The notes under the pieces were generated by a model. That model saw only the letters and a list, made by a program, of their open reading frames with translations. It ran no database searches and was not told where the DNA came from. The position numbers and the translations under genes were made by a program. From positions 100,274 to 164,273 of the forward strand of contig JAHCML010000007.1 of NCBI GenBank assembly GCA_019192455.1: a stretch of 64,000 bases of DNA, read 5' to 3'. Shown here piece after piece: positions 1 to 64,000 of the stretch (the stretch's first letter is position 1; every line of letters begins with the position of its first letter). This DNA is from Alphaproteobacteria bacterium SS10 (GTDB taxonomy: Bacteria > Pseudomonadota > Alphaproteobacteria > TMED2).

Positions 1-706
1 GCCAGGCGCGGTTGGCGCGCCCCTCGACCAGTTTGTAGCCGCGGAGTTTTTGGCCGCGCTCTAACCGTTCCTTGGCCGCCGCCTCCACTGCCTTGGCCCA
101 GGCTTTCACAAAGCCGGTCATGGGTAGCGCGTTCGCCAGGAAGTCGAGGGCCTGATCGTCGTCAATATTGGTGAAGCCATCGACGGCGATCTCTTCCACC
201 AGATCACGGGCGGCGGTGCAGCGGGCGAAGCCCTTACACCATTTGCACTGCACCTCGCCCGGGCGTTTGAGGGCGTTGTCGCCGCCCTGTTCATAGGCCG
301 CCATGGCGGCGGCGGCCTGCTGCACGACATATTCGCGCGCCCAGGCACGGAGTTCGGCCGGGGTTTGGGTGAAGGTGGAGATATGGTCGCGGCGCGGTTG
401 GATGATGCACATCTCGACCACCTCAAACTCCGCGACCAGGGAAAAGAAATCGAGGGCGCCCAAGGCGTAGAGCATTAGTTGCGGGTTGTGTTCCGCATCG
501 ACCAGGGTGCCGCCGAATTTCAAATCGCAGATTGTGAGCTTGCCTGCATCCAGATCGTCGATGATGGCGTCGGCGGTGCCGAACCCGCCCGGGACGTAAG
601 CACTGAAATCGACCCGGGTTTCGATCATCAGATTGTTGGCCGCGGGTAGTTTTTCCCGCACGAAATCCAGATAGGTTTGCACGTGATCGGCGAAGCCCTG
701 ATCGAC
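1..706 (-). pseudogene. DUF2800 family PD-(D/E)XK nuclease-like phage protein, truncated
   Basis: Reading the minus strand from about 706 down to the window edge gives a continuous frame with hallmarks of the DUF2800 phage family: VQTYLDFVREK, then GTADAIIDD, the PD-(D/E)XK core CDLKFG (near 511-526), a QLMLYALGAL helix, a cysteine cluster CKWCKGFARC, and a closing KLVEGRANRAW. DUF2800 proteins usually sit in phage replication modules beside DUF2815 and a family A DNA polymerase. The N-terminal part expected before VDQGFADHVQ is missing; beyond about 706 the matching signal is instead a tape-measure gene on the other strand. The 3' end lies outside the window. The family call is recalled from motif pattern, not a search. 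Confidence 0.72.
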
Positions 707-2239
707 GGGTCGCTTCGGGTCGGCGTGGGCGAGCGTGACGGCATTTATTTCGAGCGCGGGACCGGCCTTGACAATACGGCGTTCGGTTACGGCAACGATA
801 CGCGGCGGTTTTTCGATAGCCCCGAAGCCCTCGTCCAGACGGCGTTTGCGGATATCCAAACCGAGGTCGCCGACCAGCTAGACGGGGTGCTTCGCGACTA
901 TGTCGCCGCGCTAGACGTTTCCGGTGAAATCGACGTCGCCCGGGTTGAAGCCGATTTCGCGCTGATCAGTTCCGGTGGTGCCCTCTTTGAAGAGGTGGCG
1001 GAGGCCGCCGGCCAGTTCGAACAACAGCGCGACAACATCAATGCCGTGTTCGAAGACGCCACCGCGCGACTTAACGAACTGGCCGATAGTGGGATCAACG
1101 TCGCCGAGGTAATCGACGGGCTTAACCAGAACCTCGCCGAGACGCAGCAGCGGTTAACCGATGATTTCAACCGCAACATTCGCGACCAGTATCTTGCGGC
1201 CGCAGATCCGGGTGTCTTTGAGCGCATCCAGCTAGGCCGCCAGCGTCAAGACGCCCTCGACGAAGCGCTCGCCGTTGGTGGCGACGTCGATCAGGTGAAC
1301 GCCCTGTTCGACGCCTTGCTTGAAGGCCTCGACGACATTAACCAGGCCGGCGAGGATATCGCCGATACCACCTCGCGCCTATCGGCGTTTCAATCTGCCG
1401 CCTCGTCGGTTTTCGGCGCGGCCGATCGCCTGCTGACCAATCCTAGCCTGTCGCCACTATCCCCGGGCGACCGCCTGGCCGAAGCTGAACGCCAGTTTAA
1501 CGAAGCCGTTCGCCTCGCCAGCGGTGGCGGTACGCAGGAAGAGCAGCTAGCCGCCCTTTCCGATCTTGAAGGGCTAACCGCGACCTATCTTGACGCGAGC
1601 CGCGGTTTCTTCGCATCAAGTGAAGATTACTATGATGATTTCGCGGCCGCCGAGAGCGCGCTACGCGGGGTTGAAAGCCTGGTCCAACTGGAAATCACCA
1701 TTCAGCAACAACAACTGGATGCGTTGAACCGTATCGCCGATAGCAGCGGTTTTGGCGGTGCGGCTAATGACAACACCCCAAGCGGGTTTTTCGGCGCCCG
1801 GCCGGACGTCAATCGCGACCTTTACAACATCGTCCGGAGCGCCGGGTTTGATGTGCCTGGCGGTTTTGGCGGCGGCAACTTCCTGAATGTGGCCGGCGGC
1901 CTGCCGCAATCGGTGCAGCAAGATATCAACGACTATCTTCTCGGCATCGGGGAAGGGCGTTTAGAGTTCAATTCGGGCGGTTCCGCGACGGTTCGGGGGC
2001 GGGGCGGTGTTGACGCCAATCTTGTTCCCCTTGCCCTGACCAATGGCGAGAGCGTTAGCGTAAGCCGGGCCGACACCATGGCCGCCGTGGGTCGTGAGCT
2101 TCGCGAGGTAAACGCGAAACTAGATCGCCTGACCCAAGTCACCGCCGCCGGTGCCAACGCCAATGTCGGCGCGACCCGCGAAGGCACCGACGTCGCGCGG
2201 CAACAGGCGCGGGCGGCCCGGCGGAGCGCCGCCGCATGA
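677..2239 (+). CDS. Phage tail tape measure protein, C-terminal part (5'-truncated)
   Basis: The product is rich in helical Ala/Glu/Gln/Asp segments. It ends in a Gly-rich stretch followed by VPLALTNGESVSVSRADT and a terminal coiled coil (REVNAKLDRL), typical of the C-terminus of tape measure proteins, which set tail length and are threaded through the tail tube. At 520 residues it is short for a tape measure, and there is no convincing start: the first available codon is a TTG at 677 that lies inside opposite-strand DUF2800 coding sequence, just after an in-frame TAG at 647. Real tape-measure coding probably starts only near 700-735. It ends in an ATGA overlap with the next tail gene. Confidence 0.68.
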   Translation: MHVIGEALIDGSLRVGVGERDGIYFERGTGLDNTAFGYGNDTRRFFDSPEALVQTAFADIQTEVADQLDGVLRDYVAALDVSGEIDVARVEADFALISSGGALFEEVAEAAGQFEQQRDNINAVFEDATARLNELADSGINVAEVIDGLNQNLAETQQRLTDDFNRNIRDQYLAAADPGVFERIQLGRQRQDALDEALAVGGDVDQVNALFDALLEGLDDINQAGEDIADTTSRLSAFQSAASSVFGAADRLLTNPSLSPLSPGDRLAEAERQFNEAVRLASGGGTQEEQLAALSDLEGLTATYLDASRGFFASSEDYYDDFAAAESALRGVESLVQLEITIQQQQLDALNRIADSSGFGGAANDNTPSGFFGARPDVNRDLYNIVRSAGFDVPGGFGGGNFLNVAGGLPQSVQQDINDYLLGIGEGRLEFNSGGSATVRGRGGVDANLVPLALTNGESVSVSRADTMAAVGRELREVNAKLDRLTQVTAAGANANVGATREGTDVARQQARAARRSAAA

Positions 2240-3756
2240 TCTACATGGTAGAGGTCGAGGCGTTCAACACGGTCAGCCAATCAACAGAAACCTATTACTT
2301 CGCGACCGGTGGCGGCTTTACGACGCGACCAACCGATACGCCGGCGAACCAGGAATATAGCGGCCGGATTGTTGAGCCAGGCAATTACGAGCGCGGCTTG
2401 TTCGGCAGCGGCACAACCCGCGGCGAAGGCAAGGTCGGGTTTGGCGAGATCCGGATCGCCAACCCAGACGCCGTTTTCGATCACCTGATTGACTTGGCAT
2501 TCGACGGGCGGCCGTGCCGGATTTACCGGATGCCGGGTTTAGGCGACTTCGCCAGCCGCGAGTTGTTGATTACCGGAACGATCGACCAACCGACCTTTGA
2601 GTTCGAGACGATCGATTTCCGGTTCCGGGACCGCCTGGCCGAACTGGCCGAAACCCAGTTAACGCAAAATGTCTATGCCGGGACGACAACCGCCACCGGC
2701 CCCACGGCCGAAGGGCGGCCGAATGATTTCGGCGGGCAACCGAAGCCGCTTTTGTTTGGGCGGGCCTATTCCATCCCAGCGGTGGCGGCCAATGTGTTCG
2801 ACCTGATCTATCAGATCAGCGACAGCGCAATTTTCGCCGTTCTCGCCGCGCGTGATGCCGGCGTCCCCCTGACCGCCACCGGCGACCACGCCGATATCGC
2901 TGGCTTACGGGCGGCGAGCCTGTCGCCCGGCCAGTATGCGACCTGTCTTGCCGAAGGGTTAATCCGGTTAGGCGGTAGCCCAGCCGGGGTTATTGCGGTT
3001 GATGCGGTCGGGTTTGGCGGTGGATCGGCGGCCGAATGTGTCGAGGCGATATTCAATACCGCCGGGATCACCGGGCTTAACGCGGCCAGTGTCACGGCCT
3101 TGGAAGCCGCCAACACCGCACCGGTCGGTGTTTGGGTGAATGGCACGGCCGATACGCTGTCGGTTGTGCAAGACGTGCTGCAATCGATCGGCGCGTATAT
3201 CTATGTCGACGCGGCGGGCGAGTTCATCCTCGACCGGTTAGAGCCAGCGAGTGGCACGCCCGATCATGTTCTCGGCCTGCAAGATGTTGAAGACAACGTT
3301 CAGCGCCTCGCAACCGGCGACGATGGCCGGGGGATACCGGCGAAACGCGTTACCGTCACCTATCGCCCCCGCTATGCCGGTGAAGCGGAAGACAGCTTCG
3401 CCGGGTCCGTGTCGCAAGCGGACCGAACCGAACTCGCCCGCGAGTTTCGGTCGGCGTCGGTGGCGGATACCGGTGTCGCGTCCGATCGCCTGTTAGCGCC
3501 GGAACTCACCTTCGACAGCCTGTTGTTTAACGACGCCGATGCCGATGCCGAGGCCGCCCGCTTGCTCGACATCTACAAGGTGCGGCGCGACCGGCTGACC
3601 GCGACAGTCAGCGGCCAACGGGGACCGTTCCAGCTTGGCGAGACCGTGCAACTTACCCTGAACCGGTTCGGGTTTGACGGTTCCCGCCTGCTGCGGATCG
3701 TCGGCCTGGTCGAAGATTACGCCAACAACACAACCGAATTGGAGCTTTGGTCGTGA
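2236..3756 (+). CDS. Phage tail protein (probable tail tip or baseplate component)
   Basis: This 506-residue protein follows the tape measure in the order normal for siphophage tail tip genes. It starts at ATG 2236, overlapping the upstream stop (ATGA). It has no signal peptide or membrane segment and is mostly beta-rich, with a GSGTTRGEGKVGFGEI segment near residues 58-73 and a C-terminal FQLGETVQLTLNRFGFDG stretch. That pattern, including an L/E-rich last line (TTELELWS), resembles DUF-type tail hub proteins of alphaproteobacterial prophages. The exact family is not recognised; position and length support a structural tail role. Confidence 0.65.
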   Translation: MIYMVEVEAFNTVSQSTETYYFATGGGFTTRPTDTPANQEYSGRIVEPGNYERGLFGSGTTRGEGKVGFGEIRIANPDAVFDHLIDLAFDGRPCRIYRMPGLGDFASRELLITGTIDQPTFEFETIDFRFRDRLAELAETQLTQNVYAGTTTATGPTAEGRPNDFGGQPKPLLFGRAYSIPAVAANVFDLIYQISDSAIFAVLAARDAGVPLTATGDHADIAGLRAASLSPGQYATCLAEGLIRLGGSPAGVIAVDAVGFGGGSAAECVEAIFNTAGITGLNAASVTALEAANTAPVGVWVNGTADTLSVVQDVLQSIGAYIYVDAAGEFILDRLEPASGTPDHVLGLQDVEDNVQRLATGDDGRGIPAKRVTVTYRPRYAGEAEDSFAGSVSQADRTELAREFRSASVADTGVASDRLLAPELTFDSLLFNDADADAEAARLLDIYKVRRDRLTATVSGQRGPFQLGETVQLTLNRFGFDGSRLLRIVGLVEDYANNTTELELWS

Positions 3757-5159
3757 CCTTCCTGCTAGGTGGCCCGAACAAAACCGATAGCGCCACCGTG
3801 ACCGGTACCAACTGGTCGTCGTTGAACCCGGTCGGCAATCTGTCTACCCGAGCGCTTAGCTCGGTTGCACGGTCGAACGTACTCGCAAACCCGGCGACCG
3901 TCTTGATCGATTACGGGAAGCCGCGCGCGACGCGTGTCGCCGCATTGATCGGCGACAACATATCGATCGCCGGCCAGTACCGGGTGCGGGGGTTGGCAAC
4001 CTACACCCAAGACGACACGCGGACGAACTACATCCGCTGGTCGGATACCCAGGGGGTAGGCCAACCCGGCGGCCCCAATAACACCGCGAATATTACGATC
4101 ACCGGGGGGATCGACGACCCGTTTGGCGGCCAAGACGCTTTTCGGTATTCGCTCGCCGCGGATAGCGGCGGCGCCAACTTCTTGCGGTTGACGTTAGACA
4201 GCTTGCCCCTCGACGGCACCGGCGAAGACGTTTCCGTCGGCTTTTGGGCGCGCCTCGTCACCTTGCCGGCCGGTCTGGCCACCGGTAACCCGCGCTGCGA
4301 TGTTCAGGACGGTGCGCCGATCATTCAATACGTCGATCAATTGGTGTTGAACGAGTGGGTCTATATCGAAGGGACGGGCAACCGAACCAGCCCGGCAACC
4401 TTAACGTTCCTCGATCTAATCAATAACGTGAATACGAGCGGCCTAGCCGACCCCCTGGTTATCGATTTCGCCGATATTCAGGTGCAAAAAGCATCGAGCA
4501 TCTCGCCCCTAATCAAAACCGCCGGCGCCGCAGCTAGTCGGGTCGCCGGCGAATACGTCGATTACCGTGCCCCGCTTTACGATACCGGCTTTATCGATCG
4601 ATGGGGCTCGACCGTTCCTTCCGAATTGCTGGAATGGGAAGACGACAATTTCTGGGACGGCAAACCGTTGCAGGAAGATATCGAGCGCTTCCCGCAAAAC
4701 CTGATCCATGTGGTGCCCGCCCCAATCCAGGCGCGGTATTGGCAAATCGACCTGACCGACCCGTCCAACCCGGCCGGTTATATCGAGGCCGGTCGCCTGT
4801 TTATCGGTAACGCGTATCAACCGCCGCACAGCCCGCGTTCGGGTCTGCGCCTGGGTTATGAGACGCGGACGACCGTGACCACGGCAATTGGCGGGGCCGA
4901 GTTTTTCGACCGGCGGGAAGGGTACCGGGTCGCCCGGTTCGACTTGCCGGTACTGGACCGCGACGAAGCGCTCGCCGCGTTACTCGATTTGCAGCGCGAA
5001 GTGGGGATCGACGGTGAGGTCTTGCTCGTTATCGATGCCGATGACGCGCAGAACTTGCAGCGCCAGAGCTTCCGCGGGCGGTTCCGCAGCCTCGAACCGC
5101 TTGTCTACATCGCCGCAGGCTATGCCGAACAAACCTTCGAGATTAAGGAACTGCAATAA
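3753..5159 (+). CDS. Phage tail protein, hypothetical
   Basis: The start is taken as GTG 3753, which overlaps the upstream TGA as GTGA, giving 468 residues. The protein looks beta-rich throughout; a central region near residues 130-240 (SVGFWARLVTLPAG, WVYIEGTGNRT) resembles a carbohydrate-binding or jelly-roll style module. The C-terminus carries a DREEALAALLDL-like helix and a short beta strand pair ending QTFEIKELQ. It is translationally coupled to both neighbours, so it belongs to the tail operon, possibly as a tail tip or fibre-anchor protein. No specific family is recognised. Confidence 0.6.
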   Translation: MTFLLGGPNKTDSATVTGTNWSSLNPVGNLSTRALSSVARSNVLANPATVLIDYGKPRATRVAALIGDNISIAGQYRVRGLATYTQDDTRTNYIRWSDTQGVGQPGGPNNTANITITGGIDDPFGGQDAFRYSLAADSGGANFLRLTLDSLPLDGTGEDVSVGFWARLVTLPAGLATGNPRCDVQDGAPIIQYVDQLVLNEWVYIEGTGNRTSPATLTFLDLINNVNTSGLADPLVIDFADIQVQKASSISPLIKTAGAAASRVAGEYVDYRAPLYDTGFIDRWGSTVPSELLEWEDDNFWDGKPLQEDIERFPQNLIHVVPAPIQARYWQIDLTDPSNPAGYIEAGRLFIGNAYQPPHSPRSGLRLGYETRTTVTTAIGGAEFFDRREGYRVARFDLPVLDRDEALAALLDLQREVGIDGEVLLVIDADDAQNLQRQSFRGRFRSLEPLVYIAAGYAEQTFEIKELQ

Positions 5160-5890
5160 TGCCCCGCACACAGCAGCAGATCGACGCGACCGACCGTCTC
5201 GACGAATACAATTCCAACGCCTATGACGAGACCACCAATCCGCGCGGGATGGCGCAAGGCGGCCACCGGACTAACTTTCCGAGCGCCCTTAGCGACCTTG
5301 AACTCGCCGCCGACGGGGTGAAGGTGCTGGCGGACGATGCCGATAGCCTGGCCGGGGATGCAGCCACGGCGGCGACCAATGCCGGTAACTCTGCCGCCGG
5401 TGCCGCCAACGCCCAAACCGCGGCAATCATGGCCCAAGGCGGCGCAGAACTCGCCCGACAACAAGCCGAAACGATCGCGGCGGCAGCCGCGCAAACCGTG
5501 GCCGATGCCGCCGCCCTGGCCGGTTCTGGCGATTTCACCGGCGACGTCTCGGTCGATGGGGACGTTATTATCGAGGGCGGTTTGGTGGAGGACATTTTCT
5601 TCATCACCGGCGCCGATACGATCGGTACCGCCCATAGCTATATGATCTACGGCAACACCCAATGCACCATGTCGGACGACACGGTTATCGGGCGCGAATG
5701 GCAGATAGCGGGCCGCTGGCCCGACACGGTAGAGCCGAGTGATCAAGCGGTAACGATCGTCGCGGCCGGCGCCGATAGCTTTGTCGCGCGGCAAGACAAC
5801 AAGCGCGTGATTGATACTGATTTCATTATCGAGACCGACGGCGCGAACACTTTTCGCCGCATCCGTAGCGATTTAATCTTGGTGGAATAA
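5159..5890 (+). CDS. Phage tail fibre-like protein
   Basis: The 243-residue product starts at ATG 5159 in a TAATG overlap with the previous stop. Residues about 45-120 are a low-complexity Ala/Asp/Gln helical segment (LAGDAATAATNAGNSAAGAA) of the kind that forms the trimeric stalk of fibres. A beta-rich C-terminal half follows (FTGDVSVDGDVIIEGG, then VIDTDFIIETDG). The arrangement of stalk then beta tip is typical of fibre or spike proteins, but there is no recognisable receptor-binding domain. It sits between the tail tip genes and a glycine-rich adhesin gene. Confidence 0.58.
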   Translation: MPRTQQQIDATDRLDEYNSNAYDETTNPRGMAQGGHRTNFPSALSDLELAADGVKVLADDADSLAGDAATAATNAGNSAAGAANAQTAAIMAQGGAELARQQAETIAAAAAQTVADAAALAGSGDFTGDVSVDGDVIIEGGLVEDIFFITGADTIGTAHSYMIYGNTQCTMSDDTVIGREWQIAGRWPDTVEPSDQAVTIVAAGADSFVARQDNKRVIDTDFIIETDGANTFRRIRSDLILVE

Positions 5891-6580
5891 ATGGCTCTAA
5901 AGTCAAGCAAGTTAACCGGGGTTTCCCCGCGCGGTGAAATCACCTTCCCATTTGGCCAGACCGATTGGGTGGTGCCTGATGGTGTGACGTCTATTTCGGC
6001 TGTTGCTGTTGGCGCCGGTCGCCAAGGCCTGAACGGCGGCGGCGGTGGCGGCGCGTTGTCTTACGTTAACGACCTAGCCGTGACGCCAGGCGAAACGCTG
6101 ATCGTCGAAGTTATGAACGGATCGCAAGATTGTTTGATCCGGCGCGGTGCTGTGAACCTCTTACTAGCTAAAGGTGCTACCGGTACGGCGGGCGGCGATG
6201 CCGCTTCGGGTGTCGGCGACGTCACGCGGTCCGGTGCCGATGGCACGGGGGGCAGCGACGGCGGCGGCGGCGCGGCAGGTTATAGCGCTGACGGAAACAG
6301 CGGGACAGGCGGCGCGGCGGCCTCTGGTATCGCTAATGAGAGCGGCGGCGGCGTCGGGCTCTTCGGCGAAGGCGCGAGCGCCTCAGCCGGCACCGGCGGG
6401 GGCGGGTCTGGCGGGCAAAGCGGATATCCGGCGGCAGGCGCCGGCGGCGCGTATGGCGGCGGCGGGCGCTATTTGGACAGCAGCGCTAACGCCCGGCAAC
6501 AAGGCGGCCCCGGCGCCGTTCGCGTCGTTTGGCCCGGCGCTACCCGACAATTTCCAAACACTGATGTAGGACCGAGCTAA
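5891..6580 (+). CDS. Glycine-rich phage tail fibre / adhesin
   Basis: The ATG follows the previous stop with no gap. The 229-residue protein begins with a beta-strand region containing FGQTDWVVPDGVTSISAV, then has repeated poly-Gly tracts (residues about 44-210) and closes with GAVRVVWPGATRQFP. This combination of a WVVPDGVTSI-like opening, glycine-rich body and a GAVRVVW closing strand is characteristic of glycine-rich phage tail fibre domains, in which polyglycine type II helices can form the receptor-binding tip. No catalytic motifs are seen. Confidence 0.66.
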   Translation: MALKSSKLTGVSPRGEITFPFGQTDWVVPDGVTSISAVAVGAGRQGLNGGGGGGALSYVNDLAVTPGETLIVEVMNGSQDCLIRRGAVNLLLAKGATGTAGGDAASGVGDVTRSGADGTGGSDGGGGAAGYSADGNSGTGGAAASGIANESGGGVGLFGEGASASAGTGGGGSGGQSGYPAAGAGGAYGGGGRYLDSSANARQQGGPGAVRVVWPGATRQFPNTDVGPS

Positions 6581-7221
6581 TGTTTACGATGATCGTTGTT
6601 CGTCTCGCGGCCGCCCTTGCAGGCGGCTTTTTCATGCGCGCGCGGGGGATGGACATCCTCGGTTCCACCACCGCGCAACGCATCGCCTATGCGCTCGCCT
6701 TCGCAGTGATGTGCTGGTGTGTCGGCCTACCTTGGCAGTACGCGGCACCCTTGGCCGTTGTCACCTATCTGGCGCATATCCGAGGGTGGGGCGCCCACCA
6801 GCGGATGCACCCCGACGTCTACGGCCAAACCTTCGACAAGACCGAGAAATTGACGGCCTGGCTTCCGACGCTGTTCGGCGCCTGGGATGACGATTGGTCG
6901 GCCTGGAAAAAGACGGCGTATCAAATTACCGGGATGACGGTTATCGGCCTCGCCACCGTGGCGCCGATGGCGGTTCCGTTGATGCTTTGGGATGCCTCAA
7001 CCATCGGGTTTGCGGCGGTCGGCCTCGCCTGGGGTGTGGTTTATTGGCTTGGTTGGGAAGTGAACCGGTTTTGGGGTCTTGATTGGCATCAAACCTGGGT
7101 TCGGTGGCAGCACCACAAAATCCGCAAACACCTGCGCAGCGGCGGGGAATGGGGTGAAGTGTTCGTCGGCGCCATCACTTGGGCCGCCGCCGCGGGCGCC
7201 ATCCTAGCGGCCGGAGTTTGA
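6580..7221 (+). CDS. Phage-encoded membrane protein, unknown function
   Basis: The ATG overlaps the upstream stop (TAATG). The 213-residue product has several hydrophobic helices: residues about 3-17, 30-60, 113-135, 138-155 and a C-terminal AITWAAAAGAILAAGV. Between them are Trp- and His-rich polar loops (GWGAHQRMHPDVYG, WHQTWVRWQHHKIRKHL). Several transmembrane segments make this a membrane protein, and it is too large for a standard holin. Similar membrane proteins accompany late genes in some prophages, but I recognise no family. Confidence 0.55.
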   Translation: MFTMIVVRLAAALAGGFFMRARGMDILGSTTAQRIAYALAFAVMCWCVGLPWQYAAPLAVVTYLAHIRGWGAHQRMHPDVYGQTFDKTEKLTAWLPTLFGAWDDDWSAWKKTAYQITGMTVIGLATVAPMAVPLMLWDASTIGFAAVGLAWGVVYWLGWEVNRFWGLDWHQTWVRWQHHKIRKHLRSGGEWGEVFVGAITWAAAAGAILAAGV

Positions 7222-7225
7222 CGCC

Positions 7226-7615
7226 ATGACCGAGCAAATCGGACCCACCGAGCTAGCTTTCGCCCCCGGCTATGAGCGGCCGGTCCCCCTCGACGCGGCC
7301 TTCGGCACGCCTTATGCGCGGCCTGATTGGTCGACCTACACCGTTCGGGCGCATTTGGAGAACGAGTTCGTCAAAATCGAACTGCCGGCAGCGCAAATCA
7401 CCTTGGAAAACCGGACGGTGTTCGCGACCCCGGGCACGACGGAAGGGCCAACCACGACCCACGTAATCCCGGTGATCACCTTAACGCCCGCAGATACGGC
7501 GGCGATTAAAGGCTCGCCGGCCGTGCTTTATGTCGATGTTGCCGCGGCCGGCGCCAACCCCCGGTTGATCATGACCGCCGCGTTGATCGAGCAGGCCGCG
7601 CCGGAGACCGCCTAA
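7226..7615 (+). CDS. Hypothetical phage protein
   Basis: A 129-residue beta-rich protein with no signal peptide, membrane segment or cysteines. It contains a [17 protein letters not shown] segment and is encoded four bases after its upstream neighbour and one base before the collagen-like gene, so it is part of the same tail-fibre transcript. It may be a small accessory structural protein; no family is recognised. Confidence 0.5.
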
Positions 7616-7616
7616 C

Positions 7617-7994
7617 ATGTCAGAGATCATTGTCACCCTGACAAACCCCGTCGCGACCGTGGCCGGCGAATTCAACGATGTTGTGTCGGCGCTGGTCGTG
7701 CCCGAGGAAGCGAGCGTCGTCGGCCTGCCTGCGCAGATCGGGTTGACGGGTCCAGCAGGTGCGCAAGGTCCAGCAGGTGCACAAGGTCCAGCGGGTCCAG
7801 CAGGCGATACCGGTCCAGCAGGTGCACAAGGTCCAGCGGGTCCAACAGGCGATACCGGTCCAGCAGGTGCGCAAGGTCCAGCGGGACCGCAAGGCAACGA
7901 TGGCCAGTCGATCACGATCACGGTGGCAGCGGATCAGGCCGCGTTCGACGGGGCGACGCCGGGTGCGTTCGAGTTGGTCGTCCTGAATGCCTAA
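7617..7994 (+). CDS. Collagen-like short tail protein
   Basis: After a 40-residue beta-rich N-terminal domain, residues about 42-99 form uninterrupted Gly-X-Y triplets, dominated by GPA, GAQ, GDT and GPT. This is a collagen-like triple helix, a common rigid shaft in phage fibre proteins. A short C-terminal beta domain ([13 protein letters not shown]) follows and could be the trimerisation or binding tip. The triplet region is built from 45-bp DNA repeats (see the repeat entry). The gene overlaps the next start by eight bases. Confidence 0.66.
7767..7885 (+). repeat. 45-bp tandem repeat encoding the collagen-like shaft
   Basis: Two nearly identical 45-bp units begin at 7767 and 7812, followed by a partial third from 7857. 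Each encodes fifteen residues, i.e. five Gly-X-Y triplets including GDT. Unit 1 and unit 2 differ at only a handful of positions. Because the unit is a multiple of three, gain or loss of copies keeps the frame. Confidence 0.8.
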
Positions 7995-8673
7995 ACTCGA
8001 TCTGAGCCGGGCTGCGCGGATCAAACATTCGAGCGGCGAACTGACCGCCCTAAAAGGTGTCGGTTTTTCCTGGGTGCGGCCCTCAACCTCATTCAATCCG
8101 GAAGCGGGACTTGGTGCCATCGCGGTGACGCGAGCGCCCGGCCAGTTCGACCTGACCCCGCCCGCCAATGGGCGTGAGCAGATGGTGCTGGCCTTTGATC
8201 TAACGCTGCCAGCCACGCCACCCACGGCCAACTTAATCTTTGAGCAGGGCGGCGGCGGTCGCGGGATTATGCTTGGCTGTCGCGGAGCCTTTATGCGCTT
8301 CCGGTTCGGCACGGGCGGCAGCAACGGCAACATCACAACCGGTGGTGCAGTCGGCGGCTTCCACACTAACAACACTGTTTGCATGTTTGAGGTGCCAGTG
8401 ACCGATCTACCGTTTGACGGCATGCCTCACACGATCGTTTGGCAGGTGGACCCGCGCCCGGGTCAGATCAAATCAATTGGCTGGGTTGATGGGGTTGAGA
8501 TCTTCAATTTTCAACCATCCGGCGCCGTACAAAGCAACCAATGGGGCGGCGGGGCCAGCGGCGGTTTCCTGACCCACACCACCAACATTCAAGGCGAAAC
8601 CGCATACGACAACCCCTGGCCGGTGCAGACAGGTGAGTGTCGCGTCTACTTAAACCAAGAGGTGATCACGTGA
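7987..8673 (+). CDS. Phage tail / receptor-binding-like protein, hypothetical
   Basis: ATG 7987 overlaps the collagen-like gene. The 228-residue protein is beta-rich with patterns such as [28 protein letters not shown] and [17 protein letters not shown], resembling concanavalin A-like lectin/glucanase (LamG-type) sandwich domains used in fibre tips. No catalytic residues are evident. It is the last of the run of fibre genes, which fits a host-recognition tip. The stop overlaps the next GTG start as GTGA. Confidence 0.52.
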
Positions 8674-8945
8674 GCGACAGTGACGATCGCAATAACCAAG
8701 TGTTATTGGGCCGCCTGGCTGGTCTAACCGAAGGGTTAGACCGCACCTTGCGCCGCGTTGAAGGCAAAGTCGACGCGATCGATGAACGGGTCCGGAAGCT
8801 GGAACAACACAAGACCGGCGAGGAACGGGTGACGAAGTTCAAAGCCGGTTTGCGCACAACCCTTACCGCCGGGTTTGGCGGCCTGGTGACGCTCGCCGGT
8901 GGTTGGGTCGTCGATTACTTCAAATCAGGCGGGGGCGCCCCATGA
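8670..8945 (+). CDS. Small coiled-coil membrane protein of the late region (XhlA-like arrangement)
   Basis: GTG 8670 is chosen because it overlaps the upstream stop. The 91-residue protein has an N-terminal coiled coil (residues about 10-52, ending VDAIDERVRKLEQH) and one C-terminal membrane helix (TLTAGFGGLVTLAGGWVVDYF). The same layout occurs in XhlA-type hemolysin/lysis accessory proteins. An assignment to lysis is only suggestive; it could also be a structural anchor. Confidence 0.52.
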   Translation: MSDSDDRNNQVLLGRLAGLTEGLDRTLRRVEGKVDAIDERVRKLEQHKTGEERVTKFKAGLRTTLTAGFGGLVTLAGGWVVDYFKSGGGAP

Positions 8946-10186
8946 CCGGCCACGGGTTGCCCGACAACTGGCGCGATTACGCCACCGCCAAACAGACGCA
9001 GCAGTTAGAAGCCTGGGACGCCTACGGGACCGCGCGAGAAGCGGCCGAGGCCCTCGGCGTGACGCACCCCGCCCTATCGAAAGCCAAAAGCGCGGTTGCG
9101 AAGAAAATGCGCCTCGCCGGCCAGCGGTTGGATGAACAGAAAGCCGGTATTGTCGGCGACCCCATGGCCGTTAAACGCCAATCGGGTTTTTATAAGATCG
9201 ACCCGGCCACGGGTGAGGCCAAGCTTTCCCATTTCTGGCAGATCGCCGAGAAGGACCGCGAGGCGCATAACAAAGCGCTGGTCGAGGCGTTCGAGGAATT
9301 ATGCCAAGACTTGCCCCGCGCCACCCTGATCGCGGAGCCAGGGCATACCGACGACCAGATCCTTTGCAAGTATCCGATCGCCGATTTGCATATGGGCCTG
9401 CGGACCTATTTCGAGGAAACCGGCGAAGATTGGGACACCCAGAAAGCCGGGAAACTGATCCGGGCCGCGATGAACCATTTGGTTGACGGGGCACCGCCCG
9501 CCGAAACGGCGGTTATCGTCCAGCTAGGCGATCATTTCGACGCCGATGATCACAAGAACCGAACGCCGCTTTCCGGTAATCTGCTAGACCCCGATGGCAG
9601 TCGTCACCGCATCCTGTGGGCCGGTTTTAAGGCCCTGCAAGATTGCATTGATCTAGCCTTACAGAAACATAAGCGGGTGATTGTGATCTCGCTGTTCGGC
9701 AATCACGACATCAATGCGGCGGTGGCGCTGCAAATCATGTTGTCGATCCGGTACGAGAACGAGCCGCGCGTGACCGTGGAAGATAGCGCCATGCAACATC
9801 GGTATTCGGAGTTTGGGGTTAATCTGTTCGGCTATCATCACGGCGACGGGGTGAAGCCGAAAGAACTGCCCGCCACCATGGCCGCCGATATGGCCGAGGC
9901 GTGGGGCCGCACCAAGCACCGGGAATGCCATTCAGCACATCGCCATCACCTGCACGTGGAGGATGTGAAAGGGACGCTGGTGTTCATGCACCCGATCATC
10001 TCGGCCAGTTCTAAATACTCGGCCAACGCGTATCGATCGCAGCGCATGGCCTGGCGCCTCGACTACAGCAAAACCGGCGGCCCGATCGGCGACCAGAAAG
10101 TAACGGCCGGCCTGCTCTACACCCTGGCCGGGGTTGAGCCCCCGCCGGTTCGCCAACCGCTCGCCCTGGCGCCCGCCGCCGAATAA
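8942..10186 (+). CDS. Phage HTH + calcineurin-like metallophosphoesterase
   Basis: ATG 8942 overlaps the upstream stop (ATGA); 414 residues. The N-terminus carries a helix-turn-helix (TAREAAEALGVTHPALSKA, residues about 31-49). From about residue 150 the metallophosphoesterase motifs appear in order: IADLHMG, QLGDHFDAD, LFGNHDINA, GYHHGDG and SAHRHHLH. All metal-ligand positions look present. Proteins with this domain pair occur in many tailed phages and are annotated as DNA repair exonuclease-like or oxidoreductase; their role is not well established. Here it lies between structural and lysis genes, unusual for a DNA-metabolism enzyme. Confidence 0.72.
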   Translation: MTGHGLPDNWRDYATAKQTQQLEAWDAYGTAREAAEALGVTHPALSKAKSAVAKKMRLAGQRLDEQKAGIVGDPMAVKRQSGFYKIDPATGEAKLSHFWQIAEKDREAHNKALVEAFEELCQDLPRATLIAEPGHTDDQILCKYPIADLHMGLRTYFEETGEDWDTQKAGKLIRAAMNHLVDGAPPAETAVIVQLGDHFDADDHKNRTPLSGNLLDPDGSRHRILWAGFKALQDCIDLALQKHKRVIVISLFGNHDINAAVALQIMLSIRYENEPRVTVEDSAMQHRYSEFGVNLFGYHHGDGVKPKELPATMAADMAEAWGRTKHRECHSAHRHHLHVEDVKGTLVFMHPIISASSKYSANAYRSQRMAWRLDYSKTGGPIGDQKVTAGLLYTLAGVEPPPVRQPLALAPAAE

Positions 10187-10275
10187 CCACCCACCACCCC
10201 CGACAGGTGTTTGTTGCCGCGGCTCCGTGCCGAGGTCGCTGGCGCTTGTCTTCACCAATGGAAGGATGAACGACC

Positions 10276-10611
10276 ATGGAACTTGCTCAATCAACCTGCG
10301 CTAACATCTTAGACACCGCCCGCGACATCACCAGCGGCGACCGAGCCGCGACCTACGGAGACAAGGTCGAGAACCACGCCAATATCGCTCGTCTATGGAA
10401 TGCGCACCTCCACAACCGGGGCCTGTTGCGCGCCGATATCCCGGGTTCGGTTGTCGCCGAGCTTATGGGTCTGATGAAGTTCGCGCGCATGGCCGGGCCG
10501 CTACACCACCCCGACAACTATGTCGACGGTGTCGGCTACATCGCGATTGCCGGTGAGTGCCGCGCCCGCGAAGAGGTGTTGAAGGCTGACAAACAGGCGT
10601 CGGCCAAGTGA
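10276..10611 (+). CDS. DUF6378 family phage protein
   Basis: The 111-residue product carries the pattern seen in DUF6378 phage proteins: GDRAATYGDKVENHANIARLW in the N-terminal half, a central hydrophobic helix VVAELMGLMKFARM, and HHPDNYVDGVGYIAIAG near the C-terminus. The function of this small, widespread phage family is unknown. An AAGGATG stretch just upstream of the start can serve as a ribosome site. It overlaps the endolysin start by four bases. Confidence 0.68.
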   Translation: MELAQSTCANILDTARDITSGDRAATYGDKVENHANIARLWNAHLHNRGLLRADIPGSVVAELMGLMKFARMAGPLHHPDNYVDGVGYIAIAGECRAREEVLKADKQASAK

Positions 10612-11039
10612 TCGCCGCTGGTTTTTACGAACATTTCGATCATGTGCCGCTCGATCGGTGGCACTGGCCGAACTTCACCCCGCGCGAGTTTCGATGCGGT
10701 ATCGGCGAGGACATGCCGCGCGCCGATGAAGGGGTCGACAGTGTCTTAATCGTGCCCGACGCGCTAGAGCGGTTGCAGCGTGCGCGCAGCAATTGGCGGC
10801 GGCCGTTTCGGATCACCAGCGCGTTTCGATCCGCCGCCTATAACAAGCGGATTGGCGGCGCCGCCGAAAGCCTACACTTGTTCGGGATGGCCTTTGACAT
10901 CCGATGTGTGAAGGAAGACCAAGCGACGCTTGTCTCAATCCTTCGAGATGCCGGGTTCACCGGGATCGGTCGCTACCCCTATCGGGGTTTTGTTCATGCA
11001 GACATAGGACCGGCGCGAGAATGGACCGAGAGCCGATAA
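10608..11039 (+). CDS. Endolysin, peptidase M15 family (D-Ala-D-Ala / L-Ala-D-Glu endopeptidase)
   Basis: GTG 10608 overlaps the previous TGA. The 143-residue protein has the M15 zinc-peptidase signature: RITSAFRSAAYNKRIGGA, then SLHLFGMAFDI (zinc His and Asp) and FVHADIG (third zinc ligand plus catalytic region). Such enzymes cleave peptide stems of peptidoglycan. There is no signal peptide, so release should need a holin; the very next gene encodes a small membrane protein. Size and context match phage endolysins rather than host carboxypeptidases. Confidence 0.85.
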   Translation: MIAAGFYEHFDHVPLDRWHWPNFTPREFRCGIGEDMPRADEGVDSVLIVPDALERLQRARSNWRRPFRITSAFRSAAYNKRIGGAAESLHLFGMAFDIRCVKEDQATLVSILRDAGFTGIGRYPYRGFVHADIGPAREWTESR

Positions 11040-11266
11040 AACGCCCGCGCTGGTTCCTGTTCCTCGCGGCGATCGCCCTGTTCGCGGCGTATCTCTATTT
11101 CGCCCGGGATGTGACCATTGCCGAGCCGGATTTGTTGAGCCAAGTTCTGGCCACCCTGGCCGGGTTACTGGCCATTGTGTGTGGCTTGTTAGGCGGCGGC
11201 CCGCCCATGCAAGATGCGTTGGCGAAATTCACGGCGTTTATTGGGTCGCTTCGTCGTCGCGGATGA
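11021..11266 (+). CDS. Putative holin
   Basis: The start ATG 11021 lies within the endolysin 3' end (19-base overlap). The 81-residue product has two hydrophobic helices (WFLFLAAIALFAAYLYF and a second around VLATLAGLLAIVCGLLG) separated by a short acidic loop, and a basic tail ending SLRRRG. Two-helix small size, a charged tail and adjacency to the endolysin and spanins support a class II-like holin. Holins share little sequence, so the assignment rests on topology and context. Confidence 0.66.
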   Translation: MDREPIKRPRWFLFLAAIALFAAYLYFARDVTIAEPDLLSQVLATLAGLLAIVCGLLGGGPPMQDALAKFTAFIGSLRRRG

Positions 11267-11594
11267 TCTCGACCACGTCGTCGATCTGCACGTCGAGGGC
11301 ATTCGCCAGCTTGGCGAAGGTTGTTACCGACGCGTTGCCACCCCCCTCAATCTGGACAATCTGAACCCGGTTGACCCCACTTTGCCGGGCGAGCGCACTT
11401 TGGGACAGGCCGCGCCATTCGCGAACGATGCGGAGCGGGTTTTCCCCGGCGATATAGCGGTCGACGACTTCGGCAGGCATGGCGACCCCGTCCCGGCTGT
11501 CGGCTTCATCAAGAGCCCGGAGGTCTTCGAGAAGGTCGCGCGCCTCAACCAGTTGGTCATATTCGGCGCGGGTGATTTCGATCGTTTCACTCAT
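11238..11594 (-). CDS. Xre-family antitoxin of a RelE/HigB-type module
   Basis: The 118-residue protein has an N-terminal acidic part (TRAEYDQLVEARDLLEDL) that likely binds the toxin and a C-terminal helix-turn-helix of Cro/C1 type (LSQSALARQSGVNRVQIVQIE, then KLANALDVQIDDV). Its ATG overlaps the toxin stop (ATGA), so toxin is translated first, as in HigBA modules. It probably represses its own promoter through the two palindromes upstream of the toxin gene. The 3' end overlaps the convergent holin gene by 29 bases. Confidence 0.82.
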   Translation of the reverse strand: MSETIEITRAEYDQLVEARDLLEDLRALDEADSRDGVAMPAEVVDRYIAGENPLRIVREWRGLSQSALARQSGVNRVQIVQIEGGGNASVTTFAKLANALDVQIDDVVEIIRDDEATQ

Positions 11595-11839
11595 TTGTAG
11601 ATACTCCCTCTGGGGCCAATTTTTAGCACGTCCAAGACCTCACCGTCTCGCATAACGACGCGCCAGTCGCCGACCCGCAACCGGATTTCATCATCGCCGC
11701 GCAACCGCTTGACGTTGTTCGCCAGGCTAGACGGATCGGCGGCGTATTGGTCGATCTTCCCGCGGATTTTCTCAGCTTCTTTCTGCGCCATCTTGCGAAG
11801 GGCTTTGCGAGCTTGTGCGTGGATCATGACCGTTTTCAT
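11591..11839 (-). CDS. RelE/HigB-type toxin
   Basis: Starting at ATG 11839 gives an 82-residue basic protein beginning MKTVMIHAQARKALRKM. It has the RelE/ParE fold pattern: an N-terminal strand, two helices rich in Lys/Arg/Gln, then RLRGDDEIRLRVGDWRVVMRD and VLKIGPRGSIYK. RelE-type toxins are ribosome-dependent mRNA endonucleases; the GDWRVV and IGPRG segments match that family. A longer frame reading upstream would run through the promoter and is not preferred. It is followed directly by its Xre antitoxin. Confidence 0.82.
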   Translation of the reverse strand: MKTVMIHAQARKALRKMAQKEAEKIRGKIDQYAADPSSLANNVKRLRGDDEIRLRVGDWRVVMRDGEVLDVLKIGPRGSIYK

Positions 11840-11845
11840 GTCTGC

Positions 11846-11882
11846 ATTGTAACAAACAGTTACACTGTAATCAACAATTACA
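11846..11882 (-). promoter_or_regulatory. Toxin-antitoxin promoter with two tandem operators
   Basis: On the minus strand a -35 box TTGATT (11869-11874) and a -10 box TACAAT (11846-11851) are separated by exactly 17 bp. Two copies of TGTAAY-N5-RTTACA (11848-11864 and 11866-11882) overlap the boxes with centres 18 bp apart. The expected start site falls about at 11839, the A of the toxin ATG, so the mRNA may be leaderless. The palindromes are natural binding sites for the Xre antitoxin. Confidence 0.72.
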
Positions 11883-11933
11883 GGGCAAGAAATGACCCAA
11901 AATCCCAACCTAGTCCCAAACCGTTAAGCGAAA

Positions 11934-12335
11934 GTGACGGCGATCATGTTGCAAATCGTTTGGTCGGCCTTCCGGAAGAACTGGTCGGTCGGCATCTTGT
12001 CCTTGGCCTTGATCGGCCTCGGCGGCCTTGTCTGGCGCAACCATAGCCTCGCCGAACAGCGTGACGCGTTGCAGGGTGAGCTATCGGGCGCGGTGCGCGT
12101 AAACCAGATGCAGCGGCAGCTATACGAGCTTCAACTCGCCAGCCTGCAAACCGCCCTACAAGCCGCCCGCGCGCGTGAGCAGGCCGACACGGACCGCGAA
12201 CAGGTATTCGAACCCATAGAAAGGCAGATCGATGAAACCGAACCGGAAAACGACGGCCGCGTCGCTGGTGTTGTCGTTGATACTCTTGGCCGCTTGCACG
12301 ACGCCCGAAACCATCGTCGAGCCAACGCTGATTAA
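11934..12335 (+). CDS. Inner-membrane spanin (Rz-like)
   Basis: A 133-residue protein with an N-terminal membrane helix (SVGILSLALIGLGGLVW, residues about 18-34) and a long periplasmic coiled coil (AEQRDALQGEL, then RQLYELQLASLQTALQAA). This is the layout of Rz i-spanins, which link the inner membrane to an outer-membrane lipoprotein and fuse the membranes at lysis. GTG 11934 or ATG 11946 could be the start; neither has a strong ribosome site. A lipoprotein gene overlaps its 3' end in another frame, the classic Rz/Rz1 arrangement. Confidence 0.74.
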   Translation: MTAIMLQIVWSAFRKNWSVGILSLALIGLGGLVWRNHSLAEQRDALQGELSGAVRVNQMQRQLYELQLASLQTALQAARAREQADTDREQVFEPIERQIDETEPENDGRVAGVVVDTLGRLHDARNHRRANAD

Positions 12336-12558
12336 AGAGACCTTCGCCCGCGGCCAATTCGAGTGTTTGCCGGCCGCCGACCTCACGATCGACGATCGGC
12401 AATCCTCGATCGCCGCGCTACTCGTTCGACAGGAACGGGCCTATTGGTCTTGTCGGTGCGCGCTAGAAGATCTCTCGCGGGCCGTCACCCTTGCCGATGG
12501 CGCGATCACAGTACCGCGGCCTATATTGTGCCAGCCGCAAGTCGGGGCCGCCCGTTAG
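12232..12558 (+). CDS. Outer-membrane spanin lipoprotein (Rz1-like)
   Basis: The 108-residue product starts MKPNRKTTAASLVLSLILL and has a lipobox LLAAC with cysteine at about residue 22, so it should be lipidated. It overlaps the i-spanin gene by 104 bases in a different frame. Unlike most Rz1 proteins it is not short and proline-rich, and it carries four further cysteines near the middle and end (FECLPA, SCRCALED, ILCQPQ). Position and lipobox make o-spanin the best reading. Confidence 0.66.
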   Translation: MKPNRKTTAASLVLSLILLAACTTPETIVEPTLIKETFARGQFECLPAADLTIDDRQSSIAALLVRQERAYWSCRCALEDLSRAVTLADGAITVPRPILCQPQVGAAR

Positions 12559-12944
12559 CGGTTATACCGCTCGATAATGCGTTGGGCCTCGGCCAGTGAG
12601 GCCGCTTGCTGCGCCTCGCTGGCGGCTTTCTCATAGGCCGAATAGCGCAACCCCATCGCGATCGACCCGATAACCAAACCCAAGGCGACGATCCCGATCG
12701 CCGACCCCATCGACAACCCTTCCTCGCTCTTCCCTTCCGCCGCCTTCGGCAACCTATCCGCGATATCGGTCGCCACCTGGCCGAGTTTCCCCAAGCCTAT
12801 AAACAGCAACGATGACGTTAGCCCGGCGATGCCCGCCGCGATCAGCGGGATAAAACCGGCCGACGGATCGACCATCGCGACCACAATCGGGAACACCGAC
12901 CCAATGGCACCAAAGACGCCGATGACGAAGATCAGTTTAAACAT
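12555..12944 (-). CDS. Prophage membrane protein, hypothetical
   Basis: From ATG 12944, preceded by a GGGGA ribosome site, the 129-residue protein has three to four hydrophobic helices (FKLIFVIGVFGAIGSVFPIVVAMV, FIPLIAAGIAGLTSSLLFIG and AIGIVALGLVIGSIAMGLR) and a helical, Gln/Ala-rich C-terminus ending AEAQRIIERYNR. No family is recognised. It begins three bases from the end of the thermonuclease gene and is probably co-transcribed with it. Its stop overlaps the end of the convergent o-spanin gene. Confidence 0.55.
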   Translation of the reverse strand: MFKLIFVIGVFGAIGSVFPIVVAMVDPSAGFIPLIAAGIAGLTSSLLFIGLGKLGQVATDIADRLPKAAEGKSEEGLSMGSAIGIVALGLVIGSIAMGLRYSAYEKAASEAQQAASLAEAQRIIERYNR

Positions 12945-12946
12945 CG

Positions 12947-13378
12947 CTATTCCCCGCAAAAATCCGGCCTAGTGGCGCCAGTGCCGTCCCACGGCAAGGC
13001 GTGGCCGGCTTCGATCAGCGCCTTGGCGATATCCGCCCCGGTCGGGTCGATGACCGTGGCCGTAAAGCGACCCGCCCAGGTGGCCGGTTCTACGTTAAGT
13101 AGTACCACCTTCTTACCCTCGATCCGATCACGCAACCAATCTGTTGCGGCCTCACCCTTCACCCGTTCAATCTCACAATCCGGGCGGAATGTCTCTGGTG
13201 CTTGGATATCTGGCACGCGAATGCGCCCGTCGACGGTCAATCCCGGCCAGGGGGTGAGCCGCACGTCGAAGGTGTCGCCATCGACCACCCGTTCGACGAC
13301 GGCCGCTAACTGCGTCTCAGCGGCAAAAGCCGAGGGCGCTAGAACTGTAAACAGGATGGCTAGAACGACCGCTTTCAT
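12947..13378 (-). CDS. Exported thermonuclease (staphylococcal nuclease-like)
   Basis: ATG 13378 gives a Sec signal peptide (MKAVVLAILFTVLAPSAFA) followed by a thermonuclease domain: VERVVDGDTFDVRL, RIRVPDIQAPE and AGRFTATVI, which correspond to the calcium-binding region and the catalytic Arg, Glu and second Arg of the SNase family. The mature protein should be periplasmic or secreted and cleave nucleic acids. The gene lies at the tRNA-proximal end of the prophage on the strand opposite to the late genes, so it is probably a moron or accessory gene; a GTGTCG-motif cluster precedes it. Confidence 0.74.
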   Translation of the reverse strand: MKAVVLAILFTVLAPSAFAAETQLAAVVERVVDGDTFDVRLTPWPGLTVDGRIRVPDIQAPETFRPDCEIERVKGEAATDWLRDRIEGKKVVLLNVEPATWAGRFTATVIDPTGADIAKALIEAGHALPWDGTGATRPDFCGE

Positions 13379-13403
13379 GGCTCGCATTACATCTATGCTG
13401 GGT

Positions 13404-13520
13404 TGTGTCGTCAATAGGATGCAACCTAAGAGTGTGTCGATTTATGGCCCGGAAAGGTGCGACACACGAAATCCTAAGTATCTGGTGTTTTTGCGCGTTG
13501 TCAAACGCGGTGCGACACGC
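13404..13520. repeat. Cluster of TGTGTCG / CGACACA motifs beside the prophage end
   Basis: Between the thermonuclease gene and the tRNA the heptamer TGTGTCG occurs at 13404-13410 and 13433-13439, and in the opposite orientation within GGTGCGACACAC at 13456-13467 and GGTGCGACACGC at 13509-13520. GTGTGTCG (13432-13439) and CGACACAC (13460-13467) form a perfect 8-bp inverted repeat. Its location next to the presumed attachment site suggests protein-binding sites for the recombination machinery or a regulator of the thermonuclease gene; this is inference. Confidence 0.5.
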
Positions 13521-13544
13521 TAAACAATTGAAATATATAAATAA

Positions 13545-13621
13545 TGGCGTCCCCGGCGGGATTCGAACCCACGGCACCAGGATTAGGAATCCTGTGCTCT
13601 ATCCAGCTGAGCTACGGGGAC
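13545..13621 (-). tRNA. tRNA-Arg (anticodon CCT)
   Basis: The minus strand folds as a complete tRNA: acceptor GTCCCCG pairs with CGGGGAC, the D-stem is GCTC/GAGC, the anticodon stem CAGGA/TCCTG encloses loop TTCCTAA (anticodon CCT), and the T-arm contains GGTTCGAATCC. The discriminator is G and CCA is encoded. The 3' end faces the prophage, which makes this gene the likely integration site. Confidence 0.96.
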
Positions 13622-13776
13622 GCGTGGGGTTCAGATACACCGGATTGAGGGGTCAAGCCAATGGGCTGTCTGGCAGCAACGCCTCGATTGGCCGCAACGG
13701 CCAGCCGGGGTTGTCATGCTCCCGCCTTGCTGGTCCTATGGCCCCGTAGCTGATCAAGCTGATCCCGGTTTAACCG

Positions 13777-14490
13777 ATGTCCCCTAACTCATCACCGCCT
13801 GTCGGGTTTCCAGAGACGCCCTTTCAGATCGTGTCCTTTGGCGGTTGTGGATCGCAGGCACTTGCCGTCGGTCTGTTCGCTGCCCTCTGCGATGCTGAGG
13901 TGGATGATGTCGCAACGATGCATGGTCATCGCCGGGTGGCACCCGATGCCATACCGGCGGGGATGCATCTGATTTACATGTTTGGTGACCCAAGGGATGC
14001 GGTTGTGTCCTTCTTTGCCAGGCGCGAACGTCGGCATGAGCGTCACCACTTCTTCCTGTTGCCCAACCGGGCGGAGCCTCGTCCCAAATGGGTGATGTGG
14101 CATCTCGCGAATTTGGAGGTCTCACCCGAGCCAGTGACCGAGGCGTGGGATCTGGCCCGCTATCTTGGTCATGATCGTGATGTGTTTAAGCTGGAAGAGC
14201 ATGCCACCAATTGGCTGCTCTGCGACCGACCGTATCGGATCACCTTCATCCGCTATGAGGCGCTGTGGGAGAACCTGGACGCGCTGGCCCAACATCTTGG
14301 ATTGGCGGGGATCAATCTGGCGTCAAAGGTTGAGCGTGCGTCCAGCTGGCAGTCATTGCCGGTTGAGCAACAGCAGGCCATCAATCAGATGTATGGCCCG
14401 CTCACTGAGCGCTTAGATGCGCTGCCTGACCTGTTCTATTCAGAGGCAGGGCAGCATTTTGATGTCGTGGGAAATCCAATAAGCATTTGA
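13777..14490 (+). CDS. Sulfotransferase-like protein
   Basis: A 237-residue soluble protein with a degenerate N-terminal P-loop (SFGGCGSQALAVGLF, residues about 19-35) where PAPS-dependent sulfotransferases have their 5'-phosphosulfate loop, and FGDPRDAVVSFFARR near residues 69-83, matching the 3'-phosphate-binding RDPRDxxVS motif. ITFIRYEALWENLDAL near residue 160 is also typical. Sulfotransferase or related nucleotide-dependent transferase is the best guess. It is the first host gene beyond the tRNA. Confidence 0.55.
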   Translation: MSPNSSPPVGFPETPFQIVSFGGCGSQALAVGLFAALCDAEVDDVATMHGHRRVAPDAIPAGMHLIYMFGDPRDAVVSFFARRERRHERHHFFLLPNRAEPRPKWVMWHLANLEVSPEPVTEAWDLARYLGHDRDVFKLEEHATNWLLCDRPYRITFIRYEALWENLDALAQHLGLAGINLASKVERASSWQSLPVEQQQAINQMYGPLTERLDALPDLFYSEAGQHFDVVGNPISI

Positions 14491-14554
14491 ATTGGCTCAA
14501 ATAACTACCTGGCTTGATCGCGCTGGGTGGTAAGAAAGCGGTATCAATAATACG

Positions 14555-14574
14555 ATACACAATACGTATTGTAT
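14555..14574. promoter_or_regulatory. Near-perfect palindrome before small gene
   Basis: An almost symmetric 20-bp element is centred on the perfect dodecamer CAATACGTATTG (14560-14571). It lies just upstream of the ribosome site of the gene at 14589, in an AT-rich patch, and could be an operator. Confidence 0.4.
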
Positions 14575-14588
14575 TTGAGGAATGAACA

Positions 14589-14846
14589 ATGGCGCCTAGG
14601 AGCGAGTATCAGGCCGCGCAAGATATGGCAGCAGGTCTGGGCCATAAGAAGCCACCGCCAGTTGAGGCAACTGCTGACGAACCATCGGTCACTGACCTGG
14701 TTCGTGAACGCCCCATCGAAGACCCAGAGGTCACCCGCCGTGCGACCGAGAATGTGAAGCGGATGATTGCTGAACGAAGGGCGCAAAAACCGGCCGGCCG
14801 CCTTGTGCTGCGCCCCGGTCAGTCCGGCACAGGCATGGCGCCCTAG
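14589..14846 (+). CDS. Small hypothetical protein
   Basis: An 85-residue, charged, probably disordered protein with many Pro, Glu and Arg residues (VTDLVRERPIEDPEVT, then ENVKRMIAERRAQKP). It has a plausible ribosome site (TTGAGGAATGA) and follows an AT-rich upstream patch with a palindrome. No signal peptide, membrane helix or family is recognised. Confidence 0.5.
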   Translation: MAPRSEYQAAQDMAAGLGHKKPPPVEATADEPSVTDLVRERPIEDPEVTRRATENVKRMIAERRAQKPAGRLVLRPGQSGTGMAP

Positions 14847-14864
14847 CGGACCGCATCTAGTAAT

Positions 14865-15512
14865 TTAGGCTGCCGCAACACCGCGTGGCAGAGTTTGTTC
14901 AGGCGCTGGCTTGCGCGTTTTCTGAAGCGTTAGATCACGCGCTTTTGGTGCTGCGATACCGTTGACCGTGATGCCGTGATTATCCATCCGCTCAGGCCGA
15001 CCAGTTTTGACGCCTTCACTAATCATCTTGGCCGCCGCATCGACCAAGCGACCAAAGTTCCGTTCGCCCAGATCTTGGCGGGTTAGTACCTGCTCGGGCC
15101 AATCATCAGAGTTCTGATAGTTGATGCTGTCTACCTGCCAGACGGGGGTGTCACCCTCACGCTCAACCATGGTGAAGTTAAGCGCCAGCTTCTCAAAGCC
15201 GCGGCGGCGGGGAATATCCTTGCGAACGCTGAGCTGACGATGGCCGAGATCAAGTGAGAATTGGCCGTCATTCACCTGGGGCATTGAGGCGGTGACATGG
15301 CTTGTCACCCGGCCACGGCCGAGGCCACCATAACCCATATCCATCTTCAGCAAATCAGCCGATTGACCGGGGGCAAGTTCAACGCTGTCCTTGCCACTGA
15401 ACGCTTTGATCGCGGCTTCCGGGCTGGTGAACTGTTGGTCGGCGAGGCTTTGGCCTCGAAGGCCCAGGCGCTCTGGAAACGCGAGGGAGAATAAACCGTC
15501 GGTCCGCAACAT
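14865..15512 (-). CDS. Hypothetical protein
   Basis: From ATG 15512 (MLRTDGLFSLAFPERL) the product has 215 residues without signal peptide or membrane helices. It has a central segment with alternating strands (DGQFSLDLGHRQLSVRKDI, LALNFTMVEREG, VWQVDSINYQNSDDWPEQV) and ends in a basic tail. An alternative start at 15545 would add eleven residues. No family is recognised. It converges on the small gene at 14589. Confidence 0.5.
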   Translation of the reverse strand: MLRTDGLFSLAFPERLGLRGQSLADQQFTSPEAAIKAFSGKDSVELAPGQSADLLKMDMGYGGLGRGRVTSHVTASMPQVNDGQFSLDLGHRQLSVRKDIPRRRGFEKLALNFTMVEREGDTPVWQVDSINYQNSDDWPEQVLTRQDLGERNFGRLVDAAAKMISEGVKTGRPERMDNHGITVNGIAAPKARDLTLQKTRKPAPEQTLPRGVAAA

Positions 15513-15847
15513 CGTCGGATCCTTCTGTTGAGGGGGCAGGGCCATCAGACAGCCTGACCGGCGTCACCTATTTCCAGGGCGCAACATCTACTCAATTCGC
15601 CAGCTATCACGGGGATTGGACAGTCAGAAGCTGCGCTTTCGCGATGCAGCGTTGTGTTTGGTGCATTGATCCGACCCAAACCCCTGGTTTCTGGGGATTT
15701 TCATCTTGGCTTGCATCGCATCTGCGCCAGCTATGCATCCACAGATCGATTTTAAGCTGTGATCTCAATGCCAGCTGGGCTGGAGACTGGGGGCCATTAT
15801 CGCCTACACTCCGGCACGACTCGCAATGCCGCGCTTGCCACCACGCT
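15513..15847. other. 335-bp intergenic region
   Basis: This gap separates the divergent hypothetical gene and the ABC-F gene and should hold both promoters. The only structure noticed is a weak CCCC-N8-GGGG hairpin followed by ATTTTC near 15677-15703. No convincing gene is seen. Confidence 0.4.
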
Positions 15848-17701
15848 ATGTCTGAACCACCACTGCTATCGCTGCAGGATATTCACCTGACTTTCGGCGG
15901 CCCCTCACTGCTTGAGGGGGCAACGCTATTCGTGCATCCGCGCGACCGGGTTGGGTTGGTGGGGCGCAATGGTTCTGGCAAATCCACGCTGATGAAGGTG
16001 GCCGCCGGGATGATCCAGGCGGATGAGGGTGAGCGGTTCGTCCAGCCCGGCATCAATGTCCGGTATTTGGAGCAGGCACCAAACTTCTCACGCTTCAAAA
16101 CCACGCTTGAGGCGGTTGAGGATGGGCTGACAGAAATCGACCTAAAGCACCAGGCGGCCCACATGCTGGAGCGCTTGCGGCTGCGCGGTGATGAAGACCC
16201 CAGCACCCTGTCCGGTGGTGAGTCCCGACGGCTGGCCCTAGCCCGGGCGCTGGCCTCTGACCCGGACGTGCTGTTGCTGGATGAGCCAACCAACCATTTG
16301 GACCTGCCCACCATTGCCTGGCTTGAGGAGACGTTGGGGGCCAGCCGCGCTGCGCTGGTTCTGATCAGTCATGACCGACGGTTTTTGGAAACACTGACCC
16401 GGCGGATGGTCTGGCTCGACCGTGGGGCCAGCCGCACCCTGGATCAGAGCTTCAAGGCCTTTGAGGGCTGGCGTGATGAGGTGCTGGATCAAGAGGCCGA
16501 GGCGCAGCACAAGCTGAAGCGCCAGATTGAGCGGGAAGAACACTGGCTGCGCCACGGCGTCAGTGGGCGCCGCAAACGCAATGTTCGCCGCCTAGGTGAG
16601 CTAAAGCAGCTGCGGGTTGAGAAGGTCGAGCGCCGGTCGCGGCAGATCAAAGACTACAAGTTGAATGTCAGCGAGGGGGAGACCAGCGGCCATCGGGTTA
16701 TCCTTGCCCGCAACATCGCTAAGAGCTTTGACGACAAGGTAATCGTCGACGGTTTCGACACCATGATCATGCGGGGTGAGAGGGTTGGCCTGCTCGGCCC
16801 CAACGGTGCGGGTAAGACAACGCTGCTTAAGATCCTGACCGGTGAGATGAGGCCCGATGATGGCCGGGTGAAGCTGGGCACCAATCTTGAAATTATCTCT
16901 CTCGACCAACAACGCCGCCTGCTCGATCACCGCCTGACCATCTATGAGACCCTGACCGAGGGGCAGGGTGAGATGCTGCAGATCGGGGCTGAGAGCCGCC
17001 ATGTCTATGGCTATATGCGGGACTTCCTATTCCCGCCGCATATGGCCCGTACCCCGGTAGCCGCTCTCTCAGGGGGTGAAAAGGGGCGCCTGGCGCTGGC
17101 CGTTGCCATGACCAAGCCATCGAACCTGTTGGTCTTGGATGAGCCGACCAATGATCTGGATTTAGAAACTCTAGACCTGCTTGAGGAGATGATCGCCGCC
17201 TATCAGGGGACGGTGCTCTTGGTCAGTCACGACCGTGATTTCCTCGACCGGACGGTGACCAGCGTTATCTCGCCTGACCCAGTTGCAGCGGTGAAGGGCA
17301 AGCAGGGTATCTGGGTTGAGTATGCCGGTGGCTACACCGACATGAAGGCGCAGCAACGGCGCGCCATGGAGAAGTTTGCCCCCGACGCGGTTGAGAGTGT
17401 CGCGCCTAAGAAGGCGAAGGCAAAATCCGGCGCACCAAAGCCCAAATCATCGGATACCGGTAAGCTATCCTATAAGGACAAGTACGCCCTTGAGAACTTG
17501 CCCAAGCAGATGGCCAAGCTGGGTGAAGAGATCACCAAGCTTGAGGCTGCACTGGCTATCGCTGATGCCTATGAGAAGGACCCAGAGGGGTTCCAGAAGA
17601 AGGCTGACCGCCTTAGCGCCGCCAAGGCGGAGCTAGACGCGGCGGAAGAGCAGTGGCTTGAGCTTGAGATCAAGCGCGAAGAGCTAGCGGGTGCCAGCTG
17701 A
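15848..17701 (+). CDS. uup: ABC-F family ATPase, Uup-like
   Basis: Starting at ATG 15848, the 617-residue protein has two ABC ATPase domains without membrane segments. The first has Walker A GLVGRNGSGKST, signature LSGGESRRLALARAL and Walker B VLLLDEPTNHLD. The second has GLLGPNGAGKTT, LSGGEKGRLALAVAM and LLVLDEPTNDLD. A linker rich in basic residues (SGRRKRNVRRLGEL) joins them, and a C-terminal coiled coil (about residues 535-617) is typical of Uup, an ABC-F protein linked to ribosomes and branched DNA. An upstream in-frame extension to 15644 is not credible as protein. Confidence 0.88.
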   Translation: MSEPPLLSLQDIHLTFGGPSLLEGATLFVHPRDRVGLVGRNGSGKSTLMKVAAGMIQADEGERFVQPGINVRYLEQAPNFSRFKTTLEAVEDGLTEIDLKHQAAHMLERLRLRGDEDPSTLSGGESRRLALARALASDPDVLLLDEPTNHLDLPTIAWLEETLGASRAALVLISHDRRFLETLTRRMVWLDRGASRTLDQSFKAFEGWRDEVLDQEAEAQHKLKRQIEREEHWLRHGVSGRRKRNVRRLGELKQLRVEKVERRSRQIKDYKLNVSEGETSGHRVILARNIAKSFDDKVIVDGFDTMIMRGERVGLLGPNGAGKTTLLKILTGEMRPDDGRVKLGTNLEIISLDQQRRLLDHRLTIYETLTEGQGEMLQIGAESRHVYGYMRDFLFPPHMARTPVAALSGGEKGRLALAVAMTKPSNLLVLDEPTNDLDLETLDLLEEMIAAYQGTVLLVSHDRDFLDRTVTSVISPDPVAAVKGKQGIWVEYAGGYTDMKAQQRRAMEKFAPDAVESVAPKKAKAKSGAPKPKSSDTGKLSYKDKYALENLPKQMAKLGEEITKLEAALAIADAYEKDPEGFQKKADRLSAAKAELDAAEEQWLELEIKREELAGAS

Positions 17702-17727
17702 ATGGCGCCAACAACCTGACGACGGTG

Positions 17728-18423
17728 ATGAGACGCTTCGGACCCAATATCAGTCTTCTAACCCTGATGTTCATCGGCATAAGCGTGGTCATGGTGCTGA
17801 CGTCCGGGGGTAGGCCAGGGCCAACCGACGACATGACCGCTGAAACTGCGACCCCAACCGTGTTTGAGGATGTTGAACATGGGTACCGCGCGGTTTTTCC
17901 AAACACGGTGCGGGCAAACACCAATCAGGTTTTTGAGGCACAGATTGAGGATCGAAGAACGGGCCAGATGATTGACTCGCCCGATGTTACCAAGGCTGTA
18001 CATGGTCGCTGTGGGTACGCGGTCGCACTGATCGCCTGCGTCACCCATTTGACCCTGCTGGATCATAAGCAACCCAATCTTGCGAGGCTTAGAACCGACC
18101 CTGACGCCCGGGTTCAGTTTATGGCCGAGCCATTTCACAACATGCTCTGGATGCCACGGTTCTGGCATGAACGCGGAACCGCGAGGCCTGATGACATTAC
18201 CTTCGCCGTTGAGATGGCCGAGCATTTCAGCATGGGCGATCATCCGGCAACCCGGCTGATTGGTGAGGCTCAAGTCTACGGTGAGACATTGCCGATTGCG
18301 CTGACACTCATTCTACGCGGCAATGAGGGGCTTGTTCTTCTGGCCGTAGATCATGCGGGTCAGGGCTGGGCCACTGATGCGGCCCGTGCCTTCAATGGTG
18401 AGTTCGCCCTGCTGGATCGGTGA
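17728..18423 (+). CDS. Membrane-anchored or exported hypothetical protein
   Basis: The 231-residue protein (ATG 17728; a GTG three bases earlier is also possible) has one N-terminal hydrophobic segment (ISLLTLMFIGISVVMVL) that could be a signal anchor. A soluble domain follows with three cysteines and a conserved-looking VFPNTVRANTNQVFEAQI segment. No family is recognised. It starts 26 bases after the ABC-F gene and could be co-transcribed with it. Confidence 0.5.
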   Translation: MRRFGPNISLLTLMFIGISVVMVLTSGGRPGPTDDMTAETATPTVFEDVEHGYRAVFPNTVRANTNQVFEAQIEDRRTGQMIDSPDVTKAVHGRCGYAVALIACVTHLTLLDHKQPNLARLRTDPDARVQFMAEPFHNMLWMPRFWHERGTARPDDITFAVEMAEHFSMGDHPATRLIGEAQVYGETLPIALTLILRGNEGLVLLAVDHAGQGWATDAARAFNGEFALLDR

Positions 18424-18429
18424 CCAGCC

Positions 18430-18444
18430 TTGAGTTTAACTCAA
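18430..18444. promoter_or_regulatory. Perfect 15-bp palindrome upstream of eamA-like gene
   Basis: TTGAGTT-T-AACTCAA is a perfect inverted repeat about 90 bp upstream of the EamA-family gene and directly downstream of the preceding stop codon. It has no T-run, so an operator is more likely than a terminator. Confidence 0.4.
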
Positions 18445-18531
18445 CGCTCACCCGTCGATAATGGCATGGTTCAACGATTGCCGATCTGTCAGCCTGATCA
18501 GGTTCTTAACTCTGCATGATCCCAGGCAGCC

Positions 18532-19443
18532 ATGACCGAACACGTCGCAAACCACCCCGCTTTAGCGCCCTTAGCGTGCGTGGTGACCGTTTTGGCCTGG
18601 GCGTCGGCTTTTCCATTGATCACCCACGGGCTGGCAGTTCTGGACCCTTTGCCATTGGCCGCCTGTCGGTTCTTTGTGGCCGGTGTGGTGGTTGGGCTTT
18701 GGTTGGTTTGGGCTAAACCGAAGCGACCCACCGTGCCGGATTTGGCTCGCTTCGCCCTTTGCGGTTTGATCGGCATTGGCGTTTACAACGCCCTGTTGAA
18801 CATCGGTCAGCAGACCGTTAGCGCGGGGGCCAGTAGCTTCATCATCAACACAGCGCCCGTTATGACGGCGGTTCTGGCGACCCTATTCTTGGGGGAGCGT
18901 TTCGCCCGCTGGGCCTGGGTTGGCACCCTTATCAGTCTTGGCGGCATTGCGGTGATCGCCATGGGCCAGCCTGGTGGTTTAACCCTTGGCGGGGGCGCCA
19001 GCTTGATCTTAGGCAGCGCCGGCTGTGCTGCCATCTACTTCACCATCCAGCGCCCCATGGTTGCCCGTTATGGTTTCCTGGCATGCGCCGCTTACACCTT
19101 GCTTAGCGGTGGTATCTTCCTGCTGCCTTGGCTACCGGCGGGGGTGTCGTCTTTGGCTGCTGACGCATGGTCAATCAGCATCGTTATGGCGATCGTGCAT
19201 CTGGGCGTCATCTCGGCGGCGCTGGGCTATGCGACCTGGACCTACGTTTTGGGTACCTACGGTGCCGCCCGTGCTGCCAACCTGCTTTACACCGTGCCAC
19301 CAACGGCGGTGCTGCTATCGATCCTGCTGCTAGGCCATCGGCCGGATGTGCTGACCCTACTGGGCGGTGCCATTGCCTTGTTTGGTGTGGTGGTGGTTCA
19401 GCGGGCGCAGGCGCGCGCCACTATAAGGTCAGCGCAGAACTAG
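18532..19443 (+). CDS. EamA/DMT-family metabolite exporter
   Basis: The 303-residue protein has about ten hydrophobic helices in two similar halves, the mark of the EamA drug/metabolite transporter family. Helix 1 contains VVTVLAWASAFPLITHGL, and the end of the first half has SAGASSFIINTAPVMTAVLATLFLGE, a conserved EamA pattern. The second-half counterpart is AARAANLLYTVPPTAVLLSI. Substrate cannot be inferred. It belongs in the inner membrane and appears to be transcribed alone. Confidence 0.85.
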   Translation: MTEHVANHPALAPLACVVTVLAWASAFPLITHGLAVLDPLPLAACRFFVAGVVVGLWLVWAKPKRPTVPDLARFALCGLIGIGVYNALLNIGQQTVSAGASSFIINTAPVMTAVLATLFLGERFARWAWVGTLISLGGIAVIAMGQPGGLTLGGGASLILGSAGCAAIYFTIQRPMVARYGFLACAAYTLLSGGIFLLPWLPAGVSSLAADAWSISIVMAIVHLGVISAALGYATWTYVLGTYGAARAANLLYTVPPTAVLLSILLLGHRPDVLTLLGGAIALFGVVVVQRAQARATIRSAQN

Positions 19444-19446
19444 GGG

Positions 19447-20073
19447 TTAGCCAATCGCCGCAATAAGCGGGCGGTAGCTGCTCTCATGACTGCCCTCATG
19501 ATTATCCATGCCGGGGCGGGTCAGGATGCCTTTCGGTGGGGCGTAGGATCTGATTAGGCGCATCGGGTTTTCCCGCCAGCCAAGGTTGAAGGCGGCCAGC
19601 TTTGGGAAGAAGCAAATCTCAGAATAGGGGAGATGATCGTGCAGCCACCAGGCGAGCGGCTGCCAGTCCTTGGTCTGCTGGTAGAGGGGCAGAAAGGACG
19701 GCACGACCACCGTGACCATGGCGCCCATGTTCCCGTCCGCGTCCCGCATATCCCAGATATGGTTGGCGGCCGTTGCCTCATTTCGTGCGCAGTTATGGCC
19801 GCCGGCGTTACAAAAGGCATTAAGCGCCGCCGTGCGATAGCCGGAGCGAAGGGCCAATGGGCCTAACCGCTTTTGCAGCGGCTCCAGCAACTCTTCGCAG
19901 AGCCGGGTGCCAGCGGCGATGGCGAGGTCGGGGTCATTGGGCACATTGGCGATGCCGTTCAGGGCAGCAACTTCAGAATACAGAAAGTCCCGAAGGAAGA
20001 AGTGCTTTGAGAGCTGCACGCGGCTCAGCTCTTCAAGGCCGCGCACGGATGTTGGGGAACGTCGTTTTGCCAT
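19447..20073 (-). CDS. Peptidase M15-like protein
   Basis: From ATG 20073 the product has 208 residues and no signal peptide. SKHFFLRDFLYSEVAALNG, GPLALRSGYRTAALNAFCN and NHIWDMRD resemble the substrate-binding and first metal-binding parts of M15/D-Ala-D-Ala carboxypeptidase-like proteins (compare SAFRS and H-x6-D). The usual second zinc His is not obvious, so it may be an inactive or divergent relative. It converges on the EamA-like gene with only a few bases between the stops. Confidence 0.5.
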   Translation of the reverse strand: MAKRRSPTSVRGLEELSRVQLSKHFFLRDFLYSEVAALNGIANVPNDPDLAIAAGTRLCEELLEPLQKRLGPLALRSGYRTAALNAFCNAGGHNCARNEATAANHIWDMRDADGNMGAMVTVVVPSFLPLYQQTKDWQPLAWWLHDHLPYSEICFFPKLAAFNLGWRENPMRLIRSYAPPKGILTRPGMDNHEGSHESSYRPLIAAIG

Positions 20074-20418
20074 GGCGGGCAGTCTGACGGTGATGCCCAT
20101 TCAGTGGCCACCCGTTTCCAACCATTCGCGCAAAGAAAAGGACCTTTCCCGGGTTAAAACCACAGGAAAGGCCCAAAACTGGACGACAGGCTCTCCCCTT
20201 CCTACCGCCCAACGCATAACCGGCCGTCGCCGTACCAGTTATGCGAAACTGGATATGTCTTCTGACAATGGTGACCCGGTTACCAGCAGATGCTGGAACT
20301 TAAATGCGTGGGTCGCATTGTCGGGATCGGAGAAGAAACGCATGGGGGCTGAGCAGACTGCTCACATGCATCACGTTAACGTAAGCGTCACTGATCCTAG
20401 TGAAAGGCCAAAGCCTTA
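20074..20418. other. 345-bp intergenic region
   Basis: No convincing gene is seen between the M15-like gene and the gene at 20419, which are co-directional. A small palindrome ACGTTAACGT lies near 20376. The region probably carries the promoter of the M15-like gene. Confidence 0.4.
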
Positions 20419-21255
20419 TTAGGGCCGGAAGCCCAGGCCAGTTGGCTCTGGCTTAAACGGTGTTCCATCCACGCCACGCTCAACGTCTGGACGTTCAGCC
20501 TGATCCTTCACATAGGCCGCCACATCCGCGAGGTGCGCAGAGAAGGACATGTTCCGAACCGGGTCTGCCATATCGTAGACGATCTGGATCTCGTCGGGTT
20601 GGCCCTCAATATTGCTCGAGACCTTAATGATGAGGGATTCCTCTGGGACTGGGCTCTCTGGCAAGCCGCGCGTCCCATCGAATTGGATCATCCGGGCACC
20701 CGGTGGCAAGTTGGCTTCTGGGCGCTCTTCCCCACCACCAAGCTGTTCCTCAATCTCTTGGATCGTGACTGGTCGTGGCTCATCATCACCGGCTTGAGCA
20801 CGTGGTGCGCCATCTTTGGCCATGCCCATGATGCCGTCATCATCGTCATCTGGTGCGTAGAGCGGGTGCATGCCCGGCATCTCATCATCGTCAGCCATCA
20901 TTTGCTGAACGCGCTGGCCAGGGTGGGCTTGCGCAGCTGCTGCTTGTTGCTCAGCCAACACCTTTGCTGGGTACAGCATGATCGGCTGCATGCGCTCGAT
21001 GGTCATTTCCACAACCTTCTCGCCTTCATCATTGCGAAGGGCAGCGGTATCGGAATTCACCCGTTCGAAGTTGATCGGGAAACCCTGGCCTTTCAGCGCA
21101 TCAATGCTGTCGGCAACTTGGTCAAAGACCATGTCGACATTTGCGCGGTGCTGGCGGTACAGCGCCAGACGGTGCTGGGTCAGGCCGACAAAATCGTCGG
21201 GACCGCCCGCATCGAGGTCATCACCGGGGTTTTCTTGGGGTACCAAATTAGTCAT
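20419..21255 (-). CDS. Hypothetical acidic protein
   Basis: ATG 21255 gives 278 residues (MTNLVPQENPGDDLDAGGPD). The protein is acidic, with a helical N-terminal half (RLALYRQHRANVDMVFDQVADS), an Asp/Met-rich linker including APDDDDDGIMGMAKDG, and a conserved-looking C-terminal part (MIQFDGTRGLPESPVPEESL, then DEIQIVYDMADPVRNMS). There is no signal peptide or membrane helix. I recognise no family. Confidence 0.5.
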   Translation of the reverse strand: MTNLVPQENPGDDLDAGGPDDFVGLTQHRLALYRQHRANVDMVFDQVADSIDALKGQGFPINFERVNSDTAALRNDEGEKVVEMTIERMQPIMLYPAKVLAEQQAAAAQAHPGQRVQQMMADDDEMPGMHPLYAPDDDDDGIMGMAKDGAPRAQAGDDEPRPVTIQEIEEQLGGGEERPEANLPPGARMIQFDGTRGLPESPVPEESLIIKVSSNIEGQPDEIQIVYDMADPVRNMSFSAHLADVAAYVKDQAERPDVERGVDGTPFKPEPTGLGFRP

Positions 21256-21490
21256 AAGCAGTCGCAATCACCATCGAAGACATGAATCCTCTCCGAACCA
21301 ACTTGATTGCTCTGGGAGCGCCGGGGGGAGAGGCGTATATGTTCGGCGAGAGCCAGCTATGCATCTGTGGCAGGGCTGTCCCTCACTCCTTGAATACCTA
21401 CAGTGAAAATGGTCAATGAAAGCGACAATCTATTTATTTCATTTTGGTGACCAAAACCGTCTCAGATCGTGCGTCATGTTACTGAAACGC

Positions 21491-21503
21491 GATCAATTTG
21501 ATC
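21491..21503. promoter_or_regulatory. Palindrome upstream of ATP-grasp gene
   Basis: GATCAA-T-TTGATC, with perfect 6-bp arms, lies 16 bp before the preferred ATG at 21520. It sits in an AT-rich upstream region and may be an operator. Confidence 0.35.
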
Positions 21504-21519
21504 TTTGCGGGTTATAGGT

Positions 21520-22533
21520 ATGATTAACACTAACCAATATCGTCCCAAGCTTTTGCTAATATGCTCGCCTGAGGCCGGCGGGAACCAAGGTGACGACGTA
21601 ATTCTGCATGGCAACAACGACTTACGCCGTTTGATCGACCCCAGTTATTTCGATGTCGACAGCATCATTTTGCGCCCCCATCGGATGGAAGCGATCAACG
21701 AATTAGACTTCAGTAAGCATCGAATGATCATCAATGCGATCTCTGACCCTGATCTGAACCCCAATGGCCTGAAACTGGCGAAAGAGTTTTGTAAGCGACA
21801 CAAACTGCCAGTGGTGAACCCACCGGAGCGGATTGTGCCCATGACGCGCGATTGGGTGTCACAGCACCTGGCCGATACGCCGAACCTGCTCATGCCGAAG
21901 ACCGTTAAGCTGACGCGTAAGAAGCTGACGGTGAAAGAGATTGAGAAAGCGGAGCTAGAGTTTCCCGTCCTAGCGCGGCCCGTTGGCCGCCACGGTGCCA
22001 TTGATTTGGTGAAACACGAGGATCCGCAATCCGTCGTTGATGCCATGGCGGATTATCCGAATGACGACGCATTCTACATTACGGAGTTTGTCGACTTCCG
22101 GGATGCTGAGGGTTTGTATTGGAAAACGCGCGTCATCTATGTCGGCGGTAGTTTGGCAATTCGCCACCACCTGCCGAGTGAGCATTGGATCGTCAATGCC
22201 AGTCAGCGGGAGCAGCTGATCGATAAGCGTCCGGACCTTTGGGATAAGGAGCTAGAGATGATCGCGAAGCCGGTTCAGTACTTCACTGAGCAGGGAATTG
22301 CGACCATCCGCGATGCGATGCACCGAATGCGACTCGACTATTGCGGGATGGATTGCGCGCGCATGCAAGATGGCCGGATTGTGGTTTTTGAGGCGAACCC
22401 GGCGATGAATCTGCTGCCCATCGCGAACAAGGGTTACGAGATAGCCCGCAGAAACATTCAGGGTATCACCAGGCGGATCGGCGACATGCTGGATTATCGT
22501 CTTGCCATGGCGCGGGTCGGCAACCGAGGTTGA
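21520..22533 (+). CDS. ATP-grasp ligase (glutathione synthetase / RimK-like)
   Basis: ATG 21520 is preferred over the GTG-like start five codons upstream; 337 residues. The ATP-grasp pattern is clear: FPVLARPVGRHGAIDLV (ATP-binding lysine position occupied by Arg within a glycine-rich loop), FYITEFVDFRDAEGLYWK, then LDYCGMDCARMQDGRIVVFEANPAMN, which carries the metal-binding Glu and Asn. The enzyme should form an amide bond with ATP, but the partner substrates cannot be inferred. The neighbour downstream is an AmgK-like kinase, 43 bases away. Confidence 0.72.
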   Translation: MINTNQYRPKLLLICSPEAGGNQGDDVILHGNNDLRRLIDPSYFDVDSIILRPHRMEAINELDFSKHRMIINAISDPDLNPNGLKLAKEFCKRHKLPVVNPPERIVPMTRDWVSQHLADTPNLLMPKTVKLTRKKLTVKEIEKAELEFPVLARPVGRHGAIDLVKHEDPQSVVDAMADYPNDDAFYITEFVDFRDAEGLYWKTRVIYVGGSLAIRHHLPSEHWIVNASQREQLIDKRPDLWDKELEMIAKPVQYFTEQGIATIRDAMHRMRLDYCGMDCARMQDGRIVVFEANPAMNLLPIANKGYEIARRNIQGITRRIGDMLDYRLAMARVGNRG

Positions 22534-22576
22534 CGAGGATGATTGCTTCACCCGTTGCTCCCGATAGGCCTAACCG

Positions 22577-23632
22577 ATGTCGTCTGCTTCCCTGTCGTCT
22601 GAACCGCTGCTTGATGATGCCACTGACGATATGAGCCGGGATCAAGCACGCCAAGCATTTGCGGAACAGCATCTGGGGGCTGGGGTTGAGCCCGTGGCCC
22701 TGCCTGCCGATGCCTCCTTCCGCCGCTACTACCGTGTGGTCAGCGATGGCGGCACATCCTGGCTATTAATGGATGCCCCGCCCGAGCATGAGAATTTGGC
22801 CGCCTATCTGCGTGTGGCCGGTTACCTCCACACCCATGGTTTCTCTGCCCCCGCCATCAAGGCCCAGGATTTGGCCCAAGGCTTTGCCCTGATCGAGGAT
22901 TTCGGCGATCAAACCTATACCCGGCTGTTGAATGCGGGTGCCGAGGAAGCGCCACTCTATGCGTTGGCCATTGATGCCCTGGCGGCGCTGCATCAGAAGC
23001 CGCTGCCTAATTCAGACGCAGGGTTCGACCTTTACAATAAGGAGCGGCTGCTGACGGAGGCATCGCTGTTTCCAGACTGGTACTGGGCTTACATTAAGGG
23101 TGAGGGCCCAACATCAGCGGAACGGTCCACCTTTATGGGCCTGGTGGAAGCGCAGCTGGATGCGGTTGCCAATCGCCAGGTCTGTGTGGTCCTGCGCGAT
23201 TACCATGTCGACAATCTGATGCTACGCCCGGATCAAGCGGCGGGCAGCTTGGAAAGCTGCGGCCTGCTAGATTTCCAGGACGCGCTGATCGGGGCTAAGG
23301 CCTATGATCTGATGTCCCTCTTGGAAGATGCGCGACGTGACCTGTCCGATGATTTGGTTGCGGCGATGATCGACCGGTACTGTGCGGCCCTGCCGGGCAC
23401 TGATCGCGACGTCCTCATGGCTGACTATAAGATCCTCGGGATGACCCGGCACGCGAAGATCCTGGGGATCTTTGTTCGGCTGAACGAGCGGGACGGCAAG
23501 CCAAAATACCTGAAGCATCTACCGCGGGTGGCGCGGCTCCTCGCCCGCTCACTCACCGCGCCAAGCTTGGTGCCGATGGCTCAGTTCCTGGACGATGCCT
23601 GCCCTGGTTGGCGCAACCCACCACAGGTTTAG
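22577..23632 (+). CDS. amgK: AmgK-like sugar kinase (aminoglycoside phosphotransferase superfamily)
   Basis: The 351-residue product matches the COG3178 family that includes N-acetylmuramate/N-acetylglucosamine kinase AmgK. Seen are LPADASFRRYYRV near residue 42, a LIEDFG strand-loop, VVLRDYHVDNLMLRP with the catalytic Asp and metal-binding Asn, and LDFQDALIGAKAYDLMSLLEDARRD, which carries the second metal ligand. In other bacteria amgK works with murU in a peptidoglycan recycling bypass, but no nucleotidyltransferase neighbour is present here. An alternative start (ATG near residue 19) is possible. Confidence 0.76.
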   Translation: MSSASLSSEPLLDDATDDMSRDQARQAFAEQHLGAGVEPVALPADASFRRYYRVVSDGGTSWLLMDAPPEHENLAAYLRVAGYLHTHGFSAPAIKAQDLAQGFALIEDFGDQTYTRLLNAGAEEAPLYALAIDALAALHQKPLPNSDAGFDLYNKERLLTEASLFPDWYWAYIKGEGPTSAERSTFMGLVEAQLDAVANRQVCVVLRDYHVDNLMLRPDQAAGSLESCGLLDFQDALIGAKAYDLMSLLEDARRDLSDDLVAAMIDRYCAALPGTDRDVLMADYKILGMTRHAKILGIFVRLNERDGKPKYLKHLPRVARLLARSLTAPSLVPMAQFLDDACPGWRNPPQV

Positions 23633-23784
23633 TGTGGCTGACTGATCGCCTAACAATGCACTCACATGCCGCTGTTGGTTACGTGATTGCGATGTTATGA
23701 GCGCCTAACGATCACAATCCCAATCTGTGTCTCATGCAAGCCGGTGGTGGTTCACCGGATGCCCAAACATTGGAGACACAAGAC

Positions 23785-24114
23785 ATGACCGTTAAGGCCC
23801 TTACTATTGCCCTCGCTACCTTTGCTGCTAGCAGCGTCTTTGCCGCCTCGGCCATCGCCAGCGATACGACGACCACCCATTACGGATCAGCCCGGGCGCT
23901 GAGCTTTGAGGATGCCACCCCGCAAGCCTCAATCCGGGGCAAGACCATCATTGAGCGGGCCGTCACCAACAATGGTTCGGCTAGCAAGCTTCGGTTTGAA
24001 GGTGTTGTGGCTGATGCCGGCGGCGTCGATGACGGCAAGACCGTCCATGCCGTAACCGAGCACAGCAATAGCGGCATCAGCCCATTGCTGCGTCGTAACT
24101 ATGATTGGCGCTAA
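23785..24114 (+). CDS. Small exported hypothetical protein
   Basis: ATG 23785 follows GGAGACAC and gives 109 residues with a clear Sec signal peptide (KALTIALATFAASSVFAASAIAS, cleavage near ASA). The mature part is short and polar, with TTTTHYGSARALSFEDA and a C-terminal ISPLLRRNYDWR. It has no cysteines. No family is recognised. Its 3' end faces a convergent radical SAM gene 30 bp away. Confidence 0.55.
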   Translation: MTVKALTIALATFAASSVFAASAIASDTTTTHYGSARALSFEDATPQASIRGKTIIERAVTNNGSASKLRFEGVVADAGGVDDGKTVHAVTEHSNSGISPLLRRNYDWR

Positions 24115-24144
24115 CTAGCTATCACGGCGGGGTGGCCTGATCGG

Positions 24145-25275
24145 TTAGAAGGCCACCTTGCCGCGATACTCTTCATAACGGGGGCGGATGCCGTTCTCGT
24201 CATGGGAGTGGCGCATAAACTTTATGAACTTCTTGAAGCCCGGGCAGTCCTCATCGACTTCCGGGTTCCAGTATTTGAAGATCACGCCACAGCCGGAGCG
24301 GCAGACCCGATACTCATCACAGGTCCGGCACTCTTTCTTCGGCTTCGCAGCCTCAAGCACATGGGCACGGAAGCCCGGCGATTTCGCCACCTCGGCGACA
24401 GAGCTCTGCACCACATTGCCCAGCCATTCTGGGTTTAGGCCACCGCCAGCCTCAAGGCAGGTCGCGGTCTGACCATTCCAGTCGATATCCATTGAGCCCG
24501 CGATGATTGGGCAGACGATATCGTCCAACGGCTCACCTGACGTAATACCCGACAGCATACTTTCGACCGGGTTCACAAACAGGTCGGGATCATCGTCCCG
24601 CCGTTCGAAATACCAATGGGCGGCTTCGATCAGGAAGTTCGAGGTCTCAACAAACTCAGGGAACATCTCATCCCGGTTTACGAGCCCATCGCCCGATGGA
24701 ATGAAGAAGCCGAAATGGATCTGCTTAATGCCCTGGTCATAATGGAAGTCGAGCAGACTAGCCGCACCACGCTCCACCACGTGTTTGGTCATCGCTGTGG
24801 TGACACCAACATCGAGGCCATTGTCTTTCAGGAGCGCCAGATTATCGCGCCACATCTGCTCCAGCTTCGGTTTAGGGAAGCGGGTCTCTGGCTCGTACGA
24901 CGTGTTGATCCGGTCGAAGAATTTAGCGATCGGGAGGATATCTCGAGACAACAGGTTCGAGACCATAATGATCTCAAAGCTGAATGGCTTATCCATCCGG
25001 CTCGCGGCTTCCTCAATGGCTGCGCGTGCAGGTGGAATATTCTCTTCAAAGAACGGTAGGCCGAGAATGGTTGGTTCCCCGCCAATCACGTGGATCTCGG
25101 CGTGGTCATAACCAATCTGGGACATGTGCTCGCCGATATCCGCGAAAATCTTGCGGAAGTTCTGCGGCGCCATTTTGCCCGACGCTTTTTTGACGTCTGA
25201 GTGGATGTAGCAATGGGTGCAACGCAGGTTGCAGTCCCGTGTGATGTTCACCTGATAAAGATAGGTTTTACGCAT
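24145..25275 (-). CDS. Radical SAM / SPASM domain protein
   Basis: ATG 25275 is the preferred start, since the coding similarity begins at MRKTYLYQVNITRDCN; 376 residues. The radical SAM cluster motif is CNLRCTHC, followed by HVIGGEPTILG. A C-terminal SPASM-like region has cysteines in CPIIAGSMDIDWNGQTATC, CRTCDEYRVCRSGCG and EDCPGF, which would bind auxiliary iron-sulfur clusters. SPASM proteins include peptide-modifying maturases and anaerobic sulfatase activators; the substrate is not evident. It converges on a small exported protein. The start could also lie farther upstream. Confidence 0.82.
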   Translation of the reverse strand: MRKTYLYQVNITRDCNLRCTHCYIHSDVKKASGKMAPQNFRKIFADIGEHMSQIGYDHAEIHVIGGEPTILGLPFFEENIPPARAAIEEAASRMDKPFSFEIIMVSNLLSRDILPIAKFFDRINTSYEPETRFPKPKLEQMWRDNLALLKDNGLDVGVTTAMTKHVVERGAASLLDFHYDQGIKQIHFGFFIPSGDGLVNRDEMFPEFVETSNFLIEAAHWYFERRDDDPDLFVNPVESMLSGITSGEPLDDIVCPIIAGSMDIDWNGQTATCLEAGGGLNPEWLGNVVQSSVAEVAKSPGFRAHVLEAAKPKKECRTCDEYRVCRSGCGVIFKYWNPEVDEDCPGFKKFIKFMRHSHDENGIRPRYEEYRGKVAF

Positions 25276-25613
25276 GTAAGGCGTTTTCCCCCGTCTAAAT
25301 TCAACCGCATCCCTCGTCCTGCCATCAACGCTCGTGGTGCCATCACGGCGTTTCGGTTCGGCGTGTACTGCCAACCCAAACTGGCAGTGAAACGAAGTAG
25401 CAGCCCCCGGTTTGAAACAATCGCCAACCTGTTAACCGTACGTTAGCAATTGCTTATCCAAATCCCTGTACTGTTTTGAAATATAGCTGAAATTTAGACT
25501 GCCAGCACCCGAAATCGGACTCCATCGATTGTGCTGTTTCGCCCAATCAACGAAATTGGCTGCCAATGGCATGCCGCCACTTCAAAAGAATAATCAAAAT
25601 CTGAGGCCTTAAC
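25276..25613. other. 338-bp intergenic region, divergent
   Basis: This gap between the radical SAM gene and the GST gene is AT-rich toward its right end. It should hold both promoters. The GST gene has a GAGG ribosome site. No additional gene or strong repeat is seen. Confidence 0.4.
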
Positions 25614-26318
25614 ATGATCGATCTCTATTACTGGACCACACCGAACGGGCACAAAATCACCCTGTTCTTGGAAGAGGCGGGGCTGCCTTACACGGTCCAT
25701 GGGATCAACATCAGTAAGGGCGAGCAGTTTGAGCCCGACTTCCTAAAAATCGCACCAAACAACAGGATTCCGGCGATTGTGGACAGGGAGCCCATGGGTG
25801 GCGGCGGTGAGCCGATCTCAATTTTTGAGAGCGGGGCGATCCTACTTTACCTGGCTGAGAAGACGGGCAAGCTCCTCGCCGCCGATCCGGCCGGCCGTTA
25901 TGAGACGCTGCAATGGCTGATGTGGCAGATGGGCGGGTTGGGTCCCATGCTCGGCCAGAATCACCATTTTGTTACCTATGCCCCAGAGCAGGTTCCCTAC
26001 GCCATTGATCGCTATGTTGGTGAGACCGGGCGGCTCTACGGCGTCCTAAACAAGCGTCTTAAGGATCGTGAGTTCATCGCCGGTGAGTACTCAATCGCCG
26101 ATATGGCCTGTTATCCATGGATTGTGCCCCATGAACGCCAACGCATGGATTTGGCTGAATTTCCCCATGTGAAACGTTGGTTTGAGGCGATCAAGGAGCG
26201 CCCAGCCACGATCCGCGCTTATGCCAAGGCGGATGAGATCAATCAGGCCCCAACCGTGTCTGAGGATGCGAAGAAGGTTCTGTTCGGTCAGAGCGCATCA
26301 ACGGTGACGGATGATTAA
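25614..26318 (+). CDS. Glutathione S-transferase (YfcG/YghU-like)
   Basis: The 234-residue protein has a thioredoxin-fold N-terminal domain beginning MIDLYYWTTPNGHKITLFLEEAGLPY with the NxxKI motif typical of Nu-class GSTs such as YfcG, then NRIPAIVD and an ESGAILLYLAEKTGKL glutathione-binding strand. The C-terminal helical domain carries LIMWQMGGLGPMLGQ-like and YSIADMACYPW patterns. Nu-class enzymes reduce disulfide-containing substrates. It has its own promoter region and is not obviously in an operon. Confidence 0.86.
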   Translation: MIDLYYWTTPNGHKITLFLEEAGLPYTVHGINISKGEQFEPDFLKIAPNNRIPAIVDREPMGGGGEPISIFESGAILLYLAEKTGKLLAADPAGRYETLQWLMWQMGGLGPMLGQNHHFVTYAPEQVPYAIDRYVGETGRLYGVLNKRLKDREFIAGEYSIADMACYPWIVPHERQRMDLAEFPHVKRWFEAIKERPATIRAYAKADEINQAPTVSEDAKKVLFGQSASTVTDD

Positions 26319-26441
26319 CGCAGGCTGAATAAAACAAATAAGCCTTAACGATAGTGTATTGACCCTTGCCAGCACTGGAATTTGCCGCAACTCTATAAGG
26401 ACCAAAACGGGTGTCGGAATATCGAGCAAGGAGCGTCGATC

Positions 26442-27032
26442 ATGAAACACTGGTTCCCCCGTTTTGCTTTTGTGAGCGTTGTAATGACGGCTGTACTTGG
26501 GTTTGGAGGACCCAGCCCGGCAATTGCCAGCGAAAGTGCAGCCCATAAAACAGAACCGCTAAAGGCAGCAGCGACAAAGCAAGCGGAGCTTGTAAGCAAC
26601 CTAACCGGGGAAGACGTAATCTCCTCGGACCAGACCCCTAGCAGCGCGCAAGGGGCCCTGCCTGCGCCCGCGACCCAGGAAGATCTGGGCGCCATCGAAA
26701 CCGTGATCAACAGCCAGTTGGAAGCCTTCGCCCTAGATGATGCGGAGACGGCATTTGCGTTTGCCTCACCGGGCATTCAACGCCGCTTTGGCTCGGCCAA
26801 CCTGTTTATCCGGATGGTTAAGTCCAGTTATGCGCCGCTAATCTCACCATCCCAGGTGTTCTTTGGTGAGGCCCAGCCCAGCAACAATCGCGATGCGATC
26901 GTACAGCGTGTGACCTTCCAGGATGATAATGGCCTACTGGTTGAGGCGCTGTATCGCATGGTGCAGATAGATGGCGGTGAATGGCGTATCGCGGGATGTG
27001 TCCTGCGTCAGTCAGCGGAGCGCGCGCTCTAG
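26442..27032 (+). CDS. Exported DUF4864 family protein
   Basis: ATG 26442 gives a 196-residue protein with an N-terminal signal peptide (MKHWFPRFAFVSVVMTAVL, cleavage probable near ASA/AIA). A low-complexity linker precedes a C-terminal domain with IETVINSQLEAFALDDAETA, FASPGIQRRFG, YAPLISPSQVFFGEA and EWRIAGCVL, the pattern of DUF4864. The function is unknown. It is preceded by a plausible GGAG ribosome site. Confidence 0.68.
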   Translation: MKHWFPRFAFVSVVMTAVLGFGGPSPAIASESAAHKTEPLKAAATKQAELVSNLTGEDVISSDQTPSSAQGALPAPATQEDLGAIETVINSQLEAFALDDAETAFAFASPGIQRRFGSANLFIRMVKSSYAPLISPSQVFFGEAQPSNNRDAIVQRVTFQDDNGLLVEALYRMVQIDGGEWRIAGCVLRQSAERAL

Positions 27033-27131
27033 CCACGGCAGATTTATCGGCACGGGCGTATTGCAGCGCAGCGCTGGGTGGTTATAAGCATGGTCGACAT
27101 TTCGACCTGCTTAACCATGCCGAGCTTGGCT

Positions 27132-27641
27132 ATGCCTTCAGACGATACAACTCCCCAGCCCGATAAGAGCTTTCCCGTTTCCTGGGAAGAGCTGCACCGC
27201 AATGCCAAGGCGCTCGCTTGGCGCCTGATTGATGGCCATGACGGCGAACCCTGGAAGGGTGTGGTGGCCGTGACCCGTGGTGGTCTTGTGCCGGCAGCCG
27301 TTGTCGCGCGTGAGCTTGATATCCGGATGATTGAAACGGTCTGTATCTCATCCTATTCCGGCACAAAGTCAGGTGAGGCCAATATTCTGAAAGGCTTCGA
27401 TGCCCCTGATGGTGGCAAGGGCTGGCTGATCGTTGATGATCTGGTCGACACCGGTAAGACCGCCAAGGTGCTGCGCGATATGCTGCCGAACGCTCATTTC
27501 GCCACCGTCTACGCCAAGCCCCAGGGCCGCCCCTTGGTTGATACCTTCGTGACCGAGGTTAGCCAGGACACCTGGATCTTCTTCCCCTGGGATGTCGACC
27601 TGCAATTTGCCAAGCCAATCGCTAGTCTGCGCGCCGGGTAA
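27132..27641 (+). CDS. gpt: Xanthine phosphoribosyltransferase
   Basis: ATG 27132 gives 169 residues, matching the usual length of Gpt. It has [23 protein letters not shown], then the PRPP-binding motif [16 protein letters not shown] and a FFPWDVD C-terminal region. The enzyme salvages xanthine (and guanine) to nucleotides using PRPP. A conserved intrinsic terminator follows, shared with the convergent AhpD-like gene. Confidence 0.88.
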
Positions 27642-27669
27642 GCCAACCCGCCCAGCGTTCGCGCACGAA

Positions 27670-27710
27670 AAAAGCCCTCACCGGATATCGGCGAGGGCTT
27701 TTGTTTTGGG
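27670..27710. terminator. Bidirectional intrinsic terminator
   Basis: A strong hairpin pairs AAAAGCCCTC (27670-27679) with GAGGGCTTTT (27693-27702), with an inner CCG/CGG stem around GATAT. T-rich tails occur on both strands (TTTTGTTTT after the stem on the plus strand, the complement of AAAAAA on the minus). It lies between the convergent gpt and AhpD-like genes. Confidence 0.88.
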
Positions 27711-27730
27711 TCACTATTTCCGGTCGCCGA

Positions 27731-28303
27731 TTACTCAGCGGCCTGCTGGCGTGGGTCGGTCCACTCAAACGGCTTAAACGCATCATTGAGCGGCGTATGC
27801 GCGAAGTGGTTGGTGTAGTTCGACAGCACCTTAAGGCCGACGAGCGTGACCACCTCCAGAATATGCGCCTGGGTATACCCGGCATCGAGGAAGGCTTGCG
27901 TGTCCGCATCGCTGACCCAGCCACGCTGGTCGATCACCTTGAAGGCGAACTGGCGCAGAGCCTCGAGTTTCGCATCGGCGAGCGGCTCTTCATTCCGCAG
28001 TGCTTCGATCACCGCATCATCGACCTTCTGACCTTTTGAGATCGCGGTATGCGCCGCCACGCAGAAGGTGCAGCCGTGATAGGTGTTGCCGGTGAAGAAG
28101 ACCACCTGTTGTTCGGTGGGGGTGAAAGTCGACTTCTCACCGATTAGGGCGCTTAAGGTTGTGTAGGCTTCAAGCGCCAGTGGTGACTCTGCCTGGGCGG
28201 CGAAAAGATTGGGGGTGAAGCCAAGCTTCTTCGTAGCGCCTTCAAGGATCTTTGTTGAGCCTTCGGGCGCGCTCTCAACCGTGTGGAAGGTGAAATCAAC
28301 CAT
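27731..28303 (-). CDS. Carboxymuconolactone decarboxylase / AhpD-like protein
   Basis: The start is ATG 28303, giving 190 residues. It has the AhpD core CxxC-x6-H near the middle (HGCTFCVAAHTAIS), preceded by VVFFTGNTYHG and followed by VIEALRNEEPL. AhpD-type proteins have peroxidase activity or serve as partners in disulfide exchange. Another in-frame methionine at 28387 gives an unlikely basic extension. Confidence 0.78.
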   Translation of the reverse strand: MVDFTFHTVESAPEGSTKILEGATKKLGFTPNLFAAQAESPLALEAYTTLSALIGEKSTFTPTEQQVVFFTGNTYHGCTFCVAAHTAISKGQKVDDAVIEALRNEEPLADAKLEALRQFAFKVIDQRGWVSDADTQAFLDAGYTQAHILEVVTLVGLKVLSNYTNHFAHTPLNDAFKPFEWTDPRQQAAE

Positions 28304-28433
28304 GTCATATCTCCTGTTTGTTTGGTGTGGCCGACGGTGACGCCGTGGCCAAGGACTTGAAGGATGACTTGGGAAGTCTGGTCCCACCCCACAACCGGCA
28401 ATCAGTGATGATCAGCGCACAAGGGCGTCACAG

Positions 28434-28883
28434 TCACGTGAGCGTCCGCTCCAACAGGTCACGCAAACCCCCAGGTAATGGGACTGGGCGGCGGCTTTTG
28501 GCATCCACATAGACATGGGTAAAAAACCCAGCAGCTTTTGCCAATTCGCCGCCAGGTTGATCCGCCTGGCCAAACACGCCCAGCTCATACCGGACGGAGG
28601 AGGTGCCAAGTTTGGCCACCTTGATCCCTAGCTCCAGCCGCTCCGGAAAGCTGGCGGGGGCAAAGAACTGGCAGCCGGTTTCGACCACCAGTCCGATGAC
28701 CTCGCTCTCGACCGGGTTTAGAACCCCAGCCTCAATCAGGTAACGGTTCACGGCGGTATCAAAGAACCGGTAGAAGGCCGCGTTGTTAACATGGCCATAC
28801 ATGTCGTTATCCGACCAGCGGGTATCCACGGTCTCAAACTGCCGGAAATCGGCACGCTTCGGTGGGGTGGGGCGTTCGGCCAA
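28434..28883 (-). CDS. Acyl-CoA thioesterase (4-hydroxybenzoyl-CoA thioesterase-like, hotdog fold)
   Basis: The 149-residue protein has the 4HBT/YbgC pattern: RWSDNDMYGHVNNAAFYRFFDTAVN near residues 22-46, with the catalytic Asp (DNDMYGHVNN) and strand VIGLVVETGCQFFAPA, followed by ELGIKVAKLGTSSVRYEL. It should hydrolyse an acyl-CoA thioester. The next gene upstream on the same strand ends exactly one base away, so it is translated with the iron alcohol dehydrogenase. Confidence 0.82.
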   Translation of the reverse strand: MAERPTPPKRADFRQFETVDTRWSDNDMYGHVNNAAFYRFFDTAVNRYLIEAGVLNPVESEVIGLVVETGCQFFAPASFPERLELGIKVAKLGTSSVRYELGVFGQADQPGGELAKAAGFFTHVYVDAKSRRPVPLPGGLRDLLERTLT

Positions 28884-30035
28884 TTAGAGCGCTTCCTGAT
28901 AGATGGCGAGCGCCTGCTCTTGGCTTACTTCCCGTGGGTTGTTCACCAGTAGGCGGGTTTGCAGCATGGCATCCTCGGCCATGCGTGGCAGGTCGTTATG
29001 GTTGATCCCGACCTGGGTCAGCTTACGATCGATCTCTACTGCATCGGCCAGCTTATCCAGCTCATCAATGAACACTTGGGTCAGGGCCTCATCGCTGCCC
29101 TCTGCACCGGGGCGGAGGATCGGCGCCAACTCAGCATAGAGTGAGGCTGCGACTGGCGCGTTGAAGCGCAGCACATGGGGCAGCACCAGCGCGTTTGAGA
29201 GACCGTGCGGCACATGGAAGATGCCGCCAATTGGATAGGCGAGGGCATGGACAGCCCCGACCGGTGCATTGGCAAAGGCCTGTCCGGCGAGCATCGAGCC
29301 GAGCAGCATGGCCTGCCGCGCTTCCAGGTTGCTGCCATCCTTACAAACGGTAACCAGATTCCCGCTCAACAGGCGCAGGGCCTCACGGGCCAGGGCATCG
29401 CTAACCGGGTTCTTTTTGATCTTGGAGGTGTAGGACTCAATTGCATGCACCATGGCATCGATGCCGGTGGCCGCCGTATGCCGGGCCGGTAGACCGGTGG
29501 TGAGGGCGGCATCCAGGATCGCCATATCGGCATAAAGCTGTGGGGAAACGACACCCATCTTGGTGGTCTCACCCGTGGTGATGATTGAGATCGGCGTGAC
29601 CTCTGATCCCGTCCCCGCCGTGGTTGGGATTTGGACCAGCGGTAGGCGCTCCCCCGTCACATTGCCCACGCCATACATCTCAGACAGTGGCTGGCTGCTA
29701 ATCGCCATCAGGGCCACCAACTTCGCCACATCCATGGATGAACCGCCGCCAAGGCCGATCACCAGGCCGCTAGCCGCTTCCTGTGCTTGCTTCACTGCAT
29801 CGAGGAGGATCGTTTCCGGCGGGTCGGCAACCACCTTATCGAACACGGTCACCTCAAAACCGGCGGCCTTGAGGCTGTCTAGTACGGGGACTGTCACCCC
29901 GGCCTTCACCAGGCCCTCATCGGTCACCACCATCACCCGCCGGGTGTCGAAGTGATCGGCCATCATTTGGCCCAGTTCAGCGGTGCAGCCGGTGCGGCTG
30001 ATGATATGTGGAACGGTGCGGAATTCGAAACTCAT
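28884..30035 (-). CDS. Iron-containing alcohol dehydrogenase family protein
   Basis: The real start is ATG 30035 (MSFEFRTVPHIISRTGCT); the longer upstream frame on this strand has no credible protein. The 383-residue product has GLGGGSSMDVAKLVALM for NAD binding, GIDAMVHAIESYTS, GAVHALAYPIGG and FHVPHGLSNALVLPHVLRFN, which supply the iron-binding Asp and His residues of the Fe-ADH family. It would be a cytosolic NAD-dependent alcohol dehydrogenase or maleylacetate reductase-type enzyme. It is adjacent to the thioesterase and divergent from an enoyl-CoA hydratase gene, suggesting an acyl-CoA degradation context. Confidence 0.85.
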   Translation of the reverse strand: MSFEFRTVPHIISRTGCTAELGQMMADHFDTRRVMVVTDEGLVKAGVTVPVLDSLKAAGFEVTVFDKVVADPPETILLDAVKQAQEAASGLVIGLGGGSSMDVAKLVALMAISSQPLSEMYGVGNVTGERLPLVQIPTTAGTGSEVTPISIITTGETTKMGVVSPQLYADMAILDAALTTGLPARHTAATGIDAMVHAIESYTSKIKKNPVSDALAREALRLLSGNLVTVCKDGSNLEARQAMLLGSMLAGQAFANAPVGAVHALAYPIGGIFHVPHGLSNALVLPHVLRFNAPVAASLYAELAPILRPGAEGSDEALTQVFIDELDKLADAVEIDRKLTQVGINHNDLPRMAEDAMLQTRLLVNNPREVSQEQALAIYQEAL

Positions 30036-30156
30036 GGGTCTACTCCTCGGGCGTCCTCGTATTCCTGGATCGCTTCTTAGGGTGGCAGGCGCAGTTAAAT
30101 CGGTTACCAAGGACCCAATCAAGCAAACACTCACATCTTCAAGCGGCGGAAACCTC

Positions 30157-30993
30157 ATGAGCAAAATCACCCCAATCACCAGTGACAACCTCGAACTCGA
30201 AACCCTGCTGTTTGAGCGGGATGAGGCAACCAACGGTGCTGTGGCGATCATCACCATCAACCGGCCAGAGGCAGCCAACGCCCTGAACGACGCCATGACC
30301 AAGGATTTGTTCAAGGTGGCGATTGCCTGTGATGAGGACCCGACGATCCGCGCGGTGATCCTAACCGGGTCGGGGGATAAGCTGTTTTGCGCCGGCGGTG
30401 ATTTGAAGGTGTTTGCCGAGGCAGGTGAACATGGCAGCGCCCTGATCAAAGAGATGGTGACCTTCCTCCACGGCGCCATTGCCCGCTTTGCCCGTATGGG
30501 TAAGCCGGTGATTGCAGCCGTGAACGGCAATGCCGGTGGCGCCGGGGTCAGCCTGACCGCCATGGCCGATCTCGCCATTGCCGCTGACAATGTGACGTTC
30601 ACCATGGCCTACACCCGGGCGGGCCTTACCCCGGATGGCAGCTCCACCTATTTCCTTGCGCGCGCGGTCGGCCTGCGCCGTGCCTATGACATGGCGCTAA
30701 CCAACCGCCCGGTGCCAGCCAAGCAAGCTGAGGCGTGGGGTTTGGTGAACTATCTGGTACCAGCGGAAGCGTTGAAGGATGAGGCATTAAAGCTGGCGCG
30801 ACAGCTGGCCATGGGCCCGACAAATGTCTTTGCCATGACAAAAGCCTTGTTGGTGGATAGTTCGGTCACATCTCTAGAGACGCAAATGGAGCATGAGGCC
30901 CAGGCCATTGCATCCGCTGTCACCGCCGAGGATGGTAAGGAAGGCATTTCGGCCTTCCTAGAAAAGCGGATGCCCAACTACACCGGCAGGTAA
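30157..30993 (+). CDS. Enoyl-CoA hydratase/isomerase family protein
   Basis: ATG 30157 gives 278 residues. The crotonase motifs are present: INRPEAANALNDAM, LTGSGDKLFCAGGDLKVF (oxyanion hole region), and KPVIAAVNGNAGGAGVSLTAMADLAIAAD. The residue two positions from the usual catalytic Glu is in AGLTPDGSSTYFLARAVG, where Asp replaces the common Glu, so specificity is uncertain. It is divergent from the alcohol dehydrogenase and may belong to a fatty or aromatic acid degradation pathway. Confidence 0.84.
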   Translation: MSKITPITSDNLELETLLFERDEATNGAVAIITINRPEAANALNDAMTKDLFKVAIACDEDPTIRAVILTGSGDKLFCAGGDLKVFAEAGEHGSALIKEMVTFLHGAIARFARMGKPVIAAVNGNAGGAGVSLTAMADLAIAADNVTFTMAYTRAGLTPDGSSTYFLARAVGLRRAYDMALTNRPVPAKQAEAWGLVNYLVPAEALKDEALKLARQLAMGPTNVFAMTKALLVDSSVTSLETQMEHEAQAIASAVTAEDGKEGISAFLEKRMPNYTGR

Positions 30994-31014
30994 CCCGATA
31001 TCGCCTGCCATTAA

Positions 31015-31917
31015 TCACAGATAGGGGTTATCACCCGAGAACTGATCGGCTAGGTGGTCGATCAATGCCCTGATCCTTGCGGTTAGGTTGCGTGTGGGTG
31101 GGTATAGTGCGAAGAGGCTAAACTCTTCACTCCTGAACGCAGGTAATAGCGGCACAAGTGCGCCGCTCTCTAGATCCTTAGCAACTTGATAGAGCGGGCA
31201 TCGAGCAATGCCTAACCCGGCTCGCGCAAATGTTGCTGACGCTGCTGGCGCATTGACGGTAACCGGGCCGCTAATTGAGATGCTGGTCCTCTCGCCATTT
31301 TTTGACCAGTAAGACCAGGCGCTGGGATTGCCCATATTCCGATCAATCATGCAGCGATGGGTGGCTAGTGCCTTTGGATGGCTGGGTGTGCCATGGGCCG
31401 CGAGGTAGCTTGGCGCTGCACAGGTTACCAGCGGCATGGGGGCCAAGTGGCGGACCATCAGCGTCGAATCTCTCGGTATGCCGACCCGCACCGCCAGGTC
31501 GAAGCCTTCCTCCACCAACGCCACCTGCAAATTGGTCAAATGCAGGTCGACAGAGATGTTTGGATGCGCGGCCATAAATCCAGCGAGCGCCTCTGATAAC
31601 GGTCCAGCACCAAAGCCTGTGGGGGCGGTTATTCGGATGCTGCCACTAAGGCTCGTGTGCCCTTCGGTAACCAGGGCATCCAGCTCGTCGAACTCTTCAA
31701 CCAGATGGCGACATCGGTTCAGATAAGCGGTGCCGGTTGCGGTTAAGGCGACGCTTCTGGTGGTACGGTTAAGCAGTTGGACCTGATACTCACTCTCCAG
31801 CGCAGCAACTTGTTTGCTGACCAGCTTGGTTGAGCGGCCGAGTTTGCGACCGGCGGCGGTGAAAGACCCCTCCTGCGCAACCGCCATAAAGGCGCGCATC
31901 ATTTCAATCCGATCCAT
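31015..31917 (-). CDS. LysR-family transcriptional regulator
   Basis: The 300-residue protein has an N-terminal winged HTH (MMRAFMAVAQEGSFTAAGRKL, then LVSKQVAALESEYQVQLLNRT) and a LysR substrate-binding domain (SGSIRITAPTGFG, VDLHLTNLQVALVEEGFDLAVRVG). It is divergent from a GST gene, the typical LysR layout. A perfect 19-bp palindrome lies in the shared promoter region. Confidence 0.88.
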   Translation of the reverse strand: MDRIEMMRAFMAVAQEGSFTAAGRKLGRSTKLVSKQVAALESEYQVQLLNRTTRSVALTATGTAYLNRCRHLVEEFDELDALVTEGHTSLSGSIRITAPTGFGAGPLSEALAGFMAAHPNISVDLHLTNLQVALVEEGFDLAVRVGIPRDSTLMVRHLAPMPLVTCAAPSYLAAHGTPSHPKALATHRCMIDRNMGNPSAWSYWSKNGERTSISISGPVTVNAPAASATFARAGLGIARCPLYQVAKDLESGALVPLLPAFRSEEFSLFALYPPTRNLTARIRALIDHLADQFSGDNPYL

Positions 31918-31967
31918 CTTTAGGCCAGGTCATAGAGTTGGAGCATCGCCAATCAGTTTAACGCTAT

Positions 31968-31986
31968 TATGAACAGAATGTTCATA
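31968..31986. promoter_or_regulatory. LysR-type operator palindrome
   Basis: A perfect 19-bp inverted repeat with arms TATGAACA and TGTTCATA around GAA lies about 50 bp upstream of the LysR gene and 120 bp upstream of the GST gene. Its position between divergent genes, with T and A at the arm ends in the T-N11-A style, supports recognition by the LysR regulator. Confidence 0.6.
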
Positions 31987-32107
31987 CTAATTCGTTAAAT
32001 TGATAAATTATCGCCAGAACGCGGTGGGGTTATATCCGATGACAGAACCGCGGTCTAAAGCGTCAATCACGACGGGGCCGCCCACATCATCAAGAAGGAA
32101 TGACCCC

Positions 32108-32740
32108 ATGACTAATACCCCAACCAATGCCATTCGAATTCACCGCCATGCCCTTTCTGGACATAGCCACCGCGTCCAGCTGTTCGCCGCGCTTACCGGG
32201 ATTGCCTATGAAACCGTGGATGTTGATCTGGCCGTCGGTGAACATAAGGCCGAGCCGTTTCTAAGCTTAAACCCAGTTGGCCAAGTACCGGTTATCGAGG
32301 ATGGCAGTACCGTCATTGCCGATTCAAACGCCATCCTGGTTTACCTGGCGCAATCCTATGCGCCGGATTGGTTGCCACAGGATCCGATCTCCCAGGCAGA
32401 GGTGCAGAAGTTCCTGTCGCTCGCTGCCGGTGACATCGCCTATGGCCCAGCTGCAGCGCGACTAATCACCGTTTTTGGTGCCGACCTTGATGCCGCCCGA
32501 TCAAAAGCGATCGCGGCGCAGGCCTTCGCGCGGCTTGAGGCGCATCTAGATAGTCGTGAGTGGCTGGTCGGTGAGCGGCCAAGCATCGCTGATGTGGCGA
32601 TCTACTCCTACACGGCGCATGCGCCGGAGGGGAATGTTCCCCTCGAGCCCTATCCGAACCTGCGCGCACTGCTTGGTCGCATTGAGGCTCTGCCCGGCTT
32701 TGTCCCAATGGCGCCAACGGCAATTGGGTTGGCTGCATAA
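32108..32740 (+). CDS. Glutathione S-transferase family protein
   Basis: ATG 32108 gives 210 residues. The N-terminal thioredoxin-fold domain has HRHALSGHSHRVQLFAALTG, LNPVGQVPVIEDG and ADSNAILVYLAQ; the C-terminal helical domain has EAHLDSREWLVGERPSIADVAIYSY. It is in one transcript with the oxidoreductase downstream (ten-base gap) and divergent from the LysR gene. Confidence 0.84.
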   Translation: MTNTPTNAIRIHRHALSGHSHRVQLFAALTGIAYETVDVDLAVGEHKAEPFLSLNPVGQVPVIEDGSTVIADSNAILVYLAQSYAPDWLPQDPISQAEVQKFLSLAAGDIAYGPAAARLITVFGADLDAARSKAIAAQAFARLEAHLDSREWLVGERPSIADVAIYSYTAHAPEGNVPLEPYPNLRALLGRIEALPGFVPMAPTAIGLAA

Positions 32741-32749
32741 CCGGCCCCA

Positions 32750-34490
32750 ATGAACGCTGTCTCCAAGACTGGGAGGTATCCAATGTCGCGATCATCTGAG
32801 TGCATTAGCCGAACTGAGCAGGCCACACCATTCCATGAGGGTGAGCGGGCGGTTCAGGAACAGGCCGGGGTGCGTGATATCGAGAACTGGGCCCGTAAGA
32901 TCGTGCGGGATTACTTTCCGGATCAACATCTGGAATTTCACACCAACCTTCCATTCTTGGTGGCGGCGGCCCGAGACGTCCAACGACGCCCCTGGGTAAC
33001 CCTTCTAACTGGCCCTGAGGGCTTCGTCTCTGCACCTGATCAGCGTCATTTGCGCATTGATGGTGCGCTCCCAGCCGGTGATGCGTTGAGCGATGGGCTG
33101 ACCGACGGCGCAGATCTTGGGTTGCTGGGCATCGAGCTCGCGACCCGTCGGCGCAATCGGGCTAATGGCCGGGTTCAGCGCCAGGATGATGGCGCATTGC
33201 TGTTCTCTCTGGATCAGAGCTTTGGCAACTGCCCGCAATATATTCGGGAACGCGCGTGGCACCGGGTGCCAAACCACCAGCAGGGTCCGGTGATCAACGG
33301 GTCGGCTCTAACAGCCCTGCAGGTCCAATGGGTCAAACAAGCGGATACCTTCTTCATCGCCTCCGGCTATCGGGGTGAGGGTGCCGATGCGCGTTTTGGC
33401 ATGGATGCATCGCATCGCGGCGGCGATCCTGGCTTTGTTGAAATACTCGAAAATGGGCGGCTCCGCTTTCCCGATTTTGCGGGCAACAACCACTTCAACA
33501 CGATTGGCAATCTGCTGGTCGATCCTAGGGTTGGGCTGCTCTTTGTCGATTTTGCCACCGGCAGCCTTCTGCAGCTGACCGGCACCGCCGAGATTGTATG
33601 GGACGGCCCGATACTGGACCACTATCCCGGGGCTCAGCGTTTAGTCGATATCACGATTGAGGAAGTCATAGAGATGCGCGATGCCGTTCCGCTCCGTTGG
33701 GAGCAGGAGGCAGATTCAGTACGCTCGTTGCGGGTCCTCGATAAGGTTCAAGAGAGTGCGGATGTAACCTCCTTCTATCTTGGCGCGCGTGACGACGGAC
33801 CGCTGGCAGATTTCGCCCCTGGTCAGCATCTGCCAATTGAGGTTGTCGATCCCGATACCGGTGAGCGACATGCACGGACCTACTCCCTCTCAAATGCCCC
33901 GGGGGATGGGGGGTATCGGATCAGCGTGAAGCGTGAACCCCAAGGTCGCGTCTCTAGGTTGCTGCACGACAAGATTGGTGTCGGCACGGTTCTTTCGGCC
34001 AGGAAACCGTCTGGCGACTTCATCTTGGATCACGGCACATCACCGCTTCTGCTGGTTAGTGCGGGGGTCGGCATAACGCCAATGCTAAGCATGCTGGAGA
34101 GCCTAGCCATTTCAGGCTCAACTCGGCCTGCAACCTTCCTGCACGCCGCCCGTGATGGGCTGCATCATCCCTTTAAGCGGGTCGTTGATGCGTTGGTTGG
34201 GGGGGCTTCCCCAGGCGCGCCGGGTGACGGCCTATACCAAGCCTATGTCAGCGGATCGGATTGGGAAGGACTATGACGTGGCGGGTCGTCCAGACCAAGA
34301 TCTATTGGCCAGTCTACAGATTGATCCTGCGACGGAAGTCTATATCTGCGGCCCGACCCGCTTCATGGCCGATATTCAGGATATGCTTGAGGGTTTGGGG
34401 CTTCCAGCCAGCCAAATTCATACAGAGACCTTCGGCCCTTCCACCGGCGGCAACAGCGCGGCAACGGCCAGTCCAGTGTGCTTGGTCTAG
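32750..34490 (+). pseudogene. PNPOx-like + ferredoxin-reductase flavoprotein, frameshifted
   Basis: Two reading frames are needed to cover this gene. Frame one (32750 or 32783 to 34276) has an FMN-binding split barrel domain (SGYRGEGADARFGMDASHRGG, NHFNTIGNLLVDPRVGLLFVD) and the start of a ferredoxin-NADP reductase domain (RTYSLSNAPGDGG, GVGITPMLSMLE). Frame two from 34152 contributes the continuation (DYDVAGRPDQDLL, EVYICGPTRFM, ETFGP) up to 34490. The frames meet at a G7 run at 34199-34205; with G6 the frame is restored, giving VGGLPQARRVTAYTKP. Members of this family often carry a C-terminal 2Fe-2S domain, absent here. Sequencing error, pseudogene or phase variation cannot be told apart. 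Confidence 0.72.
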
Positions 34491-34616
34491 GTTAAGCGTG
34501 ATCACAGAATCGCAACGAATTTCGCCGATCCCCTGTTAATCCTGCTTGGCCTTCCCAAGTATCACCAGCGAACCTAGGATTCAGCCTAGGAAAACGTGCG
34601 GGCCAGGAAGAAGCCA

Positions 34617-35345
34617 ATGCGCCAAGTGATGCTATGTTTGATCGTCGGATTTTTTGCTGCCGCTTGTACGGTGGTTGAGGGCCCGCCCAACACCTATACG
34701 GTTACCACCGGACAGCCGACCTTGGCGCCCGCCAATCAGCCGCCGCCACCTTACTTCTCGGGTCAGGCACCGAATACTGGCGTTGCCTCGCCCGAGTTCC
34801 AGACACCGGGACTTGAGACCGCACCGTCCGCGCCACCATCGACGGTTGCCGATACTGGCTACGCCCCACAAACACCGCCGCGCTATCGCTATGATGGCCC
34901 GGCAGTGCCTGGCTATGAGTATGACCGCTATGGCCGCCCACCACAGCCAAGTTCGCTACTCGCCTGCGGGATCACCGATGGTGACTTTATCTTCTTCAGC
35001 CGTCGCCCAAGACAGTATCAGCCAATTAGCTTTGCCGTTGCACCCGGTGAGACCCAGCGCATCCAGGTCACCCAAGACAATAACGACCGGCGTGAGAACA
35101 TCTTCGTTCAGGGTGATTTAAGCGGCGTAGGTGTTCGGATCAGCCGCAACCAGCCACCAGAGCCAGGCAGTAATGGCCTGATCTTTGGCGCCAGCGGCGG
35201 CTTTGCCTCAAGCGAGCCCCAGCTCGTGAAGGGCGTACGGCAAAAGCTGAACATCAATGATCTGTTCCGCGACGCCACCATCTCTTGCGGCTTCCGCTCA
35301 CCACCAGGTGTTTTGCCAGGCAGCCGCCAGATTTATCGATACTGA
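34617..35345 (+). CDS. Lipoprotein, hypothetical
   Basis: Starting at ATG 34617 the protein (242 residues) has a lipoprotein signal MRQVMLCLIVGFFAAACT with a cysteine at residue 17. A long proline-rich linker (residues about 20-110, including QPPPPYFSGQAP and PPRYRYDGPAVPGYE) is followed by a domain with GITDGDFIFFSRRPRQYQ and ENIFVQGDLSGVGVRISRN. It is likely outer membrane attached. No family is recognised. It converges with the leucine dehydrogenase-like gene. Confidence 0.6.
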   Translation: MRQVMLCLIVGFFAAACTVVEGPPNTYTVTTGQPTLAPANQPPPPYFSGQAPNTGVASPEFQTPGLETAPSAPPSTVADTGYAPQTPPRYRYDGPAVPGYEYDRYGRPPQPSSLLACGITDGDFIFFSRRPRQYQPISFAVAPGETQRIQVTQDNNDRRENIFVQGDLSGVGVRISRNQPPEPGSNGLIFGASGGFASSEPQLVKGVRQKLNINDLFRDATISCGFRSPPGVLPGSRQIYRY

Positions 35346-35353
35346 TCTGGCGA

Positions 35354-36430
35354 CTATTCGGCTGCGACGGCGGCTGCGTTGGCGCTTTGGAAGCGTTGCT
35401 CAGCCACCTGGTCGGCTGCTTTGGCTGTCGCCATGCCTTGCTTGTCGGCCAGGGTGAAGATCTCGGCCAGGGTGTCGCCGACACCGGCGACCCGGCGGTC
35501 AATCTCAGCCCGGTCGATGCCGTAATAGTCACCCCAGATTTGGATGACACCACCGGCATTGATCACATAGTCGGGGGCATAGAGCACACCAGCCGCATGC
35601 AGCGCATCGCCATCAGCGTCGCTCGCCAACTGGTTATTGGCGGCACCAGCGATCACCTGGGCTTGCAGTTTGGGCCGGGTATCCTCATTGATCACGGCAC
35701 CCAGGGCGCAAGGGGCGAAGACATCACAGTCCACGCCGTAGATATCAGCCGGGGCAACAACCTTGGCGCCAAAGTCACGCTCGGCGATGTCCAGGGCATC
35801 GCGGTTGATGTCGGTGACGATCAGCTTGGCGCCAGCCTCGTGCAGATGCTTGGCAAGGCCAAAGCCGACATGGCCAAGACCCTGAACCGCGACGGTCATG
35901 CCGTCGACGCTCTCTTTACCCAGCTTGTGCTTCACCGCAGCCTTTAGGCCCAGGAAGCAGCCAAGGGCGGTGGAGGGGGATGGATCACCCAGGCCACCTT
36001 CAGACGCGGAAAGTCCGGCCACATGGGCGGTCGCAGAACCGATGGAGGTCATGTCCTCCGTCGAGGTGCCGACATCCTCAGCCGTGATGTAGAGGCCGTT
36101 CAGGTTCTCAATCGCCTGGCCGAGCGCCTGCATCATGGCTGGCGTCTTTGGCCGGTCTTCGGAAACCAGCACCACAGTCTTACCGCCACCTAAGGGCAGG
36201 TTGGCGATGGCGTTTTTATAGGTCATGCCACGGGAGAGGCGGAGGACATCAGTCAGCGCAGCCTCATCACTCTCATAGCTCCAGACCCGGCAGCCGCCGA
36301 GGGCAGGGCCGCGATTGGTGTTGTGCACACCAATAAGGGCGCGCAGGCCGGTCGCTTCGTCATGGGCCATCAGCACGCGCTCATGGCCTTTGAATTCTGG
36401 ATGGTCAAACAGGCTGGTAATGCTGGTCAT
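35354..36430 (-). CDS. Leu/Phe/Val dehydrogenase family protein
   Basis: ATG 36430 gives 358 residues. The protein shows the Glu/Leu/Phe/Val dehydrogenase pattern: GVHNTNRGPALGGCRVWSY, YKNAIANLPLGGGKTVV with the catalytic lysine, GLYITAEDVGTSTEDM, and a C-terminal NAD domain with GMTVAVQGLGHVGFGLAKHL. Such enzymes oxidatively deaminate branched-chain or aromatic amino acids. An untranslated in-frame extension upstream is not convincing. Confidence 0.83.
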   Translation of the reverse strand: MTSITSLFDHPEFKGHERVLMAHDEATGLRALIGVHNTNRGPALGGCRVWSYESDEAALTDVLRLSRGMTYKNAIANLPLGGGKTVVLVSEDRPKTPAMMQALGQAIENLNGLYITAEDVGTSTEDMTSIGSATAHVAGLSASEGGLGDPSPSTALGCFLGLKAAVKHKLGKESVDGMTVAVQGLGHVGFGLAKHLHEAGAKLIVTDINRDALDIAERDFGAKVVAPADIYGVDCDVFAPCALGAVINEDTRPKLQAQVIAGAANNQLASDADGDALHAAGVLYAPDYVINAGGVIQIWGDYYGIDRAEIDRRVAGVGDTLAEIFTLADKQGMATAKAADQVAEQRFQSANAAAVAAE

Positions 36431-36637
36431 CGAGCAGTCCTCCCGGGACACCAAAAACGGCAAAAAACCCAATGACCTTAGGGTGATACGCAGATACGAA
36501 GGGGGCAACGCAAAATCTGCGCGTTTCCTTGCGTTTTTCAGTCTCGACGCAGCGTTTCTTTGCGCGGGCTAAGCCCTTGGTTTTGCAAAGATTTCCTTCG
36601 CAGCCGCAAAAAGTCAGATAAGTCGCTGAAATCGCGA

Positions 36638-37888
36638 TTAAATCTGGTCTAGCCCTTGAATTAGGTCCGCGACCAGGTGATCCGCATGCTCAAGCCCGAC
36701 GGACAGACGCAGTAGGTCTTCCGCCGCACCATAGTCTGGCCCCTCAATCGTGAAGCGATGCTCAATCAGGGTTTCGGGCCCACCAATTGAGGTGGCGGCC
36801 ATGATCACCTGCAGCTTGTCGATCAGGGCGAGTGCTGCCGCCGCCCCGCCATCCACATGAAATGACATCAGGGAGCCGAAGCCGCCCGGCATCTGCTGCT
36901 TTGCAAGGTCATGCCCAGGGTGGCTGGCGAGGCCAGGGTAGTTGACCCGGTTGACCTTAGGGTGCGCTTGCAGCGCTTCGGCCACCGCCAGGGCGCTGGC
37001 ACAGCTGCGTTCAGCGCGGAGGTCGAGGGTTCGGAGGCCACGGCCCAGTAGCCAGGCGCCAAACGGGTTCAGGACCGCGCCGCCAAGCTTCCGCTCTAAC
37101 CGGATGGCATCCCAAAGGCTGCTGTCTTTTGCCCGTGTGACCAGCAGGCCCGCCAAGACATCCGAATGGCCGTTCAGCGATTTGGTCGCTGAGTGAAAAA
37201 TGAGATCCGCACCATGGTCCAGAGGTTGGCTCAACACCGGTGGGGCCACCGTGCTGTCGACGGCAAGCAAGGCGCCCGCTTCATGCGCAGCGTCAGCGAC
37301 AGCGGCGATATCAACCACATGGAGATAGGGGTTGGATGGTGTCTCCACCCAAACCAGATCGGCTTTCTGACCCAGCGCATCGGCCAGGGTGTTTAAATCC
37401 GACGGGTCAAACCAGGTGATCTCGGCACTCTGTCCGCCTTCCAACATCTCCGCCAGTTTCACGGTGCCGAAATACATGGAGCGCTGAATGACCAGCTTTG
37501 CCTTGTGGCCCTGTTTCCCAGCCTCTGCCGTCACCGCCCGGAACAGGGCGGCAATCCCGGCCATGCCAGAGCCGAAGAGGAAGGCATCGGTGGTTTCAAC
37601 CGGGCCGCCATGCAGCTTGGCCAATACCTCTTCAACCTGACCGACTGTTGGGTCCTCATCCCGGATATAGGTGCCACCATGGCCGGGTAGGGCATAATCA
37701 TCGCCCCTGGCATAGGTGGTGGCCGGGTTAATCGGTGGGATCACACCGCCGGATTGTGGATCGATGAAATGGTCGAGCTGGGCCAGCAAGGTCGCCTGCT
37801 CTGCCCTGGTAATCTTGCCTGATTTGGTCATGCTGTCGCGCTCAGTGTGTTCGGGGCTTGGTACGCTATCGGGCATTTTGCTATGCAT
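36638..37888 (-). CDS. Cys/Met metabolism PLP-dependent enzyme (cystathionine gamma-synthase/lyase-like)
   Basis: The 416-residue protein has the transsulfuration enzyme pattern: IPPINPATTYARGDDY, FLFGSGMAGIAALFR, VWVETPSNPYLHVVD, AVDSTVAPPVLSQPLDHGADLIFHSATKSLNGHSD with the PLP lysine in SATKSLNGHSD, and a C-terminal GGPETLIEHRFTIEG region. It belongs to the CGS/CBL/MGL family; the substrate cannot be fixed. A start at 37831 is an alternative. It is separate from the upstream gene, which is divergent. Confidence 0.82.
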   Translation of the reverse strand: MHSKMPDSVPSPEHTERDSMTKSGKITRAEQATLLAQLDHFIDPQSGGVIPPINPATTYARGDDYALPGHGGTYIRDEDPTVGQVEEVLAKLHGGPVETTDAFLFGSGMAGIAALFRAVTAEAGKQGHKAKLVIQRSMYFGTVKLAEMLEGGQSAEITWFDPSDLNTLADALGQKADLVWVETPSNPYLHVVDIAAVADAAHEAGALLAVDSTVAPPVLSQPLDHGADLIFHSATKSLNGHSDVLAGLLVTRAKDSSLWDAIRLERKLGGAVLNPFGAWLLGRGLRTLDLRAERSCASALAVAEALQAHPKVNRVNYPGLASHPGHDLAKQQMPGGFGSLMSFHVDGGAAAALALIDKLQVIMAATSIGGPETLIEHRFTIEGPDYGAAEDLLRLSVGLEHADHLVADLIQGLDQI

Positions 37889-37949
37889 CCTGACAAATCA
37901 ATCGACGCGCCCAAGGGCGCCGGTATGACCTAAACGACGTTTGCTAGTT

Positions 37950-38459
37950 ATGACTGTCCCATCCCCCCAGGACAACAACACACCGCCCGAGGAACAGGTG
38001 CCACCGGTGCTAATCCACCCGCCGGTGCTGGTTGCCGCCTGTGTCACCATGGCGGCGCTGCTGCAATGGCGCTGGCCCCTGGCCGATGCAACGGCGGTTC
38101 TGCCGCGCGTCCCGCTCGCCGTGATTGGTGCGGTTTGTATTGGTCTTGGTGGCTATCTGGTGGTGCGTGCGATCCTGACCATGCATCGGGCTGGTACCAA
38201 TGTGCCGACCTTTAAGCCGGCCACCGCCCTTGTCACCCATGATGTTTTTGCCCGGACACGTAACCCGATCTACTTGGGGCTGGTCCTTGGCCTGCTTGGT
38301 GTTGCCATTGCCTGGCCATCGATTTGGCTGGTGATGTTCACCCTGCCCATACCGTTGATCCTGAATGTTGCCGTGATCCCGCAGGAAGAACGCTACATGT
38401 CCGCCAAGTTTGGGGCTGATTACACAGCCTATCGTGAGCGCACGCCCTGCTGGTTCTGA
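37950..38459 (+). CDS. Isoprenylcysteine carboxyl methyltransferase-like membrane protein
   Basis: ATG 37950 gives 169 residues with four hydrophobic helices and a C-terminal motif FARTRNPIYLGLVLGLLGVA plus PQEERYMSAKFGADYTAYRERTPCWF. The R-NP-Y and E-x(6-8)-F-G-x-Y-x2-Y pattern is typical of the ICMT/PEMT-like methyltransferase family (DUF1295-like). The methyl acceptor is unknown. Confidence 0.75.
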   Translation: MTVPSPQDNNTPPEEQVPPVLIHPPVLVAACVTMAALLQWRWPLADATAVLPRVPLAVIGAVCIGLGGYLVVRAILTMHRAGTNVPTFKPATALVTHDVFARTRNPIYLGLVLGLLGVAIAWPSIWLVMFTLPIPLILNVAVIPQEERYMSAKFGADYTAYRERTPCWF

Positions 38460-38677
38460 CCCATTATGCGACGACCAAAATTGCGTGATCATGGCGGGCC
38501 TGCTAGCTTGTCAGCGTTATTTCTTTCGGCCACGAGCGTTGATTGTGATTTGGGGGCGGATAAGCCCACCCAAGAGTTCACAACCATCTGACGTCAAATA
38601 CTTATCAGCCACGTCGCGCCCGCTTGATCACGGCCTGGGCGGCGCTCCCCTTCCAGCTATTGAGAGCATCAAACATC

Positions 38678-39838
38678 ATGTCTGAGAACCAGGTTTCTAC
38701 CGACACCCCGATCCCAGCCGGCACTTCTGTCACCGACCTTGCCACCGCAGAGGTTCAGGCCGCTGAGTCTTCGCTGTCGCCAGATCCGGCGGTGGTGGCA
38801 AAGATCCGTGCCGATATCGACCTGCAGGACCGGGCGCAGCTGATCTCGTTCGGTGATAATGCCCAGCGCGAAGTGGCGGCGTTCGCCGACCGTATCCTGT
38901 CGCAAACCCTGACCAAAGATTCCGGGCCGGTTGGCAACCTGCTGAACGACATGATGCTTAAGGTTAAGGGCCTGGACCCTAAGAGCCTTGAGAAGCTTGG
39001 CTTCTTCGAGCGGATCTTCGGCGGGGTGAAGGCCAAGGTTGAGAAGTTCAAATCCCAGTTCACCGATGTGGCAGCACAGATTGATCGGATCGCCCTAGAG
39101 CTCACCAGCCAGCAAGAGGTGTTGAAGCGCGATATCGCCATGCTTGATGGCCTTCATGAGAAGAATATGGAGCAGATGAAGGACCTTGAGGCCTACATCG
39201 TTGCCGGTACGGAGTATCTGGAAGAGGCCCGTAAGACCCTAATCCCAGAGCTTCAGAAAGCTTTCGAGGCGGCCGGTGAAGGCGCTGAAGGCCAGCTGGC
39301 AGCACAGAAGTTAAGCGATACCCGCCAGGCATTGGAGCGGTTTGAGAAGAAGATCCACGATCTAAAATTGAGCCGGGTAATCGCCTTGCAGGCGCTGCCG
39401 CAAATCCGTTTGGTTCAAAGCGGTAACGCTACCCTGGTTGAAAAGCTGCAAAGCTCGGTCGCGACCACCATTCCAACCTGGAAGAACCAGATGACCATTG
39501 CCCTGGCGATCCATCGCCAGCGCGAGGCGTTGGAGCTTCAGAAAAATGTGTCTGAGGCGACCAATAAGATGCTGCAAGAGAATGCCGAGACACTGCGCGC
39601 TGGTACGGTTGAGATCGAGCGTGAGAGCCAACGCGGCATCGTCGATATCGAGACCCTGACCAAGGTGAATGACGAGCTGATCGGCACGATCAACGATGTG
39701 CTGCGCATCCAGGAAGAGGGCCGCCAGCAACGTGCGACCGCTGAAACTGAGATGAAGCGCATCGAGGGTGAGCTGAAAGAGACCCTGGCCCAAGCCAAGT
39801 CTCGCCAGCTTGAGGGCGGTGATGAGGCCAGCGCCTAG
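38678..39838 (+). CDS. TelA family protein (toxic anion resistance)
   Basis: Starting at ATG 38678, the 386-residue protein is a predicted long helical cytosolic protein matching TelA: AQLISFGDNAQREVAAFADRIL, NLLNDMMLKVKGLDPKSL, GFFERIFGGVKAKVEKFKSQF and PELQKAFEAAGEG. TelA homologues are linked to tellurite resistance and are thought to act at membranes, but biochemistry is not settled. It is first in an operon with the next three genes (gaps 2, 51 and an overlap). Confidence 0.84.
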   Translation: MSENQVSTDTPIPAGTSVTDLATAEVQAAESSLSPDPAVVAKIRADIDLQDRAQLISFGDNAQREVAAFADRILSQTLTKDSGPVGNLLNDMMLKVKGLDPKSLEKLGFFERIFGGVKAKVEKFKSQFTDVAAQIDRIALELTSQQEVLKRDIAMLDGLHEKNMEQMKDLEAYIVAGTEYLEEARKTLIPELQKAFEAAGEGAEGQLAAQKLSDTRQALERFEKKIHDLKLSRVIALQALPQIRLVQSGNATLVEKLQSSVATTIPTWKNQMTIALAIHRQREALELQKNVSEATNKMLQENAETLRAGTVEIERESQRGIVDIETLTKVNDELIGTINDVLRIQEEGRQQRATAETEMKRIEGELKETLAQAKSRQLEGGDEASA

Positions 39839-39840
39839 GG

Positions 39841-41490
39841 ATGTCTAACCAGGATCGGAATTTAGCGCGGAAGGGCGGTCGCCGTTCCCCACGTCTCTTG
39901 GTGTTGATGACCTTGGTCGCTGGTTTGGCCATCGCTGGCCCAGTTCTGGCCGACTTATTCGCCTCCCTAACCGCGCCCGGTCCGGGCAAGCTGGGACGTT
40001 CCTTCATCATCACCTCAGGCTCTGAGAATAAGAGCCTGGAACCCATCGTCATGGAGTTCTGTGACGATGCCGGCGTGATGTGTGAGGTGCAGTATCAGGG
40101 TTCCCTCGATATTGGGATGGGTGTCTCACAAGGTCAGGCCGTTGACGCGGTTTGGCCAGCCAATGGCATTTGGATTGACCTGTTCGACCGGGCCAGGCGG
40201 GTTAAGCATCTGGCCTCAATCAGCCGTTCGCCTGTGATCCTTGGTGTGCGCCGATCCAAGGCAGAGCAGTTGGGCTGGGTCGATAACCCAGTAAAGATGG
40301 CCGACATCGTTGCCGCGGTTGAGAGTGGCGATCTCCGCTTTCTCATGACCTCGGCAACCCAGTCGAATTCGGGTGCCGGTGCGTATCTCGCCATGCTGGC
40401 GGCGATGGCCAGTGGTGACCGGGCCCTGACAGCTGACGATTTGAATGCCGATGCAATTCAAGAAGAGGTGCGTGGTCTGTTGCGGGGTGTGGCAAGGACC
40501 TCTGGCTCCTCCGGTTGGCTGCGTGATCTGTTCCTAAAATCCGATGCTGAGGGCGTCCGCTATGACGCCATGTGGAATTACGAGGCGATCCTCGCCGAGA
40601 CCAATCGTGAGCTGCGGCAACGTGGGGCCGAGCTGCTGTGGGCTGTCTATCCTGAGGATGGCGTCGCCTTTGCCGATAGCCCGCTAGGGTTTGTCGACCG
40701 GGAGCAGCCGCCCGAGTTTGAAGAGTTCTTTCTCGAGCTTCAGGCCTATCTGTTGAGTGAGCGGGTGCAGAACCAACTGGTCGCTGCTGATCGCCGTGTT
40801 GCCCTGGGTCGAGCCGATGCCATCGCTCAGCCGGATGAGAGCTGGAACTTTGATCCGACGCGGTTTGTTAATGCGATCCGGATGCCGGAGCCCGATGTGG
40901 TTCGTGAGGCCCTAACGCTTTATCAGGAAGCGCTGCGCCGGCCGTCACTAACCGCCTATTGCCTGGATTTCTCCGGCAGTATGCAGGGCCAGGGAGAGGC
41001 TGACCTTAAGCAGGCGATGAGCTTGTTGCTGCGGCCCGAGCGCGCTCGTGAGGTGTTGATCCAGGCTGGGTCCCGTGACCGCTTGATGGTTATTCCGTTT
41101 GATAACAGGCCACGCCAAGTGTGGACCGGTCGTGGCACTGAGGCTGATCAGGCGCAACTCCTCTCCCGGGTAAACCGGGAGGTCTCTGGCGGTGGTACGG
41201 ATATCTACGCCTGTGCCGCGCGTGCGCTGGAAGAGATGCAGCAGATCGATGATTTTGAGAACTATCTACCGGCGATTGTGCTGATGACCGATGGGGCCTC
41301 CGATGGCAGCTTGGCCAGGGTCGCAAACGTTCGAACGGGTGTGGTCAGCCGGGTGCCAATCTTTGGCATCACCTTTGGCAACGCAGAGCGGGCGCAGCTT
41401 GACCAACTCGCGGTTGAGACGAGCGGCCGGGTTTTCGATGGCACTAAGTCGCTGGTCCGTGCGTTCCGTACGGCGAGGGGCTACAACTAA
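39841..41490 (+). CDS. Substrate-binding-like protein fused to a VWA domain
   Basis: The 549-residue protein has an N-terminal hydrophobic segment (RLLVLMTLVAGLAIAGPVL, residues 19-37) as signal anchor, a solute-binding-protein-like region (about residues 50-345) with SFIITSGSENKSLEP and VQYQGSLDIGMGVSQG, then a VWA domain. The MIDAS motif is complete: DFSGS at residue 376, GGGTDIY near 455 and TDGASDG near 483. VWA domains often bind partners through a metal ion. It sits two bases after telA and is followed by the xpaC-like gene. Confidence 0.72.
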   Translation: MSNQDRNLARKGGRRSPRLLVLMTLVAGLAIAGPVLADLFASLTAPGPGKLGRSFIITSGSENKSLEPIVMEFCDDAGVMCEVQYQGSLDIGMGVSQGQAVDAVWPANGIWIDLFDRARRVKHLASISRSPVILGVRRSKAEQLGWVDNPVKMADIVAAVESGDLRFLMTSATQSNSGAGAYLAMLAAMASGDRALTADDLNADAIQEEVRGLLRGVARTSGSSGWLRDLFLKSDAEGVRYDAMWNYEAILAETNRELRQRGAELLWAVYPEDGVAFADSPLGFVDREQPPEFEEFFLELQAYLLSERVQNQLVAADRRVALGRADAIAQPDESWNFDPTRFVNAIRMPEPDVVREALTLYQEALRRPSLTAYCLDFSGSMQGQGEADLKQAMSLLLRPERAREVLIQAGSRDRLMVIPFDNRPRQVWTGRGTEADQAQLLSRVNREVSGGGTDIYACAARALEEMQQIDDFENYLPAIVLMTDGASDGSLARVANVRTGVVSRVPIFGITFGNAERAQLDQLAVETSGRVFDGTKSLVRAFRTARGYN

Positions 41491-41541
41491 CCCGGCTGGA
41501 TAATCCGGCTTTACTCTCCTCTTTCCAATGCCAGGGACGGC

Positions 41542-42174
41542 ATGGCGACACGTGGACCATTAGCAGACAACCGGGATCTGATTGCCGGGATTGGCGGTGG
41601 CGGCTTTGCCCCGTTGGCGACCTTTGTCTTCGATTTGCCGCTCTATGCCACGCTACCTGGTGCGATCTTAGTTTTCATCGGCCTTCGATTAATCCTGGCG
41701 CCTAAGACATTCTTTGAGGATTTGCCGACCGGCAAGTTTGCCAAGGCACGGGTTGATCTGGCGCGCGATGTCCTGGTGAAGGCCGATCGCGCCCTATCCG
41801 AATTGGCGCAAACCGCTGAGGTAATCCGGCAGGAGCATGTGCAAGAGCAATTGCTGCACCTTCACCGGATTGCGACCGATATCTCGATTGAGGTCGAGAA
41901 AGATCCAGGGCGCCTTAACCAGGTGCAGCGCCTGCTGACCTATTACCTCCCGGCGGCGAGCCGGGTGGCGACCGGCTATGCGGCACTGGAACGGAAGTTC
42001 TCACCCAATGAAGAGCGGGTGATTGAGGCGCAAGTGATGATTGAGCGCCTGGATCAGGTGTTTAGTGAATATGCCGATCGGTTGGTGATGCCAGAGGTTG
42101 AGAATTTGGATATCGATCTGCAGTTGCTGGATGATGCCATTCGCGATGAGGGCCTGGAACGGGTGCGATCATGA
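41542..42174 (+). CDS. XpaC-like membrane protein
   Basis: The 210-residue protein has a hydrophobic segment near residues 24-46 (LATFVFDLPLYATLPGAILVFIGLRLIL-like) and a helical C-terminal part with ARDVLVKADRALSELAQTA, EKDPGRLNQVQRLLTYYLPAA and QVFSEYADRLVMPEVENLDI. This matches the XpaC family named from 5-bromo-4-chloroindolyl phosphate hydrolysis, often coupled to TelA. Its stop overlaps the start of the next gene (ATGA). Confidence 0.74.
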   Translation: MATRGPLADNRDLIAGIGGGGFAPLATFVFDLPLYATLPGAILVFIGLRLILAPKTFFEDLPTGKFAKARVDLARDVLVKADRALSELAQTAEVIRQEHVQEQLLHLHRIATDISIEVEKDPGRLNQVQRLLTYYLPAASRVATGYAALERKFSPNEERVIEAQVMIERLDQVFSEYADRLVMPEVENLDIDLQLLDDAIRDEGLERVRS

Positions 42175-43289
42175 AGATAACGCGTCGACATATGGGTTTC
42201 GGCCTTCTGGCCGCTGGTATTGGCGGTACGGCAGCCTACTCCGTCCTTGATCAGGGCGGCGATTTTGGCGCGCTGATCGGCACCAGCCATGGCGACCCCG
42301 TTGATCTTTGGGGTTTCATCGGTGGTGAGAAATCGGACTTTGTCCGCAATCCTGAAATCACCCGTATCCTAGATCGTACCTATGGCATCAACCTCGATGC
42401 TCGCCGGGCCGGATCGGTTGAGATGGTCCGTGATCCGGGGCTGTTCAGCCAGCGTCCAGACTTCCTGTGGCCCTCCAGCGCCGTCATGGTCCAGATGGCA
42501 CGACAGAGTGGCGTCGGCGTCCGCCGGGATCAGGTGATCTTTAACTCACCGATTGTGATCTATAGCTGGCTGCCGATCGCTCAGGCTCTAGTCGCAAGCG
42601 GTATCGCGGAAGAGCGGGCGCCTGACTTCTTTGTTGTTGACCCGGCCAGCCTGATTGATGCGGTAACCGGCGGTAAGGCCTGGTCAGCACTTGGCATTGA
42701 TCAGCTGTTTGGTCAGGTGATTGTCAGCTCAACCGACCCAACCAAATCCAATAGTGGCTTCATGTTCGCCGGGTTGGTTGCGAACCTGCTGTCCGGTGGT
42801 GTGGCAACGCCGGATAGCATTGGCGGCCATCTCGACACCCTGGACGATCTGTTTGAGCGCATGGGCTACAAGGAGCATTCGAGCGGTAAGCTCTGGGATA
42901 GCTTCCTGAATGAGGGGATGGGCGGCCGCCCCATGGTGGTTGGCTATGAGAACCAGCTGATTGAATTTGTCCTCGGCCAGCCCGAGGCTTGGGCGCGGAT
43001 CAAGAACTCACCCATGCGTCCAGTGACGCTTTATCCAGAACCAACCGTCTACTCTGCCCATCCGTTGATCAGCTTGAATGAGCCAGCCGACCGTCTGATT
43101 GCCGCGCTTGAGGATGATGCAGTTCAATCCCTAGCGTGGTCGGCTCATGGTTTCCGGGGCAAGCTGGGTGGGGCCGGTAGTGCCGATCTCGGTATTGCGG
43201 GTGTTCCGCAGCAGCTGAACCAGATTGCGCCAATGCCCGATGCGGCGGTGATGATGACCATCCTCGAGCGCCTCTCACGCCGGGCCTAA
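42171..43289 (+). CDS. Periplasmic substrate-binding-like protein
   Basis: The start overlaps the xpaC stop; 372 residues. The N-terminus has a twin-arginine-like signal (TRRHMGFGLLAAGIGGTAA). The mature protein resembles a type 2 periplasmic binding protein: DLWGFIGGEKSDFVRNPEI, DQVIFNSPIVIYSWLPIAQAL, IVSSTDPTKSNSGFMFAGLVANLL. It resembles the solute-binding part of the VWA gene two genes upstream, so the operon may have two related periplasmic sensors or receptors. No membrane permease is encoded beside it. Confidence 0.66.
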   Translation: MKITRRHMGFGLLAAGIGGTAAYSVLDQGGDFGALIGTSHGDPVDLWGFIGGEKSDFVRNPEITRILDRTYGINLDARRAGSVEMVRDPGLFSQRPDFLWPSSAVMVQMARQSGVGVRRDQVIFNSPIVIYSWLPIAQALVASGIAEERAPDFFVVDPASLIDAVTGGKAWSALGIDQLFGQVIVSSTDPTKSNSGFMFAGLVANLLSGGVATPDSIGGHLDTLDDLFERMGYKEHSSGKLWDSFLNEGMGGRPMVVGYENQLIEFVLGQPEAWARIKNSPMRPVTLYPEPTVYSAHPLISLNEPADRLIAALEDDAVQSLAWSAHGFRGKLGGAGSADLGIAGVPQQLNQIAPMPDAAVMMTILERLSRRA

Positions 43290-43486
43290 TCTAAGCTTTG
43301 ATCGCATGATTGGCGGTTTTGCTTGCGTGTAACCGCTGTCACCCCGTTGTGACACCCTGGTGATTGTCGTTTGGAATCCGCGCGATATGATCCATAATGT
43401 GCCTCAATAAGAATAAGAAAAGGCAGAGGGAACACGGGAAGCGCATGGCGGTATAATGCCAACGGGACGTACGGATCAGGAATATT

Positions 43487-44077
43487 ATGACTGACGATCA
43501 CCGAGCGACTGACCAAGAGACGCCTGATGCTTCGGCTAGCAGCGACGCAGCGAATGTGCCTGCCGATAATACTTCCGATAGCGATGAACCAACCTTTGAG
43601 GTGATACCCGCCCAGGGCGATCTGAAGATGCGCATGGGCGGCCGACCCGGTCGTCGTGGCCGGATCAGCGAAGAGGTGATCGAGAATGCCGAGCGTGCCA
43701 TTGGCAAGCTCGGCGACAACTATATCGAGGTTGCCCGGTCAAGCGTGGCCACCCTGATTGGCCAGTTCAACGCGGTGAAACAGCCAGAGTGCCCTGACCT
43801 GCCCGGCGCCATCATGCAGGTCGCCATGACCGCCCGCGAAGTGAAGGGCCAGGCCAAGACCTGTGGCTACGATCTCCTGACCGAGGTCGCCAACTCTCTC
43901 TATAAATTTCTGAGTGAGCGGGAAGCCCTAACCCCGCTTGAGATTAAGTTTGCCGAGGCGCATTTGGGCGTCATGCAGAACGTTGTTGCCCATGACCTTC
44001 GCGGCAATGGTGGACCCGTCGGCACCGAACTGGCCCGCTCACTGGCAGTTGCGAAGCAGAAGCTCGACGCTGGTTAA
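43487..44077 (+). CDS. Hypothetical protein, Hpt-like helical domain lacking the His
   Basis: The 196-residue protein has a disordered acidic N-terminus (residues 1-45), an Arg/Gly-rich turn (KMRMGGRPGRRGRISE), and a helical bundle. In the region MTAREVKGQAKTCGYDLL the sequence matches the AHxLKGSA motif of histidine phosphotransfer domains, but the histidine position is Arg. It could be a protein-binding relic of a phosphorelay Hpt. A perfect TGTCAC-N6-GTGACA repeat (43337-43354) lies upstream. Confidence 0.5.
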   Translation: MTDDHRATDQETPDASASSDAANVPADNTSDSDEPTFEVIPAQGDLKMRMGGRPGRRGRISEEVIENAERAIGKLGDNYIEVARSSVATLIGQFNAVKQPECPDLPGAIMQVAMTAREVKGQAKTCGYDLLTEVANSLYKFLSEREALTPLEIKFAEAHLGVMQNVVAHDLRGNGGPVGTELARSLAVAKQKLDAG

Positions 44078-44083
44078 CCGGTC

Positions 44084-45184
44084 CTAGTCGGCGCTCTCGC
44101 CCTTATCACCGTTCTTTGGAACCATCAGCGGCCCCTGCGGTGGGATTGGCTGCTCACCATGCTTTTTGTAAGTGCGTGCCAGATTGTTGATATCTGGATT
44201 TGGCAGTGCCACCAGACCTATGGTCATCTTTACCGCCTCACCCAGATCGCGCAGCAGGTGTAGGTCCTGCTCCTCCAGAGAGTCCCAGCGGCGCGCGATA
44301 GTCTGGATCTGCTGGCGTAGGGTTTTGGCTAGCTCAATCATGGCGATGTTATCGACCTGATCGCCAATCCGCTGGATGTCGCGCATCAAGCTCAGCATCA
44401 CGTTGAACCAGGCACGCATCTGCATCGAGTTCGTGCCTGCCGAGTTTTTGCCGTCGAGATGCGCCTCAATCAACAGATGGCTAAGCACACCAAGGGATTG
44501 GGCGTGCTGCTCAAGGCGGGCAGCGATGATGGCCTCAACCGTCTCGCGGATATGATCATCGGCGACAACATTGCTGCCTGGGTTGCCGGTCAAATGCTGC
44601 AGCAGCGTGTTTGGTACCTCTAATTGGCTGATCGTCGAGGGACGGTCATCATCCTGCCGGCGATCGGGGCCGACATAGTTGCTGGTTACGACAAAGGGTC
44701 GCCGGTGAATGGCAACATACTCAATTCGCTCACTGAGCGTTTTTGAGGTGATGGGCTGCACCACAACATCATCAGCGCCCTGTCGGATCAAACCGGCAAT
44801 ATGGCGAGCATCCGCGCGGGCGGTTGTGACGATCACCACAACAAACGGGTTACGACCCACCCGGCCGTGGCGAACCGCATCGATAAATTTGATTGATTGA
44901 TCGGAGAAATCATCGGCGATGACCAGCAGGTCAGGGGTGGTTAAATCCCCGTCAGCATCAGCGCGGTCCGCAAGCTCTGCGTCGCCCTGCATGGCTTTGC
45001 GTAGATCGGCCAGCTCATCAAAGGCCGTAATCCGTTCACAGCCAAGCTCACCAAATGCCCAAACAAGGGCGTTGCGGTGGCTGGCATCGGCCTCCGCGAT
45101 CATTATCTGTGCATTCTGCAGATTGCCATATTCAGGGCCTATTGCCCCGTTGATGATGGCCAAGTCTTCCCCCACCCGTACCAA
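44084..45184 (-). CDS. Receiver-like domain protein with atypical residues
   Basis: The 366-residue protein has an N-terminal region similar to CheY-type receivers: AQIMIAEADASHRNALVWAFG, DLLVIADDFSDQSIKF, VVVIVTTARADARHI, and DDVVVQPITSKTL where the conserved Lys-Pro is Gln-Pro. RRPFVVTSNYVGPDRRQDD resembles the boundary of receiver domains, and a helical C-terminal region follows. The Asp position may be kept but Lys is lost, so it may not signal by phosphorylation. It converges on the pseudo-Hpt gene, from which it is separated by six bases. Confidence 0.6.
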   Translation of the reverse strand: MVRVGEDLAIINGAIGPEYGNLQNAQIMIAEADASHRNALVWAFGELGCERITAFDELADLRKAMQGDAELADRADADGDLTTPDLLVIADDFSDQSIKFIDAVRHGRVGRNPFVVVIVTTARADARHIAGLIRQGADDVVVQPITSKTLSERIEYVAIHRRPFVVTSNYVGPDRRQDDDRPSTISQLEVPNTLLQHLTGNPGSNVVADDHIRETVEAIIAARLEQHAQSLGVLSHLLIEAHLDGKNSAGTNSMQMRAWFNVMLSLMRDIQRIGDQVDNIAMIELAKTLRQQIQTIARRWDSLEEQDLHLLRDLGEAVKMTIGLVALPNPDINNLARTYKKHGEQPIPPQGPLMVPKNGDKGESAD

Positions 45185-45257
45185 ACAAACCAGCTAGGGT
45201 TTAATGTAGCACAAAGCCGCCCAAACTGGAGTCTCGAACCGGGCGTTAAGGTTTGGG

Positions 45258-45905
45258 CTAGGGGCGCGATAGGGCCCTATCGGCCAGGGCAGCCTTTAGC
45301 GAGGCGCGGTCATCGATATCTCCCGCCGGGCGAATAAGGCCAACCCGTGTACGGCTTCTGCCGTGTGTTGAGAGACGTGCGGCCGTCGCATCCCGGGTTG
45401 TTTTTGCTGACCACTGAATGCCGTCCAGCGATGGCAGCTTGGTCAAGGCGCCACCACGCCAACCGATCAGCCAGAAACCTCCATCATCAGCAGGTCCCAG
45501 CACAAAATCGTTCCGTCTAAGGCTGTCTAGCGCAGCAGAAATATCGGTTGCCCTAATCCCCGGCAGATCGCTGCCGATGATGAGGGTGGGGCGCCCCAAT
45601 TCACCAAACTGGGCTAGCAAGCTGCGCATTCGGTGGCCGAGATCGCCATCGGCCTGGATCATCACCGGCAGGGCTTGGAACCGGGGGTGTGAAACCGCTG
45701 TCCGGTATTCCTTTGAGCTCGCTAACGCGATCACTAGCTGAGTTGAAGGCAGGCGCCGTAATCGATGGGTTAGGCGATCCAGGCTATGGCGTTGGACCCT
45801 AGCGGCCGTGGCTGGTGAGGTTTCAGCCGCCAATCGGCTTTTACCCTGCCCCAGCTTTGGCCAGCGGGCCATGATGACCAGCGTCGCTCTATGCCGACTA
45901 GCCAC
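45258..45905 (-). CDS. DUF2064 / TIGR04282-like glycosyltransferase
   Basis: The 215-residue protein has the N-terminal GT-A-like pattern VIMARWPKLGQGKSRLA, a long first domain, and GSDLPGIRATDISAALDSL and VLGPADDGGFWLIGW, signature of the DUF2064 family found beside TIGR04283 glycosyltransferases. The TIGR04282/TIGR04283 pair has been assigned to arsenosugar or related glycan synthesis in some genomes, but no arsenic methyltransferase is visible here. It overlaps the next gene by eight bases on the same strand. Confidence 0.76.
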   Translation of the reverse strand: MASRHRATLVIMARWPKLGQGKSRLAAETSPATAARVQRHSLDRLTHRLRRLPSTQLVIALASSKEYRTAVSHPRFQALPVMIQADGDLGHRMRSLLAQFGELGRPTLIIGSDLPGIRATDISAALDSLRRNDFVLGPADDGGFWLIGWRGGALTKLPSLDGIQWSAKTTRDATAARLSTHGRSRTRVGLIRPAGDIDDRASLKAALADRALSRP

Positions 45906-46599
45906 GGGCAGTCCCTTTGCCTTTGTAGCGGTTGGCGATCCTCTCTACCGGAACGCCGCGCCAATGGTCGAACAGGCAGCGCAGGTTGCGAAGCACACGC
46001 CTGGCATAGCCATCACGCTGGTAGCGATCGGCGGATGTCATAATCTCAGTTGGTAGTTGCCGGATAACCCGCCGCCCGGCCTTCTCTTTCAGCGCGTTGA
46101 TGAGCATCACATCCTCCATAAGGAGCGCCGGCTGAAACCCGCCGCTGGCATGGTAGAGGCTCATCTCAATCAGTAGGCCTTGGTCGCCATAGGGCAGGCC
46201 AAACCATTTGGTTCGCCAGTTGGCCCCAGCGGCAACGAGTGCCGGGCGCCACCCCTTCGCATCAAACCGTAGCTTGGCTACGCCAGCCTGTCCTTGATGC
46301 GCCTCGGTGTGTTCTATGACAGCCGCGCCAAATCCCGCGGGCAAATGACTATCCGCATGCAAGACTAGCGTCCAATCAGTGCTGATGTCTTTCGCGCCCA
46401 CCTTTAGCTGAATGCCCCGCCCCGCAGCGCTGGTGGTCAAGGTTGCGCGGCCCTCGCAAAGCGCCTGGGTGCCGTCGCTTGAGCCACCATCCACCACCAT
46501 CACAGGTTGGCCTGGTAGTTCTCGCGACAGATCATCCAGCAGCCTTGGCAGCTGCTTGGCGGCATTCAGTGTCGGGATCAGAATTGTTACCTGGCTCAT
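45898..46599 (-). CDS. TIGR04283-like family 2 glycosyltransferase
   Basis: The start at ATG 46599 (MSQVTILIPTLNAAKQL) gives 233 residues. The GT2 core is seen: VMVVDGGSSDGTQ, and a C-terminal LHADSHLPAG, where the metal-binding motif sits (HADS), followed by FGLPYGDQGLLIEMSLYHASGGF. It lies immediately downstream in the same transcript as the DUF2064 gene and is divergent from the NifU-like gene. Confidence 0.78.
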   Translation of the reverse strand: MSQVTILIPTLNAAKQLPRLLDDLSRELPGQPVMVVDGGSSDGTQALCEGRATLTTSAAGRGIQLKVGAKDISTDWTLVLHADSHLPAGFGAAVIEHTEAHQGQAGVAKLRFDAKGWRPALVAAGANWRTKWFGLPYGDQGLLIEMSLYHASGGFQPALLMEDVMLINALKEKAGRRVIRQLPTEIMTSADRYQRDGYARRVLRNLRCLFDHWRGVPVERIANRYKGKGTARG

Positions 46600-46653
46600 C
46601 AAGACCTGGTCTTCGGGGTGGTAAAGCCGTGAAGGCAACGCCATTCTATACCC

Positions 46654-47091
46654 ATGCGCGACACCGATCTGAACCAACTTTATAGCCGCCAAATTCTTGA
46701 CCTTGCGGCGTCGATCGACCGGACCGATCCATTGACGGATGCCGATGCGAGTGCGCGGGTGACGAGCCCGGTCTGTGGCTCGCGGATTGAGGTCTCCCTT
46801 AACCTCACCAATGGGCGGATATCTGATTACGGGCAGAAGTTGCAGGCCTGTGCCCTGGGGCAGGCCTCGGCCGCCATTATGGCCCGCCATGTGATCGGCA
46901 GCGACAGGGTAGCGGTGGAGGCGGCCCTGGACGATCTCGACGGTATCTTGGCCGGTAAGGCCGATGCTGATCAGATGGATTGGCCAGAGCTTGCGCTGCT
47001 CGCGCCGGTTCATGAGTTTCCGGCACGGCATGGCGCTGTTCGGCTGCCATTCCTGGCAACCCTAAAGGCGCTGGATAGCGTTACTCGCTAG
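46654..47091 (+). CDS. NifU-like iron-sulfur cluster scaffold protein
   Basis: The 145-residue protein has the scaffold pattern: VTSPVCGSRIEVSLNLTNG with the first cysteine, QKLQACALGQASAAIMARHVIG with the second, and HEFPARHGAVRLPF near the C-terminus. The third cysteine of classical NifU/IscU is not present in the same place (RH-x2-VRLPF), as in the DUF59-adjacent family of iron-sulfur scaffold proteins in alphaproteobacteria. Its 3' end overlaps that of a convergent sulfotransferase gene. Confidence 0.74.
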   Translation: MRDTDLNQLYSRQILDLAASIDRTDPLTDADASARVTSPVCGSRIEVSLNLTNGRISDYGQKLQACALGQASAAIMARHVIGSDRVAVEAALDDLDGILAGKADADQMDWPELALLAPVHEFPARHGAVRLPFLATLKALDSVTR

Positions 47092-48052
47092 CTGGCGTCT
47101 CGAGTGAGTAGCCACGACGCTCCAGGTGGTCACCGGCAACGCTGTGGATCAGTTCAATGTGGCGGGGCTCAAACGTATTGACCCAATCGCCAACCACGCC
47201 TTTGCGGAAGAAGCTGTCACGGTTCTCTTCACCGCGCTTGCGACCCTCTGACAGGCGCTCGAAAGAGCCGCCATAGACGCATTTACCGACCGCTTCCTCG
47301 CTCGTATCCACCTCGAGGAACTCAAGGACGGTCTTCATGGTCTCTTCAGGGTTTTGATGCAGATCTTCATAACGGATCTGATGCATCGTGCCGGGGTGGT
47401 TTTTGTCATAGCGAGCGCAGTCATCTTGGACTTTGACCCAGTTCTTTACGAACGGCTCAACAACCTGGTCCGGATCCTCACGCTTATTCGGGTTCAAGCC
47501 CTCGCGGTACAGGCGCTGAGCCTGGTGGAAGGTCGAGGCGCAGGCATCGCGAACGTCACGGGTGATGGTGACGAACTTGGCCTGTGGGAACACCAGTTTG
47601 AAATACTCAAGGGAGGCGGTGTAGAGCGGTGTCTTATCGCCAATCCATTTGGCGGTTGGCTTGATGTCAGCACTCAAAATCACCATGCCGATCATGGTGC
47701 GCAGAATGAACTGCATATCCCGCTGACGCAGCGCCTCGGTGTAGGTCGCATCGCCGTCCTTGTAGATGAAGCCGTTGGTCTGCTTCATCTTCGCATTATA
47801 GGCGCGCAACAGGTCGTGCAGCGGACGACCGAGCCAATCTGAGAAGTGCCCCTCACCACCACAATGGATTTCTGGATGGTGGTTCAGTGATAGCTGCAGC
47901 CAGGTGGTTCCGCTCTTCGGGGCGCCGCAGACAAACAGCATCGGTCGCTTCAGGATCTCGGCGATCTGTTCTTGATAGGCATCAAAAAAGGCTGGGAAAT
48001 CTTTATTGCTGTTGGGCAGTTCTTGCATGGCGCTGGCTTGGTCTAAAGGCAT
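47081..48052 (-). CDS. PAPS-dependent sulfotransferase
   Basis: A 323-residue protein with the sulfotransferase 5'-phosphosulfate-binding loop PMLFVCGAPKSGTTWLQ near residues 38-54, HPEIHCGGEGHFSDW, and 3'-phosphate-binding loop FVTITRDVRDACASTFHQAQ. It should transfer a sulfuryl group from PAPS. The acceptor cannot be inferred. Its gene ends eleven bases within the NifU-like gene; a start at the later Met (48028) is possible. Confidence 0.8.
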   Translation of the reverse strand: MPLDQASAMQELPNSNKDFPAFFDAYQEQIAEILKRPMLFVCGAPKSGTTWLQLSLNHHPEIHCGGEGHFSDWLGRPLHDLLRAYNAKMKQTNGFIYKDGDATYTEALRQRDMQFILRTMIGMVILSADIKPTAKWIGDKTPLYTASLEYFKLVFPQAKFVTITRDVRDACASTFHQAQRLYREGLNPNKREDPDQVVEPFVKNWVKVQDDCARYDKNHPGTMHQIRYEDLHQNPEETMKTVLEFLEVDTSEEAVGKCVYGGSFERLSEGRKRGEENRDSFFRKGVVGDWVNTFEPRHIELIHSVAGDHLERRGYSLETPASE

Positions 48053-48402
48053 GGGTTAACGGGCCTGTTTAACAAAGTTGGTCTGCTGCGACTCGGTGGC
48101 TGGGCGTGGCGTCTTGCTGGCTTATGCCTGCCGGTCAGCGGCTGACAAACATGGTTGCTGGGTGGCTTACACGGCAGAATCGTTCTAGTCGAGTGCGATT
48201 TCGTGGCGATTTATACACACCACCCTCCGCTGTTGCCGTTACCGCGGGCTCACCTATCGATGGTCCAGGGCGAATCGTATCTTGGAACCGTGCTAACAGC
48301 GGAATTGTTCCGTTTGCGTTATAATCTGACGATCAGCGCGTAATTTGGCCGGGATGGCTACGTCGATGTTGATTAGCGTCAACCAACCGAACAGGTGCGG
48401 TT
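48053..48402. other. 350-bp intergenic region
   Basis: The region lies between divergent sulfotransferase and RTX genes and should hold both promoters. No gene, repeat or strong hairpin was noticed. Confidence 0.4.
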
Positions 48403-50832
48403 ATGAGTGGAACGATCGGTAACGATACCATTGCAGGAACCAGCGGTGCTGACATCCTGAACGGCCTTGCTGGCTTTGACAGCATCGTCGGCGGTGACGG
48501 CAATGACACGATTGATGGTGGCGCTGACGGCGACACGATCCGCGCTGGCGCCGACGCAGACAGCGTCAACGGTGGTTCTGGTAACGATAGTCTGGATGGC
48601 AGCACTGGCGCTGACACGATGATCGGTGGCACCGGCTCCGACATCATTGATGGCGGCGACGGCGATGACATTTTCGATCCAAACACTGGTGTCGATAATG
48701 ATGGTGGTAATGACACCATCTATGGCGGTGCCGGTAATGACCTAATCACCAGCCGAGAGGGCGATGACCTCGTCTTTGGTGGCACCGGCAATGACGCCAT
48801 CACCATCGGTGATAACGACACTGTCTATGGCGATGATGGTAATGACATCATTACCGAGTTTGTTGAGACCCCGGGCTTCGACAACCAGATTATCTATGGC
48901 GGCGCGGGCAACGACACGATCAACCTGGCGAATGATGCTGACACCGTTTTCGGTGACGCTGGCGCAGACCTAATCAACGGTTCCAGCGACGGTGATGTGC
49001 TTTACGGCGGCGATAATGTGACCTTCGCCGATGCCTTTGATGTCATCGTCACCGAGGGCGACACCATCTATGGCGGCGCCGGTAATGATCTAATCTTCGG
49101 CGGTGGTGGCTCTGACACCCTCTATGGTGGTGACGATATCGACACCTTCGCCGGTACGCTGGCGGAGTTTGATGGCGATCGCCTGGCCGATTATTCGGCT
49201 GCTGACGCGCCTAATTTCCTGCCCGCTGAGGTGATCCGTATTACCGATCAAACCTCTCTCAGTGCGGCGGATATTGATTTCAGTCGCTCTGGTGGTGTGA
49301 CCACACTGACCATCAATGACGGGGTCGCAGATCGTGAGATCAACATTGTCGGTGATTTCAGCCTGGAATCGATCGTCAATGGCGAGATTCGCCTGCAAGG
49401 GCCGAGTGCTACCGCCAATGAGTTTTCAAACATTCTCGATGGAACCGGTGCCGCTGACACAATCAATGGTGAGGGCGGAAACGACCTGATCTATGGCTTT
49501 GATGGCAATGACTCCCTGATCGGTGGTGAGGGCAATGACGAGGCCTATGGCGGCAATGACGCCGATGTCCTTACCGGTGGTTCCGGCGATGACCGGCTGT
49601 TTGGTGATGCCGATGCCGACATTCTGATCGGTGGCACTGGCAATGACGTGCTCGACGGTGGCGCAGGTGCTGACAATCTGGATGGTGGAACCGGTGCCGA
49701 CGTCCTGAATGGCGGCGGTGGTGCCGATACCATTGTGGCCGGCGATGCGGATACCCTTTCCGGTGGTGCCGGGGCTGACACCTTCGCCCCAGATGCGGCC
49801 ACGGTGAACGCCACGATTGACGATTTTGCCATTGGCGATGTCATCGACTTCTCAGTCCTGGGCCAATCGGTCGAAGATGTGAATGATATCGACATCACGG
49901 TGATACCCGGGGCGGTTCAGATCTCCTTTGAATCGCTGGTGCTGACCTTGCTGTCGGCGTCCCCTTCCACATTGGCGACATCGATTGCCGCCAACGCATC
50001 GACGACCTTCCAATTGGCCCCTGATGGCCCACCGCCGAGTGGCACGCCAACCGATGGTGATGATGTCATCATCCTGCCCGATGGTACCACCTCCATTGAT
50101 GGTGGCGCTGGCAATGACGACATCACCGGCGGCACCACCGCAGACAGCATTCTGGGTGGTGACGGTGAGGACACCGTGAACAGCGGTGACGGCAATGACA
50201 CCGTATTCGGTCAGGAAGATAGCGACGTTATCGACGGTGGTGCGGGTGCTGATGTTGCCTATGGCAACACTGATGAGGACACGCTGAACGGCGGTGACGG
50301 CAATGACAGCCTGTTCGGTGGTCAGGATGATGACGCCATTAGTGGCGGCGTCGGCGATGATCGCCTGTTTGGTAACAAGGGCGAGGACAATATCGCCGGC
50401 CAGGACGGCAACGATGTCGCCTATGGTAACCAGGGCAATGACACCCTAGACGGCACCGTTGGGGCCGATACGCTCTTCGGTGGTCAGGGCAATGACAACC
50501 TGTTCGGTAATGTCGGCAGCGACCAACTCTTCGGCAATAAGGGCGATGACACGCTGGTCGGTGGTGACGGCAATGACTTCCTGTTCGGTCAGGTTGGCAA
50601 TGACGTCCTAACCGGCAATTCCGGCGGTGATGTCTTTGTCGTCAATGGCAGCGGCGCGCAGACGGATCGGGTTACCGACTTCAATGCTGCTGAAGGTGAC
50701 CGCATTGATGATGGTGGCGTCGCAATCAACGGTATCATCGAAACCGGCGGTGACACGGTCATCAACTTTGCTGGTGATGTGACTGTGATCCTTGAGGGGG
50801 TCCTCGGCTTCGACACGGCCTTCATCATCTAG
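48403..50832 (+). CDS. RTX (hemolysin-type calcium-binding) repeat protein
   Basis: The 809-residue protein has no N-terminal signal peptide and many nonapeptide repeats of the form GGxGxDxLx (GGDGNDTIDGG, GGAGNDLI). The repeats fall in three blocks (about 48403-49130, 49441-49780 and 50050-50630), separated by non-repeat domains (49141-49430 and 49781-50040). The C-terminus (DRVTDFNAAEGDRIDDGG, then VTVILEGVLGFDTAFII) resembles the type I secretion signal with Asp followed by hydrophobic residues. It is therefore a probable type I secreted calcium-binding protein; no secretion genes are seen in the window. Confidence 0.86.
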   Translation: MSGTIGNDTIAGTSGADILNGLAGFDSIVGGDGNDTIDGGADGDTIRAGADADSVNGGSGNDSLDGSTGADTMIGGTGSDIIDGGDGDDIFDPNTGVDNDGGNDTIYGGAGNDLITSREGDDLVFGGTGNDAITIGDNDTVYGDDGNDIITEFVETPGFDNQIIYGGAGNDTINLANDADTVFGDAGADLINGSSDGDVLYGGDNVTFADAFDVIVTEGDTIYGGAGNDLIFGGGGSDTLYGGDDIDTFAGTLAEFDGDRLADYSAADAPNFLPAEVIRITDQTSLSAADIDFSRSGGVTTLTINDGVADREINIVGDFSLESIVNGEIRLQGPSATANEFSNILDGTGAADTINGEGGNDLIYGFDGNDSLIGGEGNDEAYGGNDADVLTGGSGDDRLFGDADADILIGGTGNDVLDGGAGADNLDGGTGADVLNGGGGADTIVAGDADTLSGGAGADTFAPDAATVNATIDDFAIGDVIDFSVLGQSVEDVNDIDITVIPGAVQISFESLVLTLLSASPSTLATSIAANASTTFQLAPDGPPPSGTPTDGDDVIILPDGTTSIDGGAGNDDITGGTTADSILGGDGEDTVNSGDGNDTVFGQEDSDVIDGGAGADVAYGNTDEDTLNGGDGNDSLFGGQDDDAISGGVGDDRLFGNKGEDNIAGQDGNDVAYGNQGNDTLDGTVGADTLFGGQGNDNLFGNVGSDQLFGNKGDDTLVGGDGNDFLFGQVGNDVLTGNSGGDVFVVNGSGAQTDRVTDFNAAEGDRIDDGGVAINGIIETGGDTVINFAGDVTVILEGVLGFDTAFII

Positions 50833-50850
50833 TTCGGCTAACCAAGACCA

Positions 50851-51189
50851 GTGTTCGACGATCCCAGCTTGCCGACCCATTTACGGGTCGGTGGCATCGT
50901 TCGACGCCTGAACTCTGACGGCCAGCCAGCCTACATCCTCGCCAAGGGTGATCCCGATCGCGGCACGCTGCTTATCAAGCTGATTGGTCGTGATCGATCC
51001 TGCCGCTTAGAGCTCGAACAGCGGGATATTGAGGGGGTGCTGCGCTGGATGCCGGCACTGCCTGACGCAAGCCCTGATGAAGCCAAGGCCGACGCCTATA
51101 TTGAGCGCACACGGGCCCGCGACCCCGACGTCTGGGTGATTGAGATTGAGGTGGCGGACGCCACCACCCCCAACCCGTTCGCCGACTAG
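50851..51189 (+). CDS. DUF1491 family protein
   Basis: GTG 50851 gives 112 residues with the DUF1491 layout: HLRVGGIVRRLNSDGQPAYI, a DPDRGTLLIKL strand, and DAYIERTRARDPDVWVIEIE near the end. The family is found almost only in Alphaproteobacteria; the function is unknown. It follows the RTX gene by 18 bases but is probably a separate unit. Confidence 0.74.
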   Translation: MFDDPSLPTHLRVGGIVRRLNSDGQPAYILAKGDPDRGTLLIKLIGRDRSCRLELEQRDIEGVLRWMPALPDASPDEAKADAYIERTRARDPDVWVIEIEVADATTPNPFAD

Positions 51190-51198
51190 TCCGCTGGC

Positions 51199-53400
51199 CT
51201 AGCTAGTCTCTGCTGTGGCCGGCGGTTCACTTGGCTCACCGGTGGCTGGCGCTGCAGGTTTCCGCAGATTAATCACCATAAGGCCGATTGCCAGGGCCGC
51301 ACCGGCGGCATGTACTGCCAGCGTGGTTGGCCATAGGCAAAGAATCGCCGCGACCGCTAGCAGTAGCCGCTCAATCAGGTTTACCGGCTTCTCCATATGT
51401 CCGGCCAGTACGGCAGTGAAGCAGTAGAGGCCGATCAGGGCAAAGCCAGCAACGGTAATGGCGGCCCCCCAATCACCGGACAGGATCGGCGTATAGGCAA
51501 AGAGCAGGGGCACGATGTAGAGGCCCTTGGCGATCTTCCACGACATCACACCGGTTGCCATGGGCGGTGTCTTCGCAATCGCAGCCACGGTAAAGGCGGT
51601 AAGGCAGACCGGCGGTGTCACGTTACTATCCTGGCTCAACCAGAAGATGATCAGGTGTGCGGCCAGTAGCGCCGTTGCGGCTGCAGCTGGGTCCAGGGCG
51701 ATATCTCGGACACTGCCTTTCAGATCAATCGGTACAGCCTCCCAAAGGGCGGCAGCCTCTGCTGCCGACATCGGCGAGGCCAGGGTTATCAGGGCGTTGG
51801 GATCAGCCAACATCATGACAGCCCGGGCCTGTTCGACCAGCGTGCCATTGGTCATCGCTTCAACGATGAGGCCATCGGCAATCAGGTTGTAGAGCGCCGG
51901 TGCTGAGAGGGTGCCCAGGACGATGTACGCTGCCGTCACCGGTAGGCCCATGCCCAAGATCAGGGAGGCAAGGGCGATCAGCGCAATCGCGATGATCAAG
52001 CTAGACCCCGCCCATTCAGTGATCATGAGGGAGAAGGTGTTACCAACCCCTGCTGTCGCAATCACATTCACGATCAGGCCGACAGAGCAGAGCAGCACCG
52101 CCGTCATCGCCATGTTGCGGGCGCCAAGGGCAAGGGCCTCAACCACCTCTTTCGGGCCCATCTTGTTCGGCGTCAGCCAAGACGCAGCGACAACTGAGAT
52201 GATGGCGAGACCAGCCGCATAGGTTGGGGTGAAACCAGCGATCAGAAGGGCGATCAGCACGACAATCGGGATCAGGAAGGCAATACCGCCACGCCGCATC
52301 ACATCGATGAAGCTAACAGTGTCATCGGTGTCAGCGACAACACCGGTCTTCTTCGCCTCAACCCGGACAAAGAACGCGACACTGGCAAAGTACAGAATGG
52401 CTGGCAGGACCGAGGCCGCGACGATGGTCGTGTACGGGATCTGCGTATAGCTCGCCATCACGAAGGCGCCGGCGCCCATAATCGGTGGCATCAACTGCCC
52501 GCCGGTTGAAGACGCGGCCTCAACACCGGCAGCAAACTTTGCGCGGAACCCAGCCTTCTTCATCAGCGGGATTGTGACCACGCCGGTGGATGCTGAGTTG
52601 GCGACGGCGGAGCCGGAGATCGTGCCGGTTAGGCCGGAGGCAATAACGGCCACAAGGCCGGGACCGCCAACCAGGCGACCAGCCACAGCCCTGGCCATAT
52701 CAATCACAAAGTCACCACCGCCGGAGCGCATCAGGAACGCACCGAACAGGATGAACATGAAAACGAAGGTGGAGGAGATCAGGGCGATCGTGCCGAAGAT
52801 GCCCTCGTCATTATAGACGCTTCGGAACAGCACGCTCTCAAGCGATAGGCCCCGGAAGCCAAAGACACCGGGCACATACTGGCCCCAGAACGCGACATAA
52901 GTCAGCGCGATGACAATCAGTGCGGGGATGATCCAGCCGGTTGTCCGGCGGGTCAGCTCAAGGGCGCAGAGGATCAGGATGATCGCAGCACCCAGCTCCG
53001 TCGTCGTCATGGTGGAGCCGCGGGCGTAGATCGCATCCTCGCTCAACACCAGGAAGATGGCGGTGCCAGCCGCTAGCACACCGATCAGCACATCGATGAT
53101 GACCGTCCATCGGAAACGGCCGGCGAGAAGGTCACCCCGGGACAGGGGATAGACCATCACGCAAAGCAGGGCGAAGGTCGCAAAGTGGATGCCGTTCTGC
53201 AGAAGAGTGGACGGGATCGGCAGGGCATCGATCAGCGTCGTGAGGGTGTTGAAGTAGATATGAACCAGGGAGACGAGGGCGCCGAGGATCAGCAGGGTCA
53301 TCCGCAGCCAGCCGGTCTCAACAAAGCCGGGCATGCGGGTGTCTTCCGCGGGCTCTGCATCATCCATATCGGTCACGCTTGGGTTGCTTGCCTCACTCAT
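51199..53400 (-). CDS. TRAP transporter fused permease (TAXI type)
   Basis: Starting at ATG 53400 the 733-residue protein has about sixteen to eighteen hydrophobic segments, the size and pattern of the fused DctQ-DctM permease of TAXI TRAP systems. Seen are GGGDFVIDMARAVAGRLVGGPG, ASGLTGTISGSAVANSAST, and VEAASSTGGQLMPPIMGAGAF, which are conserved in DctM proteins. It should import an organic acid or amino acid driven by ion gradients. It follows the solute-binding gene on the same strand after a terminator hairpin. Confidence 0.86.
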   Translation of the reverse strand: MSEASNPSVTDMDDAEPAEDTRMPGFVETGWLRMTLLILGALVSLVHIYFNTLTTLIDALPIPSTLLQNGIHFATFALLCVMVYPLSRGDLLAGRFRWTVIIDVLIGVLAAGTAIFLVLSEDAIYARGSTMTTTELGAAIILILCALELTRRTTGWIIPALIVIALTYVAFWGQYVPGVFGFRGLSLESVLFRSVYNDEGIFGTIALISSTFVFMFILFGAFLMRSGGGDFVIDMARAVAGRLVGGPGLVAVIASGLTGTISGSAVANSASTGVVTIPLMKKAGFRAKFAAGVEAASSTGGQLMPPIMGAGAFVMASYTQIPYTTIVAASVLPAILYFASVAFFVRVEAKKTGVVADTDDTVSFIDVMRRGGIAFLIPIVVLIALLIAGFTPTYAAGLAIISVVAASWLTPNKMGPKEVVEALALGARNMAMTAVLLCSVGLIVNVIATAGVGNTFSLMITEWAGSSLIIAIALIALASLILGMGLPVTAAYIVLGTLSAPALYNLIADGLIVEAMTNGTLVEQARAVMMLADPNALITLASPMSAAEAAALWEAVPIDLKGSVRDIALDPAAAATALLAAHLIIFWLSQDSNVTPPVCLTAFTVAAIAKTPPMATGVMSWKIAKGLYIVPLLFAYTPILSGDWGAAITVAGFALIGLYCFTAVLAGHMEKPVNLIERLLLAVAAILCLWPTTLAVHAAGAALAIGLMVINLRKPAAPATGEPSEPPATAETS

Positions 53401-53443
53401 GCCCGTGCTCTCCCTAATCGGCGTTATCGCCTTGTTATAGATA

Positions 53444-53482
53444 CAAAAAGGGCCGTGCCGGGATGTCCCGAACACGGCCCTT
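53444..53482 (-). terminator. Intrinsic terminator / attenuator between TAXI genes
   Basis: Between the solute-binding gene and the permease gene, AAGGGCCGTG (53448-53457) pairs with CACGGCCCTT (53473-53482), with an inner CGGG/CCCG stem. On the minus strand the stem is followed by TTTTT. It should lower permease transcription relative to the solute-binding protein. Confidence 0.82.
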
Positions 53483-53494
53483 GGAAGTAGACGA

Positions 53495-54529
53495 TTAGTT
53501 TGTGATCAGGCGCGCTGGGATGTCCAGGCCAACCTCACGGTAGTAGCGCACAGCACCGGGGTGCAGTGGCATTGGCAGGCCGGCAACCGCCTTCGAGATG
53601 TCCATCGCCTTAGTCGCGGCGTGGATCGCATTCAGGAATGGCAGGTTCTCATAAATCGTCTTGGTGATCATGTAGACGTCTTCCTCAGACATGTCCGCAC
53701 GGACGGCGAGGAAGTTTGGCTGTGCGACGGTGATCACATCCTCATCCTGACCAGGATAGGTACCAGCCGCGATCACATACTCAGTCCAGAGGCCAAAGCC
53801 GCCATCGGCTTGCTTCATCTGGTCTGGGGTGAAGGACAGCATGGTGATGTCATCGCCCATGGCCGCGAAGGCGCGGGTGACGGCACCGGTTGGCACACCA
53901 GCAGGGGTGTTCATGCCAACAACTTGACCGTTCTGTAGGGCGTCAGCGCTTGGGCCATAGCCAGCATGGACCAGTTCATAGTCGCTGTTGATGTCGATGC
54001 CCAGGTTGCGCAGCAGCACCTCATTAGAACCGATGGTGCCAGAGTTCTTACGACCCAGGGCCATCCGCTCACCGGTCACGCCAGCAAGGTCAGCGACGGT
54101 GCCGGTCTTGGCATCTTCTGAGCGAACGATGAACTGCTCAACATTCTGCCAAAGCATGGAGACGGAGCGCAGACCTTCTTGTGGGCCGTCAGCCTCAACC
54201 GGGCCTTCGCCATTCCACGCGAAATAGCCATAGAGGCCCTGCATGATGGCAAACTGTGCTTCGTTCTCACGCAGTAGCTTCACATTCTCGCCGGAACCGG
54301 CGGAGTTGATCGCGGACATGCCGATCTTGTGCTTCGGCTCGAGCTTGACCTTCACCAGGGTGGAGAGGGCCACGCCCACGGGATAGTAGGTGCCGCCGGT
54401 GGAAGCAGTGGCGAGCAGGTAGCTGCCTTCGGCTTTAGCGGTCAGTGGGGCAAAGGCGGTGGCAGCGGCGAGGGCTGCGGCGCCGATAATGCCGCCCAGT
54501 GTGCGGCGTGATACGCGAGATGACATCAT
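53495..54529 (-). CDS. TAXI family TRAP solute-binding protein
   Basis: The start is ATG 54529 (a second ATG follows), preceded by GGGAGGA. The 344-residue protein has a signal peptide (VSRRTLGGIIGAAALAAATAFA) with a twin-arginine style start and a TAXI domain: YLLATASTGGTYYPVGVAL, SAINSAGSGENVKLLRENEAQ, MLWQNVEQFIVRSE. It binds substrate in the periplasm and delivers it to the TRAP permease. It is upstream of the permease and divergent from the amidase. Confidence 0.86.
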   Translation of the reverse strand: MMSSRVSRRTLGGIIGAAALAAATAFAPLTAKAEGSYLLATASTGGTYYPVGVALSTLVKVKLEPKHKIGMSAINSAGSGENVKLLRENEAQFAIMQGLYGYFAWNGEGPVEADGPQEGLRSVSMLWQNVEQFIVRSEDAKTGTVADLAGVTGERMALGRKNSGTIGSNEVLLRNLGIDINSDYELVHAGYGPSADALQNGQVVGMNTPAGVPTGAVTRAFAAMGDDITMLSFTPDQMKQADGGFGLWTEYVIAAGTYPGQDEDVITVAQPNFLAVRADMSEEDVYMITKTIYENLPFLNAIHAATKAMDISKAVAGLPMPLHPGAVRYYREVGLDIPARLITN

Positions 54530-54703
54530 AATCCTCCCTTGGAAGTTGTCATGGCGGTTCCGGGGTGCCCAGAACCTGCATTGCGATGATTGTTGTTTCT
54601 TCTTCGGCACTTGCATGCCGTGTATAGCGCGGGCCACTATCCCGAAACCAACGCCGCCTGCCAAGTCTTTCCGGCATAAACTGCTGTTTTGAGTGGAATT
54701 CCC

Positions 54704-56071
54704 ATGACGATACCTGCTTTGGCCGATCTCCACGGTGCCTTGAGGGCTGGGACGGAAGACCCGGTGCAACTGTTAGAAGCTTGCCAGGCCAAGAACAGTC
54801 ACGGCGCCTATGTCACCCGATTGGACACCGCCGCCCGCGCGCAGGCGGAGGCTGCCAGTGCGGCGTTCCGGGGAAGCGTTGATTTGGGCCCGCTTCAAGG
54901 CATGCCATTCGCCGCGAAGGATTTGTTTGGCACGGGCGCTGGCCATCCGATTGCGGCTGGTAATCCGCAACCGCTACCGGCGATTTGGGATCGGGCCGGG
55001 CCGGTGATGCAGGACTTAACCGACCAGCTCTCGGTCTGTGTTGGGAAATCCCATACCGTGTGCTTTGCCTTCGGCGGCGTTGGTGCAAATACCCATATTC
55101 CCGTGCCACGCAACCCGTTCTCGAAAGATGTGCACCGTGCACCGGGTGGCTCATCCAGTGGCAGCGGCGTTAGCGTCGCTGAGGGATCTTCGCTTTTTGC
55201 CCTTGGCTCTGACACCGCCGGTTCGGTGCGCATTCCGGCCAGCGTCAATGGGATTGCCGGCTACAAATCCACTAAGGAGTTCCTGTCCACCGACGGGGTG
55301 GTGCCATTGAGTACGACCCTCGACAGCACTGGTATTCTGGCACGCTCGGTCGAGGATGTTGCCTTTGTGATGGAGGGCTTGGTGCCCGCCAACTTCCGCC
55401 TGCCATTACCCACCCAGGATCTGTGTCTGCATGTGGTCACCGGCAGCTACGCGACGGAAACCGATGACGATATCGCCGCCGCGTTTGGCAAAGCGGTGGA
55501 GGCGCTGGCCAAGGTCGTAGACCGTGTCAAAACCGGACCGCTTGACCCGGCAGAGGAGGGGCTGGAGCTATTCCGCACCGGACCTATTGCCGGGGTTGAG
55601 CTGGCCGCGCGGTTGGACAATGACTTGCCAGAGTTCTGGGAAGGGTTGGACCCGCTCGTCAGGCGGCGGATTGAGCAAACTAGGTCCATGACGGCGAGTG
55701 ACTATCTGAACCGCCGCTATCAGGTGCTGGATCTTGAGCAGCGGATGAATGAGGTGATGATGACCTCTGGCATCGATCTGTTGATCCTGCCAACCGTGCC
55801 GATTAGCCCGCCCGAGATACCGCCCCTGCTCGATCCCGCCAATGCGGACACCTATAACCGGGTTAATGGCCTGATGCTGCGCAACACCTGCTTTGCCAAT
55901 ATCTCTGGCATGTGCGGGCTTAGCATTCCGATTGGGCTGGATGGTCATGGCATGCCAATTGGCCTGCAAGTGCTGGCCATGGGCGGTATGGATCAGGAGC
56001 TGATCGGCATTGGTATCAGTCTTGAGAGAGCCTTGTGGGATGCCGGCCTTGCGGTCGACACCCCGGTATAA
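54704..56071 (+). CDS. Amidase family protein
   Basis: ATG 54704 gives 455 residues of the amidase signature family. The catalytic Lys is in MPFAAKDLFGTG, and the Ser-cis-Ser pair is in PGGSSSGSGVSVAEG and GSDTAGSVRIPASVNG. It hydrolyses amide bonds; the substrate is unknown. It is divergent from the TAXI solute-binding gene, so it may act on the imported compound; this is inference only. Confidence 0.83.
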   Translation: MTIPALADLHGALRAGTEDPVQLLEACQAKNSHGAYVTRLDTAARAQAEAASAAFRGSVDLGPLQGMPFAAKDLFGTGAGHPIAAGNPQPLPAIWDRAGPVMQDLTDQLSVCVGKSHTVCFAFGGVGANTHIPVPRNPFSKDVHRAPGGSSSGSGVSVAEGSSLFALGSDTAGSVRIPASVNGIAGYKSTKEFLSTDGVVPLSTTLDSTGILARSVEDVAFVMEGLVPANFRLPLPTQDLCLHVVTGSYATETDDDIAAAFGKAVEALAKVVDRVKTGPLDPAEEGLELFRTGPIAGVELAARLDNDLPEFWEGLDPLVRRRIEQTRSMTASDYLNRRYQVLDLEQRMNEVMMTSGIDLLILPTVPISPPEIPPLLDPANADTYNRVNGLMLRNTCFANISGMCGLSIPIGLDGHGMPIGLQVLAMGGMDQELIGIGISLERALWDAGLAVDTPV

Positions 56072-56074
56072 CCC

Positions 56075-57796
56075 TTAAGGCTTGGACGCCACCGCCGTTG
56101 ATAGGCTGGTGCTGCCGCTCAAAGTTGGTTCTTCCGCAACGTCACTGCGTTGAGGCTCTGTCGCCCCTGGCGTTGGTAGGCCATCGCGGTCCAGTACCGC
56201 ATGGGCAATTGCCGTCAGGTGCGAGTGGATGCGGCGCAGATCGCGGATGATGTCGACATGCAGGCTTGAGCTCTCAATCGTCGCACTGTTACCGGAGACG
56301 AGGCGCTGAAGGTGCGCATCATAGCTCTCCCGCTCCATCTGCCGCATGGCTGCCTTACGCTCCAATAGATCATGCGCCAGATCCCGGTCCCGGGTGGTGA
56401 ACACACCAATGGCCAGATCAAGGCTTGAGCAGACATTCATGTGCAGCGCTTCAATCTCGGCGATCCCAGCATCTGAGAAATCGACCCCGGCCTTACGCTT
56501 CTTCTCAGCGAGGTCCATCAGGTTCTTATCGATGATGTCGCCAGCATGTTCGAGATTGGTGACGAAGGTGATGATCTCCATCGCCCGCTCGCTCTCTTCA
56601 GGTTCCAATTCCTCAAATGAGATTTGTGTGACGAAGAGTTTGATACGCCCATAGAGCTGATCGAGGGCGTCATCTGCCTCCCGGATGCGGTCGACGGTGG
56701 CGGCATCATTGGTGCGGATGGCGGCCATGCTTTGGTGCAGCATGCCGGATAGTTGGTCAGCCATGCGTCGGCTTTCCCGCGTGGCACCGGCAATCGCGAC
56801 CACAGGCGCATCCAGCGTGCGTTCATCCAGATAGAGCGGTGTGCCAGGGGTTTCGCCAATCGGCTCATCCGGCATCATCTTGGTCAGGATGCGGGCCACG
56901 GCAAAGCACCAGGGCAGGGCGATCAGGGACAAGATCAGGTTAAAGCCAGTGTGGAAGTTCACGACCTGGCGCGCTGGGTCAGCCTCGATAAGAGGCAGGT
57001 AGTTGAGCGCGATAGGTAGCAGCGGCAGGGCGATGACAACGCCAATAATCCGAACCAGGGCGTTGGCTGCTGGCACACGGCGACCCGCTGTCTCGTAAGA
57101 GCTGCTGGCAACAATCGGGGCAATCACGCCGCCCAGATTGGCACCTAGGACCAGCATCAGGGCTGCTTCCATTGGCAGGGCACCGCCGGCACTGATCGAC
57201 ATAACCAGCAGCACGGTCGCCAGGCTGGAATGGGCAAGCCAGGTAACAATCGCGGCAAAGACCAGGCACAGCAGCGGCTCACCTGCCATGGCTTGCAGCA
57301 GTTGCACCATGATTGGGTGACTGCGCAGCGGATCGGTCGCCTCGGTAATCAGGCCGAGGGCGAGGATTAGAAGGCCCAGGCCAATGGCAATCCGGCCAAA
57401 GTGGCGCTTGGGGTCATGCTCATACCGGCGATAGACGATGTAGCCGACGAGAATACAAACCGGGGCCAGCCAATCGACCTTGAACGACAAAATCTGGGCA
57501 GCCAGCGTCGTGCCCACATCCGCACCCAGCATAATCGCCAGGCCAGCCGCCGTGGTAACGGCGCCCTGCCGGGCGAGGGAGGCAACGATGAGGGAGGTTG
57601 CGGTGCTGCTTTGCAGGCCACAGGTCACCACCACACCACTGAGATAGGCAGTGATGGGATTGCGGGCGGCAATGCCGACGAGATCATGCAGACGGCTGCC
57701 CATGGCGCGGGTCATGCCGGTGCGGATCATGCGGATCGACCATAGAATCAGGACGATGCCACCTAGAAGCCAGATTAGAGTCTCAGAGCCGTTCAT
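56075..57796 (-). CDS. Na/Pi cotransporter family protein with PhoU-like domain
   Basis: The 573-residue protein has an N-terminal membrane domain with two inverted motifs: TCGLQSSTATSLIVASLARQG and WLAHSSLATVLLVMSISAGG, the QSS-type motifs of NptA/YjbB family sodium-phosphate cotransporters. The C-terminal half (about residues 340-530) is helical with PhoU-like patterns such as RIREADDALDQLYGRIKLF and ESERAMEIITFVTNLEHAGD. It exports or imports phosphate with sodium. It converges on the amidase gene with three bases between the stops and is divergent from prfC. Confidence 0.84.
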   Translation of the reverse strand: MNGSETLIWLLGGIVLILWSIRMIRTGMTRAMGSRLHDLVGIAARNPITAYLSGVVVTCGLQSSTATSLIVASLARQGAVTTAAGLAIMLGADVGTTLAAQILSFKVDWLAPVCILVGYIVYRRYEHDPKRHFGRIAIGLGLLILALGLITEATDPLRSHPIMVQLLQAMAGEPLLCLVFAAIVTWLAHSSLATVLLVMSISAGGALPMEAALMLVLGANLGGVIAPIVASSSYETAGRRVPAANALVRIIGVVIALPLLPIALNYLPLIEADPARQVVNFHTGFNLILSLIALPWCFAVARILTKMMPDEPIGETPGTPLYLDERTLDAPVVAIAGATRESRRMADQLSGMLHQSMAAIRTNDAATVDRIREADDALDQLYGRIKLFVTQISFEELEPEESERAMEIITFVTNLEHAGDIIDKNLMDLAEKKRKAGVDFSDAGIAEIEALHMNVCSSLDLAIGVFTTRDRDLAHDLLERKAAMRQMERESYDAHLQRLVSGNSATIESSSLHVDIIRDLRRIHSHLTAIAHAVLDRDGLPTPGATEPQRSDVAEEPTLSGSTSLSTAVASKP

Positions 57797-58110
57797 ACTT
57801 GCCCTTGTTATTGTTGCGGCGTTGGGTTTTGGAGATCAGCGGCGCCAAGTCGTTGCTTGAAAACGGAAAAGCTGACCTTCAAATCACTTCGTCAATAATA
57901 ATGACCAAAAATGCAACGCATTTTTCATCTAAGTCATTGCAAAACGCGAATTTATTAGTCGCGTCAATTGACGATTTAAGATGTCAGCTTCTTATGAATG
58001 TTACAAGTTTGTGACAAGCATTTTTTTGAAAAAGTGCTGGGATAAGTGGCGAAACCGATGCTGGAAACGCGCACTGGCATCCGGCGGTGGAACGGGCTAA
58101 AACCCGCGCC
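57797..58110. promoter_or_regulatory. AT-rich divergent intergenic region with palindromes
   Basis: This 314-bp gap is much richer in AT than its surroundings and should hold promoters for both the phosphate transporter and prfC. It has an AAAAATGC-AAC-GCATTTTT hairpin (57907-57925), a CGTCAATTGACG palindrome (57962-57973), and a Pho-box-like direct repeat (ATGTTAC and TTGTGAC, period 11 bp, 57998-58015) that matches the consensus weakly. Functions are inferred. Confidence 0.4.
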
Positions 58111-59715
58111 ATGAATGATCTAGCGACCGATAACAACCCCATCGCCAAGCGCCGGACTTTTGCGATCATCTCGCACCCCGATGCCGGTAAGACGACCCTG
58201 ACTGAGAAGCTGCTGTTGTTCGGCGGTGCTATTCAGCTGGCCGGCGCCGTTAAGGCGCGGGGTGAGCAGCGACGCGCTCGCTCTGACTGGATGAAGGTTG
58301 AAAAAGAGCGCGGTATCTCGGTCGCTTCATCGGTCATGACCTATGAGTATGAGGGTTGCACCTTCAACCTGCTCGACACCCCGGGTCACGAGGACTTCTC
58401 CGAAGATACCTATCGAACCCTGACGGCGGTCGATAGCGCGGTGATGGTTATCGATGCCGCGAAGGGGATCGAGCCACAGACCCGCAAGCTGTTCGAGGTA
58501 TGTCGCCTGCGCGATGTGCCGATTATGACCTTCATCAACAAGATGGACCGGGAAGCCCGTGATCCGTTTGAGTTGATCGATCAGATTGAGCAAGAGCTGG
58601 CGCTGGACGTCACGCCTGCCTCCTGGCCCATTGGCATGGGGCCCCTGTTCCGCGGCTGCTATGACCTGATCAATGACCAGCTGGTCTTGATGGAGCGTGG
58701 CGAGAAGAAGAAGGGTGGCACGGCTATCGGCGGTGTTCGTGAGACCGTCAAGGGATTGGACGACCCCCGTTTGGAGGAATTGGTCGATCCGGACCAGGTG
58801 GCCCAACTTCGTGAAGAGGTTGAGATGGCGCGCGGGCTGATGCAGCCGCTTGAGGTGCAAGGCTACCGCGAAGGGCATCTAAGCCCCTGCTACTTTGGCT
58901 CTGCCGTCAACGCCTTTGGTGTTCGGGAATTGCTGGATGGTTTGGTGGCCATGGCACCGCCGCCGCGCCCACAACCGGCCGAGGGTCGTGCCATCGAGCC
59001 GGAAGAAAAGAAGGTCTCTGGCTTCGTCTTCAAGATCCAGGCGAATATGGACCCGAAGCACCGGGACCGCATTGCCTTCATGCGCCTCTGCTCTGGCCAC
59101 TTCAAACGGGGCATGAAGCTGAAGCACCCGCGATCCGGCAAAATGGTCAACATGCACAACCCTGTGCTGTTCCTGGCCCAGGACCGGGAGTTGGCCGAGG
59201 AAGCCTTCCCCGGCGACATCATCGGCCTGCCGAACCATGGCAATTTGCGTATCGGTGACGCCCTAACCGAGGGTGAGGACATCAAATTCACCGGGATCCC
59301 AAGCTTCGCCCCCGAACTACTGCAGCGGGTGCGACCAGAGGATCCGATGAAGGCTAAGCATTTGGGCCGCGCGCTACAGCAGATCGCAGAAGAGGGCGGC
59401 GCCCGGGTGTTTAAGCCACGCATGGATAGTGACTGGGTGGTCGGCGTCGTTGGTGCCCTGCAGTTTGACGTGCTCGCCGACCGTGTGCGGACGGAGTACG
59501 ACATCCCGGTGAAGTTTGAGGCGACGACGCTCTACACCGCGCGGTGGGTTGAAGCTGATGATCATCAGCAACTGAAGAAATTCATCGACGCCCAACCCTC
59601 GGCCATCGCCGATGATCATGATGAGCAGCCGGTCTTCATGGCGAGGAACGCCTGGCATTTGGATGACACAACATCCAACTGGCCTGATATCCGTCTGCTT
59701 AAGACCAAGGGCTGA
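58111..59715 (+). CDS. prfC: Peptide chain release factor 3
   Basis: ATG 58111 gives 534 residues, the usual RF3 length. It is a translational GTPase: G1 SHPDAGKTT, G2 RGISVASSV, G3 DTPGHEDFS, and G4 NKMDREARDP. The C-terminal part carries RF3-typical VGALQFDVLADRVRTEY and KTKG end. It recycles RF1 and RF2 after translation termination. The gene stands alone between divergent and downstream genes. Confidence 0.93.
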   Translation: MNDLATDNNPIAKRRTFAIISHPDAGKTTLTEKLLLFGGAIQLAGAVKARGEQRRARSDWMKVEKERGISVASSVMTYEYEGCTFNLLDTPGHEDFSEDTYRTLTAVDSAVMVIDAAKGIEPQTRKLFEVCRLRDVPIMTFINKMDREARDPFELIDQIEQELALDVTPASWPIGMGPLFRGCYDLINDQLVLMERGEKKKGGTAIGGVRETVKGLDDPRLEELVDPDQVAQLREEVEMARGLMQPLEVQGYREGHLSPCYFGSAVNAFGVRELLDGLVAMAPPPRPQPAEGRAIEPEEKKVSGFVFKIQANMDPKHRDRIAFMRLCSGHFKRGMKLKHPRSGKMVNMHNPVLFLAQDRELAEEAFPGDIIGLPNHGNLRIGDALTEGEDIKFTGIPSFAPELLQRVRPEDPMKAKHLGRALQQIAEEGGARVFKPRMDSDWVVGVVGALQFDVLADRVRTEYDIPVKFEATTLYTARWVEADDHQQLKKFIDAQPSAIADDHDEQPVFMARNAWHLDDTTSNWPDIRLLKTKG

Positions 59716-59734
59716 TCGCCCGAGGGGGGATGGT

Positions 59735-60175
59735 TTGCTGTCAGTTTGGGATGGTGAGGATTTTGCGGGCGCTAAGCTGGCGCTGATCCTAGAGGATCAG
59801 ATCCTGACATATCGTCGGGATGATAAGCCCGATATTCCGTTTCCCAATTGTTGGGACCTGCCCGGCGGCGGGCGCGAGGGGGATGAGGCGCCCACCGACT
59901 GCGCTTTACGGGAGCTGGCCGAGGAGTTCGGCCTTAATCTGCCGTACTCTCGGCTAACGCTGGGACGGCGTTATGAGCGGGCGGACCGGCTGCCAGCCTA
60001 TTTCTTTATTGGCGATCTATCCGCCGATGATGTCGATGCCATCGAGTTTGGTGATGAGGGTCAGTACTGGCGCCTGATGCCGATAGGCGATTTCCTCGCA
60101 GAAACACAGGCTGTAAGCGCACTCCAAGAGCGTCTGCGCGATTGTCTCTCGTTGGAATATAATTTCTTAAAATAG
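59735..60175 (+). CDS. Nudix hydrolase
   Basis: The best start is TTG 59735, preceded by GAGGGGGGA; no ATG is available in frame nearby. The 146-residue protein has a complete Nudix box, GGREGDEAPTDCAL followed by RELAEEFGL (GX5EX7REUXEEXGU), and should hydrolyse nucleoside diphosphate-linked compounds. It overlaps no neighbour and lies 20 bases after prfC, so it may be co-transcribed. Confidence 0.8.
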   Translation: MLSVWDGEDFAGAKLALILEDQILTYRRDDKPDIPFPNCWDLPGGGREGDEAPTDCALRELAEEFGLNLPYSRLTLGRRYERADRLPAYFFIGDLSADDVDAIEFGDEGQYWRLMPIGDFLAETQAVSALQERLRDCLSLEYNFLK

Positions 60176-60274
60176 ATATTCTTTGTCACTTTCTTAGATA
60201 CGAACGATCCTAAACATATCAGCTATTGCGTGGGGCAGTGGCTGTGTGGGGACGTTGTATACTGGGGAAGATTT

Positions 60275-60745
60275 ATGGGGGCTTTAGCTACCTTCGAACG
60301 CACGATGGATCGCTGGACTGGCGGTTGGGTTAATCATGAGCCCACCCGGTCAACCGGTGCCGTTGACCGCAATAAACTGGTCAATCTGCGTGAGGTGCAA
60401 ACCTACTGGGAAGGCCGCCAAAACGGCACGCCATTCGGCCGCGATGAAGAGAACAATCTCGACGAGCTTGGCCGCCACCAAACCATGGCTGCCCTGAACC
60501 ACGCGATCGAGAATGGTCGGGTCGGAGTCTACTTCTCAACCGGCCTGCCCAACCAAACTTACAATGCCCGTATGCTGAAATTCGCCTATGTGCAGGCGGG
60601 GGACGTGATTGATGCTGCCGATGCGGCTGGCCTGGGCAGTGACCGTCGGACCGAGCGTGGGCGCTATCGCCTGGAAACTGGCTTGATTGAGAGCCGGGAC
60701 GCAACCGGCCTAATCTCAGCCGGCCAAGTTAAGCTGGCTACTTAA
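60275..60745 (+). CDS. Hypothetical protein
   Basis: ATG 60275 with GGGGAAG upstream gives 156 residues. The protein is soluble, with a helical N-terminus (LATFERTMDRWTGGWVNHEP), a central AALNHAIENGRVGVYFSTGLPN and a C-terminal ERGRYRLETGLIESRDATG. It has no signal peptide, cysteines or recognised family. It converges on the PilT-like gene. Confidence 0.5.
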   Translation: MGALATFERTMDRWTGGWVNHEPTRSTGAVDRNKLVNLREVQTYWEGRQNGTPFGRDEENNLDELGRHQTMAALNHAIENGRVGVYFSTGLPNQTYNARMLKFAYVQAGDVIDAADAAGLGSDRRTERGRYRLETGLIESRDATGLISAGQVKLAT

Positions 60746-60785
60746 GCTCTAATCATAATCAGCGAGTTTTGATAACAGCGTGGCT

Positions 60786-62117
60786 TTAACCGCCGCGCTG
60801 TCTTGCTGTGCCATCTGCATTCTTACCGGCGGCCTCGTTAGCCAGGTGGATGGCCTGCTGTTCCATGAAGGAGTTCAGCATATGCAGCTTGCCCGCCCGA
60901 ATGTATTGGCGCGCCGGGTCGGCGCCGCTCGGGTTCGGGAAGATGTATGAAATCTCTGGCCCGGTGGGCGTTAAGGTTTGGTGCAGGACGGCAGAAATGC
61001 CCTCGGCCACCAGCTCTTGCGCCCGGCTGCCAATCTCTGTTTCCGCGACCTGGATCATGGCCTGGATGCCCTTCTCAACCGACCCGGCATGCAGGGTGGT
61101 GATGACCAGGTGGCCAGAGGTTGCGGCACGTAACACCTGCGCAGCGGCTGCGCCCGAGCGGATTTCGCCCACCAGCATATAGCGCGGGTGCCACCGAAGG
61201 GCCCGTTTCAATGATGGGGCCCAGGCCTCATCATCTTCCACCTCAACCTGGAAGCAATAGCCGCCATTGCCCCGTTCACCGCTCATGTTGAATTCAACCG
61301 GGTCCTCAATCGTCATGGCAACATGGCCAAGGCGGTCGAGATAATCGGCAAGGATGGCATTGGCAGTGGTTGATTTACCCTGACCCGTACCACCACAAAC
61401 GATGATCAGCCCGTTGCGGCGGCCAAGGCCACGCAGCACAGGCAGCAGAAGCTCATCAACCTTTAACTCTTCCAGCGTGGGCACTTGGCCAGAAATCCGC
61501 CGCAGGCAAACCCAATGCTCGCCATTGGCCAACCGGGCGCGGGATCCACGATACCGAACCTCATCATGGGCGAGGCTGAAGTCTTCTTTTTTGATTAGGT
61601 GCAGCTGTTCGCGTAGGCGGGCGAGGTCAGCCTCATATTCCCTGGTGACATCCACATTGCCAGGTTCACCAACCCGAACATCCTTCGGGTTGTAGCGGGC
61701 AACGCCATTGGCGTGCAGTGGTACGTAGAGATCAACGAACTCAAGCTCACGAAGCCTGCTGGCCTTCGATGGGGCGGCCGCTGCCTTCTTGTTCGGTGCT
61801 GCGCCTGGAGGGCGTTGTCGACGGCGCTGCTCTGGGTTGGGGCGATCGCCCTTACCTTCTGGGCGCGCCTCATCTACTGCGGCGTTGACCACGTTACGGG
61901 CCGATAGAACCGGACCCCGTCGCTCAGCTTCGGCGGCTGGTCGCTCCCCCTCGGCAGATTGCTCACGCTGTTGGCGTTTGGCCTGCGCGGTACGGCGTTG
62001 GGCCATGGCCTGCGCTTTGGCGCGCGCCTCCGGGTCATTCGTGGCAGGCCGCATTGTGCGGGCGTCTTCACCCCCGCCAGGACCCTGTTCGTCATCGGAA
62101 GCTTTGGGTGGCCCCAT
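60786..62117 (-). CDS. PilT-like secretion/twitching ATPase, orphan
   Basis: The 443-residue protein (ATG 62117) has a long, basic, low-complexity N-terminal extension of about 130 residues. The ATPase follows with Walker A GGTGQGKSTT, Asp box MTIEDPVEF, Walker B MLVGEIRSG, and His box TSGHLVITTLHAGS. This is the GspE/PilT retraction family. There are no pilin, PilB or PilC genes in the window. It is downstream of and co-directional with the PII-like gene at 62637. Confidence 0.84.
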   Translation of the reverse strand: MGPPKASDDEQGPGGGEDARTMRPATNDPEARAKAQAMAQRRTAQAKRQQREQSAEGERPAAEAERRGPVLSARNVVNAAVDEARPEGKGDRPNPEQRRRQRPPGAAPNKKAAAAPSKASRLRELEFVDLYVPLHANGVARYNPKDVRVGEPGNVDVTREYEADLARLREQLHLIKKEDFSLAHDEVRYRGSRARLANGEHWVCLRRISGQVPTLEELKVDELLLPVLRGLGRRNGLIIVCGGTGQGKSTTANAILADYLDRLGHVAMTIEDPVEFNMSGERGNGGYCFQVEVEDDEAWAPSLKRALRWHPRYMLVGEIRSGAAAAQVLRAATSGHLVITTLHAGSVEKGIQAMIQVAETEIGSRAQELVAEGISAVLHQTLTPTGPEISYIFPNPSGADPARQYIRAGKLHMLNSFMEQQAIHLANEAAGKNADGTARQRGG

Positions 62118-62307
62118 AGTGTCCCGCATCTATGTCTTTTGAGTTCTTATTTGGTGTTTCGCAGTCAAATGCCGAGACCGGCACCCCCCCCAACGAACCG
62201 GCACAATATCGCATTTAGCCGTTTGAGGCCACGGGGCTGAGCCGAGCAGGCAGATTTCAGCCAATTTTCGGGGTCACGTTTTGTTGCGCGGTACTACGCA
62301 GTCGCTT

Positions 62308-62637
62308 TTAAGCGTCCGCGGCAGCGCTAGTGCCATCGGCGGGAATGCCGACACCAATGCCGCTTTCAACGGGCATTGAGAAGGCGATGCCGCGCCCTGG
62401 CATATCGAGGGAAACGCGCTTGCGCAGGCTGTCATAGGCCGCTTCTTGCTGGCTCTTGTTGATCACGCTCATGAAGACGATTTTCTCTGGGTTCACCCAG
62501 CGATCAACTTGCTGCCAGATACCGGTGCCGGTCCCGTGCAGACAGGTGAAGGCGGTAATGCTGGAGGCTTCCAAAGCCTCGCAAACATCCAGAAAAAAGT
62601 CCTTCTCGACGATCACTACCAGCAGCGATTGCGCCAT
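62308..62637 (-). CDS. Small PII-like protein
   Basis: The start is ATG 62637, giving 109 residues with a ferredoxin-like, PII-type pattern: SLLVVIVEKDFFLDVCEALEAS, a glycine-rich turn (LHGTGTGIWQQVDRW) like a T-loop, EKIVFMSVINKSQQEAAYDSL, and a C-terminal part ending in a low-complexity tail. PII-like proteins sense nucleotides or small ligands. It is upstream of the PilT-like gene with a gap of about 190 bases. The assignment is from pattern, not a search. Confidence 0.58.
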   Translation of the reverse strand: MAQSLLVVIVEKDFFLDVCEALEASSITAFTCLHGTGTGIWQQVDRWVNPEKIVFMSVINKSQQEAAYDSLRKRVSLDMPGRGIAFSMPVESGIGVGIPADGTSAAADA

Positions 62638-63110
62638 CAAAATCCTCCGCGCGGTCTTTGGCCGCTTATTACGCGACCAACTCCAAGCCGCCAACTACAT
62701 ATTGGGTTATTGCTTGGTCACGTGCTCGTCTTGCGGTTGACTGATTGGTCAGCGCAAACCGAATCAGGCAGTAAATACCTGTAACTCTGTCATAAGTGAA
62801 ATAGATTGCGGGCGGCAAGAGCTTCCGACCTGTTGCAAATACAAGCCGCCAACGGCGTAACATTGGCAATACAGCGCGTTTTTATGCTACTTTTGCGTCA
62901 ATAGGTCGGGATGTTCACGCGTCTCCCCTGGGCAGGGCAGGTCAATTTGAGGCAGATTTGGTTGAGCGGGTTACCGCTCAGCCTACTTCGGCGTTTGGCA
63001 TTTTGCTTACTAATCCGTTGAAGTGAAATGGGCCGGTGATCCGTCCGGGTACTTACCCGGGGTTAGGGCGGATTGCTTGAATTGACTGGTTGTCTTTGGG
63101 GGTAAAAATC
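62638..63110. other. 473-bp intergenic region with leader hairpins
   Basis: This gap separates the PII-like gene and the FecR-domain gene. Two perfect tetraloop hairpins occur: TGAGCGG-GTTA-CCGCTCA (62963-62980) and CCGGGT-ACTT-ACCCGG (63045-63060). They lie within about 150 bases of the FecR start and may belong to a structured 5' leader. A GGGGG ribosome site precedes the start. No other gene is seen. Confidence 0.45.
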
Positions 63111-64000
63111 ATGGACGGTGTGCTCGACGGGATCAAAGGATCCAGCGATGGCAACACGGATACCGATGCACTGCTGAGCCAGGCGTCATCCGTCACCTCT
63201 TCCACCGATACAGAGTCGTTGAGCGCGCTTCAGCAGGTTGCCCAGGCAACTGACAGCGCTGATCCGGCAATTCAGGCCCTTATCGACCAGTATGGTGAGC
63301 CAATTGGCGTCGTCACCGAATTGACCGGTGAGGTGATTGCCCTCCAGGTTGATGACAGCGAGCGTCCCCTTAGCATCGGCAGCCCAATCTTCCTCGATGA
63401 TGAGGTTGAGACCTTTGCCGATGGTGCCCTAACCATCCAATTCGCAGATGAGACGACCTTTGCCCTCGGTCCGGATGCTGCGCTGTTGGTGGACGAGTAT
63501 GTCTACGACCCGACGACTAACGAAGGTCAGCACAAGTTTTCTGCCCTGAAAGGTGTATTCGTCTTCGTCAGTGGTTTGGTGGCGGAAGACACCCCAGAGA
63601 ACGTCTCAATTGAGACGCCTGCCGGTACGCTCGGTATTCGCGGTACCGTCGTTGTTGGCTCGATTGAGGCCAGTGTTGGCGCCGATGGTCAGATCCAACT
63701 GACCTTCCTGCAGGGTGCAGGTGTGTTCGGTGATCAGTTTGGTGGCATCACTGAGATTAGCGGGCTTTATGCCGGTATTAGCTCATCCAACGGCCAAACC
63801 AATCAGGTCGAGCTGTCGCCCATTCAGATTGGCGCGCTGCTGAATGAGATTGGGCCAGAGATCATTAGCAGCCTGCAAGATCAGTTGCAGGATGCCGATT
63901 GGGACTCCTTCCTCGAGCCGCTGCAAGCCTTCCAGGAAGACCAAGGCAACGCGCCTGATGATGAGGGCGAGGAAGAGGATGACGGCACCTTAACGGAAAC
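63111..64000 (+). CDS. FecR-domain surface/secreted protein, 5' part
   Basis: The gene starts at ATG 63111 (GGGGG upstream) and runs off the window, so only about 296 residues are visible. There is no signal peptide. The FecR-like domain spans about residues 75-200: VTELTGEVIALQVDDSERPL, PLSIGSPIFLDDEVETFADG, and VSIETPAGTLGIRGTVVVG. After it the sequence becomes acidic and low in complexity (DDEGEEEDDGTLTE). Such N-terminal FecR domains head large, repetitive adhesins secreted by type I systems in alphaproteobacteria. It is divergent from the PII-like gene. Confidence 0.7.
   Translation, partial: MDGVLDGIKGSSDGNTDTDALLSQASSVTSSTDTESLSALQQVAQATDSADPAIQALIDQYGEPIGVVTELTGEVIALQVDDSERPLSIGSPIFLDDEVETFADGALTIQFADETTFALGPDAALLVDEYVYDPTTNEGQHKFSALKGVFVFVSGLVAEDTPENVSIETPAGTLGIRGTVVVGSIEASVGADGQIQLTFLQGAGVFGDQFGGITEISGLYAGISSSNGQTNQVELSPIQIGALLNEIGPEIISSLQDQLQDADWDSFLEPLQAFQEDQGNAPDDEGEEEDDGTLTE

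Follow-up and report, generated by a model that had tools for sequence, protein, structure and literature searches.

Four open reading frames, here called T, V, X and S in their order along the forward strand, lie together within the window, the 64,000-nucleotide stretch of Alphaproteobacteria bacterium SS10 that was analysed (Table 1). T and V are separated by 2 bp and V and X by 51 bp, and X and S overlap by 4 bp, which bears out the tight packing described in an earlier sequence-only reading of this DNA. That reading had proposed a four-gene TelA-XpaC unit with two binding-like proteins and no permease. The open reading frames, their Pfam matches and the conservation of the gene set confirmed the unit; none of the four products matched a permease in Pfam, and the permease and ATPase that stand beside the binding protein in an ABC transport operon are missing from T-V-X-S. 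A search for an RNA element found none, and promoter-like and terminator-like sites in the window were as numerous as in shuffled sequences. Upstream of T, neither EcfG-type (2 of 82 versus 1.05 expected) nor heat-shock-type promoter patterns (1 versus 2.1 expected) were in excess.

Table 1. Positions of the genes, domains and motifs of the T-V-X-S unit in the window.
Feature	Position	Strand	Basis
T: TelA-family cytosolic helical protein (predicted), 386 aa	38678..39838	+	PF05816
V: solute-binding domain fused to VWA domain, 549 aa	39841..41490	+	PF13531 + PF00092
V solute-binding domain, residues 51-366	39991..40938	+	structure match to 1sbp
V VWA domain, residues 367-547	40939..41481	+	PF00092/PF13519/PF13768; structure match
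MIDAS DxSxS, D376/S378/S380	40966..40980	+	alignment
MIDAS threonine T453	41197..41199	+	alignments (9 sequences; 32 dereplicated)
MIDAS aspartate D484	41290..41292	+	alignments (9 sequences; 32 dereplicated)
X: XpaC-family, N-terminal hydrophobic stretch, then helical domain predicted cytosolic, 210 aa	41542..42174	+	PF10112, hydropathy
S: second binding protein, paralogue of V binding domain, 372 aa	42171..43289	+	model fold, S-V profile comparison
S twin-arginine-like signal/anchor (TRRHMG...)	42171..42257	+	N-terminal motif

T is a member of the TelA family PF05816, which it matched over model positions 2-331 of 332 (E 6.7e-109; 364.4 bits versus a cut-off of 30). Hydropathy analysis of the window protein and of 22 relatives revealed no hydrophobic segment, consistent with the cytosolic location predicted for TelA before. 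X belongs to the XpaC family PF10112 (E 3e-18; 66.9 bits versus a cut-off of 29.8; model positions 7-190 of 191) and, with its N-terminal hydrophobic stretch, agrees with the proposed XpaC-like membrane protein. Among the four proteins, only TelA had a match in PHROGs.

V matched the Pfam families SBP_bac_11 (PF13531, E 2.3e-9) and VWA (PF00092, E 1.4e-8). Its binding domain was closest in structure to sulfate-binding proteins (1sbp, VIA Z 26.7, rmsd 2.7 over 281 residues), and the VWA domain aligned with chain I of 9c4f (VIA Z 21.5). The claim of a complete MIDAS in this domain held, as the DxSxS motif (376-380), T453 and D484 are all present and were invariant in 9 of 9 aligned sequences from three phyla, and metal binding is predicted; in the same alignment D454, the neighbour of T453, varies. 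The DxSxS motif was conserved to at least 95% in 32 dereplicated V sequences. A hydrophobic signal or anchor spans residues 19-37 of the window protein, and a lipobox cysteine, sought in its N-terminus, was absent, so the window copy does not qualify as a lipoprotein. Such a cysteine was present in 82 of the 84 relatives scored; these were the 84 of 88 loci in which the anchor motif was matched.

S matched no Pfam family. Its AlphaFold model (mean pLDDT 80.9) adopts a predicted type-II periplasmic binding-protein fold, the fold also found for the N-terminal domain of V, and was best matched by the thiamin-binding protein 2qry (VIA Z 23.5, rmsd 3.1 over 275 residues). Export of S is predicted from the Tat motif, which reads TRRHMG in the window protein; 81 of 84 relatives fit the pattern [ST]RRx. 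When the profiles of S and V were compared, hhalign gave 99.3% over 319 columns, while the S profile matched no binding protein of the PDB at E values up to 1. We therefore rejected the idea that S and V share merely the general binding fold; on these profiles the V binding domain and S form a private pair of paralogues. The sequence-only reading was thus right in recognising two solute-binding-like proteins and had missed their mutual paralogy. The folds matched by V and S include binders of iron, thiamin, polyamines, sugar-phosphates and sulfate, which scored alike within a few Z units, so that a ligand could not be read from them.

The sequence-only reading had staked itself on co-conservation of the four genes and on the lack of a conserved permease in homologous operons, and the neighbourhood survey bore out both. 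Among the best 80 relatives of V, X and S adjoined in 79 and T as well in 76; these loci were mostly from Rhizobium (32) and Mesorhizobium (22), so the counts are not independent. The arrangement was T-V-X-S in 75 loci, T-V-X-S with a broken S in one and V-X-S in three, and in the last V lay at a contig end. S and V were found in the identical 9 of 398 Pseudomonadota genomes, which together with the V-X-S loci argues that their co-conservation is not due to chance. TelA was present in 14 of 14 genomes with V and S that were tested, versus 35 of 385 alphaproteobacterial genomes. Rearranged units were found in other proteobacterial classes, in Actinomycetota and in Deinococcus: the order was V-X-S-T in one genome (G211), S-T-V-X in Sphaerotilus, Variovorax, Nonomuraea and a further genome (G699), and S-V-X in Deinococcus, so that the genes are co-conserved across gene orders and phyla. 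The unit also occurs in Rhizobium leguminosarum. To survey the surroundings, 115 flanking proteins from 30 sampled loci were assigned to 81 families; the 25 families inspected included every one with at least two members. No permease family was matched by more than one of these proteins, and no recurrent permease was seen near the unit in three annotated plasmid regions either.

The upstream regions were scored for PHO boxes with a PhoB-type consensus that was assumed to be correct for all scores given here; the remaining 626 genes of these loci served as controls. A score of at least 22 was obtained for 53 of 87 units versus 6 of 626 controls, and a score of at least 24 for 33 of 87 units versus none of the controls. 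Boxes stood at differing distances, in units of Rhizobium, Mesorhizobium, Neorhizobium, Devosia, Bosea, Bradyrhizobium, Zavarzinia, Caulobacter and others, and a Sphaerotilus operon headed by the phosphatase PhoX had a site scoring 23. As positive controls, the same scoring found sites in the PhoU-linked cluster of the window genome and before phytase-like and PhoU_div genes of a related genome. With a strict pattern, genome-wide counts were close to those of controls (7 versus 7 in the window genome, 9 versus 8 in genome G042), and for this reason the analysis was restricted to scored sites lying ahead of named genes or of genes of the unit. Judged from these sites, the unit appears to be part of the PhoB regulon, the regulon of phosphate starvation, in one betaproteobacterium and many alphaproteobacteria.

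For the window copy, control by PhoB was not supported: its best upstream score of 19 was matched by 21 of 60 shuffles, and nothing higher was present within 1 kb, while the PhoU-linked cluster and the Na/Pi transporter of the same genome had sites scoring 22-23. Sites of at least 22 were absent from 9 of 24 distinct lineage labels, including two of other classes (G556 and G699), and only 7 of 22 Mesorhizobium loci reached this score; phosphate control may be confined to part of the range of the unit. The five scored XpaC-TelA operons lacking V and S had no PHO box, suggesting that the boxes go with V and S and not with TelA. The earlier proposal of a sensing or envelope stress complex was too general and had not seen the regulatory sites, which in many relatives indicate phosphate starvation. 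In the open-licence literature no paper was found that joins TelA-XpaC with binding or VWA proteins or with PhoB; the phosphate link may already be in print.

Four-gene co-conservation and the lack of a recurrent permease make a membrane complex a better reading than a transporter. In this the sequence-only reading, by which the complex would span the inner membrane, was probably right. Our preferred interpretation, to which we give about an even chance, is that T-V-X-S encodes a phosphate-starvation-linked receptor or stress complex of the inner membrane and not a transporter. We infer that the four products form one physical assembly. V would lie on the periplasmic face, as a lipoprotein in most relatives and probably by a signal-anchor in the window copy, and would combine ligand binding with a metal-dependent VWA adhesion domain; S, exported by its twin-arginine-like signal, would probably be membrane-anchored as well. 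X would cross or be anchored in the membrane and offer its helical domain in the cytosol as a docking place for TelA. The V-S pair may take up a ligand, probably a tetrahedral oxyanion or phospho-compound, whose occupancy would alter the contact between V and S via the MIDAS. X would pass this change to TelA, which might stabilise or remodel the inner membrane. With the unit in the PhoB regulon, the complex would be deployed on phosphate exhaustion.

In an alternative that we consider fairly unlikely, the unit is a general envelope-stress module: V and S would detect an antimicrobial or damage to the envelope, TelA-XpaC would shield the membrane as it does in Firmicutes, and control by phosphate would be a secondary habit of some lineages. 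TelA and XpaC do belong to envelope-stress regulons of Firmicutes (PMC3498285; PMC10269926; PMC12791056). An XpaC-family membrane protein and TelA (YaaN) share one operon in Bacillus subtilis too; according to PMC3498285 this core sigma-W operon is xpaC-yaaN alone, having neither binding proteins nor a VWA domain and being controlled by sigma-W, not PhoB. A liaR mutation raises xpaC 7-fold, according to PMC10269926, and nisin sensitivity was higher in a Listeria lmo1967 mutant, as reported in PMC12791056. The lack of a clear PHO box from the window copy and the copies of other classes also fits this alternative, as do the EipB-like proteins, which with 5 of the 115 flanking proteins are the most frequent family there. 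However, PHO boxes at differing distances in 53 of 87 units, versus 1% of control genes, and their absence from the five V/S-less XpaC-TelA operons argue against it. Four of the other alphaproteobacterial XpaC-TelA operons (L044, L045, L047 and L048) have the TelA and XpaC core in common with the unit, but Band-7/GYF and zinc-ribbon proteins replace V and S and no PHO box is present. Given this other pair, T-X seems to be a core whose partners can be exchanged.

It is quite unlikely that V and S are orphan binding proteins serving an ABC transporter for phosphate, phosphonates or phosphoesters that is encoded elsewhere, T and X being accessory factors. Their type-II folds are near those of sulfate and sugar-phosphate binders, and the PHO boxes and the PhoX gene in one operon would suit such a role, but the lack of a recurrent permease in the 30 sampled loci and the three plasmid regions speaks against it. 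In contrast to ordinary orphan binding proteins, moreover, V carries a VWA domain, and both it and S are retained beside TelA and XpaC. Tellurite enters cells by phosphate carriers, and V and S could capture a toxic oxyanion such as tellurite or arsenate arriving through starvation-opened phosphate transporters, with TelA limiting the damage. The name of the TelA family, the oxyanion-binder-like folds, the PHO sites and a PHO-like site ahead of an ArsC-aquaporin pair in the window genome agree with such protection, which we nevertheless hold to be very unlikely, since evidence for TelA in resistance is weak: the tellurite change in the Listeria mutant was only 2-fold, as reported in PMC12791056. 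An anti-phage or mobile-element function is scarcely credible. The Variovorax plasmid unit lies close to a Wadjet JetA gene, but PADLOC returned no family for any of the four proteins, no phage record carried S, and the Rhizobium unit neighbours housekeeping genes, among them that of ribosomal protein S2; an association with phages was accordingly dropped.

As a bolder form of the preferred receptor complex, T-V-X-S might be an undescribed trans-phylum receptor in which V and S sense an external phosphorus compound without transporting it and signal via XpaC to TelA, a possibility that we put forward tentatively and regard as somewhat doubtful. TelA is widespread in bacteria, and its role has stayed vague behind the label of tellurite resistance. 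If the proposal were true, TelA would gain a defined input, phosphate starvation, and the TelA-XpaC core would be seen to take exchangeable sensor modules, either V and S or the Band-7/zinc-ribbon pair. The strict four-gene co-conservation and the phosphate-starvation signature make the role of TelA testable in a laboratory organism, R. leguminosarum, and offer a first concrete lead on the purpose of this widespread system. The unit would also exemplify binding proteins kept for sensing and not for transport, as a duplicated pair of which one is fused to a VWA domain.

The type-II binding fold is likewise present in the sensor 6lkg, titled a two-component signal-transduction protein and of the HptA type (VIA Z 24.7 to V and 21.1 to S), and in the sugar-phosphate binders AfuA and VcA0625. 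HptA, AfuA and VcA0625 are not known to have a VWA domain, and their partners are a histidine kinase or a permease, not TelA-XpaC. The Variovorax V is annotated by NCBI as 'substrate-binding and VWA domain-containing protein', a likeness in name only, and a search of the open-licence literature found no paper under this phrase. The VWA domain of V also matched in sequence the alpha2delta subunits of calcium channels (E 2.7e-5), which serve as an analogy only: as in V, a VWA domain with MIDAS and an extracellular ligand-binding region are joined on a membrane-tethered protein, but the ligand-binding fold of alpha2delta is Cache, and fold and partner differ from those of V.

The four tightly packed genes described in the sequence-only reading, encoding a TelA protein (T), a solute-binding domain fused to a VWA domain (V), an XpaC-family membrane protein (X) and a second binding-like protein (S), were borne out by Pfam searches and ORF calls. 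The intergenic gaps are 2 bp (T-V) and 51 bp (V-X), followed by a 4-bp overlap of X with S. The NCBIfam match of V was weak and restricted to the VWA part, and the Pfam search assigned no family to S. The unit is richer than first read: its binding proteins are a duplicated pair, and many relatives have a putative switch for phosphate starvation.

Location of the four-gene unit and of further features discussed in the text
Feature	Location	Strand	Basis
T, V, X and S genes	window 38678-43289	all on one strand	domain searches
DUF2064 to sulfotransferase genes	window 45258-48052	-	
RTX protein gene	window 48403-50832	+	
Na+/Pi cotransporter gene	window 56075-57796	-	
PHO-box-like site	window 58000-58017		
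PHO-like site with ArsC gene	SS10 contig C5, L162:512-1659		
Second XpaC-like gene	SS10 contig C4, L040:8773-9594		
S homologue	Streptomyces sp. NBC_01450 plasmid, L144:6770-7999		
V homologue	Miltoncostaea oceani plasmid, L157:5809-7515		

To follow the unit across genomes, named genomes were scanned with the V alignment, which yielded 490 relatives. In profile searches of the best 80 of these, 75 loci showed the order T-V-X-S, counts that are not independent because the loci are mostly from Rhizobium (32) and Mesorhizobium (22). Of the other five, one has T-V-X-S with S broken into three pieces, one has V alone near a contig end, and the remaining three have V-X-S. A less biased set consisted of 398 genomes sampled across the phylum; nine of them matched the S profile, nine the V profile, and the two sets of nine were identical. 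The four-gene unit passed the check for co-conservation. TelA was present in all 14 genomes with V and S that were tested, versus 35 of 385 alphaproteobacterial genomes; it lies inside the unit in 12 of the 14 and elsewhere in G265 and G674. XpaC was found in 22 alphaproteobacterial genomes, 21 of which are also in the TelA list, and the XpaC match of the remaining one (G369) is below the cut-off. SS10 is the sole representative of its order in the genomes searched.

The gene order was V-X-S-T in G211, S-T-V in G556 and S-T-V-X in G699, a genome of another class, in which T is a TelA protein by Pfam and X reached 103 bits with the X profile, a score that is not independent as this sequence was in the profile. 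In a tblastn survey of 72,556 plasmid records, S was detected in eight and V in seven, with both in six. Of the plasmid regions with both, those of Sphaerotilus and Variovorax show S-T-V-X and that of Deinococcus S-V-X; in all three, X was assigned from the length and position of the gene and from a hydrophobic stretch at its N-terminus. In the Nonomuraea region S is followed by an ORF that resembles TelA on visual inspection and alignment, then by V and by a weak match (17.8 bits) to the X profile. Near the S homologue of the Streptomyces plasmid V, T and X were not recognised; the V homologue of Miltoncostaea lies among hypothetical proteins with a sigma factor nearby. In Variovorax sp. SRS16 plasmid 2 (L145) the unit is flanked by a flotillin/OB-fold pair on one side and a Wadjet JetA gene on the other. 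The four-gene unit is old and rearrangeable, and the constant gene set under changing order argues for a joint function.

Profile comparison of S with V aligned the whole binding domain; the match scored 96.3% with the first alignments, 98-99% with deeper ones and, for the widest, 99.3% across 319 columns. Both share an SNSG motif, an SSG motif, a YE pair and a WP turn. By these alignments, S and the V binding domain appear to be of one ancestry, the binding proteins having been duplicated. A search of PDB sequences with the S profile found no binding proteins up to an E-value of 1. Structure models (mean pLDDT 80.9 for S, 77.3 for V) gave as best second-look fold matches 2qry (Z 23.5) and sulfate-binding 5um2 (Z 22.9) for S, and sulfate-binding 1sbp (Z 26.7) and 5um2 (Z 26.6) for V. 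Since ferric, sugar-phosphate, polyamine and thiamin binders score close behind, the fold does not fix the ligand class.

CTGTCAT repeats were first noticed upstream of the unit. Units preceded by 300 bp or more of sequence were scored with a PHO-box (PhoB-type site) consensus (maximum score 28). Scores of at least 22 were obtained for 53 of 87 units (one Zavarzinia genome counted twice, L032 and L049) versus 6 of 626 other genes of the same loci, and scores of at least 24 for 33 of 87 versus 0 of 626. Sites of at least 22 occurred in Rhizobium (27/32), Mesorhizobium (7/22), Devosia (3/3) and Bradyrhizobium (2/3) and in single loci of Bosea, Caulobacter, Neorhizobium, Zavarzinia and others, about 28-186 bp from where the profile match of the first gene begins; they were absent in 9 of 24 distinct lineage labels, including both other-class genomes (G556 and G699). 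In Sphaerotilus, PhoX (PF05787) lies 4 bp before S, with a site of 23 upstream of PhoX. For positive control, the PhoU-linked cluster of SS10 has a site of 23 ahead of a 363-aa gene, and strict sites in the related genomes G611 and G443 precede phytase-like and PhoU_div genes, as well as a sulfatase-fold gene and a family-5 binding protein gene. Five XpaC-TelA operons without V and S, the negative control, scored only 16-17. These counts point to a phosphate-starvation switch in many relatives. The upstream region of the window unit scored 19, which does not exceed the level of shuffled sequences, and for SS10 itself phosphate control is not supported. Only one PHO-box-like site of at least 22 occurs in the window, some 200 bp ahead of a Na+/Pi cotransporter gene whose product has a PhoU domain. 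On contig C5 an ArsC gene, with an aquaporin-family gene after it, has a PHO-like site 60 bp upstream.

Hydropathy revealed no hydrophobic segment in T; X is hydrophobic near its N-terminus, where one to three segments were called in 33 sequences, and then forms a long helical domain. Among 84 relatives scored, 82 have a lipobox in V and 81 a twin-arginine-like motif in S; the window V lacks the lipobox cysteine. From these signals, V and S would lie outside the cytoplasm, with T within it. The claim that no permease belongs to the unit also stood: among 115 flanking proteins of 30 sampled loci (25 of 81 families inspected, including every family with at least two members), no permease family was matched by more than one protein. 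ABC ATPase domains were found in three and a branched-chain-type permease in one; the commonest neighbours, EipB-like (5/115) and ribosomal protein S2 (4/115), both occur in a Rhizobium locus. The unit is best read as a receptor or stress complex, at roughly even chances.

Band-7/GYF and zinc-ribbon proteins adjoin TelA in four of five XpaC-TelA loci without V and S fetched at length (L044, L045, L047, L048) and in none of nine V/S loci, which suggests that a TelA-XpaC core is served by different modules. PspA of Bacillus likewise has Band-7 and zinc-ribbon proteins as companions (PMC11237479). Further papers place TelA/XpaC of Firmicutes in envelope-stress regulons, with xpaC-yaaN under sigma-W (PMC3498285), xpaC with LiaR (PMC10269926) and lmo1966-1967 in a Listeria envelope-stress setting (PMC12791056); a Lactococcus link is uncertain (PMC7864038). 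Titles and abstract beginnings disclosed no paper on the four-gene unit or its phosphate control. The second XpaC-like gene of SS10 has no adjoining TelA; next come genes for an FkbM-type methyltransferase and a MatE transporter. Elsewhere in the window, genes for a DUF2064 protein, a family-2 glycosyltransferase and a sulfotransferase lie in a row, and a large RTX protein carries 19 calcium-binding nonapeptide stretches.
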